From Oscillospiraceae bacterium (GTDB taxonomy: Bacteria > Bacillota > Clostridia > Oscillospirales > Oscillospiraceae), in assembly GCA_902791215.1 (NCBI GenBank), contig CADAUZ010000016.1:1-49245 (forward strand): a stretch of 49,245 nt of DNA, in the 5' to 3' direction. Within the stretch, counting starts at the first letter, position 1. Each line of letters starts with the position of its first letter. The notes beneath the pieces were generated by a model. It had not been told where the DNA came from. It saw only the letters and a list, made by a program, of their open reading frames with translations, and made no database searches. Below, in pieces: positions 1-49,245 of this stretch. The position numbers were made by a program, and so were the translations under genes.

Positions 1-42
1 GGACTATTCTCTTTTCCCTGTTTTGCTCTTACTTCCAGACAT

Positions 43-94
43 AAAAAAGAGACTGTGAAGTCCAGGTGAGTTCTTTCTCACCTTTTCTTCACAG
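43..94 (-). terminator. Rho-independent terminator of the foldase/mfd block
   Basis: Read on the minus strand, this is a two-tier hairpin. The outer arms are CTGTGAAG and CTTCACAG, the inner arms AGGTGAG and CTCACCT, and a run of six T follows. It lies 25 bases past the stop of the foldase gene and is a convincing intrinsic terminator for the minus-strand block. Confidence 0.85.
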
Positions 95-118
95 CCCCTT
101 GTTCTATGCAATGACGGA

Positions 119-1321
119 TTATTCTTCGATATACTGCGTCAGATCCAAATCCTCGAGACCCTCGATGTAGGTTGCAGGGTGGGCGGCGTAGTAATCGTCG
201 AGTTCCTTGGTGAGAGCGTTCTGGGCTACCGTGGCGCGGGCGACGGTGGGGGTGCCCTGGGCACTGAAGAGGAGGCTGCCGCCGCTCAGGGGCAGGCGCA
301 TGATGATGTGGTAGCCGTAGCTGGTCTTGACGGGATCGGAGATCTCGTATTCCTTCTGGGCCTTGACGGTGTCCTCAAACTCCGTGACCATGGTGCCGGG
401 AGTGAAGGTGTAGCCGTCGGGGTAGGTCTGCTTGCCGGTGTCCTCGCAGTACTCGGCCTTGAGCTCCGCAAAGCGCTTTACAAGCTCCTCAGTGTCCTTG
501 ATGGCGCGCAGCTCGGCGACCAGCTTGTTTGCGGTCTCGAGCTTGGCTGCGATGTCCTTTTCCTCCAGCTCCTTGCCGGTCATGGGATCAATGGTCATGA
601 ACAGGATGTGGTGGGCGGAGATATAGCCCTCATCCTCCAGGGCCTTGACGATCTCCTCCTCGCTGAGCTTTTCGCCCTGCGCCCCGTAGAGCTCCTCGGC
701 CAGGGCGCTGTAGAGACCGATGGACTCGGAATAATAGCGGAAGCCGTCGATGGTCATGTGGCTGCCCTGCTCCAGGGTGTCGGCCAGCTGCTCGAGGGTC
801 GCGCCCTCGCCGCAGATGTCGACGGCCATCTTCTCAGGCTCCAGATTTTTGGCTGCCTCTTCGTCGAGGCTCACGCCCTTCTCTCTGGCATAGGTGTGGA
901 TCGCCATGAAGCTTGCCAGGGTCTCGCTGGTATCCGTCAGCAGGGACTGGGCGTAGGTGTGTCCGCTGCCGTCGCCGACGGAGCCGTTCCAGTCTGCGGC
1001 GATGCCGTAGTAGGCGGCCATCTGCTTGAAGTAATCCTCGTACTGTACGCCGTTGGTGCGCAGGAAGTCAGCGTAAAAGCCCCAGTCCAGCGTCTCGTCC
1101 TCGAGGGTGATGGCGGTCTCGTCTTCCTCGTGCAGGGCGCGGATGGCGGCATAGTCCAGCCCCTTCACCTCGGGCGGGGCGGGGGTCGCGTCCGGCGTGA
1201 CGGCGGCGGAGGGAGCGGGCTTCGCGGGAGACGCCGCGGCAGGCATATTTTTCTGGTTGACGGCGGTAAACGCGCCGAACAGGAGCAGCACGGCCACAAG
1301 GCCGACGATCAGTTTTTTCAT
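119..1321 (-). CDS. PrsA/SurA-like peptidyl-prolyl cis-trans isomerase
   Basis: A 400-residue exported foldase. It begins with a lysine-flanked hydrophobic segment (residues 4-20) followed by an Ala/Pro-rich linker. There is no lipobox cysteine, so it is a signal-anchor or secreted protein rather than a typical PrsA lipoprotein. A SurA-like helical region covers roughly residues 60-230. A parvulin-type PpiC domain spans about 233-348, opening with AHHILF and closing with the diagnostic YGYHIIMRLP. Parvulin foldases help exported proteins fold outside the membrane. The ATG is preceded by GGAGGAACACCT. It is the last gene of the mfd-side strand block; a foldase next to mfd is a common Firmicute arrangement. 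The family call is firm; the PrsA name is by analogy. Confidence 0.85.
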   Translation of the reverse strand: MKKLIVGLVAVLLLFGAFTAVNQKNMPAAASPAKPAPSAAVTPDATPAPPEVKGLDYAAIRALHEEDETAITLEDETLDWGFYADFLRTNGVQYEDYFKQMAAYYGIAADWNGSVGDGSGHTYAQSLLTDTSETLASFMAIHTYAREKGVSLDEEAAKNLEPEKMAVDICGEGATLEQLADTLEQGSHMTIDGFRYYSESIGLYSALAEELYGAQGEKLSEEEIVKALEDEGYISAHHILFMTIDPMTGKELEEKDIAAKLETANKLVAELRAIKDTEELVKRFAELKAEYCEDTGKQTYPDGYTFTPGTMVTEFEDTVKAQKEYEISDPVKTSYGYHIIMRLPLSGGSLLFSAQGTPTVARATVAQNALTKELDDYYAAHPATYIEGLEDLDLTQYIEE

Positions 1322-1344
1322 AGGTGTTCCTCCGTAAACGATTG

Positions 1345-1628
1345 TAGGGGACGGCGCCCTCGACGTCCCGCGGTCGATTTGTCAACAGGGGCTGTCCAGA
1401 GGCCAGCCCCTACTATAACACGCAATTGTGAACGAAACAAGCATGTTCTTCAGAAACGTCATAGCTCCTCTTAATTCGTAGGGGCGCTTCACGAAGCGCC
1501 CGCACAGTACAGTGGGCGGCATCTGTATGCGCTCAGGCAAATATGGAAAACGCAGGCTTTCCCGCCGGGCGATTCGTGAATCGCCCCTACTGATCTGCCT
1601 CCCTTTGGAAAAAGGGAGATAAATGCAG
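1345..1628. repeat. GTAGGGGC-type intergenic repeats with palindromes
   Basis: This gap between mfd and the foldase gene holds no credible gene. It contains two perfect palindromic cores, GGGCGCTTC-AC-GAAGCGCCC (1482-1501) and GGGCGATTC-GT-GAATCGCCC (1567-1586), each flanked by GTAGGGG or its complement. Related GTAGGGG fragments occur at 1345-1415, 35975-35997 and 49193-49215. This looks like a dispersed short repeat family. Confidence 0.65.
1412..1440 (-). promoter_or_regulatory. Candidate promoter for the foldase gene
   Basis: On the minus strand, TTGTTT (1435-1440) is followed 17 bases later by TATAGT (1412-1417), about 90 bases upstream of the foldase ATG. The -35 is a weak match. The box sits inside repeat-derived sequence, so the repeats may supply the promoter. 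Confidence 0.4.
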
Positions 1629-4600
1629 TTATCCCGCCCAGTCCCCCACAAACTTTCTCGCCTCGTCGATGACGCGGGCCTTGTTCTGGATCTTGACGCT
1701 CAGGCACGGCTTGGACCCGGCCTCGACCCGCAGACGGTTCTTGTACTCGGGCCGGGCATAGAGGGCGGAGACCTTTTCCATATTGAAGTCCGAGACCGTA
1801 AATCTGAGCGTCCCGGCCTTCTGGGCAATGTCGGTGATGCCCGCTCTGCCCGCCTCGCCTCTTAAAAGCGCCACGTGGATGAGCGCATTGACTCCCGGCG
1901 GGGTCTCGCCGAAGCGGTCAATGAGTTCATCGGTCAGATCGTCCGCCTCCGCCTCGGTGCGGATCATGGCAATGCGGCGGTAGATGTCCATGCGCTGCTC
2001 GGCGGATTCGATATAGCGCTCGGGGATGTTCGCCGCCACGGCGAGGTCGGCCGAGCAGTCGGCCCGGGTCGGGACCTCGATGCCGCGTGCCTCGAGTACA
2101 GCCTCATTGAGAAGCTTCATGTACATATCATAGCCCACGTCCACCATGTGCCCCGACTGCTCCGCCCCCAGGAGGCTGCCCGCGCCGCGGATCTCCAGGT
2201 CGCGCATGGCGATCTTCATGCCGGAGCCGAAGGCGGCAAAATCCCGGATGGCGTTGAGGCGCTTTTCCGCGACCTCGGTGAGCACCTTGTCGCGGCGGAA
2301 GGTGAGGTAGGCGCTGGCGCGTCTGGTGGATCTGCCCACGCGGCCCCTGATCTGGTGGAGCTGCGCAAGGCCCAGCTTGTCGGCGTCCTCGATGATGAGG
2401 GTATTCACATTCGGAATGTCGATGCCGGTTTCGATGATCGTGGTGCATACCAGTACCTGCGTTTCACCCGTGACGACGGAATCCATCACCGAAGCCAGCA
2501 TGTTCTTGTCCATCTGCCCGTGGGCCACGGCGACTGTCACGTCCTCCAGCAGCTCCCGGATGCGCACGGCGGTGCGGTCGATGTCGTCGATGCGGTTGTG
2601 CAGGTAATAGACCTGCCCGCCGCGCTGGATCTCGCGGCGGATGGCGTCGGCGATGACGCCCCAGTCATGCTCCAGCACAAAGGTCTGTACCGGCAGGCGG
2701 TCCTCCGGCGGCTCGTCGATGGTGGACATGTCGCGGATGCCGGACATGGCCATGTTGAGCGTGCGGGGGATCGGCGTCGCGGTGAGCGTCAGCACGTCCA
2801 CGCCCTTGGATAATTCCTTGATATGCTCCTTGTGGGTCACGCCGAAGCGCTGTTCCTCGTCCACCACCAGAAGGCCCAGATTCTTGAACTTCACGTCCTT
2901 GCCGAGCAAACGGTGGGTGCCGACAACTAAGTCGAGCTTGCCGCTGGCGAGGTCCCGCAGGGTCTTCGTGGTCTGCGCCCCCGCGCCGAGACGGCTCAGA
3001 ACGCCGATCTCCACCGGAAAGCCGAAGAAGCGCTGCAGCGCCGTCTGATAATGCTGCTGGGCGAGAACCGTCGTCGGCACCAGGATCGCGGCCTGCTTGC
3101 CGTCTAAAACGCACTTCATCACCGCGCGAAGTGCGACCTCGGTCTTGCCGAAGCCCACGTCGCCGCAGAGGAGCCGGTCCATGGGGACGGAGGACTCCAT
3201 ATCCGCCTTGATCTCCGCGATGCACCGGAGCTGATCGTCCGTCTCCGTGTAGCCGAAGTTTTCCTCAAACTCCCGCTGCCACTCGCTGTCGGGGGCAAAG
3301 GCGTGGCCCGGCAGGCGCTGGCGCTGCGCGTAGAGTTTTATTAGCCGGTCTGCCATATCTTTTGCAGATGCGCGCGCTCTGCTGCGGGTCTTGGCCCACT
3401 CGGCCCCGCCCATCTTGGAAAGGCGCACGGGCTTTTCCTCGCCCGCGCCGGTGTACTTGGTCACCATATCGAGCTGGGTTGCGGGCACGTAGAGGGTGTC
3501 CCCCGCCGCGTAATCGAGCTTGATATAGTCCTTGTCAAAGCCGTCCACCTGCATGCGCACGATCCCGGCAAAGCGGCCGATGCCGTGGTTTTCGTGGACA
3601 ACATAGTCGCCCTGGGAGAGGTCGGTATAGGACTCGATGCGCTGGCGGTTCGGGGGGAGCTTCTTGCCCGCTTTGGCGGCCTTGCCGCGTGCGCGCACAA
3701 GCTGGGCGTCCGTCAGCACCGTCAGGCGCAATGCCGGGTACTCAAAGCCCGCCGACACCGCCCCGACCGCGATGCGGCACTGCCCGGCCTCGGGCATGCG
3801 CTTTAAGGCGGGGTCGATGATCGCGTCGATGCCCTTGTCGTGGAAAAAGTCCTGGAGCGTCTTGGCCCTTCGCTCGTCGCCCGCGAGGACCACCACGCGG
3901 TAGTTTTGCTTTAAGTAGGCCGCCACGTCCTCGCACGCCGCCTGGGCCGAGCCCGCGTAGCTGGGCAGCTGCTTGGCCGAGAGGCTGGTCAGGGTCTTCG
4001 GCGGTACGGGCGTGGAACCCACCGTAAAGGCGTCCGCCATGTAGAGCGGGAACTCCGGAAGCTGCTTCATGAGCTTTTCCGCCGAGAGCCGGAAGCCCTC
4101 CGCGCTCATGGCGATCATGCTCTTTTTTTGTAATTCGTTTACATCGTCGTTTAACTGCTTTTCAAAGGCGCGGCCCCGCTCCATGCACCTGCCGGGCTGG
4201 TCAAGAAACAGCAGGGCGTCGTCGGGAATGTAGTCAAAGCCGCTTGCCTCGTCGTAGAGGATGGGCAGATAGCGGTCCGCATCCGTGAGGCTGATGCCGT
4301 TTGCCAGTTTCTCGGCGTCCGAGCGCATGGCGGAGGCAAGCTTGATGGCCTGCTCGCTGCGGCGGCGCTTGGCGTAGGAATCGGCAAAGCGCTCGATCTC
4401 TTTTGCCACCGCGCCCGCGCCGCCCGCCGAGAGCGTCGGCAGGGCCTCCAGTGCGGGCAGGATGCGGCAGGCGCGCATCGGGTCGTCGCGCCGCTGGGTC
4501 TGCACGTCAAAGTGGGCCATGGAGTCGATATCGTCGCCCCAGAATTCCACACGCACGGGCTCGGAGTCGGCGGGGGAGAAGAAGTCCAGGATGCCGCCGC

Positions 4601-5126
4601 GCCGGGCGTACTGGCCGGGGCCCTCCACCTGCTCGCATTTTACGTAGCCGCAGCGCTGGAGCGCCTCCTCCACTTCCTCTGGGGGAGCCGTGGAGGCGTC
4701 GGTGATCTCATAGGCCGCGCGCTTTAAGAGCGATGGCGGAAAGGTGCGCTGCATGAGGCCGGAGACGGAGGCGACGGTGATCTCGCTCTCCCCAGAGACG
4801 AGCTTATAAAGCGCCGCAATGCGCTTTTGTTCGCTCGGGCGTGACACGGCCTCGGCGGGATAGAAGACAAAGTCCCGCATGCCGAGCACGGTGACCTCCC
4901 TGCCGGTCATGGCGGCGAGATCGCGCCCGAAGCTCTCGGCGGCGGTATCGTCCGGGCAGATCGCAAAGAGCGGCATATGGAGTTTGTTATACAGGGCCGC
5001 GGCCAGATTGGCCCGGTGCACGGGTGAAAGCCCGGAAATGAGCGCGGGAAGTCCGCCGCTCTCCAGCAAAGAGGGGAGGGCGGCGGCTTCCTTGTGGGTC
5101 AGTATTTGGTTTATGAGTATTTCCAT
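1629..5126 (-). CDS. mfd: Transcription-repair coupling factor Mfd
   Basis: A full-length Mfd of 1165 residues. It is an ATP-driven DNA translocase that removes RNA polymerase stalled at lesions and recruits UvrA. The N-terminal part (about 1-350) is UvrB-like. A CarD/RID polymerase-binding module around 500-570 contains GDYVVHENHGIGRF. The superfamily 2 motor follows, with Walker A GDVGFGKTEV and the DEEQRFG Walker B box. The second RecA lobe carries VGRSTRRASAYL, and a C-terminal TRCF domain closes the protein. The ATG has a short AAGG 5 to 8 bases upstream. It lies downstream of the maf-mre-PBP2 genes on the same strand, separated from PBP2 by an AAGTGAAAAG repeat that may uncouple them. 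Confidence 0.97.
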   Translation of the reverse strand: MEILINQILTHKEAAALPSLLESGGLPALISGLSPVHRANLAAALYNKLHMPLFAICPDDTAAESFGRDLAAMTGREVTVLGMRDFVFYPAEAVSRPSEQKRIAALYKLVSGESEITVASVSGLMQRTFPPSLLKRAAYEITDASTAPPEEVEEALQRCGYVKCEQVEGPGQYARRGGILDFFSPADSEPVRVEFWGDDIDSMAHFDVQTQRRDDPMRACRILPALEALPTLSAGGAGAVAKEIERFADSYAKRRRSEQAIKLASAMRSDAEKLANGISLTDADRYLPILYDEASGFDYIPDDALLFLDQPGRCMERGRAFEKQLNDDVNELQKKSMIAMSAEGFRLSAEKLMKQLPEFPLYMADAFTVGSTPVPPKTLTSLSAKQLPSYAGSAQAACEDVAAYLKQNYRVVVLAGDERRAKTLQDFFHDKGIDAIIDPALKRMPEAGQCRIAVGAVSAGFEYPALRLTVLTDAQLVRARGKAAKAGKKLPPNRQRIESYTDLSQGDYVVHENHGIGRFAGIVRMQVDGFDKDYIKLDYAAGDTLYVPATQLDMVTKYTGAGEEKPVRLSKMGGAEWAKTRSRARASAKDMADRLIKLYAQRQRLPGHAFAPDSEWQREFEENFGYTETDDQLRCIAEIKADMESSVPMDRLLCGDVGFGKTEVALRAVMKCVLDGKQAAILVPTTVLAQQHYQTALQRFFGFPVEIGVLSRLGAGAQTTKTLRDLASGKLDLVVGTHRLLGKDVKFKNLGLLVVDEEQRFGVTHKEHIKELSKGVDVLTLTATPIPRTLNMAMSGIRDMSTIDEPPEDRLPVQTFVLEHDWGVIADAIRREIQRGGQVYYLHNRIDDIDRTAVRIRELLEDVTVAVAHGQMDKNMLASVMDSVVTGETQVLVCTTIIETGIDIPNVNTLIIEDADKLGLAQLHQIRGRVGRSTRRASAYLTFRRDKVLTEVAEKRLNAIRDFAAFGSGMKIAMRDLEIRGAGSLLGAEQSGHMVDVGYDMYMKLLNEAVLEARGIEVPTRADCSADLAVAANIPERYIESAEQRMDIYRRIAMIRTEAEADDLTDELIDRFGETPPGVNALIHVALLRGEAGRAGITDIAQKAGTLRFTVSDFNMEKVSALYARPEYKNRLRVEAGSKPCLSVKIQNKARVIDEARKFVGDWAG

Positions 5127-5160
5127 AGTTTACCTTATGCGGATCGATTTCAGAATATGC

Positions 5161-5337
5161 AGAAAAAAGTGGAAAGTTAAAAGTGAAAAGTGGAGTTATG
5201 GTGTCCGCTTCGCGGACGAATTGAAATTTTAGATACGTCTCTTGGTTCCAACCAAAGTACACTTCTGAAAGCGGAGCCTGATTAAATCGCGGCGGAGCCG
5301 CTCCTTCACTTCACTTTCTACTTTCCAATTTTCACTT
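5161..5337. repeat. AAGTGAAAAGTGGA repeat, copy A
   Basis: A MITE-like intergenic element between PBP2 and mfd. The left edge is a run of AAAAGTGGAAAGT units and the right edge is its inverted complement (CTTTCTACTTTCCAATTTTC). Inside are a GTCCGCTTCGCGGAC palindrome and a GGAGCCTGATTAAATCG block. Similar elements lie at 13195-13372, 14431-14566, 43338-43510 and 44629-44753. There is no ORF of interest inside. Confidence 0.75.
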
Positions 5338-7452
5338 TTATTTTAAAAGCGTCATTTCCGGCTCGGAGGTATCGGAGTAGCCGCGGATGGTGATGTAGGC
5401 GTCCATGATCTGGCGGGCGATAAACTGCACGTCGGCGCCGGCGCCGCCGCGCTCGACCACCACGAAGATGGCGACCTCGGGGTCCTTGTAGGGGCCGTAG
5501 CACATGAAGATACCGTCGTTCTGAATGCCCTCGCCCTTCTGGGCGGTCCCGGTCTTGCCGGCGCAGCGCCAGGCACAGGGGACCCAGATGTTGGCGTTTG
5601 TCTCGTTGGTGTAGTCGTTGAGCACCATCCACATCCCCTCGTGCACCGCGTCCCAGTTGTAGTCGGCGGTCTCGACGGTGGACATGACCTTCTTCTCGCG
5701 CTCGTAGAGCTTTTCGGAGTAGTCGTAGTTGCGGATGGTCTTGATGATGGAGGCGGAGTAGCGCGTGCCGCCGTTTGCCACTGTGGCGCAGTATTCCGCC
5801 ATCTGGATCGGGGTGAACACGGAGTCGGACTGGCCGATGGCCGCCTGCAGCGTGTCACCGATGCGCCACTCGGAGCCCGCGTAGTCCTGGTGGTTTGCGC
5901 GGTTTGACATGTTGCCCTTGGCCTCCACGAGCTCAATGCCGGAAAACTGGCCCAGGCCGAAGGCGGCGGCAAATTCGCCCATGTCGTCGACGCCGAGATC
6001 GTTGCCCAGCGTGTAGAAGAAATAGTTGCACGAATCGCGGATAGCGGTGGTGACGTTTTCCTCCGGGTGGGTCAGGTGCTCGTTCTTGTTGGCGTTCCAG
6101 ATCCAGCACTCAGGCGCGTAGCCTTCGGCGGCGTACCGGGTGTACACGCCCTGGCACTTGATCTTCTTCTCGGTGTTGATGATGCCCTTGGTGAGGCTTG
6201 CAATGGCGGTGCAGGGCTTGAAGGTGGAGCCGGGGGCGTAGGTGCCGAGCAGGGCGCGGTTGAAGAGCGGGGCGTTTTCCGCCACCAGCAGGTCCTGGTA
6301 GTCCTCAATGATGCGGGAGACATTGTAGGTGGGCCAGCTTGCCAGTGCCAGCGGCGAGCCGTCCTTCACGTTCACCACCACGGCGGAGGCGCCGGTGATG
6401 TTGTCCTTGAGGTCTGCGTTATAGTCGCCGCGCGCAAGACCCTCGGCGCGCTTCTGGGCGATGTTCTTTTTGAGGATCTCCACGCCGTTGCCCAGGATAC
6501 GCTCGGTCTGCTCCTGCAAAACGCTGTCGATGGTGAGATAGATGTGGTTTCCGGGCACCGGATCCTTGGTATAGACCGTGGCGAGGATGGTGCCCTGGGC
6601 GTTTCGGGTCTCTTCCACCTCGCCGTCCTGGCCGTGGAGGTAGTTTTCAAAGGCGTACTCGATGCCGTCTTTGCCCACCATGGCGTCGGTGGAGTAATCC
6701 AGGAGGGAGTATTTCTCAAATTCCTCCTGCGTCATGAGGCCCACGTAGCCCAGAATATGGGCGGCGTAGTCGGTGGAATACTGGCGGATGTAGGCCCGCT
6801 TGACCTCGATGCCGACAAGCTTGTTCTCCATGATGGAGGAGATGAGGCTCATGCTGGCGTCCTCGACGAAGACGTAGTCGGCGGTGTTGATGGCGTAGCG
6901 GACGTTGATGGAGTAGCGCACGCCCGCAATCAGGCGCATCTCGGCCGCGGAATAGCTGTTGTCGATGTTGTAGCGGGTGCGCATGTAGCTCATCAGCTCC
7001 ACCGCCGAGCAGTTGGGGTCGAGGTTCTGCCGCTTGTAGTAGGCCTCGAGCATGGTGCGCTGGATGGCGGTCATGTTCTCGTCGTACTCGAAGGGCGGCT
7101 CGAAGGTGATGGGCAGGTCGTCGGTGTACTCGTCGCCGTAGGAGCGCACCATCTGCACCAGCTCTAAAATGACGGAGTTGGGATCGTCGTTTGCAAAGAG
7201 CTTGTCCGTGTCGATCTTGAGGTTGTAGCACTCGGCGTTCGATACCAGCACCCGCCCGTAGCGGTCGAGGATGTTGCCGCGCGCGGCGGTGACGGTGCGC
7301 TTGGTGACGCTCAGCTCGTTTGCGCGGTTATAGTATTCTTCGCCTCTGACGATCATGAGCTGGTAGAGGAAGTACATGTAAACGCTCAGCAGCAGCGCCG
7401 CGATCAGCGCCAAGGCCGCGAGCCGCCCGGGTTTTATGAGTCTGCTGTTCAT
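5338..7452 (-). CDS. mrdA: Penicillin-binding protein 2 (elongation-specific transpeptidase)
   Basis: A class B PBP of about 704 residues that cross-links peptidoglycan during side-wall growth, partnered with MreC/MreD. It has one N-terminal membrane segment (about residues 10-35), a dimerisation/pedestal region, and a C-terminal transpeptidase domain. The three active-site motifs are visible: STFK (in APGSTFKP), SCN (in RDSCNYFF) and KTG (in AGKTGTAQ). I place the start at 7452 because AAAGGA lies just upstream. An in-frame ATG 27 bases earlier would overlap mreD and lacks a site. It follows mreD by 11 bases, so it is almost certainly co-transcribed with maf-mreC-mreD. The mrdA name rests on this context. 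Confidence 0.92.
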   Translation of the reverse strand: MNSRLIKPGRLAALALIAALLLSVYMYFLYQLMIVRGEEYYNRANELSVTKRTVTAARGNILDRYGRVLVSNAECYNLKIDTDKLFANDDPNSVILELVQMVRSYGDEYTDDLPITFEPPFEYDENMTAIQRTMLEAYYKRQNLDPNCSAVELMSYMRTRYNIDNSYSAAEMRLIAGVRYSINVRYAINTADYVFVEDASMSLISSIMENKLVGIEVKRAYIRQYSTDYAAHILGYVGLMTQEEFEKYSLLDYSTDAMVGKDGIEYAFENYLHGQDGEVEETRNAQGTILATVYTKDPVPGNHIYLTIDSVLQEQTERILGNGVEILKKNIAQKRAEGLARGDYNADLKDNITGASAVVVNVKDGSPLALASWPTYNVSRIIEDYQDLLVAENAPLFNRALLGTYAPGSTFKPCTAIASLTKGIINTEKKIKCQGVYTRYAAEGYAPECWIWNANKNEHLTHPEENVTTAIRDSCNYFFYTLGNDLGVDDMGEFAAAFGLGQFSGIELVEAKGNMSNRANHQDYAGSEWRIGDTLQAAIGQSDSVFTPIQMAEYCATVANGGTRYSASIIKTIRNYDYSEKLYEREKKVMSTVETADYNWDAVHEGMWMVLNDYTNETNANIWVPCAWRCAGKTGTAQKGEGIQNDGIFMCYGPYKDPEVAIFVVVERGGAGADVQFIARQIMDAYITIRGYSDTSEPEMTLLK

Positions 7453-7463
7453 AGAAATCCTTT

Positions 7464-8003
7464 CTATTCTCTGCTCCACCGTGCCGGCAGGGGGTAGGCA
7501 AGCGCACCCACCGGGAGGGAGAGGAGGGTCTGCAGGGCCAGCACCTTGAGCATCTCGAGGCTCCAGGCGTCGCCTGCCAGGGTTTTCAGCATCTGGAGCG
7601 TGCCGGTAATCAGCAGGGCGATCAGCGCCACGCCCAGGAAGGCGAAGAAGCGGCGGTTGATGAAAAACTGGGACAGGAAGGCCGACAGCAGGCTCACCGC
7701 CGGCAGCACCACAAGGAAGAATACCCGGTGCTCCACAAAGCTCATGTCCGCAAAAAAGCCCATCAACATACTCAGCAGCGGGCCCCAGGTGCCGCCCTCA
7801 AACATGCCCACCGCCGCCGCCACCGCCGGCAGCACCAGCGGGCACACGTCGAAGGGCCGGATATGGCTGAGCACCATGTTCTGCGCCATGAGCGTCAGAA
7901 ACATCAGCAGCACATAGCGCAGCACCTTGTTCAGATCTATTTTTTCCAGAAAATCCTGCACGTTATTCCACCACCGTAAAACGTCAAACGAAACTCGCTC
8001 CAT
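7464..8003 (-). CDS. mreD: Rod-shape determining protein MreD
   Basis: An integral membrane protein of up to 179 residues with about five hydrophobic segments, the usual size and profile of MreD, which joins MreC and PBP2 in the elongasome. The first 14 residues (MERVSFDVLRWWNN) are encoded by a short repeat inserted between mreC and mreD. A GTG at 7961, immediately after a second copy of the mreC 3' end, would give a 165-residue protein starting VQDFLEKID and was probably the ancestral start. Neither start has a strong ribosome binding site: GGGA precedes the ATG and GGTGG precedes the GTG. The family call is strong from neighbours and hydropathy; the true start is open. Confidence 0.85.
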   Translation of the reverse strand: MERVSFDVLRWWNNVQDFLEKIDLNKVLRYVLLMFLTLMAQNMVLSHIRPFDVCPLVLPAVAAAVGMFEGGTWGPLLSMLMGFFADMSFVEHRVFFLVVLPAVSLLSAFLSQFFINRRFFAFLGVALIALLITGTLQMLKTLAGDAWSLEMLKVLALQTLLSLPVGALAYPLPARWSRE

Positions 8004-8144
8004 TTTGCTTTCCCGGTTGCGAAGAGCCGGGAAAGCGCCATTTCCGCTCCTTCCGTTTTCCTTCCCATTTCAAAGCTTGATGCTTTGAAATGGAGCGGAC
8101 GAGCATCATGGGGAACGGGATCGCATTTATTCCACCACTGTAAA
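7963..8144. repeat. Repeat insertion between mreC and mreD with 18-bp flanking duplication
   Basis: TTATTCCACCACCGTAAA (7963-7980) and TTATTCCACCACTGTAAA (8127-8144) are direct repeats with one mismatch. They flank 146 bases that, read on the minus strand, match 22389-22510 closely. The second flank is the end of mreC, including its stop codon. Both copies of the element carry a TTTGAAA-type hairpin, GGAAAACGGAAGGA, and a short ORF containing LSRLF and SEFRLT. Confidence 0.75.
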
Positions 8145-8969
8145 GTCCTTAATGACAAACACCTGCACCAGGGAGTCGAGGTTTGCCTGCGGCTCCACGA
8201 TGCCGTATTCGATCTGGCCGCCGGCCTCGGTCTGCACGGCGGTAAGGGTGCCGATCATGAGCCCGGCCGGGAACGCGCCGCCGGAACCGGAGGTCAGCAC
8301 GTCGTCACCGACGAAGATCTGCGCGCCGTCGGCTAAATACGTGAGCTTTGCGGTCTTGTTGCGCATGAACGAAAATTCGCCCACCACCATGCCGGAGTTG
8401 CCGGTGGCGCCGACGAAAGCGCCGACGGACATGTCCACGTCGATGAGGGTGCTCACAGTTGCCCAGTTGGTGCCGAGCTCCGAGATCTGGCCCACCACCG
8501 CGCCGTACTCGGTGATGACCGGGTCGCCCAGCTCGATGCCGCTGGACGAGCCCTTGGAGATCGTGAAGGCGCTGGACCAGTTGGAGCTGGACCAGAGCAC
8601 CACCTTGCAGGATTCCATCACATAGTCCGTGTGCTTTTCCCGCAGCTCCAGGAGCTTTCTCAAGCGGGTGTTCTCCTCGCTGGCCTCGATGCCGTCGCGG
8701 GCGGATTTCTGCGCGTCGGCAAGCTGGGAGCGCAGGGATTCGTTCTCGGCCATGAGGGAGTCGTATTGATATAAGTAGCCGTACATGCTGTCAAACCAGT
8801 TGACGGCGGAGGACAGGACCTTCTGGATGGGCGACTTGATGATGCCGGACAGGTTCTGCACAAAGCCGATGCGCCCGTCACGCGCCGCCGCTCCGAGGCC
8901 GATGATGAGGGCCGCGGCGGCAACAATAATGCCCACCCGCAGGCCGTGTTTTTTCAAGAAATTCTTCAA
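8127..8969 (-). CDS. mreC: Rod-shape determining protein MreC
   Basis: A 280-residue bitopic membrane protein. A short cytoplasmic tail and one membrane span (about residues 11-30) are followed by a coiled coil (about 70-110) and the two beta-barrel domain typical of MreC. It scaffolds the side-wall elongation complex. Recognisable family features are the GDPVIT and GAVVGQI strands and the late VGDDVLTSG. The start codon is TTG, whose TTGA overlaps the stop codon of maf, a translational-coupling arrangement. The 3' end is duplicated beyond the gene by the inserted repeat. There is no mreB in this operon. Confidence 0.93.
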   Translation of the reverse strand: MKNFLKKHGLRVGIIVAAAALIIGLGAAARDGRIGFVQNLSGIIKSPIQKVLSSAVNWFDSMYGYLYQYDSLMAENESLRSQLADAQKSARDGIEASEENTRLRKLLELREKHTDYVMESCKVVLWSSSNWSSAFTISKGSSSGIELGDPVITEYGAVVGQISELGTNWATVSTLIDVDMSVGAFVGATGNSGMVVGEFSFMRNKTAKLTYLADGAQIFVGDDVLTSGSGGAFPAGLMIGTLTAVQTEAGGQIEYGIVEPQANLDSLVQVFVIKDFTVVE

Positions 8970-9538
8970 AGAAGACGTACCCCCAGCTTATCCAGCATAA
9001 GGCCCAGCCTGCAAAGCGGCAGGCCCACAACATTAAAGAAGTCCCCCTCGATCCCCTCGACAAAGAGCGAGGCTCGGCCCTGGATGCCGTAGGCCCCGGC
9101 CTTGTCCATGGGCTCCCCAGTTCGGATATAGGCGTCGATCTCCGCGTCGGAAAGAGTTCGGAAGTGTACCGCGCTGCGCTCGGCCTCGAGCAGGAGCGTA
9201 TTCCCGCGCAGGACCGCCACGCCGGTGTAGACCTCGTGCGCATCCCCGGACAGAGCGCGAAGCATCGCGGCGGCCTCTGCCTCGGAGTGCGGCTTGCCGT
9301 AGACGCGCCCATCGTGCCAGACGATGGTGTCGGCGGCGATAACGATGTCGCCGGGCGCGCACTTGGCTGCGACCTCTTTGGCCTTATGGGCGGCAAGTGC
9401 CTTGACAAGCTCGTCGGGCCCAAGACCGGAGTCGGCCTTTTCCTCTCCCACGGCGGGGATGATTTTCAGATCGCTGACGCCCAGCATCTGCATGAGCTCA
9501 CGCCGCCGCGGCGACGCGGAGGCAAGGATAATTGACAT
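8966..9538 (-). CDS. maf: Maf-family nucleotide pyrophosphatase
   Basis: A 190-residue Maf/YhdE protein. The family hydrolyses non-canonical or modified nucleoside triphosphates such as dTTP/UTP or m5UTP, and is linked to septum control in Bacillus. The N-terminal signature is ILASASPRRRELM and the catalytic region has AADTIVWHDGRVYGKP. I set the start at 9538 because the protein family begins at this residue and GGAG lies ten bases upstream. Longer in-frame starts run into a repeat. It overlaps mreC by four bases and heads the mre operon. Confidence 0.93.
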   Translation of the reverse strand: MSIILASASPRRRELMQMLGVSDLKIIPAVGEEKADSGLGPDELVKALAAHKAKEVAAKCAPGDIVIAADTIVWHDGRVYGKPHSEAEAAAMLRALSGDAHEVYTGVAVLRGNTLLLEAERSAVHFRTLSDAEIDAYIRTGEPMDKAGAYGIQGRASLFVEGIEGDFFNVVGLPLCRLGLMLDKLGVRLL

Positions 9539-9562
9539 GGTGATATATCTCCAAAACCTTAT

Positions 9563-9625
9563 TGGCTCCCTTTGTGAAAGGGAGCTGTCACCAGTGCGCA
9601 CACTGGTGACTGAGGGATCGACTGC
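9563..9625. repeat. CTCCCTTT/GGGAGCTGTC repeat unit with two hairpins
   Basis: GCTCCCTTT-GTG-AAAGGGAGC (9565-9585) is followed by CACCAGTG-CGCA-CACTGGTG (9589-9608) and ACTGAGGGA. The unit is related to blocks at 18430-18482 and 20660-20712. It sits just upstream of maf and could act as a processed or terminating RNA structure. Confidence 0.6.
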
Positions 9626-9656
9626 CCTGCGAAAACCCGAGTTTAGTTATTTATAT

Positions 9657-10187
9657 TTATCCCTGTAACGAGGGAAGAATCCAAAGGTCCTTCACATAAT
9701 TGCCGAGTGTGTTATCTGGGAACTGCTGCGTCTGTATAGTCTTGACCGTATCTGCCGGGACGGTAAAGCTGATAACTTTTGCTTCTGATCCGTCACGCAT
9801 GTCAGCCACGGCCCAATACTGGAGATCTCTAATCTCCGCACCGCCAAGGGAGCGGATGATTGCGCAGGCATTGTAGTAGTTCTGATCAATCGTGAGCTTG
9901 TTGCTGCTCTGAGAGCTGATTTTCTGCTTCACAATCAGATCGGTGCCATTATAGGTGACGTCCAGAATGTCGCCGGTGTTTGTTTTGATATCTGCAGGAG
10001 TGAGGCTGCGAAGCCAATCCTGATCCCGGACAGGCTCCGGTGTCGGCTCGGGAGTGGGTTCAGGCGTCGGCGCCAGTGTTGCTGTCGGCGTCGGTGTGGT
10101 CGCTGGCTTTGCGCTTGTGGACGTGCCACAGGCGGCGAAGGTAAAAATTGTAGTAAGTGCGAGCAAAAGTAAAAAAATACGCTTCAT
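9657..10187 (-). CDS. Putative lipoprotein of unknown function
   Basis: A 176-residue protein I do not recognise. It has a lysine/arginine start, a hydrophobic signal peptide and a lipobox ending FAAC (cysteine at residue 20). A Thr/Pro linker with repeated PTPEP units follows (about 29-52), then a globular domain with several beta-strand-like stretches. It is therefore probably anchored to the outer face of the membrane. GGGAGG precedes the ATG. It lies 12 bases after the gene at 10200-10766 and is likely co-transcribed with it. Its base composition is visibly more AT-rich than the surroundings, which suggests a different origin. Confidence 0.75.
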   Translation of the reverse strand: MKRIFLLLLALTTIFTFAACGTSTSAKPATTPTPTATLAPTPEPTPEPTPEPVRDQDWLRSLTPADIKTNTGDILDVTYNGTDLIVKQKISSQSSNKLTIDQNYYNACAIIRSLGGAEIRDLQYWAVADMRDGSEAKVISFTVPADTVKTIQTQQFPDNTLGNYVKDLWILPSLQG

Positions 10188-10199
10188 AGTTGCCTCCCT

Positions 10200-10766
10200 T
10201 TATCGTCTAAATAAATAAACATAATTTCCGTGCTTTTCCGTTCTGATACTACCATTGAGCTCAAGACGCCTAATTTCAGCAAGCACTCTTTCTCTGCCTA
10301 TATCAAACTCGCGGCATAAATCGGCTTGCTTTGCGCCGCCCTCCTGCTCCGATCTTTCAAGAATCGCAGGGACGACTATATAATAAATATATTTTGCGTC
10401 TTCAATCTGTTTTTTTAGTCTCTCTACTCTACTTAACTTATCCGGCCCAATTAAAACATGCTGTTCATAAAACTCTGCGCCTCCTGGCTGATCTGCGCAG
10501 TACTTTTTCATAGCTTCGAAGGTGGACAATGCAGACTGCAAGTATTGGATGGCATTTCCAGCATCGTCTACGTTTCGTGCGAGAACAAGTTGATCCGTGA
10601 TCTGCCTTTCATAAAGATCAATTATTGCCTTATGATCATAGTAAAACGCCATGTTTAGATCGCCATTTTCTCTGCAATAACAAGCGAGAGATTTTAATGC
10701 TTCCTTTTCCACGCGCTCTTTTTCGCTGATTATTTGCTTCGGCTTAAATAAATCAAAAAGGCCCAT
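10200..10766 (-). CDS. Winged-helix-like hypothetical protein
   Basis: A 188-residue soluble protein without an assigned family. The first two thirds look all-helical and charged, TPR- or coiled-coil-like. The last 60 residues have the pattern of a winged helix-turn-helix: QADLCREFDIGRERVLAEI as helices, then SIRTEKHGNYVYLF as a wing. I prefer the second of two adjacent ATGs because AGGAG is then six bases away. Its composition is AT-richer than the flanks, as is the lipoprotein gene after it. One possibility is a regulator or adaptor paired with that lipoprotein; this is a guess from adjacency only. Confidence 0.7.
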   Translation of the reverse strand: MGLFDLFKPKQIISEKERVEKEALKSLACYCRENGDLNMAFYYDHKAIIDLYERQITDQLVLARNVDDAGNAIQYLQSALSTFEAMKKYCADQPGGAEFYEQHVLIGPDKLSRVERLKKQIEDAKYIYYIVVPAILERSEQEGGAKQADLCREFDIGRERVLAEIRRLELNGSIRTEKHGNYVYLFRR

Positions 10767-10789
10767 CATGCTCTCCTATAACTTTGATC

Positions 10790-10840
10790 GATCCCTCCGC
10801 CCCTTCGGGGCACCTCCCTTTTTCCAAAAGGAGGTCAGAT
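10790..10840. repeat. Short CCTCCCTTT-type intergenic repeat
   Basis: GCCCCTTCGGGGC palindrome followed by ACCTCCC, then CTTTTTCCAAAAG and GAGGT. It resembles the CTCCCTTT repeat family seen at 1600-1625 and 9563-9625, and directly abuts the GTCATTGCGA element. Confidence 0.5.
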
Positions 10841-11010
10841 GGTAGACAGAGTAGGTTTTTGTCATTGCGAACCAGTGACCGATGTCACTGGTGTGGCAAT
10901 CCGTATTCCCCGAAAACCGCAGATCTACTGACATTTCACCGGAGAACGGATTCCCACGGCTAGTTTGCGAACTGGCCTCGGAATGACAGACTTTGAGGTT
11001 TGTCAACACA
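10841..11010. repeat. GTCATTGCGAACCAGTG element, copy 1
   Basis: A MITE-like element. Its core (10861-10988) opens with GTCATTGCGAACCAGTGACC and closes with CTGGCCTCGGAATGAC, imperfect inverted ends. Outer flanks GTAGACA and TGTCAACACA extend the inverted ends. The interior contains GTGGCAATCCGTATTCCCC and its near inverse GAACGGATTCCCAC. A second, longer copy is at 28741-28950. No ORF is carried. Confidence 0.75.
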
Positions 11011-11046
11011 TTTGCCTCTCTTTTTCCAAATGGAGGTAAAAGGATC

Positions 11047-13131
11047 TTATTCCACGCCCCGGTAATAAAGCCCTCTTGTCAGCACGTTGGGCTGGTAGTC
11101 CGAAAGACCCATATAGACCTTCGCAACCTCCAGGCACTCGCGGGGCGTCTCGGTGGTGAACATCATGCGCATGCCCCAGAGGCCCGCGCCGTAGAGATCC
11201 TCCGCCTTGTCGGCGAGGTAGAGCTTGTGTGCGTTGTAGATCACGTTCCGGCAGCCGAACTCCTTGACCACCGGGAACACCGCGCCCATGCGGTCGGCCA
11301 TCTGGGCCGGGGTCGAGCAGGTGCAGCGCCCGGACGAGTGCCGGATCACGCACTGGTCGGACACCATGAGCGGGAGGCGGCCGTAGACGATCATCTCCGT
11401 GTCGATGGTCTTGCTCAGGTCGCGGATCTGCGCGATGCGAAGCTCAAAGGAGGCGGTCGCGGAGATAAAGCCCGCCTGCCGCACCATCTCCATGGAGAGC
11501 GAGTTGAAGACGTTCAGCCCGAAGTCGCCGCGCACGCGCATACCGGCAGACTTTGCAAGCATCGCGTGGCCGAGGTTTCCCACCAGCGCCTCGTTGATAC
11601 CGAAGTCGAAAAGCTTCTCCAGCGTCTGGCGCACGATGACCTCCTCGTCGTCGGTGATGACACGCGGCAGCACCACCACCGGGGTGGTGTCGTGCTCTTC
11701 AAAGGGCTCGAGCAGGTCAAAGTACTCGCTCATCACAGTCATGGGGACATAGAGGTACTTCGGCTTCAGGGCCGCAAGCTCGGGCGTGAGCTGTTCGGCG
11801 GAGAGCACCTGGAAGATCATGGCCGGGTCCTCGCCCGGCGGGGTACTTTTGGGCTTGGAGGGGATCATCCCCACCCGGCGCTTCGGGGGTCTGCCGCGCT
11901 GCTCGCTCAGATCGGCCACCAGACTGCGCCTGAGCTCATTGATGGCGGCGGCAGGCAGAAACAGGCCCGGCTCGGCCTGCGCGCGGTTCTCCGTCACGTT
12001 GTACGGGGTGCCGCCGGTCTTGAACATCTGGTCCATCAGATACCCGGCGCTCAGACCCTGGCCCCGCGCCTTCTCGGGCACGCGCCCGGAGGCGGCCGCC
12101 TTGTGCCCGTCGTCGTCAAAGGCGATGGCGCGGATGGGCTGGTTCTTCTCGACCACGGTATAGAAATGCACCGGCACGCGCCGAAGCTCTCCCTCACTGT
12201 AGCCCTTGCGGGCCTCGCTGAAAAGCTGCTCGGTGTCCCGGGCGGGCTCTGCGCGCACGCCGAACATGTCCTGCCGGTCGCCGTTAAAGTAGCCCTGGGT
12301 GAAGCCCTGGCGGGAGAAAGCGCGCTCGAGGTCGTTGAGCTCGTCCGCCGAGGGCTGGCGGTGCTCCCTGAGAGCGGCGGAATAGATCTTGGTCACGATG
12401 GCAGTATACTCGGGCCGCTTCATGCGGCCTTCAATTTTGATGCAGGCGACCCCCGCATCCTCGATCTCCTGTAAACGGTCGATGAGACAGTTGTCCTTGA
12501 GGGACAGGGGGTGGTCATCCATGCGCCCGCCGAGAGAATACTGGAGGCGGCAGGGCTGGGCGCACATGCCGCGGTTGCCGCTTCTCTGCCCGATGAGGGC
12601 CGACATGTAGCACTGGCCCGAGTGGCAGAAGCACAGCGCCCCGTGGACGAAGATCTCCGTCTCAATGGGGGAATTTTGCGTGATATAGCGGATCTGGTCA
12701 AGGCTCAGTTCGCGGGCAAGCACCGCCCTCGTCATGCCGAGCTCGGCGGCGGCCTCCACGCCCGGGAGATTGTGGATCGACATCTGGGTGCTCGCGTGCA
12801 GAGGAATGTCGGGCAGGTACTGTCTGACGGCGGCGATGAGGCCGAGGTCCTGGATGATGATGCCGTCGGTGCCGACCTCGGAGGCGAGGCGGGCCGCCTG
12901 CAGAGCGGGTTCGACCTCGCGGTCGTTGATGAGCGTATTGAGCGTCACATATACCTTGCAGCCGCGCACGTGGCAGTAGCGCACGGCGCGCTCAAATTCC
13001 TCGTCGGTGAAGTTCTTCGCGCCGCGCCGGGCGTTGAAGTTGCCCATGCCCATATATACGGCGTCCGCGCCGTTCTGCACCGCGGCGATCACAGCCTCGG
13101 GCGACCCGGCGGGAGAAAGCAGTTCGATCAT
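11047..13131 (-). CDS. U32 family peptidase / RlhA-like protein
   Basis: A 694-residue U32-family protein with the characteristic start ELLSPAGSPEA and the cysteine cluster CFCHSGQCYMS...GNRGMC..PC (about residues 168-195). That cluster is thought to bind a metal or Fe-S centre. Members include collagenase-like proteins and RlhA, which is needed for 23S rRNA C2501 hydroxylation; the long two-part architecture here is closer to RlhA/YdcP-type members with an extra C-terminal region (CTCSTPAQMADRMG). The start is fixed by AAAGGA nine bases upstream. It is monocistronic by position, with divergent promoters and a repeat between it and the DnaD-like gene. The exact substrate is not deducible. Confidence 0.88.
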   Translation of the reverse strand: MIELLSPAGSPEAVIAAVQNGADAVYMGMGNFNARRGAKNFTDEEFERAVRYCHVRGCKVYVTLNTLINDREVEPALQAARLASEVGTDGIIIQDLGLIAAVRQYLPDIPLHASTQMSIHNLPGVEAAAELGMTRAVLARELSLDQIRYITQNSPIETEIFVHGALCFCHSGQCYMSALIGQRSGNRGMCAQPCRLQYSLGGRMDDHPLSLKDNCLIDRLQEIEDAGVACIKIEGRMKRPEYTAIVTKIYSAALREHRQPSADELNDLERAFSRQGFTQGYFNGDRQDMFGVRAEPARDTEQLFSEARKGYSEGELRRVPVHFYTVVEKNQPIRAIAFDDDGHKAAASGRVPEKARGQGLSAGYLMDQMFKTGGTPYNVTENRAQAEPGLFLPAAAINELRRSLVADLSEQRGRPPKRRVGMIPSKPKSTPPGEDPAMIFQVLSAEQLTPELAALKPKYLYVPMTVMSEYFDLLEPFEEHDTTPVVVLPRVITDDEEVIVRQTLEKLFDFGINEALVGNLGHAMLAKSAGMRVRGDFGLNVFNSLSMEMVRQAGFISATASFELRIAQIRDLSKTIDTEMIVYGRLPLMVSDQCVIRHSSGRCTCSTPAQMADRMGAVFPVVKEFGCRNVIYNAHKLYLADKAEDLYGAGLWGMRMMFTTETPRECLEVAKVYMGLSDYQPNVLTRGLYYRGVE

Positions 13132-13194
13132 GATTCGTGGTCCTTTATATATCTGTAAATTGTGCGGTATTCGTTACCTTGTGCTTGAAATAAA

Positions 13195-13372
13195 TTGAAA
13201 ATTGAAAAGTGGAAAGTGAAGTGAAGGAGTGCCTTCGGCACAATTAAAAAATGGCTCCGCCCTCAGAAAAGAAAGCCGAATGCGGCAAGGCTTCAATTTC
13301 AAAATATAATCTGTCTGCGAAGCAGACGCAATATTTCCGCTTTTCACTTTTAACTTTCCAATTTGTTTTGCG
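13195..13372. repeat. AAGTGAAAAGTGGA repeat, copy B
   Basis: GAAAATTGAAAAGTGGAAAG and CTTTTAACTTTCCAATTTG form the inverted edges. The middle carries GTGCCTTCGGCAC, a GGCTCCGCCCTCAGAAAAG stretch and GTCTGCGAAGCAGAC palindromes. It is in the opposite orientation to copies C and D, and lies in the 370-base gap between the U32 gene and the DnaD-like gene. Confidence 0.7.
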
Positions 13373-13395
13373 CCTGGGCGCAAACATACAGTGTA

Positions 13396-13425
13396 ATTAT
13401 ACCACACTGTCAAGGCTTGCGGCAA
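13396..13425 (-). promoter_or_regulatory. Candidate promoter reading toward the U32 gene
   Basis: On the minus strand, TTGCCG (13420-13425), an 18-base spacer and a perfect TATAAT (13396-13401). It overlaps head to head with the plus-strand promoter, so the two would share the same DNA. Its transcript would have a leader of about 260 bases containing repeat copy B. Confidence 0.45.
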
Positions 13426-13445
13426 GGGGAAAGTCGTGGTATAAT
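13417..13445 (+). promoter_or_regulatory. Promoter of the DnaD-like/helicase-loader operon
   Basis: TTGCGG (13417-13422), a 17-base spacer and a perfect TATAAT (13440-13445), about 55 bases upstream of the DnaD-like ATG. Spacing and the -10 box are those of a vegetative sigma-A promoter. Confidence 0.65.
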
Positions 13446-13500
13446 ACCTTGTTGCATGAACTTTGCGTAAACAATCGGTGAACTTTGGGGAGGTGAGCAC

Positions 13501-14430
13501 ATGCAGGACACGCTGAATATTCCGGCTTCCGAGGCCGGACAGATCATCGGCGCCCATGACGGGGACGTGGCCCTGCTGTGGCTCTGCCTGAAAAGCGCAC
13601 CGGGCACGACGGTAGAGGACGCGGCCCGCAGACTCTGCCGTACAAAGGCGGAGATGGAGGCGGCGCTGGAAAAGCTCCAGCGCATGGGCCTTGAAAAGCG
13701 GCAGGCCGCGCCGGTTCCCACCGAGACGGAAACCACGCCGGGCCTGGTTCAGGCGGAACCCCCCGTAATAAAAATGCCCCCGGCGGATGAGCTGCCCCAG
13801 TATGCCTCCCGGGATCTTGTGGCGCGCAGCCGGGAGGACCCCCGCTTCGAGGCCCTTGTCAACGAGGCAAAGCGCGCGCTGGGACATGCCCTGTCGACCA
13901 CCGATCTGAAAAAGCTCTTCGGGCTGTACGACTATCTGGCCCTGCCGCCGGAGATCATCATGATGCTTCTCAATTACTGCATCAAAACCTCCCGCGACGG
14001 CAATCCCCCCTCCATGAGCCGCATCGAGAAGGAGGGTTATGTCTGGGCAAACCGGGAGATCCTCACCATTGAGCAGGCGGAGGAATACATCACCAATGCC
14101 GAGCGGGCGCGCGAGGATACCGGCCGCATGGCAAGGCTTCTCGGCATCACGGGCCGGAACCTCTCGCCCACCGAAAAAAAATACATCGGCGCGTGGCTGG
14201 AGCTGGGCTTTGACGACGAGCTGATCGAGATCGCCCTGGACCGCACCGTCACCAACACCGGCGCTCTCAAGTGGGGTTACATGAACAGCATCCTCCAGAG
14301 CTGGCACAAAAAGGGCGTGCACACGCCCGCCGACGTGCGCGACAAGGACACACCGCGAAAGCGCGGCAGCGCAAAGAAGGAAGAGCCGCAGGACCTCGGC
14401 AGGCTGGTGGCGGATCTGGACCGCATATAA
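13501..14430 (+). CDS. DnaD-domain replication initiation/restart protein
   Basis: A 309-residue DnaD/DnaB-type primosome component. The first 75 residues resemble the winged-helix N-terminal domain (GTTVEDAARRLCRTKAEMEA). After a Pro/Thr-rich linker come two helical DnaD-like C-terminal modules (about 135-205 and 210-275), the second ending in YMNSILQSWHKKGVHT, a variant of the YxxxILxxW motif. This motif is typical of DnaD, which remodels DNA and helps load the helicase in low-GC Gram-positives. GGGAGGTGAGCAC precedes the ATG. The next gene encodes the helicase loader, supporting a joint role in replication initiation or restart. A repeat separates the two but no terminator is obvious. Confidence 0.9.
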   Translation: MQDTLNIPASEAGQIIGAHDGDVALLWLCLKSAPGTTVEDAARRLCRTKAEMEAALEKLQRMGLEKRQAAPVPTETETTPGLVQAEPPVIKMPPADELPQYASRDLVARSREDPRFEALVNEAKRALGHALSTTDLKKLFGLYDYLALPPEIIMMLLNYCIKTSRDGNPPSMSRIEKEGYVWANREILTIEQAEEYITNAERAREDTGRMARLLGITGRNLSPTEKKYIGAWLELGFDDELIEIALDRTVTNTGALKWGYMNSILQSWHKKGVHTPADVRDKDTPRKRGSAKKEEPQDLGRLVADLDRI

Positions 14431-14566
14431 AAAAGTGAAAAGTTGAAAGTGAAAAGTTGAAAGTGAAAAGTGAAGATATGCTCTGCGGGCGGAGCCTGAT
14501 TTAATCGTCGCGAAGCGACTCCTTCACTCCACTTTTCATTTTTCACTCTCCAATTTCAAGAAACCG
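14431..14566. repeat. AAGTGAAAAGTGGA repeat, copy C
   Basis: Three tandem AAAGTGAAAAGTTG units open the element and CTCCACTTTTCATTTTTCAC closes it. The interior GCGGAGCCTGATTTAATCG and GTCGCGAAGCGAC blocks match copies A and D. It lies inside the DnaD-like/helicase-loader operon. Confidence 0.7.
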
Positions 14567-14598
14567 CCTCCCTGTACGGTGAAAAGGAGGGTATACAA

Positions 14599-15597
14599 AT
14601 GCCATACGACGGAAAGCTTCTGGCCCGGGCGCGGGGCGAACTGGAGAACATTCGCACCGAAAACCGCGAGCAGACACAGCGGCGCTATAATGAGGTCACG
14701 GCCCGCCTGCCCGAGATCCGCAATATCGACGCGCGTCTTCGCGGCCATATGGCACAGCTTGTGCGTCTGACCATCGGCAAAAAGCCGGACATGCGGGAGC
14801 AGATAGCCGCCCTCCGGGAGGAAAACCTCGACCTGCAGATGCGCAGGGCCGAGCTCCTGACCGCCGCGGGCTTCGGCGCCGACTATCTCGATGAGATCGT
14901 CTCCTGCCCTCTCTGCCGGGACACGGGCGTCTACGAGGGCGGCGTGTGCCGCTGCCTCGACCGGCTCTATAACAAAGAGCTGACGAAGGAGCTCGGGGTC
15001 CTCATGCGCCGCGGCGATGAGAGCTTTGATAAATTCGACCTGTCCCTCTATCCGGCGGATACCGACCCCGCTACCGGCATTGTGCCGCGGGAGGTGATGC
15101 GCAAGGTGTCGGAGGCCTGCAGGCGCTATGCCGAGAACTTTTCCGGCACGTCGGCAAATCTCCTCTTCCAGGGCGGCACGGGCCTCGGCAAGACCTTCCT
15201 CTCGGCCTGCATCGCCCGCGTGGTGTCCTCCCGCGGCTTCTCCGTCTGCTACGACACCGCTTCCTCCGCGCTGGATAAGTACGAGCTTGCCAAATTCAAC
15301 CGCGACACCCCCGAGGGTGAGGCGGCAGCCGTTCAGATCAAGCGCATGGAGAGCTGCGACCTCATGATCCTCGACGATCTTGGGACCGAGATGCCCACCC
15401 CCATGGCGCAGAGCGCCCTGTACACCCTCGTCAACAATCGTCTTGTCAACGGCAAGAAAACGATCGTCAGCACCAACCTCACAAACGACGAACTCAACAA
15501 GCGCTACACCCCGCAGATCGCCTCCCGCATCCTGGGCGAGTTTCAGTGCCTGCCCTTCGTGGGCACGGATATCCGCCGCCTCAAGCACGGGATATGA
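14599..15597 (+). CDS. DnaC/DnaI-family helicase loader ATPase
   Basis: A 332-residue AAA+ protein. The N-terminal 100 residues are a helical/coiled-coil helicase-binding region. It is followed by a zinc-finger-like cluster (CPLC at about 103-106 and CRC shortly after), as in DnaI. The ATPase domain has Walker A GGTGLGKTFL (about 192-201), Walker B LMILDDLGTE, a sensor 1 STNL and an arginine-containing end. DnaI/DnaC load the replicative helicase onto DNA. GGAGGGTATACAA provides the ribosome site. It lies downstream of the DnaD-like gene and is followed by a palindromic terminator. It is more similar in layout to DnaI than to E. coli DnaC. Confidence 0.9.
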   Translation: MPYDGKLLARARGELENIRTENREQTQRRYNEVTARLPEIRNIDARLRGHMAQLVRLTIGKKPDMREQIAALREENLDLQMRRAELLTAAGFGADYLDEIVSCPLCRDTGVYEGGVCRCLDRLYNKELTKELGVLMRRGDESFDKFDLSLYPADTDPATGIVPREVMRKVSEACRRYAENFSGTSANLLFQGGTGLGKTFLSACIARVVSSRGFSVCYDTASSALDKYELAKFNRDTPEGEAAAVQIKRMESCDLMILDDLGTEMPTPMAQSALYTLVNNRLVNGKKTIVSTNLTNDELNKRYTPQIASRILGEFQCLPFVGTDIRRLKHGI

Positions 15598-15630
15598 AAA
15601 CAAACGTATAACTTTATACAGAACAAAAAC

Positions 15631-15657
15631 GGGCGAATCCGTACGGATTCGCCCAAA
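15631..15657. terminator. Bidirectional palindromic terminator
   Basis: GGGCGAATCCGT immediately followed by its complement ACGGATTCGCCC, a perfect 24-base palindrome. It is preceded by AAAAAC and followed by AAAATTTT, so it can terminate the helicase-loader transcript and, less strongly, the convergent DUF4349 transcript. Confidence 0.8.
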
Positions 15658-15678
15658 ATTTTATGCAGCTTGTCAGAG

Positions 15679-16734
15679 TTACATCTTGTCTGCTTCGATG
15701 TAGTTTTTCTCCGCTTCCGCCTGCTTTGCCGCCTTTGCCGCCGCTTTGCGGGCGCGACGGGCCTTCGCCTTGGCAAAGAGCTTTTTCAGCAGCGGCAGGA
15801 ACACGAGCACCAGCACCGCGAGAATGACCAGCGTCGGGATGGCGGACACCAGGAACACCAGCAGATCCTTGAAGAACTGCCCCGCGTTTTTAAGCGCCCC
15901 TGTGAAAGCGCGCCACAGCTCCTGGCCGTAGCTGATCTTCGTCACCGTCTCGGGCGTGTAGACCTGCACCTCCTTGACCGTGATGTTCAGCGTGCTGTAG
16001 GCCACCCGGCGGTCCCAGTTGTTCAGGCTCGACTGGAAGGAGTCGATGCGGTAGCGCACATCGGTGAGCTTGTCCTCGATGGTGATGATGTCCTCCACCG
16101 TCTCGGCGATCTCCATCATCTCGAGAAGCCGTTTCTCCTGGGCCTGCAGAGCTTTGAGCCTCGCCTGCACGTCGTAGTATTCGGCGGTCACATTCTCGGT
16201 ATAGGTGTAGGTATAGGGGACGTTGCCGATGTCGGAGAGGCTGTTCATCAGGGCGGCAAACTTCTCACTCGGCACGCGCAGGGTATAGCTTGCGCTGCGG
16301 CGGGAGGTGTAGCCGCGGGAGCTGTCATAATAGTTATTGCCGTTGACGGAGCTGGACTGGACAAAGCCGCCCGCCTCCGCAATCATGGCCTCCAGTGCCG
16401 CGATGCTCTTTTCAAACTCGGTGGTCTCGATGGTGGCGTCGCCGGAGTAGATGATCTTTTCGGGGTTTTCCTCGGGCACGTCGGCCTTGGAGCCGCTGTC
16501 TGAGCCGCGGGCGGCAGAGCTGCCGGCAGCCATATTCATCATGCCGAAGCCTTCGCCCTCGTAGGCCATGTCATAGGCCGCGTTGGCTGCCATCGGCGCA
16601 GGCATGGCCGCGGCGGACATTTCGTAAGCGGCATCCTTGTAGCTCGTCTGTGTGGATTTCGCATTGCCACAGGCACAGAGGGACAGGCACATCAGCGCCG
16701 CGAGAAGAAAAGCGAGGGAGCGTTTTCTGTTCAT
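15679..16734 (-). CDS. DUF4349 domain-containing lipoprotein
   Basis: A 351-residue membrane-anchored protein. The signal peptide ends in the lipobox LCAC (cysteine 22). An Ala/Met-rich linker precedes the DUF4349 domain (about 110-290), which begins IIYSGDATIETTEFEKSI and includes a coiled-coil hairpin around LKALQAQEKRLLEMMEIAE. A C-terminal membrane span (about 295-325) and a very basic Ala/Lys/Arg tail follow, the usual DUF4349 layout. Function is unknown; the shape suggests a stalk anchored at both ends. GGAGGTCACGATC precedes the ATG. It stands alone between convergent and divergent neighbours. Confidence 0.88.
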   Translation of the reverse strand: MNRKRSLAFLLAALMCLSLCACGNAKSTQTSYKDAAYEMSAAAMPAPMAANAAYDMAYEGEGFGMMNMAAGSSAARGSDSGSKADVPEENPEKIIYSGDATIETTEFEKSIAALEAMIAEAGGFVQSSSVNGNNYYDSSRGYTSRRSASYTLRVPSEKFAALMNSLSDIGNVPYTYTYTENVTAEYYDVQARLKALQAQEKRLLEMMEIAETVEDIITIEDKLTDVRYRIDSFQSSLNNWDRRVAYSTLNITVKEVQVYTPETVTKISYGQELWRAFTGALKNAGQFFKDLLVFLVSAIPTLVILAVLVLVFLPLLKKLFAKAKARRARKAAAKAAKQAEAEKNYIEADKM

Positions 16735-16946
16735 GATCGTGACCTCCGTATATTTATAAATAGTATGTGTTCTTGCCTTCGCTTTCTATGACGTAAGGGA
16801 TGCTGAAATGTTCCCGGCACCTGGTTTTTTTATTTTGCCGCAAACAAGCATGATGGTATTATCTTGAAATCGCACAAAAACCCTTTGCCGTGCCGTGCCG
16901 CGTCTGGGCAGGTTGAATGAAAATGCAGTCCGGGGTGGAGAAGGGC

Positions 16947-16975
16947 TTGACTTTCCGAGAGCATGAGAGTATAAA
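16947..16975 (+). promoter_or_regulatory. Promoter of argG
   Basis: TTGACT (16947-16952), exactly 17 bases, then TATAAA (16970-16975), with argG starting 44 bases after the -10. An inverted repeat, GAGTAT (16967-16972) and ATACTC (16995-17000), overlaps the -10 and start site. It may be an operator, possibly for an ArgR-type repressor, but it does not clearly match a known ARG box. Confidence 0.7.
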
Positions 16976-17018
16976 TATACACATCAAACGAATAATACTC
17001 ACTTCGGAGGACAATAAA

Positions 17019-18239
17019 ATGAATAACAATGAAATCAAGAAAATCGTGCTTGCCTATTCCGGCGGCCTGGATACTTCCGTTATCATCCCCTGGCTGAAGG
17101 AAAACTACAATAATCCCGAGATCATCGCCGTGGCCGGCAACGTCGGTCAGGTCGGCGAGCTGGACGGCCTGGAGGAAAAGGCCATCAAAACCGGCGCAAG
17201 CAAGTTTTACGCCCTGGACCTTGCCGACGAGATGGTCAACGATGTGATCATCCCTTGCGTGCAGGCCGGCGCCAAATATGAGGACTACCTGCTGGGCACC
17301 GCTTTTGCCCGTCCCATCATCGCCAAGGGCCTGGTGGAGATCGCGCTCAAGGAAGGCGCCGACGCCATCGCCCACGGCTGCACCGGCAAGGGCAACGACC
17401 AGGTCCGCTTCGAGCTTGCCATCAAGCACTTCGCCCCCGACATGAAGGTCATTGCCCCCTGGCGTGAGTGGTCCATCAAGTCCCGCGAGGAGGAGATCGA
17501 CTACGCCGAGGCCCACCACGTGCCCCTCAAGATCAGCCGCGAGACCAACTACTCCAAGGACAAAAACCTGTGGCACCTGAGCCACGAGGGTCTGGACCTC
17601 GAAGATCCGTGGAATGAGCCGCAGTACGAAAAGCCGGGCTTTCTCGAAATGGGCGTGAGCCCCATCGACGCGCCCGACGCCCCCGAGTACATCACGCTGG
17701 ACTTTGAAAAGGGCGTGCCCGTGTCCCTCAACGGCGAGAAGATGAGCGCCACGGATATCATCTGGAAGCTCAACGACATCGGCGGCAAGCACGGCATTGG
17801 TTTGCTCGATATCGTGGAAAACAGGCTCGTCGGCATGAAGTGCCGCGGCGTGTACGAGACCCCGGGCGGCACGATCCTGTACGCGGCCCACGCGGCGCTC
17901 GAGACCCTGTGCCTCGACAAGATGACGGCCCACAAAAAGCAGGAGCTGAGCGTCTGCTTTGCCGAGCTTCTCTATAACGGCCAGTGGTTCAGCCCCCTGC
18001 GTGAGGCGCTCTCCGCCTTCGTGACCGCGACGCAGAAAAACGTCACCGGCACGGTCAAGCTCAAGCTCTACAAGGGCAACATCATCAAGGCCGGCATCAA
18101 GAGCCCGTACTCCCTCTACTCCGAGAACATCGCCACCTTCGGCGAGAGCGATTACGACCAGGCCCAGGCCGCGGGCTTCATCAATCTCTGGGGCCTGCCC
18201 ACCACGGTCCAGGCGCTGATGGAGCAGGGGAAGCTGTAA
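17019..18239 (+). CDS. argG: Argininosuccinate synthase
   Basis: A 406-residue ArgG that joins citrulline and aspartate with ATP to make argininosuccinate, the penultimate step of arginine synthesis. The nucleotide-binding P-loop [10 protein letters not shown] lies at the N-terminus (about residues 10-19), and the citrulline/aspartate-binding [14 protein letters not shown] is present (about 117-130). The start at 17019 is chosen because GGAGG lies eight bases upstream and the family starts here; a longer reading would extend through the promoter. It is followed by a composite intergenic repeat and argH, so the two steps are encoded together. Length is normal for the family. Confidence 0.97.
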
Positions 18240-18243
18240 GGCC

Positions 18244-18482
18244 CTCTTGCCTCCCCCCAGCCGCCTGCGGCGTTTGGGGGATTGTGGGCCGCCGCTGCCT
18301 GTGGCAGAAAAAGGCGGCACGGAATCTCCGCAGCCGCGCCTTTGGCGAGCCGTAGTGAAACAGGCTCGGGAAAGGCATTGCGGCAAGGCGAGCAGAGGGG
18401 GACCGCTTCAGCGGTGGAAGGGGATTTGAGAGACTCCCTCAGTCAGCTTCGCTGACAGCTCCCTCAGAAAGGGAGCCAATAA
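18244..18482. repeat. Composite intergenic repeat, copy 1 (argG-argH)
   Basis: This 260-base gap has three recognisable blocks in order: CCAGCCGCCTGCGGCGTTTG, then GACCGCTTCAGCGGTGGAAG, then CTCCCTCAGTC...GCTCCC..AAAGGGAGCC. The same three blocks occur in inverted orientation at 20660-20820. Between the first two is an extra segment with GGCGGCACGGAATCTCCGC. There is no believable ORF. Confidence 0.65.
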
Positions 18483-18499
18483 GGAAAGGATTTATTATC

Positions 18500-19876
<1,377 letters not shown>

Positions 19877-19890
19877 AAGGAGACATTACA

Positions 19891-20658
19891 ATGAAAAAAA
19901 CATTTGCAATGCTGCTGGCCCTGAGCATGATTTTTGCCCTCACTCTGAGCGTCCCGGCCTCCGCCGCCGACACCCTCACCATGGCGACCAGCCCCGACTT
20001 TCCTCCCTTTGAGGAGCTGCAGAGCGACGGCAGCGTCGTCGGCATTGAAGTTGACCTCTTGAATATGATCTGCGACAAGCTCGGCATGGAGCTCAAGATC
20101 GAGCAGATGGACTTCGACTCTGTCCTCCCCGGCGTGCAGGCGGGCAAGTACGATGTAGGCGTGTCCGGCATCTCCGTGACCGAGAAGAGGCAGAAGAACG
20201 TCCTCTTCACTGAGCCCTACTGCCTCGCGGCCCAGGCCATCGTCGTGAACACCGGCAGCGACATCACCGGCAAGGCCGACCTTGACAAGAAAAAGATCGC
20301 CGTCCAGACCGGCACCACCGCCGAGAGCTTCTGCATGGAAAACGGCTACAAGGTCTCCTCCTTCCAGGCAAACTCCGATGCGGAGATGGCCCTTGTCACC
20401 GGCAAGGTCGACGCCTGGGTCATTGACGACCTGACGGCGGCCGAGATGGTCAAAGCCTACAACAAGGATCATCCCGACGCCCTGACCATTCTGGACGAGG
20501 CCATGACCACCGAGCCCTACGCCTTCGCCTTTGCCTTCGGCAGCGAGGACCTGGTTGCGAAGATCAACGAGATCCAGGCGGAGCTCATCAAGGACGGCAC
20601 GGTCGCGGGCCTGTTCGAGAAGTTCGACGCGCCCTACACCTCACCCATTTCAGAGTAA
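19891..20658 (+). CDS. Amino-acid ABC transporter substrate-binding protein
   Basis: A 255-residue periplasmic-type binding protein of the polar/basic amino-acid family (SBP_bac_3). After the signal peptide (cleavage likely after PASA, about residue 25) come SPDFPPFEEL and GIEVDLLNMI, typical ligand-pocket strands, and later VDAWVIDDLTAAEM. The mature protein has no lipobox cysteine, unusual for a Gram-positive binding protein, so how it stays at the surface is unclear. The start at 19891 has AAAGGAG upstream. Permease and ATPase genes follow after a repeat. Its place among arginine genes suggests arginine, ornithine, citrulline or glutamine as ligand, which the sequence does not settle. Confidence 0.9.
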   Translation: MKKTFAMLLALSMIFALTLSVPASAADTLTMATSPDFPPFEELQSDGSVVGIEVDLLNMICDKLGMELKIEQMDFDSVLPGVQAGKYDVGVSGISVTEKRQKNVLFTEPYCLAAQAIVVNTGSDITGKADLDKKKIAVQTGTTAESFCMENGYKVSSFQANSDAEMALVTGKVDAWVIDDLTAAEMVKAYNKDHPDALTILDEAMTTEPYAFAFAFGSEDLVAKINEIQAELIKDGTVAGLFEKFDAPYTSPISE

Positions 20659-20659
20659 G

Positions 20660-20865
20660 CTCTTGGCTCCCCCTCTGGGGGAGCTGTCGCGAAGCGACTG
20701 AGAGGGTGTCCGTTGACGAGAAAGACCCCTTCCACCGCTGAAGCGGTCAGACAAGCTTGGAATGTCGCGCCGCGCGTCAGTATCCTCCCCCAAACGCCGC
20801 AGGCGGCTGGGGGAGGCAAGTAAGTCCGCACACCCGGGGCAAGTCCCCGGGCTTGCGGCGTCTGT
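20660..20865. repeat. Composite intergenic repeat, copy 2 (inverted)
   Basis: Inverted relative of the repeat at 18244-18482: GGCTCCCCCTCTGGGGGAGC and TGTCGCGAAGCGACTGAGAG, then CACCGCTGAAGCGGTC, then CCCAAACGCCGCAGGCGG. It separates the binding-protein gene from its permease. It lacks the extra middle segment of copy 1. Confidence 0.65.
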
Positions 20866-20879
20866 AAAGGAGAATGCCC

Positions 20880-21566
20880 ATGAGTGCATGGTTTGCAAAG
20901 CTGCACGAAACCTTCATAGAGACCGGCTATTACCGCCTGCTGCTGCAGGGCCTGGGAAACACCCTCATCATGACCCTGGGGGCGCTGTGCATCGGCGTCG
21001 TGATCGGCACGCTCATTGCCGTCATCAAGTACTTTGCCGAGGATGTCCCGGCCCTAAAGCCCCTGGACATGCTGTGCGATCTGTATGTCACGACGATACG
21101 CGGCATCCCGGTGGTGGTGCTGCTGATGATCTTCTTCTATGTCATCATGACCTCCGCCGAGGGTATCACCGTCGGCATCATCGCCTTCGGCATCAACTCC
21201 GGCGCGTACATGGCGGAGCTCATCCGCAGCGGCATAGGCGCCGTCGACAAGGGCCAGATGGAGGCCGGGCGCAGCCTCGGCATGAGCAAGGTGCAGGCCA
21301 TGCGCAAGATCGTCTTTCCCCAGGCAGTGCGCTACATCCTGCCCGCCATCGGCAATGAGATGATCGCCCTTTTGAAGGAGACCTCGGTCGCGGGGTACGT
21401 GGCGGTGGTCGATCTCACCCGCGCGGGAAACCTCGTGCGCAACAACACCTATGACGCCTTCAACCCCCTCATGGCGGTGGCGCTGACCTACCTGCTGCTG
21501 GTGGTGCTGATGTCAAGGGCGCTCAAGAAGCTGGAGAGGAGGCTTGCAAAGAGTGATAAGCGTTAA
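20880..21566 (+). CDS. Amino-acid ABC transporter permease
   Basis: A 228-residue HisM/GlnP-type permease with about five membrane helices. The conserved cytoplasmic EAA loop that docks the ATPase is visible (about 130-160): [20 protein letters not shown]. The RGIPVVVLL region is also typical. I choose the ATG at 20880 over one six bases earlier because AAAGGAG is then seven bases away. The ATPase gene overlaps its last 14 bases. Only one permease is encoded, so a homodimer is likely in the membrane. Confidence 0.93.
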
Positions 21567-22275
21567 GAATCTCAAAAAGGTTTTCGGCGGCAACGAGGCC
21601 CTCAAGGGGGTCAGCGTCGAGATCAACAAGGGGGACGTGATGTGCGTCATCGGCCCCTCCGGCTCGGGCAAGTCCACCTTCCTGCGCTGCCTGAACCTGC
21701 TGGAGCGCCCCGACGGCGGGCAGGTCATCTTTGAGGGCGACGACCTCATGGACAAGCACATAAACCTCAACCAGCACCGGCAGAAGATGGGCATGGTGTT
21801 CCAGCAGTTCAATCTCTTCCCGCACATGACGGTGCTGGAAAACCTCACCTGCGCGCCCATGATGCTCAAGAAGATTGACAAGGCCGCCGCCGAGAAGACC
21901 GCCATGGACTACCTCCAGCGCGTGGGCCTTGCAGACCGCGCCGCGTCTTATCCGAACCAGCTCTCCGGCGGGCAGAAGCAGCGTATCGCCATTGTGCGCG
22001 CGCTGTGCATGGAGCCGGAGGTCATGCTCTTCGACGAGCCCACTTCCGCCCTCGACCCCGAGATGGTCGGCGAGGTGCTGGATGTCATGAAGAAGCTTGC
22101 CGAGCAGGGCATGACGATGGTGGTGGTCACCCACGAGATGGGCTTTGCCCGTGAGGTGGGAAACCGCGTCCTCTTCATGGACAACGGCCTCATCGTCGAG
22201 GAGGGCACTCCAGAGCAGATCTTCGAGCACCCCAAGAGCGAGAGACTGCAGAGCTTTTTATCGAAAGTACTGTAG
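21553..22275 (+). CDS. Amino-acid ABC transporter ATP-binding protein
   Basis: A 240-residue GlnQ/HisP-type ATPase. It has Walker [10 protein letters not shown], the Q-loop ([16 protein letters not shown]), the signature LSGGQKQR, Walker [13 protein letters not shown] and the H-loop [12 protein letters not shown], all intact. Two starts are possible: TTG at 21544, only one base from AGGAGG, and GTG at 21553, ten bases away. I prefer the GTG because the protein then begins [12 protein letters not shown], exactly where the family begins. It powers uptake by the preceding permease and binding protein. Confidence 0.94.
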
Positions 22276-22629
22276 GGTCAATTGCGAACGCGGTTCGCAA
22301 TTGAGAAACTCGCGCTCGCGTCAGAAGAAGCTCGCTCCACTCCGTTTCCGCAAGGATTTGCGAAAACTCCGTTCTGCTCCCTCCTTCTTCCTTGCCAAAA
22401 TCAAAGCGCCGGCTTTGATTTTGAGAGGAAAACGGAAGGAACGGATATGGAGCTTTCCCGGCTGTTCACAACCGGAAAAGCGAAATGCAGTGAGTTTCGT
22501 TTGACGACGGCGCGAGGCCTCGCTAAGCTCGGCTGAGTGTGTTTTTGAGGCGGCAAAGCTGCCTCAAAAACGATTTGAAATCCCTTCGGGGGCAACAGCA
22601 ATAACCTGATTGAAGAAGGAGAAACAACC
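22276..22629. repeat. Structured non-coding gap with a dispersed repeat
   Basis: These 354 bases before argF hold no convincing gene. From the left: a near-perfect palindrome CAATTGCGAAC-GCG-GTTCGCAATTG (22281-22305), then the element shared with the mreC-mreD junction (about 22389-22510, including GGAAAACGGAAGGA and GAGTTTCGTTTGACG). Next comes a long hairpin with arms GTTTTTGAGGC and GCCTCAAAAAC (22542-22569) that could stop transcription from the importer. A short ORF at 22447 (29 codons, containing LSRLF and SEFRLT) starts after GGAAGGA and is matched in the other copy. Confidence 0.65.
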
Positions 22630-23613
22630 ATGAACCTGCACGGAAGAGATTTTCTCACCCTGCTTGATTTTACACCGGATGAAATCACCGGCCTTCTGGA
22701 TCTCGCCGCCGAGCTCAAGGCGAAGAAGAAGGCCGGTATTCCCCATAGAATGCACGAGGGCAAGAACATCGCCCTGATCTTTGAAAAGACCAGCACCCGT
22801 ACCCGCTGCTCCTTTGAGGTGGCGGCCCACGATCTGGGCATGGGCGTGACCTACCTCGATCCCACCGGCTCCCAGATCGGGAAGAAGGAGAGCATCGCCG
22901 ACACCGCCCGTGTCCTCTCACGCATGTTCGACGGCATCGAGTACCGCGGGTACGGGCAGGAAATCGTCGAGGAGCTGGCAAAGTACGCCTCCGTCCCCGT
23001 GTGGAACGGGCTGACCAACGAATTTCATCCGACGCAGATTTTAGCCGATTTTCTCACGATCAAAGAGCATTTCGGCAAGCTCTCCGGCATCAAGCTCGTG
23101 TATCTCGGCGACGCGCGCTATAACATGGGCGATTCCCTCATGGTGGGCTGCGCCAAAATGGGCATGCACTTTGTCGCCGCCGCGCCGGAGAAATATTTCC
23201 CCGACCCCGCGCTCATCGAAAAATGCCGGGCCATCGCAGCCGAGACCGGCGCGGTGCTGGAATTCGAGACCGACCCCGTCAAGGCGGTGCAGGGCGCGCA
23301 TGTGCTGTATACCGACGTGTGGGTCTCCATGGGCGAGCCTATGGAGGTCTGGGAAGAACGCATCCGCGACCTCGCCCCCTACCAGGTCAACACCGCCCTC
23401 ATGGAGGCGGCGGGGCAGCAGGCCGTCTTTCTCCACTGCCTGCCCGCCTTCCACGATCTCAAGACCGGGATAGGCAAGGAGATGGGCGAGAAGTTTGGCA
23501 GGACCGAAATGGAAGTAACGGACGCGGTTTTTGAAAGCGCGCAGTCCCTCGTCTTCGACGAGGCGGAAAACCGCATGCACACCATCAAGGCCGTCATGGC
23601 CGCGACACTGTGA
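22630..23613 (+). CDS. argF: Ornithine carbamoyltransferase
   Basis: A 327-residue OTCase that makes citrulline from ornithine and carbamoyl phosphate. The carbamoyl-phosphate site STRTRCSFE (about residues 55-63), the FHPTQ loop and the catalytic HCLPAFHD (about 267-274) are all present. GAAGGAGAAACAACC provides the ribosome site. carA starts four bases after its stop, so the enzyme that makes carbamoyl phosphate and the one that consumes it are co-translated. It could in principle run catabolically, but argG, argH and carAB beside it argue for biosynthesis. Confidence 0.96.
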
Positions 23614-23617
23614 GAAT

Positions 23618-24688
23618 ATGAAAAAAACTTATCTGGTTTTGAATAACGGCCGTGTCTTTGAGGGCACGCGCATCGGCGCCGAGGGCGACGGCCTCGGCGA
23701 GCTGGTGTTCACCACCGGCATGACCGGCTATCTCGAGACCCTGACCGACCCCAGCTACGCCGGGCAGATCATCATGCAGACCTTCCCCCTCATCGGCAAT
23801 TACGGCGTCATCCCCGCGGACTTCGAGGGCCCCTGTCTGGCGAAGGGCTACGTGGTGCGCGAGCTGTGCGAAACGCCCTCCAACTTCCGCAGTGAATACG
23901 CCCTGGACCGCTTCCTCAAGGAACACGGCATCCCCGGCATCTGCGGCGTCGATACCCGCGCCCTCACCCGCATCATCCGGGAGGAGGGCGTTATGAACGC
24001 GCTCATCTGCGACGAGGTCCCTACCGATCTGACGGCGATTCAGTCTTACGCGGTGCTGGGCGGCGTCGCGCAGGCAAGCAGCACCGAGCCGCACGTCTTC
24101 CCTGCCGAGGGCGCGGAGAAGTACCGCGTCGCGCTGCTGGATTACGGCGCGAAGCACCACATTGTCGAAAGTCTCCAGGAGCGCGGCTGCCGCGTGACGG
24201 TGCTGCCCCACGATACGAGCGCCGAAGACGTGATGGCGCTCAGACCCGACGGGCTCATGCTCTCCAACGGCCCCGGCGACCCGAAGGAAAACGTCTTTGA
24301 AATTGAGCAGCTCAAGAAGCTCATGGGGAAGCTCCCCGTTTTCGGCATCTGCCTCGGACACCAGCTTGCGGCCCTCGCCCTCGGCGGCGAGACCGTAAAG
24401 CTCAAGTACGGCCACCGGGGCGCCAATCAGCCCGTGAAGGACCTCAAGACCGGGCGCTGCTTCATCACCAGCCAGAACCACGGCTACGCCGTGGTGGCGG
24501 AGAGCGTGAAGGACATCGCGGAGCTTCGCTACATTAATGCCAACGACTTCAGCTGTGAGGGCCTGGATTATCCGGCGGCGCGGTGCTTTACCGTGCAGTT
24601 TCACCCCGAGGCCAGCGCCGGACCCCATGACACCGGCTTCCTCTTTGACCGCTTTGTATCCATGATGGGAGGCGAGAGCCATGCCTAA
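23618..24688 (+). CDS. carA: Carbamoyl-phosphate synthase small (glutaminase) subunit
   Basis: A 356-residue CarA that releases ammonia from glutamine and channels it to CarB. The N-terminal half is the CPSase small-chain domain (KTYLVLNNGRVFEGTRIG). The C-terminal half is a class I glutamine amidotransferase, with nucleophile cysteine in GICLGHQLA (about residue 248) and the histidine/glutamate pair in VQFHPEAS. The ATG at 23618 follows the argF stop by four bases with only a weak ribosome site, so it probably depends on translational coupling. Its last eight bases overlap carB. It serves both arginine and pyrimidine synthesis unless another carAB exists elsewhere. Confidence 0.96.
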   Translation: MKKTYLVLNNGRVFEGTRIGAEGDGLGELVFTTGMTGYLETLTDPSYAGQIIMQTFPLIGNYGVIPADFEGPCLAKGYVVRELCETPSNFRSEYALDRFLKEHGIPGICGVDTRALTRIIREEGVMNALICDEVPTDLTAIQSYAVLGGVAQASSTEPHVFPAEGAEKYRVALLDYGAKHHIVESLQERGCRVTVLPHDTSAEDVMALRPDGLMLSNGPGDPKENVFEIEQLKKLMGKLPVFGICLGHQLAALALGGETVKLKYGHRGANQPVKDLKTGRCFITSQNHGYAVVAESVKDIAELRYINANDFSCEGLDYPAARCFTVQFHPEASAGPHDTGFLFDRFVSMMGGESHA

Positions 24689-27600
24689 AAATCCGAACAT
24701 CGAAAAGGTGCTGGTCATCGGCTCCGGCCCCATCGTCATCGGCCAGGCGGCGGAGTTTGACTACGCCGGGGCCCAGGCCTGCCGCGTGCTGCGGCAGGAG
24801 GGGATCAAGACCGTGCTCGTTAACTCCAACCCCGCCACCATCATGACCGACAAGCACCTGGCGGACGCCATCTACCTCGAACCTCTCACCGCCCAGACCC
24901 TGACGCGCATCATTGCGCTCGAGCGCCCGGACGGTCTTTTGGCGGGCCTCGGCGGACAGACGGGGCTGACCCTCGCTATGCAATTAACAAAAGACGGGAC
25001 GCTCGAAAAGTACGGCGTGAAGCTCCTGGGGTCCGGCATCGATGCCATCGAGCGGGCCGAGGACCGGGAGCGCTTCCGCGAGACCCTCGCCGAGATGGGT
25101 CAGCCCGTCATCCCCTCCGCCACCTGCGAGGATGTGGAGGGCGCCTTGAAGATCGCTGCCCGGATCGGCTACCCCGTCATCGTGCGCCCGGCCTACACCC
25201 TCGGCGGCACGGGCGGCGGCATCGCCCAGGACGAGGCCGAGCTCGCCTCTATCGCCAAACAGGGCCTCGACCTCTCGCCCATCACCCAGGTGCTGATCGA
25301 AAAATGCGTCTCCGGCTGGAAGGAGATCGAGTTTGAGACTATGCGGGACGCTGCGGGCAACGTCATCGCCGTCTGCTCCATGGAGAATGTCGACCCCGTG
25401 GGCATCCACACGGGCGACTCCATCGTTGTCGCGCCCGCTTTGACGCTTGCGGACAAGGAGTACCAGATGCTCCGCTCGGCGGCATTGAACATCGTGGGCG
25501 CCATCGGCATCGAGGGCGGCTGCAACGTGCAGTTTGCCTTAAACCCTGACAGCTTCGAGTACGCCGTCATTGAGGTAAACCCACGCGTCTCGCGCTCCTC
25601 GGCGCTTGCGTCCAAGGCGACCGGCTACCCCATCGCCAAAATCTCCACCCGCATCGCCCTGGGCTATACGCTCGACGAGATCAAGAACGACATCACCGGC
25701 AAGACCTGTGCCTGCTTTGAGCCGACGGTCGATTACGTGGTGGTCAAGTTCCCCAAGTGGCCCTTTGAGAAGTTCGCCGGGGCCAGCCGCAGGCTCGGCA
25801 CCCAGATGAAGGCCACCGGCGAGGTCATGGCCATCGCCCCGTCCTTTGAGATGGCGCTGATGAAGGCCGTGCGCGGGGCGGAGCTGGGACTTGACACCCT
25901 GAATGCCGCGCCGCTGAGTGACGCGCCGCTTGCCGAGCGCCTCGCCGCCCAGGACGACCGCCGCCTATTCACCGTCTTTGAAGCGCTCAAGGCAGGCATG
26001 ACGGTGGATGAAATCTTCAACATCACCAAAATCGACCGCTGGTTTTTGTGGAAAATCCAGAAGCTCGCGGCTTTTGAGGAACAGATCAAAAACGGCCTTT
26101 CCGACGCGGACTACAAAAAAGGCAAGCTTTTGGGCTACACCGACGATACCCTCTGCCGCCTGTCCGGAGCTTCTTCCGTCCCCGGCATGGAGATGCACTA
26201 CAAGATGGTGGACACCTGCGGCGCGGAGTTTGACGCCGAGACGCCGTACTTCTATTCCACCTTTGATGAAGAGTGCGAAAGCCGCCTCTTCCCGCGCTCG
26301 GGAAAGCCCGTGGTCATGGTCCTCGGCTCCGGCCCCATCCGCATCGGCCAGGGCATCGAGTTTGACTACTCCTCGGTGCACTGCGTCTGGACGCTGCGGG
26401 AGATGGGCTACGATGTGGTCATTGTCAACAATAACCCCGAGACCGTCTCCACCGACTACGATACCGCCGACAGGCTTTACTTTGAGCCGCTTTGCAAAGA
26501 GGACGTGTGGAACATCGTCCAGCTCGAAAAACCCGTGGGTGTGGTGGTCGCCTTCGGCGGACAGACCGCCATCAAGCTCACGGAGTTTCTGGACAAAAAG
26601 GGCGTGCAGATCCTCGGCACCTCCGCCGAGAGTATCGACACGGCCGAGGACCGCGCCAAATTTGACGCGCTGCTGGAGCGCTTCGGCATCCGCCGTCCCA
26701 AAGGCAAGGGCGTCCTGACGCTGGATGAGGCGCTGAACGCCGCCGAGGAGCTGGGCTACCCTGTGCTCCTGCGCCCGAGCTACGTCATCGGCGGGCAGAA
26801 CATGTGCATCTCCCGTGATAGGGCCAGCACCGAAAAATACATGGCGGGCATCCTCGCCCAGGGCATTGAAAACCCCGTGCTGGTGGATAAGTACATGCCC
26901 GGTACCGAGCTGGAGGTCGATGTCATTTCCGATGGGGAGGACGTGCTCATCCCCGGCATCATGGAGCATATCGAGCGCGCGGGCGTGCACAGCGGCGACT
27001 CCATTGCCGTCTACCCGCCCTATAACCTGAGCGACAAGTTTCTGCGCCGCATTACCGACGTGTCCGAAAAGCTGGCCCTCGCCCTCGGGACAAAGGGCCT
27101 TGTGAACATCCAGTACCTCATCTGGCAGGACGAGCTGTACGTCATCGAGGTAAACCCCCGCGCCTCGCGCACCGTGCCATACATCAGCAAGGTCACGAAC
27201 GTGCCGATGGTGGATCTCGCCTCCCGCATCATGCTGGGGGAGAAGCTCGCCGATCTCGGCTGGGGCACGGGACTCTATCGCACGCCGCCCTACTACGCCG
27301 TGAAAGTGCCGGTCTTCTCCTTTGAAAAGCTCTCGGACGCCAATTCCATCCTTGGCCCGGAGATGAAATCCACCGGTGAGGTGTTGGGCCTTGGCCGCAC
27401 GCTGGCGGAAGCCCTGTTCAAGGGCCTCACCGCCGCGGGCTTCAAGCTGCCGGACGCCTTCGGCCCGCACGGGGTACTGCTCAGCGTGGAGAATGAGGAC
27501 AGCCAGGAGATCCTGTCCCTCGCCCGGCGCTTTTATGAGCTGGGACTCACGCTTTACGCAACGACGGACACCGCCGCCGCCATCGCCTCTCTGGGCATCC

Positions 27601-28694
27601 CGGTCCGGTCGGTGGAGACGCAGGAGGTCACACCGCTCATGGAGAGCGGCAAGCTTCGCTACATCGTCTATACCGGCGCTGTCAAGGACGGCACCATGGG
27701 CGACTACATTGCCCTGCACCGCCGGGCCATGCAGCTCGGCATCCCGTGCCTGACCTCGCTGGACACCGCAAACGCGCTGGCGGAGATCATTGCCTCGCGC
27801 TTCCACGAGAGCAGCACCGAGCTTGTGGACATCAACGCCATGCGCACCCGCCGCCAGCGCATTTCCTTCACCAAGATGCAGGACTGCGGCAACGACTATA
27901 TCTTTATCGAAAACTTTGACGGCTCCGTCACCTGCCCCGAATCCCTGTGCGTCAATCTCTGCCGCCCCCACACCGGCGTCGGCAGCGACGGCATCGTGCT
28001 GATCGAAAAGTCAAAGGTTGCGGATGTCAAAATGCGCTCCTTCAACCGCGACGGCAGCGAGGGCAAAATGGCGGGCAACAACATCCGCTGCGTGGCAAAG
28101 TACGTCTATGACCGCGGCATCGTGCCGAAGGAGCGCCTCACCGTGGAAACCGGCGGCGGCGTGCGCTCCCTGCGCCTGTTCCTGCGCGACGGCGAGGTCA
28201 GCTCCGTGCAGGTCGACATGGGCAGGGCCAGTCTCAAGGCCGCCAAAATCCCGGCGGTGAGCGATCTTGACACGCTCGTCGACGCCCCCGTCACCATCGG
28301 CGGGAAGGACTATAACGTCACCTGCGTCAATGTCGGCAACCCCCACTGTGTCGTCTTCTGCGACGCCATTGACGGCCTGAACCTGGAAGAAATCGGCCCG
28401 CAGTTCGAGAACGATCCCATGTTCCCCGAGCGGGTGAACACCGAGTTTGTGCGCGTGGTCAACCGCCATACGCTCCGCATGCGCGTCTGGGAGCGCGGCA
28501 GCGGCGAGACCCTCGCCTGCGGGACCGGCGCCTGCGCGGCGGTGGTGGCGGCCTGTGAAAACGGTCTGTGTGACAAGGGCAGCGACGTGAAGGTCAGCGT
28601 CCTCGGCGGCGAGCTCACGGTGAACTACTCGGACGCGCGCGTCCTGCTCACCGGCGGGGCAGGCGTCGTGTACGAAGGAAGCTTCCTGTACTGA
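24681..28694 (+). CDS. carB: CarB-DapF fusion: carbamoyl-phosphate synthase large subunit with C-terminal diaminopimelate epimerase domain
   Basis: A single 1337-codon frame. Residues 1-400 are ATP-grasp domain 1 (VIGSGPIVIGQAAEFDYAG), about 400-540 the oligomerisation region, 541-920 ATP-grasp domain 2 (VLGSGPIRIGQGIEFDYSS), and about 926-1055 the MGS-like regulatory domain. That is a complete CarB. With no stop or linker it continues at residue 1061 into a full-length DapF domain of about 277 residues: FTKMQDCGNDYIF, a DGSEGKMAGNN loop and the C-terminal ACGTGACA. CarB makes carbamoyl phosphate; DapF converts LL- to meso-diaminopimelate for lysine and cell wall. The usual first catalytic cysteine (in CGNG) is alanine here, while the second (ACGTG) is present. 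An internal ATG at 27839 could allow separate DapF synthesis. Overlaps carA by eight bases. Confidence 0.93.
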   Translation: MPKNPNIEKVLVIGSGPIVIGQAAEFDYAGAQACRVLRQEGIKTVLVNSNPATIMTDKHLADAIYLEPLTAQTLTRIIALERPDGLLAGLGGQTGLTLAMQLTKDGTLEKYGVKLLGSGIDAIERAEDRERFRETLAEMGQPVIPSATCEDVEGALKIAARIGYPVIVRPAYTLGGTGGGIAQDEAELASIAKQGLDLSPITQVLIEKCVSGWKEIEFETMRDAAGNVIAVCSMENVDPVGIHTGDSIVVAPALTLADKEYQMLRSAALNIVGAIGIEGGCNVQFALNPDSFEYAVIEVNPRVSRSSALASKATGYPIAKISTRIALGYTLDEIKNDITGKTCACFEPTVDYVVVKFPKWPFEKFAGASRRLGTQMKATGEVMAIAPSFEMALMKAVRGAELGLDTLNAAPLSDAPLAERLAAQDDRRLFTVFEALKAGMTVDEIFNITKIDRWFLWKIQKLAAFEEQIKNGLSDADYKKGKLLGYTDDTLCRLSGASSVPGMEMHYKMVDTCGAEFDAETPYFYSTFDEECESRLFPRSGKPVVMVLGSGPIRIGQGIEFDYSSVHCVWTLREMGYDVVIVNNNPETVSTDYDTADRLYFEPLCKEDVWNIVQLEKPVGVVVAFGGQTAIKLTEFLDKKGVQILGTSAESIDTAEDRAKFDALLERFGIRRPKGKGVLTLDEALNAAEELGYPVLLRPSYVIGGQNMCISRDRASTEKYMAGILAQGIENPVLVDKYMPGTELEVDVISDGEDVLIPGIMEHIERAGVHSGDSIAVYPPYNLSDKFLRRITDVSEKLALALGTKGLVNIQYLIWQDELYVIEVNPRASRTVPYISKVTNVPMVDLASRIMLGEKLADLGWGTGLYRTPPYYAVKVPVFSFEKLSDANSILGPEMKSTGEVLGLGRTLAEALFKGLTAAGFKLPDAFGPHGVLLSVENEDSQEILSLARRFYELGLTLYATTDTAAAIASLGIPVRSVETQEVTPLMESGKLRYIVYTGAVKDGTMGDYIALHRRAMQLGIPCLTSLDTANALAEIIASRFHESSTELVDINAMRTRRQRISFTKMQDCGNDYIFIENFDGSVTCPESLCVNLCRPHTGVGSDGIVLIEKSKVADVKMRSFNRDGSEGKMAGNNIRCVAKYVYDRGIVPKERLTVETGGGVRSLRLFLRDGEVSSVQVDMGRASLKAAKIPAVSDLDTLVDAPVTIGGKDYNVTCVNVGNPHCVVFCDAIDGLNLEEIGPQFENDPMFPERVNTEFVRVVNRHTLRMRVWERGSGETLACGTGACAAVVAACENGLCDKGSDVKVSVLGGELTVNYSDARVLLTGGAGVVYEGSFLY

Positions 28695-28711
28695 ACAAAA
28701 CACAGCAGACA

Positions 28712-28735
28712 AGCCCCTGGCAAAAGCCGGGGGCT
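28712..28735 (+). terminator. Hairpin after carB-dapF
   Basis: AGCCCC(T)GGC-AAAA-GCC(G)GGGGCT, 18 bases after the carB-dapF stop. There is no U-run, so termination is uncertain, but its position at the end of the arginine block fits. Confidence 0.45.
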
Positions 28736-28740
28736 CAGAC

Positions 28741-28950
28741 TATAGACATAGTCCGTCTTTGTCATTGCGAACCAGTGACCGATGTCACGACAAGCAAGGA
28801 TCGCGTCACGCGTTTCTCGCGCGTCGCGTTGGTGTGGCAATCCGTATTCCCCGAAAGCCGCATGTTTTTTGACATTTCACTGGAGAACGGATTCCCACGG
28901 CCAGTTTGCGAACTGGCCTCGGAATGACAGACTTGGGGGTTGTCTACACA
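28741..28950. repeat. GTCATTGCGAACCAGTG element, copy 2
   Basis: Second copy of the element at 10841-11010, between the converging carB-dapF and NhaC-family genes. The core (28761-28928) has the same ends. Relative to copy 1 it carries about 40 extra bases after GACCGATGTCAC, including GATCGCGTCACGCG and CGCGCGTCGCG. Outer flanks TAGACA and TGTCTACACA are inverted. Confidence 0.75.
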
Positions 28951-28952
28951 TT

Positions 28953-28979
28953 AAGCCCCCGGCTTTGGGCCGGGGGCTT
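28953..28979 (-). terminator. Hairpin terminator of the NhaC-family gene
   Basis: Perfect 11-base stem AAGCCCCCGGC / GCCGGGGGCTT around a five-base loop, 22 bases past the NhaC-family stop. The T-run is weak (TTAATG), but the stem is very stable. Confidence 0.6.
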
Positions 28980-29000
28980 GAAGCATATTCGGTTGAAGTA

Positions 29001-30497
29001 TCAAGCCTCGGCGTCTCTTGCGCGGGAGCGCATCACGAAGAGCACCGCAAGGATCATCGCCGCGCCGATGAGCAGGCACACGGCCCAGCTGCGGATAAAG
29101 CCCGCGATGATGTAGCACACGAAGCTCACGCCCGCGACGGTCAGCGCGTAGGGCAGCTGCGTGGAGACGTGGGAGATGTGGTTGACGTTGGCGCCGGCGG
29201 AGGCCATGATGGTCGTGTCGGAGATGGGGGAGCAGTGGTCGCCGCAGACAGCGCCCGCGAGGCAGGCGGAAATGCCGATCATCAGAAGGTCGGGGTTATT
29301 CTGGAACACGGGCAGCACGATCGGGATCAGGATGCCGAAGGTGCCCCAGCTCGTGCCGGTGGAGAACGCAAGGCCCAGGGCCACGAGGAAAATCACGGCG
29401 GGCAGCATGCTGAACAGGCCCGCGGCCGCGCCCTCGACGAGGCCGGCCACATAGTCGGCAGCGCCCAGCAGGCCCGTGATGTTCTTGAGCGTCAGGGCAA
29501 AGGTGAGGATCAGCATGGCGGGCACCATGGCGATGAAGCCCTTGGTGATGCAGCCGGTCGCGTCCTTGAAGCTGATGACGCGGCGGCAGAGCAGGTAGAC
29601 GAAGGTGAACATCACGGCGATGATGCTGCCCCAGGGCAGACCGACGGAGGCGTCGGTGTCGGCGAAGGAGTCGATGAGGCTTGCGCCGTCCCAGAAGCCG
29701 CCGACGTACATCATGCCGACAATGCAGCAGATGATGAGCACGATCACGGGGATCAGCATGTCCCAGATGGAGGCGCGGGGGACGTTCTGCTCATCCTCGT
29801 TGCCGAGGGCGCCGAGCTCGCCGCGGGCGGCGGCCAGCTCCGCCTTGGCCATGGGACCGTAGTCGAAGCCCAGCACGGACAGGGCGATGACGAACACGAT
29901 GGTCAGCAGGGAGTAGAAGTTATAGGGGATGGCCCGGATGAACAGCTGGATGCCGGAGATGCCGGAGTCCAGATCCTGTGCGGTGGCGGAGACGGCAGCG
30001 GCCCAGGACGAGACCGGCGCGATCATGCACACGGGCGCTGCGGTGGCGTCGATGATGTAGGCAAGCTTCGCGCGCGAGATCTTGTGGCTGTCGGTGACGG
30101 GGCGCATGACGGAGCCCACGGTCAGGCAGTTGAAATAGTCGTCGATGAAGATCAGCACGCCCAGCAGGAAGGTGGCGAGCATGGCGCCCGTGCGGGTGTG
30201 GACATGTTTGACGGCCCAGCGCCCGAAAGCGGCGGAGCCGCCGGCGGCGTTGACGAGCGCCACCATGATGCCGAGCAGGACGAGGAACATGAAAATGCCC
30301 GCGTTCCAGCCGTCGGCAATGGCGCCGATGAAGCCGTCGGAGATCATGGTGTCGAGGGAGTCGACGAGATTGAAGCCGCCCACAAACAGCGAGCCGACCA
30401 CAATGCCGATGAACAGGGACGAATAGGTCTCCTTGGTGATGAGGGCGAGGACGATCGCCACGATGGGCGGTACCAGGGCCCAGAAAGTTCCAGCCAT
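29001..30497 (-). CDS. NhaC-family antiporter, probable lysine transporter (LysW type)
   Basis: A 498-residue membrane protein with about twelve hydrophobic helices, of the NhaC Na+/H+ antiporter family. Recognisable stretches include FIDDYFNCLTVGSVMRPVTD and the C-terminal GDHCSPISDTTIM. Many such proteins under lysine riboswitches are thought to move lysine rather than only protons and sodium. Here a lysine riboswitch, terminator and strong promoter sit directly upstream, which is the main reason for the lysine assignment. The start at 30497 has GGAGG upstream; a longer frame would read through the riboswitch. The gene converges on carB-dapF, whose DapF domain belongs to lysine synthesis. 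Confidence 0.9.
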   Translation of the reverse strand: MAGTFWALVPPIVAIVLALITKETYSSLFIGIVVGSLFVGGFNLVDSLDTMISDGFIGAIADGWNAGIFMFLVLLGIMVALVNAAGGSAAFGRWAVKHVHTRTGAMLATFLLGVLIFIDDYFNCLTVGSVMRPVTDSHKISRAKLAYIIDATAAPVCMIAPVSSWAAAVSATAQDLDSGISGIQLFIRAIPYNFYSLLTIVFVIALSVLGFDYGPMAKAELAAARGELGALGNEDEQNVPRASIWDMLIPVIVLIICCIVGMMYVGGFWDGASLIDSFADTDASVGLPWGSIIAVMFTFVYLLCRRVISFKDATGCITKGFIAMVPAMLILTFALTLKNITGLLGAADYVAGLVEGAAAGLFSMLPAVIFLVALGLAFSTGTSWGTFGILIPIVLPVFQNNPDLLMIGISACLAGAVCGDHCSPISDTTIMASAGANVNHISHVSTQLPYALTVAGVSFVCYIIAGFIRSWAVCLLIGAAMILAVLFVMRSRARDAEA

Positions 30498-30514
30498 ACA
30501 GTTTTCCTCCAAAC

Positions 30515-30549
30515 AAAAAAGATCATGGACAAGGCTGAGCCTGTTCATG
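30515..30549 (-). terminator. Riboswitch-controlled intrinsic terminator
   Basis: On the minus strand, arms CATGAACAGGCT and AGCCTTGTCCATG, then ATCTTTTTT, between the lysine aptamer and the transporter start. It is the expected expression platform: lysine bound, transcription stops. Confidence 0.75.
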
Positions 30550-30577
30550 ACCGTCTGTGTGCGGGTTTCCCCGTGGG

Positions 30578-30742
30578 TCTGACAGCTCTCCGCGGATGCG
30601 ACAGTACGCAGGATATTCTCCCGCGTCCCAGGCATACCGGCCCGGAAAAGCCGATACCCTTCGGCGGCGTCCCCTTTCACTCCGCTGCAATTTCCGTCGC
30701 GCAATGCGGGAGCTACTGATGTCGGCCGCGCCTCTATCATGC
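30578..30742 (-). promoter_or_regulatory. Lysine riboswitch (L box)
   Basis: The minus-strand leader carries the L-box blocks in order: GATAGAGGCGCGG, CAGTAGC, GAGTGAAAGGGGACGCC followed by GCCGAAGG, then CTGGGACGC, TACTGTCGC and finally GGAGAGCTGTC pairing back to the first block. This order and sequence is specific to the lysine aptamer. It lies between a promoter and a terminator ahead of the NhaC-family gene, so excess lysine should shut off the transporter. Confidence 0.88.
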
Positions 30743-30759
30743 CTTGTTCAATTGCCCTC

Positions 30760-30787
30760 ATTATAATCGGGTTTAAGCTTTTGTCAA
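30760..30787 (-). promoter_or_regulatory. Consensus promoter of the lysine riboswitch gene
   Basis: TTGACA (30782-30787), 16-base spacer, TATAAT (30760-30765) on the minus strand: a perfect match to both sigma-A boxes. The aptamer begins about 20 bases downstream. Confidence 0.85.
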
Positions 30788-30916
30788 GGCTTGACAAAAA
30801 GCCCCGTATAAATTTGGTTCATTTGCCAGATTTGCGGTGTTCTTCACCGCTTTGCACTGGTGAAGATGATAAAGGCTTTTTCCGGTTCCCTTGAAAATGG
30901 TACATAAGAATTTCGC

Positions 30917-30944
30917 TTGACTTTCATTTTGAAAAGCATATAAT
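30917..30944 (+). promoter_or_regulatory. Promoter of a putative small RNA
   Basis: TTGACT (30917-30922), 16-base spacer, perfect TATAAT (30939-30944). No gene of normal size follows; a strong terminator lies about 75-100 bases downstream, defining a short transcript. Confidence 0.65.
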
Positions 30945-30950
30945 AAAGAC

Positions 30951-31053
30951 AGAAGGCACCGCAACAAGCGGCTGGCTTCGTTAGGGATTATTTATGTTGG
31001 ACTGTCAAGCAGCCCAAAAACCCGTCACTTGGCCGAGTGGCGGGTCTTTTTAT
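30951..31053 (+). ncRNA. Putative small RNA (about 100 nt)
   Basis: A transcript is predicted from the TATAAT at 30939-30944 to the hairpin and T-run at 31020-31051. It contains GGCTGGCT near the 5' end and only a weakly initiated 23-codon frame from 31004. Its 3' third is antisense to the 3' end of a 28-residue ORF on the other strand. I do not recognise it as a known RNA family. Confidence 0.45.
31016..31051. terminator. Bidirectional terminator shared by sRNA and mini-ORF
   Basis: ACCCG(T)CACT-TGGCCG-AGTG(G)CGGGT with TCTTTTT on the plus side and, read on the minus strand, GGGTTTTTGGG on the other. It serves both convergent short transcripts. Confidence 0.75.
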
Positions 31054-31111
31054 GCGTCAGACTAATCACAATCTGGACCGTATACGGCCCGACATGAAAG
31101 GTGATTCGCAT
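31025..31111 (-). CDS. 28-residue mini-protein
   Basis: A very short ORF starting MRITFHVGPYTVQIV and ending KKTRHSAK. It has alternating hydrophobic residues (a likely beta hairpin) and a basic tail. Support for it being real: an excellent ribosome site AAAGGGGGTGATGTCTT before the ATG, its own promoter 100 bases upstream, and a terminator overlapping the stop. It is oriented toward the putative small RNA and overlaps that RNA's 3' end. No function can be assigned; a regulatory peptide or a type I toxin-like peptide are possibilities, though no clear membrane helix is seen. Confidence 0.5.
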   Translation of the reverse strand: MRITFHVGPYTVQIVISLTHKKTRHSAK

Positions 31112-31213
31112 AAGACATCACCCCCTTTCGGAGATGATAGCCAGCCACTATTACCGTTGCATAGGCGTCTTCTGCCCCTTCTCAGGTAACCCGAAAGACT
31201 CCGGGCTGCCAAT

Positions 31214-31242
31214 ATTCTATATAGTTCGACCAATGATGTCAA
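31214..31242 (-). promoter_or_regulatory. Promoter of the mini-ORF
   Basis: TTGACA (31237-31242), 17-base spacer, TAGAAT (31214-31219) on the minus strand. The leader of about 95 bases includes a CCCGGAGTCTTTCGGG-type hairpin and GGCTGGCT, the latter also found in the convergent small RNA. Confidence 0.6.
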
Positions 31243-31266
31243 GAAAAAACGACTGTGATCTCCCCC

Positions 31267-31295
31267 TTGACAAAGCAGCCTGTATATGCTATACC
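31267..31295 (+). promoter_or_regulatory. Promoter of the GntR/ABC operon
   Basis: TTGACA (31267-31272), 17-base spacer, TATACC (31290-31295). The predicted start site falls inside the palindrome at 31299-31323. Confidence 0.65.
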
Positions 31296-31298
31296 ATA

Positions 31299-31323
31299 AC
31301 TGTACTAATCAGATTAATACAGT
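31299..31323 (+). promoter_or_regulatory. Probable GntR operator palindrome
   Basis: ACTGTACTAAT-CAG-ATTAATACAGT: two 11-base arms with one mismatch, immediately after the -10 box. Size, symmetry and position fit a GntR/YtrA-type operator through which the first gene of the operon represses itself. Confidence 0.7.
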
Positions 31324-31359
31324 TAATACGCGTATGAACACAGCAAAGGAGGCGGCAGT

Positions 31360-31722
31360 TTGATCCAGATCAATTACCACGATTCCCGCCCGATCTACGA
31401 AAAAGTGAAGGACTCTCTGCGGCAGCTCATTTTCAGCGGCGCGCTCGGCGAGGGGGAAAAGCTCCCCTCCGTGCGGGAGCTGGCGGTGAGCCTGACGGTC
31501 AATCCCAACACGATCCAGCGAGCCTACCGCGAGCTGGAGCAGGAGGGCACGATCGTCTCCATCCCCGGAAAGGGCAGCTTTGTCGCCCTTGGCGGCAGCG
31601 CGAAGGCGGCGCGGATGGCGGAGCTCAGGGAAAAGCTCTCCGCCCTTGCCGCCGAGTTTGAGGCCCTGGGCGTGACAAGGGACGAGCTTGCCCAAATCAT
31701 CAAGGAGGACAGCCATGATTGA
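31360..31722 (+). CDS. GntR-family (YtrA-like) transcriptional regulator
   Basis: A 120-residue regulator. The winged helix-turn-helix (about 10-78) is typical GntR: PIYEKVKDSLRQLIFSG, LPSVRELAVSLTVNPNTIQR and the wing GTIVSIPGKGSFV. The short C-terminal helical tail (no large ligand domain) places it in the YtrA subfamily, which usually regulates a linked ABC exporter. It uses a TTG start with AAAGGAGG nine bases before it. The ATPase gene overlaps its end by eight bases. A palindrome over its own start site suggests autorepression. Confidence 0.92.
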   Translation: MIQINYHDSRPIYEKVKDSLRQLIFSGALGEGEKLPSVRELAVSLTVNPNTIQRAYRELEQEGTIVSIPGKGSFVALGGSAKAARMAELREKLSALAAEFEALGVTRDELAQIIKEDSHD

Positions 31723-32608
31723 GGTGAAGGAGCTCCATAAGAGCTTTGACGGCTTTGAGGCCCTGCGGGGGCTGAATATCCACGTGCCGCGCGGCGCGGT
31801 CTACGGGCTTGTCGGCCCGAACGGCGCAGGCAAATCCACCGTGATCCGCCATCTGGCGGGTATTTATCGACAGGACAGCGGCGAGGTGCTCATCGGCGGC
31901 GAGCCGGTCTATGAAAACCCGGCGGTGAAGGCGAAGCTTGCCTACATCCCGGACGACATCTTTTATTTCGGCGCGGCGACGATACGCGACATGAAAAACC
32001 TCTACCGCGCCATGATCCCGACATTCTCGGACGAGCGCTTTGAAAAGCTGCGCGAGGCCTTCCCGCTGGAGGAAAAGCGGGCCATGCGCAGACTCTCGAA
32101 GGGCATGCAGAAGCAGGCGGCCTTCTGGATCGCGCTCTCCTGCTGCCCTGAGGTCATTTTGCTCGACGAGCCGGTGGACGGCCTTGACCCCGTTATGCGC
32201 CGTCAGGTGTGGAGCCTTTTATTGCAGGACGTGGCCGAGCGCGGCACGACGGTGCTGGTCTCGTCCCACAACCTGCGGGAGCTGGAGGACGTGTGCGACC
32301 ATGTGGGCATCATGGACAAGGGGCGTATGCTCTTAGAGCGCCCGCTGGCCGCTTTGCAGGAAAACACGGTAAAAATCCAGCTTGCCCTGCCCGACGGAGC
32401 CGAGCTGCCCGAGGGCCTGGACATCCTGCACGAGACACGGACCGGGCGTCTGCGTCAACTCATCCTGCGCGGAAACGGCGACGAGCTGAGTGCAAAGCTT
32501 TCCGCCTGCAATCCCTTCTTCCTTGATGTGCTGCCGCTTTCTCTCGAGGAAATCTTTATCTATGAGCTGGGAGGTGAGGATCATGAAATCAAGAACATCC
32601 TTCTTTGA
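31715..32608 (+). CDS. ABC transporter ATP-binding protein (YtrB-like)
   Basis: A 297-residue ABC ATPase: Walker A GPNGAGKST, Walker B VILLDEPVDGLD and the H-loop VSSHNLRELEDV. The signature is a degenerate RLSKGMQKQ. The C-terminal 80 residues resemble the regulatory extension of exporter ATPases. The start at 31715 follows AAGGAGG and overlaps the regulator gene. With the following permease it forms an exporter of the type found in Gram-positive GntR-controlled operons, in some species induced by cell-wall antibiotics; the substrate here is unknown. Confidence 0.92.
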   Translation: MIEVKELHKSFDGFEALRGLNIHVPRGAVYGLVGPNGAGKSTVIRHLAGIYRQDSGEVLIGGEPVYENPAVKAKLAYIPDDIFYFGAATIRDMKNLYRAMIPTFSDERFEKLREAFPLEEKRAMRRLSKGMQKQAAFWIALSCCPEVILLDEPVDGLDPVMRRQVWSLLLQDVAERGTTVLVSSHNLRELEDVCDHVGIMDKGRMLLERPLAALQENTVKIQLALPDGAELPEGLDILHETRTGRLRQLILRGNGDELSAKLSACNPFFLDVLPLSLEEIFIYELGGEDHEIKNILL

Positions 32609-34451
32609 TAAGCGCGTGAGCCTGCATCTGCTGCGGCGCTTCTGGCCGCTGTTTTTGCTGTGGCTTGCGATACTGCTGCTCGCGGGGCCCGTCGGGCTGA
32701 ACGTGAACGCTCATCAGGAGCCGGCGCGGGTGATCACCGATCTGCGCAGTGATCTCTTGAGCTCCGGGCGCGGTGCGGTGTGGCTCTCTGCCCTGATGGG
32801 GGCGCTCATGGCGATGAGCATGCTGAGCTACCTTTACTTCCCGCGCGACTGCGGGCTGATAAACTCCCTGCCGCTCCGGCGCGAGACGGTGTACTTTACC
32901 GCCGTGCTGACCGGCCTTGTGCCGATGCTCCTTACCGACGTGCTGGTTTTTGCCCTGCTCTGGCTTTTCTATGGGCAGTACGGCGCGGGGGCGCGGTATT
33001 TCCTCTGGTGGCTGGAGATGACCCTGCTTGCAAACGCGGGCTTTTACGGCTTTGCCTGCTTCTGCGGGACGCTGACGGGAAATGTCCTTGTCCTGCCCGC
33101 GGTCTATGTGGTCCTAAACTGCGCCGTCGCCGTGTTCGAGGCCGCCGTGCGCGGGGTGTTCACCGCCCTCCTGTACGGCTATACCTTCGATTCGCTCCTG
33201 CTGGAGTGGGCGTCCCCGCTCCTGTGGCTGACCGATCACGCGGAGTCCACCGTCCTTACGCACATGGAGGCCGAGCGGGGGATCGCCGCCGACTATGCGC
33301 CGATCGGCCTCGGCTACCTTGCGGGTCTGTGCGCGGCGGGGATCGTCTTCGCCCTGCTGGGGGCGCTGGTGATCCGGCGGAGGCACATGGAGACCGCTGG
33401 CGAGGTGGTGGCCGTCCCGATCCTGCGGCCCGTGTTCCGGGCGTGCATGGCCCTCGGCTGCGGGATGCTTGGCTCCATGGTGCTGGTGGAGGAATTTCTG
33501 CGCGGCCTCTACGGGACGGGGAAATTCGCGACGCTGGCTCTTTCGATGTGCGCCTTCGCGGCGCTCGGCTGGTTCGCTGCCGAGATGCTGATGAAAAAGA
33601 CGCTGCGGGTCTTCGACCACGGCTGGCGGGAGATCGGCGTCCTCTGCGCGGGCCTGCTGGTCTTTGCCGTGCTCACGAAGCTGGATGTCGCGGGCTACGA
33701 AACGCGCATCCCCGCGGCGGAGGACATTGAAAGCATCGACATGACCTATATGGCAAGCAGCGGCATCACCGAGCGGGAGAGCATCGACGCCTGGCTGGAC
33801 TTCCACCGCGGGATCATTGCCCACAGGGAGCGCAACGAAGCCGCGGAATCCGGCCCGTGGTACGGCGTTCCCATGTTCTACCGGCTCCGGGACGGCAGCA
33901 CCCTCCGGCGCTTCTACAAGCTCCCGACAGACAACGAGAGCCGCGCCGATCCCGCCTCCGACATCCGGGCCTGGGAGAACATCAACAATCTGCCGGAAGT
34001 GCGCCTCAAGCGCGTCTGGGCTGATAAGGCGCTCACAGCGGACGATATCCACGACGCCTGGATCGAGGTGCGCACACCGCTGGATGCGCAGAGCGCCATC
34101 AGCAATCACATCGTGCTCACCCCCGCACAGGCCGTGAGTCTCTGGCGGGAGGGCATCATCCCCGATGCCGAGGCCGGGAACATCGCCCGCTGGCGCATCC
34201 GGGACAGTGCCGAAGACGACGCAGAGCGCACGAATATAAGCGTCGCAATCATGTGCCGCGTCCGGCGCGAGGAGGGCATGTTTATGGATCACCTCGACGA
34301 GCAGGTACTGTTTTCGTCTGAGAACACGCTCCGCTGGCTGAAAGAGAATATGGGCCTTACACCGTCAAAAGAGATACATGGCGGCCATGATGACCAGCAG
34401 CTCGAGATCGCCGCTCTCCCGATAGAGCAGCCACAAAACCAGCAGCAATAA
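32583..34451 (+). CDS. ABC transporter permease with large C-terminal extracytoplasmic domain
   Basis: A 622-residue membrane protein. About nine hydrophobic segments occupy residues 20-370 in ABC-2-exporter style. A hydrophilic C-terminal region of about 250 residues follows (from TKLDVAGYETRIPAAEDIES), resembling the DUF6449-type domain of YtrA-linked permeases. GGAGGTGAGGATC precedes the ATG at 32583, which overlaps the ATPase gene by 26 bases. The last 87 bases overlap, antisense, the end of the small gene 34365-34643. It is probably the exporter or signal-sensing partner of the preceding ATPase. Confidence 0.85.
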   Translation: MKSRTSFFDKRVSLHLLRRFWPLFLLWLAILLLAGPVGLNVNAHQEPARVITDLRSDLLSSGRGAVWLSALMGALMAMSMLSYLYFPRDCGLINSLPLRRETVYFTAVLTGLVPMLLTDVLVFALLWLFYGQYGAGARYFLWWLEMTLLANAGFYGFACFCGTLTGNVLVLPAVYVVLNCAVAVFEAAVRGVFTALLYGYTFDSLLLEWASPLLWLTDHAESTVLTHMEAERGIAADYAPIGLGYLAGLCAAGIVFALLGALVIRRRHMETAGEVVAVPILRPVFRACMALGCGMLGSMVLVEEFLRGLYGTGKFATLALSMCAFAALGWFAAEMLMKKTLRVFDHGWREIGVLCAGLLVFAVLTKLDVAGYETRIPAAEDIESIDMTYMASSGITERESIDAWLDFHRGIIAHRERNEAAESGPWYGVPMFYRLRDGSTLRRFYKLPTDNESRADPASDIRAWENINNLPEVRLKRVWADKALTADDIHDAWIEVRTPLDAQSAISNHIVLTPAQAVSLWREGIIPDAEAGNIARWRIRDSAEDDAERTNISVAIMCRVRREEGMFMDHLDEQVLFSSENTLRWLKENMGLTPSKEIHGGHDDQQLEIAALPIEQPQNQQQ

Positions 34452-34643
34452 CAGATCCCCGCTGTCAAGCTCCCCGAGGCCCGACAGCAGCCGCCCCGGC
34501 AAAAGCCCCCCAAAGGGCGGGGGCGGCGCGGGCCTCGGACGCGGCGGCATCATTGGCGGCGGGGGCGGCGGCACGACGGGCGGCGCGGCAACAGGCTCGG
34601 GCATGCCGCTTATGCGCCCGGTGCTCGCGTCATAGCGTTTCAT
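34365..34643 (-). CDS. Proline-rich small protein with hydrophobic acidic-Leu tail
   Basis: A 92-residue protein of unknown function. After MKRYDASTGRISGM it has a stretch that is almost only Pro, Arg, Met and Ala (about 20-48). It then has a Leu-rich tail with spaced acidic residues (SGDLLLLLVLWLLYRESGD) ending MYLF. GGGAGGCGGCG lies before the ATG. Its start overlaps the end of the 107-residue gene, so both belong to one three-gene unit. The Leu/Asp tail pattern resembles small proteins I associate with sporulating Clostridia, a loose recollection rather than a family match. Confidence 0.6.
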   Translation of the reverse strand: MKRYDASTGRISGMPEPVAAPPVVPPPPPPMMPPRPRPAPPPPFGGLLPGRLLSGLGELDSGDLLLLLVLWLLYRESGDLELLVIMAAMYLF

Positions 34644-34953
34644 CGCCGCCTCCCTGCTCCATGGCAAGGCGCGCGATACGGGCGAGCCTTGCAAGCCGGA
34701 GGGCGTTGTCGAGCTTTCCCCGCCGCTTTTCGGAGAGGTAGGGGGCTATGGCCTTCAACAGCGCCTGCTCCCGCCCCTCGCCGCCGCTCTGCATCAGGGC
34801 GGCGATGCGCCCCAAAAGGGCGGCGTCCGGCCCAGGCTCCGGCGGCGTGTTTGGCGTACTGTCGCCCATGAGCGAGCGGGCCAGCCCCGCGATCTGCTCC
34901 ATCTGCTTGGGATCGGACAGGATGCTGTTCAGTTGCCGCTCCAGATCGTCCAC
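34630..34953 (-). CDS. Small helical protein of unknown function
   Basis: A 107-residue, predicted all-helical cytoplasmic protein starting MDDLERQLNSILSDPKQME. It contains a Pro-rich break (about 52-62) and a basic C-terminal helix RLARLARIARLAME. It overlaps the downstream proline-rich gene by 14 bases and starts 19 bases after the 79-residue gene, so the three are presumably co-transcribed. No family recognised. Confidence 0.65.
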   Translation of the reverse strand: MDDLERQLNSILSDPKQMEQIAGLARSLMGDSTPNTPPEPGPDAALLGRIAALMQSGGEGREQALLKAIAPYLSEKRRGKLDNALRLARLARIARLAMEQGGGDETL

Positions 34954-34972
34954 GGCGCTTACCTCCCGGACT

Positions 34973-35212
34973 TCACTTCTCCATCAGCTTTTTGATATTC
35001 GCCGCAAGGCGCCGCCCCTCCTCGGTCGAGAGCACCGTGCCCAGCATAGCGCGCAGGGACGCCGCGTCCCCGCTCTGCGCCGCCTTTTGCAGCTTCTCCC
35101 CGTCCAGCATGGCGGAGAGCTTCTCCCCGTCCGGCGATTGAGCGAGGGCATTCAGCTCCGTACCCTTGCCGCTTCGTTCCAATTCCTGCCGAATATTTTC
35201 AAAATTCCGCAT
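34973..35212 (-). CDS. Small helical protein of unknown function
   Basis: A 79-residue protein beginning MRNFENIRQELERSGK, with helices separated by SPDGEKL and SGDAASL turns and a closing AANIKKLMEK. It is the first gene of the three-gene minus-strand unit; GAGGTGAGTTGCA lies before the ATG. It is divergent from the phosphodiesterase gene with only about 65 bases between. Charged and soluble; no family or function assigned. Confidence 0.65.
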   Translation of the reverse strand: MRNFENIRQELERSGKGTELNALAQSPDGEKLSAMLDGEKLQKAAQSGDAASLRAMLGTVLSTEEGRRLAANIKKLMEK

Positions 35213-35278
35213 TGCAACTCACCTCGACATGCTTTATTATATTCACGCGAACGCACAAAGTTGACAGGAGGCGCGAAG

Positions 35279-35755
35279 ATGATCAAAGCGGCGGTTTTTT
35301 CCGACACCCACGGCAACAACTTTCCGATGCTGGAGGCGGCGCGGGCCGCAAATGCCGACGTGCTCATCCACCTGGGCGACCATGACCGGGACGCGCAGCT
35401 TCTCCGTCAGGCCCTGCCGGATACGCTGCTCTACTCCGTGTGCGGCAACTGCGACTATGCGCCGCTCTCGCCCGCGACCATGACGGTGGAGCTCGGGCCG
35501 GTGAAGGCCTTCCTCACCCACGGGCATTTATACAATGTAAGCCCCTGGCATATGGATTCCCTGGTCTATGCCGCCGAGGAACAGGGAGCGACGCTCGCCC
35601 TCTTCGGCCACACCCACAAGGCGGCGTGGACGGAGCTCGGCGGCGTGACGCTCGTAAACCCTGGCAACGCAGGCCGCGGTGCGGAGCTTACCTGGGCGCT
35701 GGTGACGGTCTTCGACAACGGCGCAATTTCGTGTGATTTTTACAATCTGAAATAA
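35279..35755 (+). CDS. YfcE/MJ0936-family metallophosphoesterase
   Basis: A 158-residue calcineurin-like phosphodiesterase. The metal ligands are easy to follow: DTHGN (residue 9 on), GDHD, GNCD, THGH and GHTH, ending in NPGN. Members hydrolyse phosphodiester bonds, for example cyclic nucleotides or model substrates, but the natural substrate is usually unknown. AGGAGG lies seven bases before the ATG at 35279. The next gene, a 58-residue ORF, starts about 50 bases after its stop, with a hairpin between. Confidence 0.92.
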   Translation: MIKAAVFSDTHGNNFPMLEAARAANADVLIHLGDHDRDAQLLRQALPDTLLYSVCGNCDYAPLSPATMTVELGPVKAFLTHGHLYNVSPWHMDSLVYAAEEQGATLALFGHTHKAAWTELGGVTLVNPGNAGRGAELTWALVTVFDNGAISCDFYNLK

Positions 35756-35760
35756 AAATG

Positions 35761-35790
35761 CCTCTCTGTGGAACACTATCCGCAGGGAGG
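35761..35790 (+). promoter_or_regulatory. Hairpin covering the ribosome site of the 58-residue ORF
   Basis: Arms CCTCTCTGTGG and CCGCAGGGAGG pair over nine of eleven positions. The second arm contains the GGGAGG of the next ORF. It may be a terminator for the phosphodiesterase gene or restrict translation of the small ORF. Confidence 0.45.
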
Positions 35791-35802
35791 TGTGTTTATT
35801 AA

Positions 35803-35979
35803 ATGACTAAGAAGAAAAACCGACAGAAGCAAAAACGGGAATCCAACCCGCGCCTTGATCCGGAAACGCGTCTGGCCCCGCGCTTTGACAGCGCCACCAT
35901 CGCAAAGTTCCCCATCGCCGAGCCCGGGGAGATGGGCTTTCGCGTTCTGGACGATTTCACCGAGGAGCATATCCAGTAG
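35803..35979 (+). CDS. 58-residue hypothetical protein
   Basis: A small ORF starting MTKKKNRQKQKRESNPR and ending DDFTEEHIQ: a strongly basic head and an acidic tail. GGGAGG sits about twelve bases before the ATG, within a hairpin arm. Coding character (codon use like neighbours, position between two plus-strand genes) supports it, though it has no family assignment. Its stop codon lies inside a GTAGGGGAC palindrome. Confidence 0.6.
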   Translation: MTKKKNRQKQKRESNPRLDPETRLAPRFDSATIAKFPIAEPGEMGFRVLDDFTEEHIQ

Positions 35980-35997
35980 GGGACACCGTCCCCTACT
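35975..35997. repeat. GTAGGGGAC palindrome
   Basis: AGTAGGGGAC-ACC-GTCCCCTACT, a perfect inverted repeat of the GTAGGGG family seen at 1345-1590 and near the right end. It includes the stop codon of the 58-residue ORF. Confidence 0.6.
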
Positions 35998-36059
35998 TGC
36001 ATGTCTTTGCAAAATCGTCTACAATATCCCCAAATCACACAGCGGGAGGCAGGACAAAA

Positions 36060-37088
36060 ATGAAACTCAATTTCGCGTCCGACTATATGGAGGGAGCGCA
36101 CCCCCAAATTTTACAGCGCCTCCTGGAGACAAACCTTGAAAAGACCGCCGGGTACGGCTTCGATGCCTATTCCGAGGTCGCGCGCGAAAAAATACGCGCC
36201 GCCTGTGAGGCCCCCGACGCCGAAATCTTTTTCCTTGTCAGCGGCACGCAGACCAACGCCACCGTTATCGACGCGCTTCTGCGTTCCTACCAGGGCGTGA
36301 TCGCCGCCGGGACCGGACACATCAGCACCCACGAATCCGGGGCCATCGAGCACAGCGGCCACAAGGTGCTGACCCTGCCGGGGGAAAACGGCAAGCTCTC
36401 CGCCGATGCGGTGCGCGCCTGCCTCGATACATACAAGCTTGATGAAAACCGCGACCACACTGTCATGCCCGGCATGGTCTACATCTCCCAGCCCACGGAG
36501 TACGGCACGCTCTACTCGCTGGAAGAGCTTACCGAGCTCTCCCGTGTGTGCCGGGACGCGGGCATCCCCCTCTACCTCGACGGCGCGCGGCTTGCAAGCG
36601 CTTTGGCCTGCCCGGAAAACGACGCGTGCCTTCCAGACCTTGCCCGCCTGTGCGACGCCTTTTATATCGGCGGGACCAAGTGCGGCGCCCTCTTCGGCGA
36701 GGCGGTGGTGTTCCCGAAAAAGAACACCGTGCCGCACTTCTTCACCATCGTCAAGCAGCACGGGGCGCTGCTCGCCAAGGGTCGGATCGCGGGCATCCAG
36801 TTCGACACGCTCTTTACCGACGGACTCTATACCAAGTGTGGGCAGAACGCGATCGACAAGGCGGCGCGCATCCGGAAAGCTCTGCGGGACAAGGGCTACG
36901 AGCTGGCCCTTGACGCGCCGACCAACCAGATCTTCCCGCTGCTCGACGCGGGGCAGCTTGCGGCGCTGTCGGAAAAGGTGGAGATGAGCTTCTGGGAAAG
37001 CCGCCCCGACGGCAAAACCGTCATGCGCATCGCCACGAGCTGGGCCACCACCGACGAGGATGTGGACCGGCTGATCGAAATCCTCTAG
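36060..37088 (+). CDS. Threonine aldolase / beta-eliminating lyase family protein
   Basis: A 342-residue PLP enzyme of the low-specificity threonine aldolase family, which cleaves L-threonine or allo-threonine to glycine and acetaldehyde. Signature regions are FASDYMEGAHP at the start, GTQTNA (cofactor phosphate), LYLDGARLASAL and the lysine that binds PLP in IGGTKCG (about residue 225). The start at 36060 is preceded by GGGAGGC. It stands at the end of a plus-strand run and is closed by a palindromic hairpin. The exact amino-acid preference cannot be read from the sequence. Confidence 0.92.
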   Translation: MKLNFASDYMEGAHPQILQRLLETNLEKTAGYGFDAYSEVAREKIRAACEAPDAEIFFLVSGTQTNATVIDALLRSYQGVIAAGTGHISTHESGAIEHSGHKVLTLPGENGKLSADAVRACLDTYKLDENRDHTVMPGMVYISQPTEYGTLYSLEELTELSRVCRDAGIPLYLDGARLASALACPENDACLPDLARLCDAFYIGGTKCGALFGEAVVFPKKNTVPHFFTIVKQHGALLAKGRIAGIQFDTLFTDGLYTKCGQNAIDKAARIRKALRDKGYELALDAPTNQIFPLLDAGQLAALSEKVEMSFWESRPDGKTVMRIATSWATTDEDVDRLIEIL

Positions 37089-37096
37089 AATGAAAG

Positions 37097-37122
37097 CACC
37101 CCGGATCATATGATCCGGGGTG
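37097..37122. terminator. Palindromic terminator between convergent genes
   Basis: CACCCCGGATCAT directly followed by its complement ATGATCCGGGGTG, a perfect 26-base palindrome between the aldolase and the corrinoid methyltransferase gene. T-runs are weak on both sides. Confidence 0.65.
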
Positions 37123-37139
37123 TACTGTGTCTATGCGCT

Positions 37140-38852
37140 TTATCCCGCCAGCAGGCTCACCGCCACGCGGGCGGCCTCGGCGGCGTCGGGGGTGTAGGCG
37201 TCGGCGCCGATCTCACGGCAGAAGGCCTCGCTGATGGGCGCGCCGCCCACCATGATCTTCACACGATCACGTATGCCCGCCTCCTCGGCAAGGCGCACCA
37301 CATCGCGCATCTCGTGCATCGCGGTGGTCAGCAATGACGAGCAGGCAATGAGCCCGCAGTCTCGCTCCTGCGCGGCCTTGATAAAATCCTCGGGGGCCAC
37401 GTCCACGCCGAGGTCCACGACCTCGAGGCCAGCGCCCTCCATCATGATCTTGACGAGATTCTTGCCGATGTCGTGCAGGTCGCCGCGCACGGTGCCGAGG
37501 GCCACGCGGCCTGCCGCCTTCGCGCTCTTGCCCGCAAGGCGCGGCTTCAATAACTCCATGGCGGCGTTCATGCACCTGCCGCCCATGAGCATCTCCGGTA
37601 CAAAGGCCTTGCCCGCCGAGAAGGCCGCGCCCAGCCTGTCCATGCCGGGGATGAGGCCGCGGGAGATCACCGCCTGCGCGTCCTCGCCTGCGTCCAGCGC
37701 ACGCTCACACAGGGTCGTGACCTTCTTTTTCTGCCCCTTGTACAGGGCCTCGGCGAGGGCTGCAAAGAGCTCGTCCCCGGTGTCGGAGGCCTGGGCGGCA
37801 GTCTGCGCCGCCGCGGGAGAAGCCACCCTGCGCCGCGGGACCTCCGGCAGGGAGAAGGACGGCATGTGCAGCCCTGCGTTGTAGCGGTCGATCTCGTCGT
37901 TGATGATGGGGTCGACGTGCGGGAAGACCGTGCCCATGATGCCGTAGGTGATGGAGGGGATGAAGTGCCCGCCGGGGCAGCAGCGCCGCAGCACATCGCG
38001 CACATAGGGGCGGATCTCCTCCTCGGTGGAGTCGGGCCGGTCAATGGCCGCGCCCACGCCGCCCATGAGAATCATGCGGCCGCGAAGCTGCTTTTGCAGG
38101 GCCGGGATGTCATTTTCCGGCAGCGTGCCCTGCCAGCACTGGATCCCGAGCTCCACCATATCCTCCACGATGGGGACAAGGTAGGAGTCCGCGTGGTGGA
38201 TGGCGATGCAGCCCTTTTCACGGATCGTGCCGTAAAAGCGGCGGTATGGCTCCTTATAAAATTCGCGCCACATCTCCGGCTTCATGAAGAGCGCTTCCTT
38301 GGTGCCCCAGTCGTCGTGGGAAAAGATCGCGTCCGGGTGAAGGCCGTCGATGAGCATGGTGACATACTTGATGCGGTACTCGGTGATGTACTCGATGAGC
38401 TCGTGCATCTCCTTCGGGTGCTCATAAAAGCCGGTAAGCGTATCCTCAAAGCCCATGAGAAAATGCGTCTGTTCAAAGATGCCGGTACCCATGAAGCCGC
38501 AGACCAGGCGTTCGTCTCCGGCGGTCTCGCGGGCCTTTTTCGCGCATTCCTCCCAGCCCTCGCGGCAGTTTGCGTCCAGATCGGGGGCGTGGACATAGTC
38601 GCGCCAATGCGTCACATCGGGACATACCTTGTCGGTGGCGGTGATGTGCGGGGTCGCGCCGGGGGCGTCGGCGGGGAAGAGAATCGTGGTGCCCCAGCGG
38701 TCACGGCTGGTGCTGCCCTTGACGCGGTTTCCGCGCAGGTAGGCGTTGACGGGGTCGGTCAGTACCAGGTGCAGCGCCTCATACTGCTTGAGCTGACGGG
38801 GAGGCTGCCCGTCGGGCTTTAATAATTCCAGGAATATTTCCTTCGGCGTCAT
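37140..38852 (-). CDS. UroD-type methyltransferase fused to a corrinoid-binding protein
   Basis: A 570-residue two-part protein. Residues 1-345 are a uroporphyrinogen-decarboxylase-family barrel of the corrinoid methyltransferase type (IHHADSYLVPIVEDMVELG). The Zn motif HxC...C of thiol-methylating MtaA/CmuA enzymes is not seen here (HHA and SITYG instead), which suggests a substrate-demethylating MT-I role. After an Ala/Gln-rich linker (about 350-365) come the helical cap and B12-binding domain with RGDLHDIGKNLV (the DxHxxG lower-ligand motif) and SSLLTT. It thus carries methyltransferase and corrinoid carrier in one chain. GAGGGTTGAACC precedes the ATG, four bases after the DUF2284 gene. 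The methyl donor is unknown. Confidence 0.88.
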   Translation of the reverse strand: MTPKEIFLELLKPDGQPPRQLKQYEALHLVLTDPVNAYLRGNRVKGSTSRDRWGTTILFPADAPGATPHITATDKVCPDVTHWRDYVHAPDLDANCREGWEECAKKARETAGDERLVCGFMGTGIFEQTHFLMGFEDTLTGFYEHPKEMHELIEYITEYRIKYVTMLIDGLHPDAIFSHDDWGTKEALFMKPEMWREFYKEPYRRFYGTIREKGCIAIHHADSYLVPIVEDMVELGIQCWQGTLPENDIPALQKQLRGRMILMGGVGAAIDRPDSTEEEIRPYVRDVLRRCCPGGHFIPSITYGIMGTVFPHVDPIINDEIDRYNAGLHMPSFSLPEVPRRRVASPAAAQTAAQASDTGDELFAALAEALYKGQKKKVTTLCERALDAGEDAQAVISRGLIPGMDRLGAAFSAGKAFVPEMLMGGRCMNAAMELLKPRLAGKSAKAAGRVALGTVRGDLHDIGKNLVKIMMEGAGLEVVDLGVDVAPEDFIKAAQERDCGLIACSSLLTTAMHEMRDVVRLAEEAGIRDRVKIMVGGAPISEAFCREIGADAYTPDAAEAARVAVSLLAG

Positions 38853-38856
38853 AGGT

Positions 38857-39393
38857 TCAACCCTCTTTCGTCAGAATACAGGCGCTGTAGGTCAGCGTCC
38901 CGGGGCCGTAGTAGTAGGCAAGGCCCGCGTCTTTGCACACCTCGCTCACCAGAAGCCCGTAGGCCTCCATGGAGGAGAGCGTTTTGCGGGGAAAGCGGCA
39001 TGGTTTGTCCGGGTAGGTGCAGGCGCGGCATATGGTGCAGGAGCCAGCCGTCAGCGGCAGCACATCCGGGCAGAGAAGCCGTGCCTGCCGGGCAAGGTCA
39101 AAAAAGCGCTTCTTGTGCATTTCCTGCGCAAGGTTCATGGTCTCCATGTCAAAGTCATCGGCAAGCTGCGCCGTGGTCTGCACCAGCACACCGCCCGTGT
39201 ATTGGCTCATGCGGGCCTGGCATTCCTCAATCGTGCCGCAGGCGGGGGGACAGCTCCAGCTTTTGCCGTAGCGCCTGCAGCGGCCGGAGGCGCACATCCC
39301 CCGCACTTCGGGCAGGGCGCGCAGCTTCGATGCGTCCAGCAGCGCCGCGTGGTCAAAGCCCAGCTCCAGGGCAAGTTGCAGCAGCTTTTCCAC
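38857..39393 (-). CDS. DUF2284 cysteine-rich metal-binding protein
   Basis: A 178-residue DUF2284 protein. It has about ten cysteines in two clusters: CASGRCRRYGKSWSCPPAC near the N-terminus and CTICRACTYPDKPC near the middle, likely Fe-S or metal ligands. DUF2284 proteins often neighbour corrinoid methyltransferases, though their role is not established. I choose the GTG at 39393 because AAGGAGG lies eight bases before it and the family begins here; a longer ATG start at 39447 has no ribosome site. It is the first gene of the minus-strand half of the corrinoid cluster. Confidence 0.85.
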   Translation of the reverse strand: MEKLLQLALELGFDHAALLDASKLRALPEVRGMCASGRCRRYGKSWSCPPACGTIEECQARMSQYTGGVLVQTTAQLADDFDMETMNLAQEMHKKRFFDLARQARLLCPDVLPLTAGSCTICRACTYPDKPCRFPRKTLSSMEAYGLLVSEVCKDAGLAYYYGPGTLTYSACILTKEG

Positions 39394-39509
39394 AGCGCGT
39401 CCCTCCTTGACAAATGGCGCGTACGCCTTTAAGATATGGATAATCATACCACGAACAGCGGAAATTGCAATAATAATTCATACGAAAAGAATCATAATGC
39501 GGTGAGAAC

Positions 39510-40985
39510 ATGGCTGAAATCATAATCCATACGCCGTCAAAGGCGCTGAGCGTCACAGCCGAAAAAGGGGAGCGCCTGCTGGACGTACTGCGCCGGGCGG
39601 GGGTGAACGTCTCCGCACCCTGCGGCGGCCTGGGCCGCTGCGGCAAATGCCGGGCAACGGTCAACGGCGAAGAGGTCCTCGCCTGCCATTACGCCCTGAC
39701 CGGGGATACTGCCGTCACGGTGCGGGAGCTTGCGGGCGGCGCGATCCTCGGCGGCGAGACGGGGACCTCAGGCGGCGGCACGCGCCTCGGCGCGGCGCTG
39801 GACCTCGGCACCACGACGCTCGCCCTGCGGCTGTATGACCTTAATACCGGCAAATGCGCCGGGCAGCACACGGCCTGGAACGCGCAGGCCGCCTACGGGG
39901 CGGACGTGATCACCCGCGCCCAGTACTGCATGGAGCACCCCGAGGGGACAAAGACACTGCAAAGCGTGATTCACAGCCAGCTGGATGAAATACTCGGCTC
40001 TCTCGGCACGTCATTAAAGGAAATCGAAAGCCTCTTTGTCGCGGGCAATACCATCATGCAGCACCTCTTCGCGGGCCTTGATCCTTCCCCCATTGCGGTC
40101 GCGCCCTTCACGCCGCGCACGCTGTTTGAGAATTCCGAGCACTTTGCACCCTGTGTCGCGGGCTATGTGGGCGGGGACATCACGGCGGGCCTGCTGGCCT
40201 CGGGGCTGTTTGAAAAAGAAGGGAAATACCTCTTCCTCGACGTGGGCACCAACGGAGAAATGGCCCTCGGCGGAAAAGACGGCTTTGCCTGCTGCGCGGT
40301 TGCCTCGGGCCCGGCCTTCGAGGGTGCGGGGATAAGCTGCGGCATGGCGGGCGTGGACGGCGCGGTGAGCCATGTGCGCTTTGAAGGCGGCGCGCTGCAC
40401 TTTGACGTGATCGGCGGCGGAGAGGCAAAGGGCCTGTGCGGCTCGGGCCTTGTGGACCTCGCAGCACTTTTGTGCCGGGAGGGCATCATCACCGCCTCGG
40501 GCCTGCTGCTGCCGCCGGAGGAGGCGCCGGAGAACTGGGCCGCGTATCTCAGCGAGGACGAGGACGGAAACGGCATCTTCTTCCTTACGCCCTCGGTGTA
40601 CCTGACCGCGCGGGATGTGCGCCAGCTCCAGCTTGCCAAGGCGGCGGTGGCGGCGGGTATCCGGGTCTTGCTCAAAAAGAGCGGGACGGCAATAGACGAG
40701 GTCGGGGGCCTGTACCTCGCGGGCGGCTTCGGGAGCTTTCTGGACCCGAAGAGCGCCGCCGACATCGGCATGCTGCCACGGGAGCTTGCGGACAAAACCG
40801 CCGTGCTCGGAAACGCCTCCCTCGAGGGGGCGGGCATGGCCCTCACGGACGCGGGCGCGCGGGCGCGGCTGCGGGACGTTCAGCGCGCCTGCCGGTATAT
40901 CGAGCTCTCCGGCGACAGGGATTTTAACGAAGAATACCCGGAACAGATGTTCTTTTACGAGGAGGATGACGACGAATGGAACTGA
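39510..40985 (+). CDS. [2Fe-2S]/ASKHA corrinoid reactivation protein (RamA/AcsV-like)
   Basis: A 491-residue protein of the reductive activator of corrinoid proteins class. An N-terminal plant-type ferredoxin domain has cysteines 38, 44, 47 and 59 (CGGLGRCGKC). The ASKHA ATPase domain (DUF4445) begins about residue 93 with LGAALDLGTTTLALRLYD and includes FLDVGTNGEMAL and GGFGSF. Such proteins use ATP and a low-potential electron to restore oxidised Co(II) corrinoid to Co(I). There is no C-terminal 4Fe-4S module as in archaeal RamA. GGTGAGAAC precedes the ATG. The homocysteine methyltransferase gene overlaps its end by ten bases. Confidence 0.9.
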   Translation: MAEIIIHTPSKALSVTAEKGERLLDVLRRAGVNVSAPCGGLGRCGKCRATVNGEEVLACHYALTGDTAVTVRELAGGAILGGETGTSGGGTRLGAALDLGTTTLALRLYDLNTGKCAGQHTAWNAQAAYGADVITRAQYCMEHPEGTKTLQSVIHSQLDEILGSLGTSLKEIESLFVAGNTIMQHLFAGLDPSPIAVAPFTPRTLFENSEHFAPCVAGYVGGDITAGLLASGLFEKEGKYLFLDVGTNGEMALGGKDGFACCAVASGPAFEGAGISCGMAGVDGAVSHVRFEGGALHFDVIGGGEAKGLCGSGLVDLAALLCREGIITASGLLLPPEEAPENWAAYLSEDEDGNGIFFLTPSVYLTARDVRQLQLAKAAVAAGIRVLLKKSGTAIDEVGGLYLAGGFGSFLDPKSAADIGMLPRELADKTAVLGNASLEGAGMALTDAGARARLRDVQRACRYIELSGDRDFNEEYPEQMFFYEEDDDEWN

Positions 40986-42193
40986 GATTTCCTTTGATAC
41001 TGGACGGCGCCATGGGGACGGAGCTCCAAAAGCGCGGCTTTGACGCCGGCGACTGCGCCGAGCGCTGGACGCTCGAGCAACCCGAGGCGCTTTTGGAAAT
41101 CCAGCGCGGCTATGTGCAGGCGGGCAGCGGGGTGCTTTACGCCCCTACCTTCGGGGCAAACCGCGTCAAGCTCGAGGCCCACGGCATCTTTAACCGCGTG
41201 ACAGAGTACAACAAACGGCTCGTTGCCCTGTCGAAGCAGGCAGCCGACGGCAAGGCGCTCGTCGCGGGTGACCTGTCCCCGACGGGGCTGTTCCTCTACC
41301 CGCTGGGTGACGCCCGCTTTGAGGAGCTTGTGGAGGTGTACACCGAGCAGGCCAAAGCGCTGGAGGAGGCCGGGGTCGACCTCTTTGTGATCGAGACCAT
41401 GATGAGCGTGGCCGAGTGCCGTGCGGCGCTGCTCGCGGTCAAAAGCGTGAGCGAGAAGCCGGTCTTCGTCACTGTCACCTGTGACGAGAAAGGCCGCATG
41501 CTCTCGGGGACCGACGCCGCCGCGGCGCTGCAGATCTTGCAGGGCATGGGCGTGGACGCCTTTGGTCTCAACTGCTCTACCGGCCCTCGGGAGATGCTGC
41601 CGACCCTGCGCCGCCTGCAAAAGATTTCCCGCGTGCCGCTGATCGCAAAGCCCAACGCGGGCATGCCGGAGATCACGGACGAGGGCGCGGTCTACGCCTG
41701 CGCGCCCTCGGACTTTGCCGCCTGCCTTGAGGACTTCGCCGAGGCGGGGGTGATGATCTTCGGCGGCTGCTGCGGTACGACGGCGGAGCATGTGCGGACT
41801 CTCGCGGAAAAGGCCGGGGCGCTCAAAATGAACCCGCCATCGCCGGAGGAGAACGGTCTGCTGCCCTGCGCCACCGAGAAGGAGCTGTGCTTCCTCGACC
41901 CGGCTGTACCGGCGGGGACGGCGCTCCCCTGTGACAGTGAGCTCGAGGACCGCCTGGAGGAGGCCATGGGGGAGGACGCGCCGCTTGTGACGGTGGAGAT
42001 CAAAGCGGAGGCGGAGCTTGAGAATTTCGCCGACGCCCAGCTTCTCATCACAAAGCCCCTGTGCATACGCTGTGAAGACGCCGCCCTTCTGGAGCAGGCC
42101 CTTCGCCTTTATCAGGGCCGCGCCCTGTACGACGGGCCGCTGGGGGAGGAAATACTGAAACCCCTCGCTAAAAAATACGGCGTGATCTACTGA
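40976..42193 (+). CDS. Homocysteine S-methyltransferase family protein with a short C-terminal domain
   Basis: A 405-residue protein whose first 290 residues are a homocysteine-binding (MetH N-terminal) barrel: ILDGAMGTELQKRG, and zinc ligands in LNCSTGP and FGGCCGTT. The remaining 115 residues end with PLCIRCEDAALLEQALRLYQ and GRALYDG, which resembles a central strip of the MetH pterin-binding barrel, but the folate-binding start of that domain is missing. There is no B12-binding domain. It most likely methylates homocysteine to methionine using a methyl-corrinoid made elsewhere, plausibly the divergent UroD/corrinoid fusion. Overlaps the reactivase gene by ten bases; a hairpin terminator follows. 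Confidence 0.88.
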   Translation: MELRFPLILDGAMGTELQKRGFDAGDCAERWTLEQPEALLEIQRGYVQAGSGVLYAPTFGANRVKLEAHGIFNRVTEYNKRLVALSKQAADGKALVAGDLSPTGLFLYPLGDARFEELVEVYTEQAKALEEAGVDLFVIETMMSVAECRAALLAVKSVSEKPVFVTVTCDEKGRMLSGTDAAAALQILQGMGVDAFGLNCSTGPREMLPTLRRLQKISRVPLIAKPNAGMPEITDEGAVYACAPSDFAACLEDFAEAGVMIFGGCCGTTAEHVRTLAEKAGALKMNPPSPEENGLLPCATEKELCFLDPAVPAGTALPCDSELEDRLEEAMGEDAPLVTVEIKAEAELENFADAQLLITKPLCIRCEDAALLEQALRLYQGRALYDGPLGEEILKPLAKKYGVIY

Positions 42194-42200
42194 TGAAAAA

Positions 42201-42241
42201 GCCGCCCGATACCCGGATGATCCGGGCTCGGACGGCTTTTC
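42201..42241. terminator. Terminator between convergent genes
   Basis: GCCGCCCGATACCCGG-ATGAT-CCGGGCTCGGACGGC followed by TTTTC; preceded by GAAAAA for the other direction. It ends the methyltransferase transcript and the converging MraY-like gene. Confidence 0.8.
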
Positions 42242-42246
42242 TGCGC

Positions 42247-43320
42247 TTATTGTTTCTTTGCCGCGCGCTGTTTTCTGCGCTCCTCCCGCGCCTTGGCGCG
42301 GCGGGGGTTGCGGATGAAGACCAGGATGCCGATGCCGATCAGCGTCACGACGATGGCCACGATGCACAGCGCGCGGATCACCGGGCCGCGGCCCGCGATC
42401 CAGAGGCTCACAACGCCGCCGATGGCCGCCACGCCGTAGAGCACCAGGACCGTCTGCTTCTGGCTCAGGCCCAGGGCCATGAGGCGGTGATGGAAATGAC
42501 CCTTATCGGCGTGGAAGGGGCTCTGCCCGTGGGCAAGGCGGCGGATGACCGCAAAGCCCGTGTCCGCCAGCGGCAGGGCAAAGGTCAGCACGGTCTGGAG
42601 CTTGAACAGGCCCAGGATCGAGACCGTGGCCAGGATGAAGCCCAGAAACTGTGAGCCCACGTCGCCCATGAAAATCTTGGCGGGGTTGAAGTTGAAGGGA
42701 ATGAAGCCGAGGCAGGCGCCGATGAGGGCGGTCAAAATGACGGCGGCGGCAGGCTCGGCGGTGAAGAAGAGGATCGAGGCCGCCAGCAGGAAGAACGAGC
42801 AGATGGCCGTCACGCCCGCTGCCAGGCCGTCCAGCCCGTCGATGAGGTTAAAGGCGTTGGTGCACAGCACGATCCACAGCATGGTCAGCGGCACGCCCCA
42901 CCAGCCGAGCTCCAGATAGGTCTGGCTGACGGGCCAGGTGATGGCGTCGATGACAAGGCCGAAGCGCACGCACACGAAGGCCGCGAAGATCTGAATGACC
43001 AGCTTGACGACAGGCCGCAGATTCACGATATCGTCCACAAAGCCCATGCCCGCAATGATGAAGGCCCCGATCACGATGCCGTAGACCTTCTCCGACACGG
43101 GCGCAAACAGCAGCACCGCGAGGAAAAAGCCCACGATGATCGCAAGCCCGCCCATGCGGGGGATGGGATGATCGTGCACGCGGCGGTCGTCCTTGGGTAT
43201 GTCCATGGCGCCGATGCGTTCGGCAAAGCGCTTGACCGGCGGAGTCATGCGGTTGCAGACCGCCAGCGACACCACAAAGGCCGAAAACAGCGCGATCCAG
43301 GGATTGAGATTTGGAAACAT
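42247..43320 (-). CDS. MraY/WecA/TagO-family phospho-sugar transferase
   Basis: A 357-residue polytopic enzyme (about ten or eleven helices) that moves a sugar-1-phosphate from a UDP-sugar to undecaprenyl phosphate. The Mg-binding aspartates in FVDDIVNL, the NAFNLIDGLDGLA motif, FNFNPAKIFMGDVGSQFLG and the HFHHRL loop are all conserved. The HxHHRL loop fits the WecA/TagO (GlcNAc-1-P) branch rather than MraY. The C-terminal tail is very basic (RRAKAREERRKQRAAKKQ). GGAGG lies upstream of the ATG at 43320. It lies downstream of trpS with repeat copy D between. Product could feed teichoic acid or a capsule. Confidence 0.9.
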   Translation of the reverse strand: MFPNLNPWIALFSAFVVSLAVCNRMTPPVKRFAERIGAMDIPKDDRRVHDHPIPRMGGLAIIVGFFLAVLLFAPVSEKVYGIVIGAFIIAGMGFVDDIVNLRPVVKLVIQIFAAFVCVRFGLVIDAITWPVSQTYLELGWWGVPLTMLWIVLCTNAFNLIDGLDGLAAGVTAICSFFLLAASILFFTAEPAAAVILTALIGACLGFIPFNFNPAKIFMGDVGSQFLGFILATVSILGLFKLQTVLTFALPLADTGFAVIRRLAHGQSPFHADKGHFHHRLMALGLSQKQTVLVLYGVAAIGGVVSLWIAGRGPVIRALCIVAIVVTLIGIGILVFIRNPRRAKAREERRKQRAAKKQ

Positions 43321-43337
43321 ACGCTTCCTCCAAAAAA

Positions 43338-43510
43338 CAAAGTGAAGAGTGAAAAGTGAAAAGTGAAGCTGAGGTGTCCGCATAGCGGACGGATGATACA
43401 GTGAAAGCGAAAGCCGACTGCGGCTGAGGCACATTTTGGAGGGCAGAGCCTGATGAAATCGTACCGAAGGCACTCCTTCACTCCACTCTTCACTTTCCAC
43501 TTTTCACTTT
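43338..43510. repeat. AAGTGAAAAGTGGA repeat, copy D
   Basis: Edges AAGTGAAGAGTGAAAAGTG and CACTCTTCACTTTCCAC are inverted. Interior blocks GTCCGCATAGCGGAC and GCAGAGCCTGATGAAATCG match copies A and C. It fills the gap between trpS and the MraY-like gene. Confidence 0.7.
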
Positions 43511-44527
43511 TTAAAACGGCTTCTCGACCAGCCCGATCTTCTTGTAGACCTTGCGCAGGGTCTTTCGGGCTACATAGCTTGCCTTCTGCGCGCCGTTGGT
43601 GTAGACCTCCTGCAGGTAGGCCTTGTCGGCGATCATGCGCTCGGCCTCCTCGCGGATGGGGCGCAGGGTCTCAATGACAGCCTCGCCCACCCTGGGTTTA
43701 AAGGCGCCGTAGCCCTGGCCGTCAAACTCGGCCTCGATCTCGTCAAAGCTCTTGCCGGTGACAGAGGAGTAGATCTGCATGAGGTTTGCCACGCCCGGCT
43801 TGTTCTCGGGATCGAAGCGCACGCAGCGCTCGGTGTCGGAGTCGGTGACGGCGCGCTTGAATTTGCGGGCAAGTTCCTCGGGCTTGTCCATGAGGAAGAC
43901 GCAGCCGGCGGGATCAGACTTTGACATCTTGGACGTGGGGTTCGAGAGGCCCATGATACGCGCGCCCACCTTGGGAATGTAGGGCTCGGGCACCTTGAAG
44001 GTCTCGCCGTAGAGGTTGTTGAAGCGGATGGCCACGTCGCGCGTCAGCTCGCAGTGTTGCTTCTGGTCCTCGCCCACGGGGACAAAGTCCGCCTGATACA
44101 GCAGAATGTCCGCCGCCATCAGGGAGGGGTAGGTGAAGAGGCCGCCGTTGATGTTGTCGGCGTTTTTGGCGCTCTTGTCCTTGAACTGCGTCATGCGGGA
44201 AAGCTCACCGAACATGGTGTAGCAGTTGAGAATCCAGCCGAGCTCCGCGTGTTCGTGCACGTGGCTCTGGAGAAAGAGCGTGTTCTTCTCCGGGTCCAAG
44301 CCGCAGGCGATGTACTGGGCCAGCTGCGCGGTCGAGCGGCGGCGCAGCTCCTTGGGGTCCTGGCGCACGGTCAGGGTGTGCAGGTCCGCCATAAAGTAAA
44401 AGCAGTCGAACTGCTCCGGCAGCTCCGCCCAGTTTTTCACCGCGCCCAGGTAGTTGCCCAGGTGCAGGTCGCCGGAGGGCTGGATGCCCGAAAGCATGAC
44501 TTTCTTCGGTGTATTGTTCGTATCCAT
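43511..44527 (-). CDS. trpS: Tryptophanyl-tRNA synthetase
   Basis: A 338-residue class I synthetase that charges tRNA-Trp. The HIGH-type motif is DLHLGNYLG (about residues 20-28), and the KMSKS motif is intact in TSKMSKSDPAG (about 196-206). LSGIQPSGDLHLG is the usual N-terminal signature. The start at 44527 has AGGAG five to eight bases upstream; an upstream in-frame ATG would begin inside the promoter. No T-box leader is visible, the leader being only some forty bases long, so expression is probably constitutive from the promoter at 44571-44599. Confidence 0.96.
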   Translation of the reverse strand: MDTNNTPKKVMLSGIQPSGDLHLGNYLGAVKNWAELPEQFDCFYFMADLHTLTVRQDPKELRRRSTAQLAQYIACGLDPEKNTLFLQSHVHEHAELGWILNCYTMFGELSRMTQFKDKSAKNADNINGGLFTYPSLMAADILLYQADFVPVGEDQKQHCELTRDVAIRFNNLYGETFKVPEPYIPKVGARIMGLSNPTSKMSKSDPAGCVFLMDKPEELARKFKRAVTDSDTERCVRFDPENKPGVANLMQIYSSVTGKSFDEIEAEFDGQGYGAFKPRVGEAVIETLRPIREEAERMIADKAYLQEVYTNGAQKASYVARKTLRKVYKKIGLVEKPF

Positions 44528-44570
44528 AAACTTCTCCTGTTCGTATAGACAAATTTCCACACTTCTATTC

Positions 44571-44599
44571 ATTTTAACAAAAGAACTTGTACTTGACAA
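44571..44599 (-). promoter_or_regulatory. Promoter of trpS
   Basis: TTGTCA (44594-44599), 17-base spacer, TAAAAT (44571-44576) on the minus strand, leaving a leader of about 40 bases. There is no room for a T-box. Confidence 0.6.
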
Positions 44600-44628
44600 C
44601 TGCCAATTTGCAAAATAATATTATAAAC

Positions 44629-44753
44629 AAAGTGAAGAGTGAAGAGTGGAAAGTGAAAAGTGCGGTTTGACTGATGCTCTGCGGCAGATTCGATCATCCG
44701 CGAAGCGGACACAATAACTCCACTTTCAACTTTTCAATTTTCACTTTCATAAA
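44629..44753. repeat. AAGTGAAAAGTGGA repeat, copy E
   Basis: AAGTGAAGAGTGAAGAGTGG opens and CTCCACTTTCAACTTTTC closes the element, with TCCGCGAAGCGGA and GATGCTCTGCGGC blocks between. It separates the divergent trpS and gltX genes and is shorter than the other copies. Confidence 0.7.
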
Positions 44754-44769
44754 ATGATGGAGGCAACAT

Positions 44770-46245
44770 ATGAAAGATATAAGCTGGTTCAACGACATGG
44801 AAGCGCGCATTCCCACCGGCGAGGTGCGCACCCGCTTTGCGCCCTCTCCCACCGGGTACATGCACGTGGGCAACCTGCGCACGGCGCTCTATACCTACCT
44901 CATCGCCCGTCACGGCAAGGGCAAGTTCATCCTGCGCATCGAGGACACCGACCAGGGCCGTCTCGTCGAGGGGGCGGTGGACGTGATCTACAAGACCATG
45001 GCCGAGTGCCACCTCGAGCACGACGAAGGCCCCGACGTGGGCGGCCCCGTGGCCCCCTATGTCCAGACCGAGCGCAGGCCCCTCTATAAGGAATACGCCG
45101 AGCTTCTGATGGAGCGCGGCCACGCCTACCGCTGCTTCTGCGAGAAGACCGAGTCCGAGGAGGACAGCGGCGACTTTAACCGCGGGGACGATCCCTGCCG
45201 CTCCATGAGCCGTGAGGAATCCGACCGCCTCGCCGCCGAGGGCAGGCCCTACGTCATCCGTCAGCGCATCCCTCACGAGGGGACGACCACCTTCCACGAC
45301 GAGATCTACGGCGACATCACGGTGGAAAACCAGAGCCTCGACGACCAGGTGCTCTTAAAGCGCGACGGCCTGCCCACCTACAACTTCGCAAACGTCATCG
45401 ACGACCACCTCATGGGCATCACCCATGTCGTGCGCGGCAGCGAGTATTTGAGCTCTGCGCCGAAGTACAATCTCCTGTATGAGGGCTTCGGCTGGCCCAT
45501 CCCCAAGTACGTCCACTGCTCGCCCGTCATGCGCGATCAGCACAACAAGATGTCCAAGCGCCACGGCGACCCCTCCTACGAGGATCTGATCGCCCAGGGC
45601 TTTTTGACCGACGCGGTCATCAACTACGTGACCCTGCTCGGCTGGAGCCCCAGAGGGGAGCAGGAGATCTTCTCGCTTGACGAGCTTAAGGAGATCTTCG
45701 ACATCTCCGGCATCTCCAAGTCCCCCGCCATCTTCGACATCGAAAAGCTCCGCTACTTCAATGCAGAGTACATCCGCGCCATGAGCCCCGAGGCCTTTGC
45801 CAAGGTGGCCGAGCCCTTTATCCGCGAGGCCGTGAAGAACCCCGCCATCGACCCCGCCGCTGTCGCCGCCCTTCTGCAGCAGCGCACCGAGGTTTTGACC
45901 GAGATCCCCGAGAAGGTGGACTTCTTTGACGCGCTGCCCGAATATGACGCCGAGCTCTTCGTCCACAAGAAATCCAAGTCCGACAGGGAGTCCTCCAGGG
46001 CCATGCTGGAAAAGGTCATCCCCGCCTTTGAAGCCCTCCCCGACTGGAACGACGAGGGCATCATGGACGTGATGGTGAAGCTTGCCGAGGCTGAGGGCGT
46101 GAAGAACGCCAAGGTCATGTGGCCCGTGCGCATCGCGGCGGCGGGCAAGGCCGTCACCCCCGGCGGCGCGGTGGAGATCTGCCGCATCCTCGGCAAAGAC
46201 GAGTGCCTGAGACGCCTGCGCGTCGGCCTCGAGAAGCTGGGATAA
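44770..46245 (+). CDS. gltX: Glutamyl-tRNA synthetase
   Basis: A 491-residue class I synthetase. RTRFAPSPTGYMHVGNLRTA carries the HIGH-type box (about residues 20-39) and KMSKRHGD the KMSKS box (about 260-267). The anticodon-binding helical domain occupies the C-terminal third. Whether it is discriminating or also charges tRNA-Gln cannot be judged here. GGAGG lies upstream of the ATG; the gene begins just after repeat copy E. A GC-rich hairpin follows it. Confidence 0.95.
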   Translation: MKDISWFNDMEARIPTGEVRTRFAPSPTGYMHVGNLRTALYTYLIARHGKGKFILRIEDTDQGRLVEGAVDVIYKTMAECHLEHDEGPDVGGPVAPYVQTERRPLYKEYAELLMERGHAYRCFCEKTESEEDSGDFNRGDDPCRSMSREESDRLAAEGRPYVIRQRIPHEGTTTFHDEIYGDITVENQSLDDQVLLKRDGLPTYNFANVIDDHLMGITHVVRGSEYLSSAPKYNLLYEGFGWPIPKYVHCSPVMRDQHNKMSKRHGDPSYEDLIAQGFLTDAVINYVTLLGWSPRGEQEIFSLDELKEIFDISGISKSPAIFDIEKLRYFNAEYIRAMSPEAFAKVAEPFIREAVKNPAIDPAAVAALLQQRTEVLTEIPEKVDFFDALPEYDAELFVHKKSKSDRESSRAMLEKVIPAFEALPDWNDEGIMDVMVKLAEAEGVKNAKVMWPVRIAAAGKAVTPGGAVEICRILGKDECLRRLRVGLEKLG

Positions 46246-46258
46246 GACAAGAAGGAAG

Positions 46259-46285
46259 GCCGCCCGGGCCTCATGCCCGGGCGGC
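46259..46285. terminator. GC-rich terminator between convergent genes
   Basis: Perfect 11-base stem GCCGCCCGGGC / GCCCGGGCGGC with a five-base loop after gltX, facing the dCMP deaminase gene. The T-run is weak. Confidence 0.65.
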
Positions 46286-46294
46286 TCTTGCGTA

Positions 46295-46783
46295 TTATCC
46301 GATGAGATTGAAAAGGGAATCGTCGTTGTCCACCCACTCCTGCACATCAATGGTGCGGTACTCGGTGGGGGAAGTCCGGATGATGACCTGCTGGATACCG
46401 GCGTTGATGATCTGCCGCTTGCACATCGAGCAGCTCATCGCGTCGGGCAGGAGCTCGTTTGTTTTGGCGCTGCGGCCCACAAGGTAGATGGTCGCGCCGA
46501 TCATGTCGCGGCGGGAGGCGGAGATGATGGCGTTTGCCTCCGCGTGTACCGAGCGGCAGAGCTCGTAGCGCTCGCCCGAGGGGATGCCCAGCTTCTCGCG
46601 CATGCAGCCGCCGAGGTCCGAGCAGTTTTTCCGCCCGCGCGGCGCGCCGTTATAGCCGGTGGAGATGATCTCGTCGTTGAGCACAATGATGGCGCCGTAC
46701 TTGCGCCGAAGGCACGTGGAGCGTTCGAGCACCGCGTCGGCGATGTCCAGGTAATAATTCTGCTTGTTGGTTCTGCCGTCCAT
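46295..46783 (-). CDS. Deoxycytidylate deaminase family protein
   Basis: A 162-residue zinc deaminase of the dCMP deaminase/ComEB type, which turns dCMP into dUMP for thymidylate synthesis. The zinc site is HAEANAI (about residues 76-82) plus SCSMC (about 117-121), and TGYNGAPRG is the usual upstream signature. I set the start at 46783, where GGAGGG lies eight bases upstream. A longer frame reaches into a repeat with the common ATCCTTCGCTTCGCTCAGGA sequence (46811-46835). It stands alone, convergent with gltX and divergent from queH. Confidence 0.92.
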   Translation of the reverse strand: MDGRTNKQNYYLDIADAVLERSTCLRRKYGAIIVLNDEIISTGYNGAPRGRKNCSDLGGCMREKLGIPSGERYELCRSVHAEANAIISASRRDMIGATIYLVGRSAKTNELLPDAMSCSMCKRQIINAGIQQVIIRTSPTEYRTIDVQEWVDNDDSLFNLIG

Positions 46784-46909
46784 AGTAGACCCTCCTGCAA
46801 AAACCACGAGATCCTTCGCTTCGCTCAGGATGACAGTTTTATTTTTCTTATCATACCCCGTGGGAACTTTCCCGTCAAGAAAGAGATAGCTTTTTTTCGG
46901 CGTATGTGT

Positions 46910-46915
46910 TATAGT
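46910..46915 (+). promoter_or_regulatory. -10 box of queH, implying a leaderless mRNA
   Basis: TATAGT ends only seven bases before the queH ATG, and no ribosome binding site is seen between. Transcription would begin at or beside the A of the start codon. A matching -35 is not obvious. Confidence 0.4.
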
Positions 46916-46922
46916 ATGGCGC

Positions 46923-47546
46923 ATGAACAGACGAAATTATCAGCGGGAGCTTGACCGCATCATTGAAAAAAACGGGGAAGCGCGCCCAAAGGTGCTGCTG
47001 CACGTGTGCTGCGGCCCCTGCTCAAGCTCGGTGCTGGAATATCTGACACAGTATTTTGACCTCACCCTTTTGTGGTATAACCCGAATATCTACCCCGAGG
47101 CGGAGTTTGAGCTGCGGCTGGAGACGCTCAAAAAACTGATAGGCGATATGGGCCTTGCCGACAGGGTAACGCTTTTGACCGAGCCGCACCGAAGCGAAGA
47201 GTACTACGCGCGCGTACAGGGTTTGGAGGATGAACCGGAGGGCGGAAAACGCTGTACCGAGTGCTTCCGCCTGCGTCTCGAGGAGGCGGCGAAGGCCGCG
47301 AAGCAAGGCGGCTTCGACTACTTCTGCACCACGCTCACCCTCTCGCGGCACAAGGACGCCGTGCGCATCAACGCGCTCGCCGAGGAGATCGCCGCGCGCG
47401 AGGGGGTCAGATGGCTCCCCTCGGACTTTAAAAAGCGCGACGGGGAAAACCGCTCCATAGAGCTGTGCGAGCAGTACAACGTTTACCGGCAGCTTTACTG
47501 CGGGTGTGAGTACAGCTTTCGGAAGCGGGAAGAGCACGGCATATAA
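46923..47546 (+). CDS. queH: Epoxyqueuosine reductase QueH
   Basis: A 207-residue QueH (formerly DUF208), the cobalamin-independent enzyme that reduces epoxyqueuosine to queuosine in tRNA. Cysteine motifs for its metal/Fe-S site are clear: HVCCGPCSS (about 27-35), RCTECFRLRL (about 110-119) and QLYCGCEYS (about 189-197). The family starts at this ATG, yet no Shine-Dalgarno is present and a -10 box ends seven bases before it, so the mRNA may be leaderless. The queuosine precursor transporter gene queT follows about 130 bases later behind a preQ1-like element. Confidence 0.94.
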   Translation: MNRRNYQRELDRIIEKNGEARPKVLLHVCCGPCSSSVLEYLTQYFDLTLLWYNPNIYPEAEFELRLETLKKLIGDMGLADRVTLLTEPHRSEEYYARVQGLEDEPEGGKRCTECFRLRLEEAAKAAKQGGFDYFCTTLTLSRHKDAVRINALAEEIAAREGVRWLPSDFKKRDGENRSIELCEQYNVYRQLYCGCEYSFRKREEHGI

Positions 47547-47556
47547 AAGTTAACAA

Positions 47557-47606
47557 CGGCAGGTTTCCACACCCTGCCGCGCCGGACGGCGGCATAAAAA
47601 ATGGAT
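47557..47606 (+). promoter_or_regulatory. preQ1-I-like riboswitch with an extra stem
   Basis: P1 stem GGCAGG / CCTGCC (47558-47563, 47573-47578) closes a loop TTTCCACAC. TCCA of the loop can pair with TGGA (47602-47605) after the A-rich ATAAAAAA, forming the H-type pseudoknot of preQ1-I aptamers. A small GC-rich stem GCGCCGGACGGCGGC is inserted between P1 and the A-rich strand. It lies directly before queT, a queuosine precursor transporter, which supports the call. Confidence 0.55.
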
Positions 47607-47636
47607 TCGACAGAATGTGCATCTGCCGTTTTCGGT

Positions 47637-47667
47637 GCCTCCGTGCGGATAAATAAAAAATGGAGGT
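47637..47667 (+). promoter_or_regulatory. Ribosome-site-sequestering hairpin of queT
   Basis: GCCTCC (47637-47642) can pair with GGAGGT (47662-47667), the Shine-Dalgarno of queT. CGGAT/ATCCG can also enclose it. This would be a translational expression platform for the preQ1-like element upstream. Confidence 0.5.
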
Positions 47668-47677
47668 ATCCGAAATC

Positions 47678-48217
47678 ATGCACAACAAGAAAACCACCAC
47701 CCTGTTTTTGACCGCCAACGCGATTATCGCCGCGCTGTACGCGGCGTTGACTATTGCGCTTGCCCCCATCAGCTATGGGCCGGTGCAGTTTCGCGTGAGC
47801 GAGGTGCTGACCGCCCTGCCGTTTCTGATGCCGGGCAGTGTCCTGGGCATTACCGTCGGCTGCGTGCTGGCCAATCTCTACACCGGGAGCGTCCTGGATA
47901 TCGTGTTCGGCTCGCTGGCGACCTTTCTCGCGGGTCTTGCCACGGCCTGGTTCGGCAAAAAGGGCAACACGGTGAAAAACCGGGTGCTGGGCTGCCTCAT
48001 GCCCGTTGTGTTCAACGCGGTCATTGTCGGCGCGGTGCTCACCTGGGGCTACCAGATCCAGGAGCTTGACTCCCCCCTCAAGTCCTGCGCCTTCAACGCC
48101 CTGACCGTCGGCATCGGCGAGGCGGGCGTGCTGTACCTCATCGCTTATCCGCTCTTGAGCTATCTGCCGAAGATCAAAAGCGTGCGGGAATTTATCGCAC
48201 GTTTTAACGGAAAATAA
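47678..48217 (+). CDS. queT: QueT queuosine precursor transporter
   Basis: A 179-residue membrane protein with about five or six helices, of the QueT family, the substrate-binding component of an ECF-type importer for queuosine precursors (preQ0/preQ1 or queuine). Typical strings are FLTANAIIAALYAALTIALA, FRVSEVLTALPFLMPG and YTGSVLDIVFGSLATFLAG. Start at 47678 is chosen because GGAGGT sits ten bases upstream; an ATG at 47660 would use that same sequence as codons. It follows queH and a preQ1-like riboswitch. The energising ECF module is not in this window. Confidence 0.92.
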   Translation: MHNKKTTTLFLTANAIIAALYAALTIALAPISYGPVQFRVSEVLTALPFLMPGSVLGITVGCVLANLYTGSVLDIVFGSLATFLAGLATAWFGKKGNTVKNRVLGCLMPVVFNAVIVGAVLTWGYQIQELDSPLKSCAFNALTVGIGEAGVLYLIAYPLLSYLPKIKSVREFIARFNGK

Positions 48218-48250
48218 AGATACCCCTTCCCGGGGTGAAAGGAGCGTCCC

Positions 48251-49135
48251 ATGAAGGTCCGCAAAGCGATCATCCCCGCGGCGGGGCTCGGTACCCGCCT
48301 GCTGCCCAACACCAAGAGCATCCCGAAGGAGATGCTGCCCCTGGTGGACAAGCCCGTCCTGCAGTACATCGTGGAGGAGGCTGTCGCCGCCGGTGTGGAG
48401 GAAATTTTGATAATCACCAACCGCGGCAAATCCCCCATCGAGGATTACTTTGACTACGCCCCCGACCTCGAGCAGCGCCTCATCGCCGACGGCAAGCGCA
48501 AGGAGGCCCGCACCGTGCGCGAGGTCGCGGACATGGCGGACGTATACTTCCTGCGCCAGAAGGAGACGCGCGGCCTCGGCCACGCCATCTGGCGTGCCAA
48601 GAGCTTTGTGGGCGACGAGCCCTTCGGCATCCTCCTGGGCGACGATATCATGCTCAGCAAGACGCCGGTCCTCAAGCAGTTGGTCGACGCCGCCGAGGCC
48701 AATAGCTGCAGCGCCATCGCTGTGCGGCAGTTTCCGGGGGAGGAGATCTGCAAGTACTCCTCTGTCAAATTCGAGGAGCAGCTTTCGGATCGCGTCTACC
48801 GTATCAGCGACATGAACGAGAAGCCGTCGGTGTACGAAAAGCTCTCCGATTACGCGATCATGGGCCGCTATGTGCTCACGCCCGCAATCTTCGACATCCT
48901 GGAAAAAACCTCCCCCGGCCGCAACAACGAGATCCAGCTGACCGACGGCATGCGCGTTCTCTGCCGCCGCGAGAAGATGTGCGCCGTGGACTTCGAGGGC
49001 AAGCGCTACGACACAGGCAACCTCAAGGGCTATCTGGAGTCCATCATCGACTTTGCCCTGCACAACGAGGAGGCGGGCGACTGGCTGCGCCAGTTCATCA
49101 TCGACAAAGCGGAGATACTTAAAAACGAACAGTAA
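48251..49135 (+). CDS. galU: UTP-glucose-1-phosphate uridylyltransferase
   Basis: A 294-residue nucleotidyltransferase that makes UDP-glucose from UTP and glucose-1-phosphate for cell-wall and exopolysaccharide synthesis. The N-terminal IIPAAGLGTRLLP is the nucleotide-binding signature and SIPKEMLPLVDKP follows. EKPSVYEKLSDYAIMGRYVL and the late KRYDTGNLKGYLES complete the GalU pattern. AAAGGAG precedes the ATG. It is the last complete gene of the window; a small hairpin follows. Confidence 0.95.
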   Translation: MKVRKAIIPAAGLGTRLLPNTKSIPKEMLPLVDKPVLQYIVEEAVAAGVEEILIITNRGKSPIEDYFDYAPDLEQRLIADGKRKEARTVREVADMADVYFLRQKETRGLGHAIWRAKSFVGDEPFGILLGDDIMLSKTPVLKQLVDAAEANSCSAIAVRQFPGEEICKYSSVKFEEQLSDRVYRISDMNEKPSVYEKLSDYAIMGRYVLTPAIFDILEKTSPGRNNEIQLTDGMRVLCRREKMCAVDFEGKRYDTGNLKGYLESIIDFALHNEEAGDWLRQFIIDKAEILKNEQ

Positions 49136-49141
49136 ACCAGC

Positions 49142-49163
49142 AGGGACTGTGAAAAAAGTCCCC
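49142..49163 (+). terminator. Possible terminator of galU
   Basis: GGGACT-GTGAAAAA-AGTCCC, a six-base stem a few bases after the galU stop, followed by CTTCATC only, so a weak terminator at best. Confidence 0.4.
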
Positions 49164-49192
49164 TTCATCAAGAACACAGTAATATCAACACC

Positions 49193-49245
49193 GTAGGGGC
49201 CGACGCCCCCTGTCAAGACCACATAGGTAACACTTTGTCCAAAGA
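49193..49245. repeat. GTAGGGGC repeat fragment at the window edge
   Basis: GTAGGGGCCGACGCCCCCTG is a palindromic member of the GTAGGGG family also found at 1345-1590. The last 30 bases hold nothing I recognise. Confidence 0.45.

Follow-up and report, generated by a model that had tools for sequence, protein, structure and literature searches.

Carbamoyl-phosphate synthase (CPS) is a classic example of allosteric control, and its known effectors, UMP, IMP, ornithine, and N-acetylglutamate (NAG), act at its C-terminal end. In human CPS1 the switch is reported to be NAG bound at the C-terminal domain (PMC4655335), and Lys993 of CPS has a role at the UMP site (PMC6245113). A regulatory role independent of catalysis is also reported for diaminopimelate (DAP) epimerase, DapF, in that the E. 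coli protein binds RppH and activates it even as the C73&217A double mutant, which is inactive as an epimerase (PMC4227774). In the Anabaena enzyme, as reported, L,L-aziDAP bonds to the equivalent of Cys73 and D,L-aziDAP to the equivalent of Cys217, the ligand is contacted by Asn66, Asn164, Asn197, Glu215, and Arg216, and the protein closes upon it (PMC12039745).

We describe here a gene in which these two enzymes are joined, and a search of the open-licence literature by title or abstract found no publication on a CarB-DapF fusion. The bifunctional or DapF-like racemases (NF038284, PddB, and O-ureidoserine racemase, 7vdy) are related in sequence or fold to the fused domain, and we know of no CPS fusion involving any of them. 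PddB is reported to use two thiols, unlike the domain described here (PMC8225329). The fusion resembles arginine-type CarB (TIGR01369) in having all of the CPS domains, carA upstream, and argF in its cluster, but differs in its additional C-terminal domain. That domain is like DapF (TIGR00652, PF01678) in fold, length, ligand-binding residues, Cys217, and a profile score above the cut-off, but it lacks Cys73 and is covalently attached to CarB. The proposed parallel with CPS1 is control of CPS from its C-terminal end by an effector that resembles an amino acid, although in CPS1 the enzyme's own C-terminal domain is reported to bind the effector, and here an additional, DapF-derived domain would do so (PMC4655335). 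The proposed parallel with the E. coli DapF-RppH complex (6d13) is DapF as a catalysis-independent regulator, although those are described as separate proteins and the epimerase is active (PMC4227774).

The fusion gene and its arginine locus

The window, by which we mean the whole 49,245-nucleotide stretch analysed from an Oscillospiraceae bacterium, contains the carB::dapF gene as one unbroken frame of 1337 aa at 24681..28694 on the + strand, as are all features of the window given below. Profiles for both CPSase and DapF match it, in agreement with the in-frame fusion first read from the letters. TIGR01369 (CPSaseII_lrg) spans residues 3-1036 with 1384 bits (NCBIfam cut-off 1027) and TIGR00652 (DapF) spans residues 1061-1335 with 275 bits (cut-off 115), the isolated DapF domain scoring 279.9 bits against 114.65; Pfam recognizes both ATP-grasp halves, the oligomerisation domain, the MGS domain, and DAP_epimerase. 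The CarB part occupies residues 1-1040 (24681..27800) and the DapF domain residues 1061-1337 (27861..28691), and between them residues 1041-1060 (27801..27860) hold the C-terminal tail of CarB and the junction. Because the unfused CarBs of relatives finish in a similar LVDI... tail, only about five residues lie between the natural end of CarB and DapF. The absence of a linker proposed in the earlier note is thus nearly right, although residues 1040-1055 (100-115 of the predicted structure) have low pLDDT. The same note placed an internal start for free DapF at an ATG at 27839. The codon is actually at 27840..27842, a Shine-Dalgarno-like 4-mer precedes only eight of the 89 fused frames that have a junction Met, and the ATG seems to belong to the tail of CarB itself rather than to be a start for DapF.

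Upstream of the fusion are argG (argininosuccinate synthase, 17019..18239; TIGR00032 / PRK00509), argH (argininosuccinate lyase, 18500..19876; TIGR00838), argF (ornithine carbamoyltransferase, 22630..23613; TIGR00658), and carA (CPS small subunit, 23618..24688; PRK12838 / TIGR01368), the last overlapping the start of carB by 8 bases. Amino-acid-type ABC transporter genes occupy 19888..22275 (binding protein, 19888-20658; permease, 20874-21566; ATPase, 21544-22275), and as their equivalog scores are under the cut-offs we give no substrate. With both ATP-grasp halves, the oligomerisation and MGS domains, and carA beside it, the fused CarB has the features of a glutamine-dependent CPS large subunit, and as a second paralogue beside another CPS, inside an arginine cluster, it is the arginine paralogue. 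The other, unfused CarB of the same genome (G000:C6:27257-30397) is 49% identical to it; since the E. coli-type UMP-site residues Lys993 and Asn1015 are both present there, we regard it as the pyrimidine-type enzyme. Both residues are absent from the fused CarB, which could merely mirror its dedication to arginine.

Distribution and origin of the fusion

The fusion is widespread. At least 6763 of the 7993 scored candidates (735-2340 aa) match the DapF region of the window at E<=0.001, and the best 120 of these 6763 matches have both CPSase and DAP_epimerase Pfam domains. Similar fusions are found in many families of the Clostridia, in a named non-MAG record that we take to be an isolate (Ruminococcus sp. 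FC2018, locus L243), and in a one-contig genome (G356), and this recurrence in independent genomes rules out an assembly error or frameshift. The earlier note had said that separate carB and dapF genes throughout the related genomes would count against the fusion, and this is not what they show. In the window's genus the arginine-type carB is fused in all 13 other genomes in which it reaches its 3' end.

The fusion arose once on the CarB tree. Among 68 CarBs, all 46 fused ones fall within one clade (SH-aLRT 100), and the three changes of fusion state correspond to one fusion and two nested later losses. The DapF trees disagree on monophyly of the fused domains, and we therefore rely on the CarB tree: a quick tree of 235 sequences, in which a stray frame stood in for the true standalone DapF of locus L037, places all 124 fused domains in one clade (SH-aLRT 92), whereas a careful tree of 72 places three standalone DapFs, weakly, among the fused domains. 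The fused domains of G070, G164, and G178 are degraded further, and in those of G070 and G164 both cysteines are gone, along with several of the ligand residues, with the frame still open (dN/dS 0.13 between the two). This decay, together with the two losses, indicates that the domain is not always needed.

Loss of Cys73 and retention of the pocket

The domain had been described as a complete diaminopimelate epimerase-like domain, and this holds for the fold, which is full length, but is misleading for the catalytic set. At the place of Cys73 (H. influenzae numbering), where all three solved DapFs in our alignment have Cys, the window has an Ala codon, GCG (28071..28073, residue 1131); the equivalent of Cys217 is kept (28518..28520, residue 1280), as are all six of the substrate-site residues Asn11, Asn64, Asn157, Asn190, Glu208, and Arg209. 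An AF2 model has DapFs as its best Foldseek hits, led by the ligand-bound DapF 9mro (best TM to target 0.90). The fold, for which both dehydratases and isomerases exist, is also that of PhzF and trans-3-hydroxyproline dehydratase.

Loss of this cysteine is common and selective. Cys73 is absent from 102 of 150 fused domains (A68 C48 G20 S7 F6 T1) and Cys217 from only five (C145 S3 N2), in a tally that leaves identical domains unmerged, samples some genomes twice (L226 = G122, L248 = G108), and includes 26 of the 27 fusions newly met in the class sample (G204, with its domain at a contig edge, was left out). The standalone DapFs examined keep both cysteines. The stray frame mentioned above, which also entered the position tallies, the second-site counts, and the independent-pairs test, accounts for the one standalone entry that has no Cys at this position; the genuine L037 DapF reads MCGNGIRC. 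Standalone DapF has 41 positions that are fixed to 97% or more. In the fused domains the loosest of these by a wide margin is Cys73 (kept in 32%), followed by a Gly of the GxGND loop (51%) and the Met that precedes Cys73 (81%), and the remaining 38 are kept in at least 87%. Asn64, Asn190, Glu208, and Arg209 are 97-99% fixed across the 150 domains, Asn157 is kept in 76 of 79, and Asn11 is less fixed (87%). The residues kept correspond to the ligand contacts reported for Anabaena DapF (PMC12039745).

Second-site changes accompany the loss. With identical domains merged, position 74 is Gly or Ala in 46 of the 47 unique domains that keep Cys73 (two of which lack Cys217) compared with 41 of the 99 that do not. 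The fused domain is under purifying selection in close pairs, with dN/dS of 0.03-0.29 in the 14 Cys73-less pairs of lowest dS, several of which share members, and values no higher than 0.13 in 12 of them. Only the closest pairs were used, since saturated dS distorts the whole-set medians (0.41 for Cys73-less, 0.32 for Cys73-keeping fused, and 0.52 for standalone domains). A domain whose fold and pocket persist under purifying selection although a catalytic residue is lost has the pattern of a pseudoenzyme, and we infer that the domain in the window is inactive as an epimerase.

Plausible roles of the fused domain

The loss of one catalytic cysteine from an otherwise preserved substrate pocket suggests that the domain was retained for another job, such as sensing, and supports the earlier suspicion that DapF was recruited for more than its own step. 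We favor a model, to which we give an even chance, in which a fused epimerase that was active in the ancestor became a ligand-binding but non-racemising domain on the arginine CPS, probably sensing meso-DAP. In an ancestor of these Clostridia the arginine-pathway carB would have acquired dapF at its 3' end, and the domain would at first have been a working DAP epimerase, as it may still be in several lineages where no other way of making meso-DAP is visible. Wherever a second DapF or a meso-DAP dehydrogenase (Ddh) was available, catalysis would often have been abandoned through loss of the Cys73 thiol, with the substrate clamp and Cys217 retained. In the window's lineage a pseudo-epimerase is the most likely outcome, one that would bind but not racemise a diamino acid resembling DAP, probably meso (D,L)-DAP itself. 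Closure of the clamp could then reach the CPS active sites by way of the adjacent MGS domain, so tuning the supply of arginine-directed carbamoyl phosphate to lysine and cell-wall status. The earlier note had suggested that the fusion could set stoichiometry or let DapF report nitrogen status. The second of these may hold, but retention of the pocket suggests that the signal would be a diamino acid, for example meso-DAP.

A bolder form of this model, which we offer tentatively, is that a two-base epimerase has repeatedly become a one-sided switch for sensing DAP, in which the thiol on the LL-DAP side would have been given up and that on the meso-DAP side retained. Lysine and peptidoglycan synthesis would then act allosterically on the arginine CPS of many gut Clostridia. 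If DAP is sensed, gut bacteria would have a link between arginine synthesis and their cell wall. Widespread CPSs that carry an additional C-terminal domain of enzymatic origin, in several branches of which the same catalytic residue is lost and the pocket retained, would offer a natural experiment on the birth of regulatory domains.

A purely structural role, in which the domain now serves the arginine CPS in folding, dimerisation, or docking, or as a platform for a partner, and ligand binding has become irrelevant, is rather unlikely but is the alternative that fares best. The catalysis-independent action of E. coli DapF on RppH and the open, constrained frames of G070 and G164 are in its favor, although a scaffold would not need ligand residues that stay nearly invariant while the catalytic residue goes. 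It is distinctly improbable that the domain is instead a passenger, redundant after fusion and retained merely because truncation is rare. The two independent losses and the three degenerate domains are what slow erosion would leave, but random decay would not target a single residue, and the low dN/dS of close pairs and the presence of the fusion in all 13 of the other genus genomes with a complete 3' end of arginine-type carB also argue against it.

Persisting epimerase activity, with another residue or water standing in for the missing thiol in a slow enzyme, is very doubtful. Most of the substrate residues are intact, but Cys-to-Ser changes in PddB are reported to leave less than 0.1% activity, with the same cited by its authors for M. 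tuberculosis DapF (PMC8225329), the E. coli double mutant is inactive, and the window's genome has a separate two-cysteine DapF above the profile cut-off (G000:C6:78826-79632), which rules out the fused copy as its sole DapF. In keeping with the favored model, 44 of the 45 genomes without Cys73 in the order sample, and all 13 in the class sample, have another DapF or Ddh (57 of 58 together), compared with seven of 30 genomes that keep both cysteines having no other route in the two samples. These counts omit G178 (degenerate domain) and G081 (partial match), and they include G152 among the fused even though its frame ends early, at 378 aa, and its carB piece is cut too. The association has a Fisher p=0.005 in the order sample with kinship ignored, and the independent-pairs test, with one supported pair and three at most, is powerless. 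The relatives sample adds 15 Cys73-less genomes that were read in no other sample, of which eight have another route and seven do not. In these seven (G002, G003, G010, G016, G018, G027, and G028), all of the window's genus and 57-95% complete, neither a second DapF, even by profile, nor Ddh was found, and the fused domain might still work there. The lack of another route is a weak signal, however, since G012 of the same genus is 99% complete and neither DapF nor Ddh was found in it.

New chemistry in a one-thiol domain, such as an elimination or one-sided proton exchange on a diamino acid, is just as improbable, for although the pocket and Cys217 are retained, the fold is shared with PhzF and trans-3-hydroxyproline dehydratase, and 12 of the 99 unique Cys73-less domains have a Cys three residues on from Cys73, at position 74, no single residue consistently replaces Cys73 (A, G, S, F, and T all occur) and none of the identified nearby genes hints at a substrate. 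For annotation, the fused domain of many of these genomes scores above the DapF profile cut-off and should still not be counted as an epimerase.

The carB::dapF gene, its spread and its origin

The frame at 24681-28694 (+ strand) is open over 1337 codons, and its product matches the NCBIfam profiles CPSaseII_lrg (residues 3-1036) and DapF (residues 1061-1335), both above cut-off, with the same layout in the Pfam domain calls; the joining of CarB and DapF in one frame that the earlier note proposed is thus borne out. Upstream lie argG (17019-18239), argH (18500-19876), argF (22630-23613) and carA (23618-24688), the last overlapping the carB start by eight bases; between argH and argF there are three ABC-transporter genes of amino-acid type. 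Behind this cluster is a Na+/H+ antiporter-family gene (29001-30797, - strand) whose sole listed NCBIfam name is Tet(35)-like, and at 166.9 bits, far under the cut-off of 750, we make no claim that it is a resistance gene.

A homologue search with residues 1061-1337 among proteins of 735-2340 aa, in which the 7993 candidates sharing most words were scored, returned at least 6763 matches at E<=0.001. CPSase and DAP_epimerase domains are shown for the best 120 of the 6763, and the name at source, where given, is carbamoyl-phosphate synthase large subunit. Sequence databases already contain the architecture, named as CarB; no paper on a CarB-DapF fusion was found in the open-licence literature. 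Within the window's genus, arginine-type carB is fused in all 13 further genomes where it reaches its 3' end, a count that leaves out short fragments and genome G022, in which the contig ends within carB. Of the 157 order-sample genomes (chosen for completeness >= 90%), 132 have a DapF match of one kind or another, and at least 30 of the 243 genomes in a class-wide sample have a DapF match in a frame longer than 1000 aa (E<=1e-60, among the matches listed). The fused domains read comprise 64 from the order sample and 15 more from 60 relatives (79 together), 26 not read earlier from the class sample, and 45 more from named records, including Ruminococcus sp. FC2018.

Mapping the combined architecture on a tree, as the earlier note had suggested, shows many fused relatives and a single fusion. 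In a quick IQ-TREE phylogeny of 68 CarBs (46 fused, 22 unfused; mixture model, with the unfused paralogue as root), all fused CarBs lie within one clade (SH-aLRT 100), and three changes of state are required: one fusion and two nested losses of the DapF domain, in genome G038 and in the group G054/G076/G102/G147. On the CarB tree, then, the fusion appears to have arisen once. The DapF trees are less clear on a single origin: the fused domains form one clade in a quick tree of 235 rows (SH-aLRT 92), and three standalone DapFs are weakly placed among them in a careful tree of 72 rows.

Because the window's genome holds a second, unfused CarB (contig C6, 27257-30397) with 49% identity to the fused copy, we take the latter for the enzyme of the arginine pathway. 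In alignment with E. coli CarB, the unfused paralogue has both Lys993 and Asn1015 (the second of which we take to be a UMP-site residue), and the window's MGS domain has neither. Lys993 is reported as crucial for binding UMP (PMC6245113).

At the junction, the CarB tail is followed by about five residues and then DapF. Arginine-type CarBs that lack the fusion, from the same order, close with a similar tail (...VDINTIR in G048, ...LVDITRL in G052), although the tails of G058 and G038 are more divergent. The junction ATG lies at 27840, and its Met is present in 116 of 118 homologues (those parseable among the best 120 listed) and in 89 of 114 parsed frames from loci. Just 8 of these 89 have a Shine-Dalgarno-like 4-mer within reach, and production of free DapF from this internal ATG, as the earlier note envisaged, is therefore unlikely.

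Loss of Cys73

The canonical DapF motif, ...CGNG.RC..., is replaced by MAGNNIRC in the window's domain. The earlier description of a complete DapF-like domain holds in part, in that the profile scores above cut-off and ligand residues are present, but the catalytic Cys73 (H. influenzae numbering), found in all three solved DapFs shown aligned to it, is replaced by Ala. Among the best 120 listed proteins, the window's included, 119 have Ala here and one has Ser. The 150 fused domains read (a few genomes twice) have Ala in 68, Cys in 48, Gly in 20, Ser in 7, Phe in 6 and Thr in 1, such that 102 lack Cys73; the second catalytic position, Cys217, is Cys in 145, Ser in 3 and Asn in 2. Standalone rows have Cys217 in 111/111 and Cys73 in 110/111, the remaining row being a stray frame of locus L037 and not a true exception. 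Among the 41 positions where standalone DapF is >= 97% invariant, fused domains retain Cys73 in 32%, a Gly of the GxGND loop in 51% and the Met before Cys73 in 81%, with the other 38 retained in 87-100%.

Among fused domains, the presence or absence of Cys73 requires at least nine changes on the quick DapF tree, with losses on several branches and differing replacements, and at least five on the careful subset, although these counts do not separate loss from regain. Changes at nearby positions accompany Cys73 loss: among unique domains, 46 of the 47 that keep Cys73 have Gly or Ala at position 74 versus 41 of 99 without it, and the loop Gly at position 8 is present in 40/47 versus 35/99 (domains counted as independent in both). 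A Cys three residues past the lost one, in an AGNC motif (loci L109, L115, L118, L119, L121 and others), occurs in 12 of the 99 and could be a relocated thiol. Family f10 (L131, L135, L136, L141, L142) has Phe rather than a small residue at the Cys73 place, and L156 (G070), L158 (G164) and L335 (G178:C26) have lost more catalytic or ligand residues with the frame still open. Fusions without Cys73 also occur in MAGs labelled Treponema or Spirochaetaceae (L240, L259, L263) and Gracilibacteraceae (L287, L299), through either horizontal transfer or mis-binning; a carA match lies beside all of these but L263.

Other routes to meso-DAP

Of the 45 order-sample genomes with a Cys73-less fusion, 44 have another route, either a standalone DapF or the meso-DAP dehydrogenase Ddh (TIGR01921 over cut-off) or both; in the exception, G063, the fused domain is at a contig end. 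Where both cysteines are kept, 12 of 17 have another route, and the five that do not (G037, G061, G092, G121, G150) have no second DapF by the TIGR00652 profile. Two fusions keep Cys73 and lack Cys217, one in a genome with no other route (G041) and one with Ddh (G155). In this sample, Fisher tests of Cys73 loss, with genomes treated as independent, give p=0.005 against any other route and p=0.001 against a standalone DapF; an independent-pairs test has no power. The class sample (DapF at 1e-60, Ddh at 1e-40, second DapFs counted irrespective of their cysteines) has another route in 13/13 Cys73-less versus 11/13 two-cysteine genomes. Among 15 Cys73-less relatives, eight have another route and seven do not, all seven belonging to the window's genus, with completeness of 57-95%; pooled over the three sets, the count is 65 of 73. 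The route-less relatives count against Cys73 loss going with another route, although this is tempered by G012, which, like G031 of the same genus (99% and 92% complete, respectively), has neither Ddh nor a DapF match by profile. At locus L155 (G191:C64:50500-62500), a carB::dapF with both cysteines is followed, about 2.1 kb further down the same strand, by a standalone dapF.

The retained pocket and a possible role

Anabaena DapF closes on a ligand held by Asn66, Asn164, Asn197, Glu215 and Arg216; L,L-aziDAP becomes bonded to the counterpart of Cys73, D,L-aziDAP to that of Cys217 (PMC12039745). Equivalents of all five ligand residues are present in the window's domain. The related racemase PddB retains < 0.1% activity once one of its thiols is lost, according to PMC8225329, whose authors draw a comparison with M. 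tuberculosis DapF. With the ligand residues kept and one-thiol loss nearly abolishing activity in PddB, the window's domain should, by analogy, still accept a DAP-like ligand on the side that faces meso-DAP without epimerising it. Cys73-less fused domains appear to be still under selection: in their 14 closest pairs by dS (0.08-0.44), several of which share members, dN/dS is 0.03-0.29 and does not exceed 0.13 in 12 of them, comparable to 0.04-0.21 in the ten lowest standalone pairs of like dS. A structure model of residues 941-1337 has a mean pLDDT of 84; the DapF domain, divided into 28 blocks of ten residues, reaches 85 or more in 22 of them. The best structural matches of the model are DapFs, with a TM to target of 0.90 for 9mro, a ligand-bound structure.

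We think that the fused domain would have been a working epimerase at first and would later have turned into a module of the arginine CPS that binds DAP and has a regulatory or structural part, the coupling and the ligand being what we infer. DapF is attached behind the MGS domain, at the end of CPS where the effectors ornithine and UMP/IMP act in E. coli (PMC6245113) and NAG acts in human CPS1 (PMC4655335). A precedent for DapF as a regulator without catalysis is activation of RppH (PMC4227774). We class the case as an enzyme with a domain acquired from another enzyme, a catalytic residue of that domain having then been lost. The standalone DapFs of the window's genus (L002, L039-L051) form a divergent subfamily with D, S, K, R or E in the Asn157 column in 11 of 14 rows, where an insertion may have shifted the alignment.
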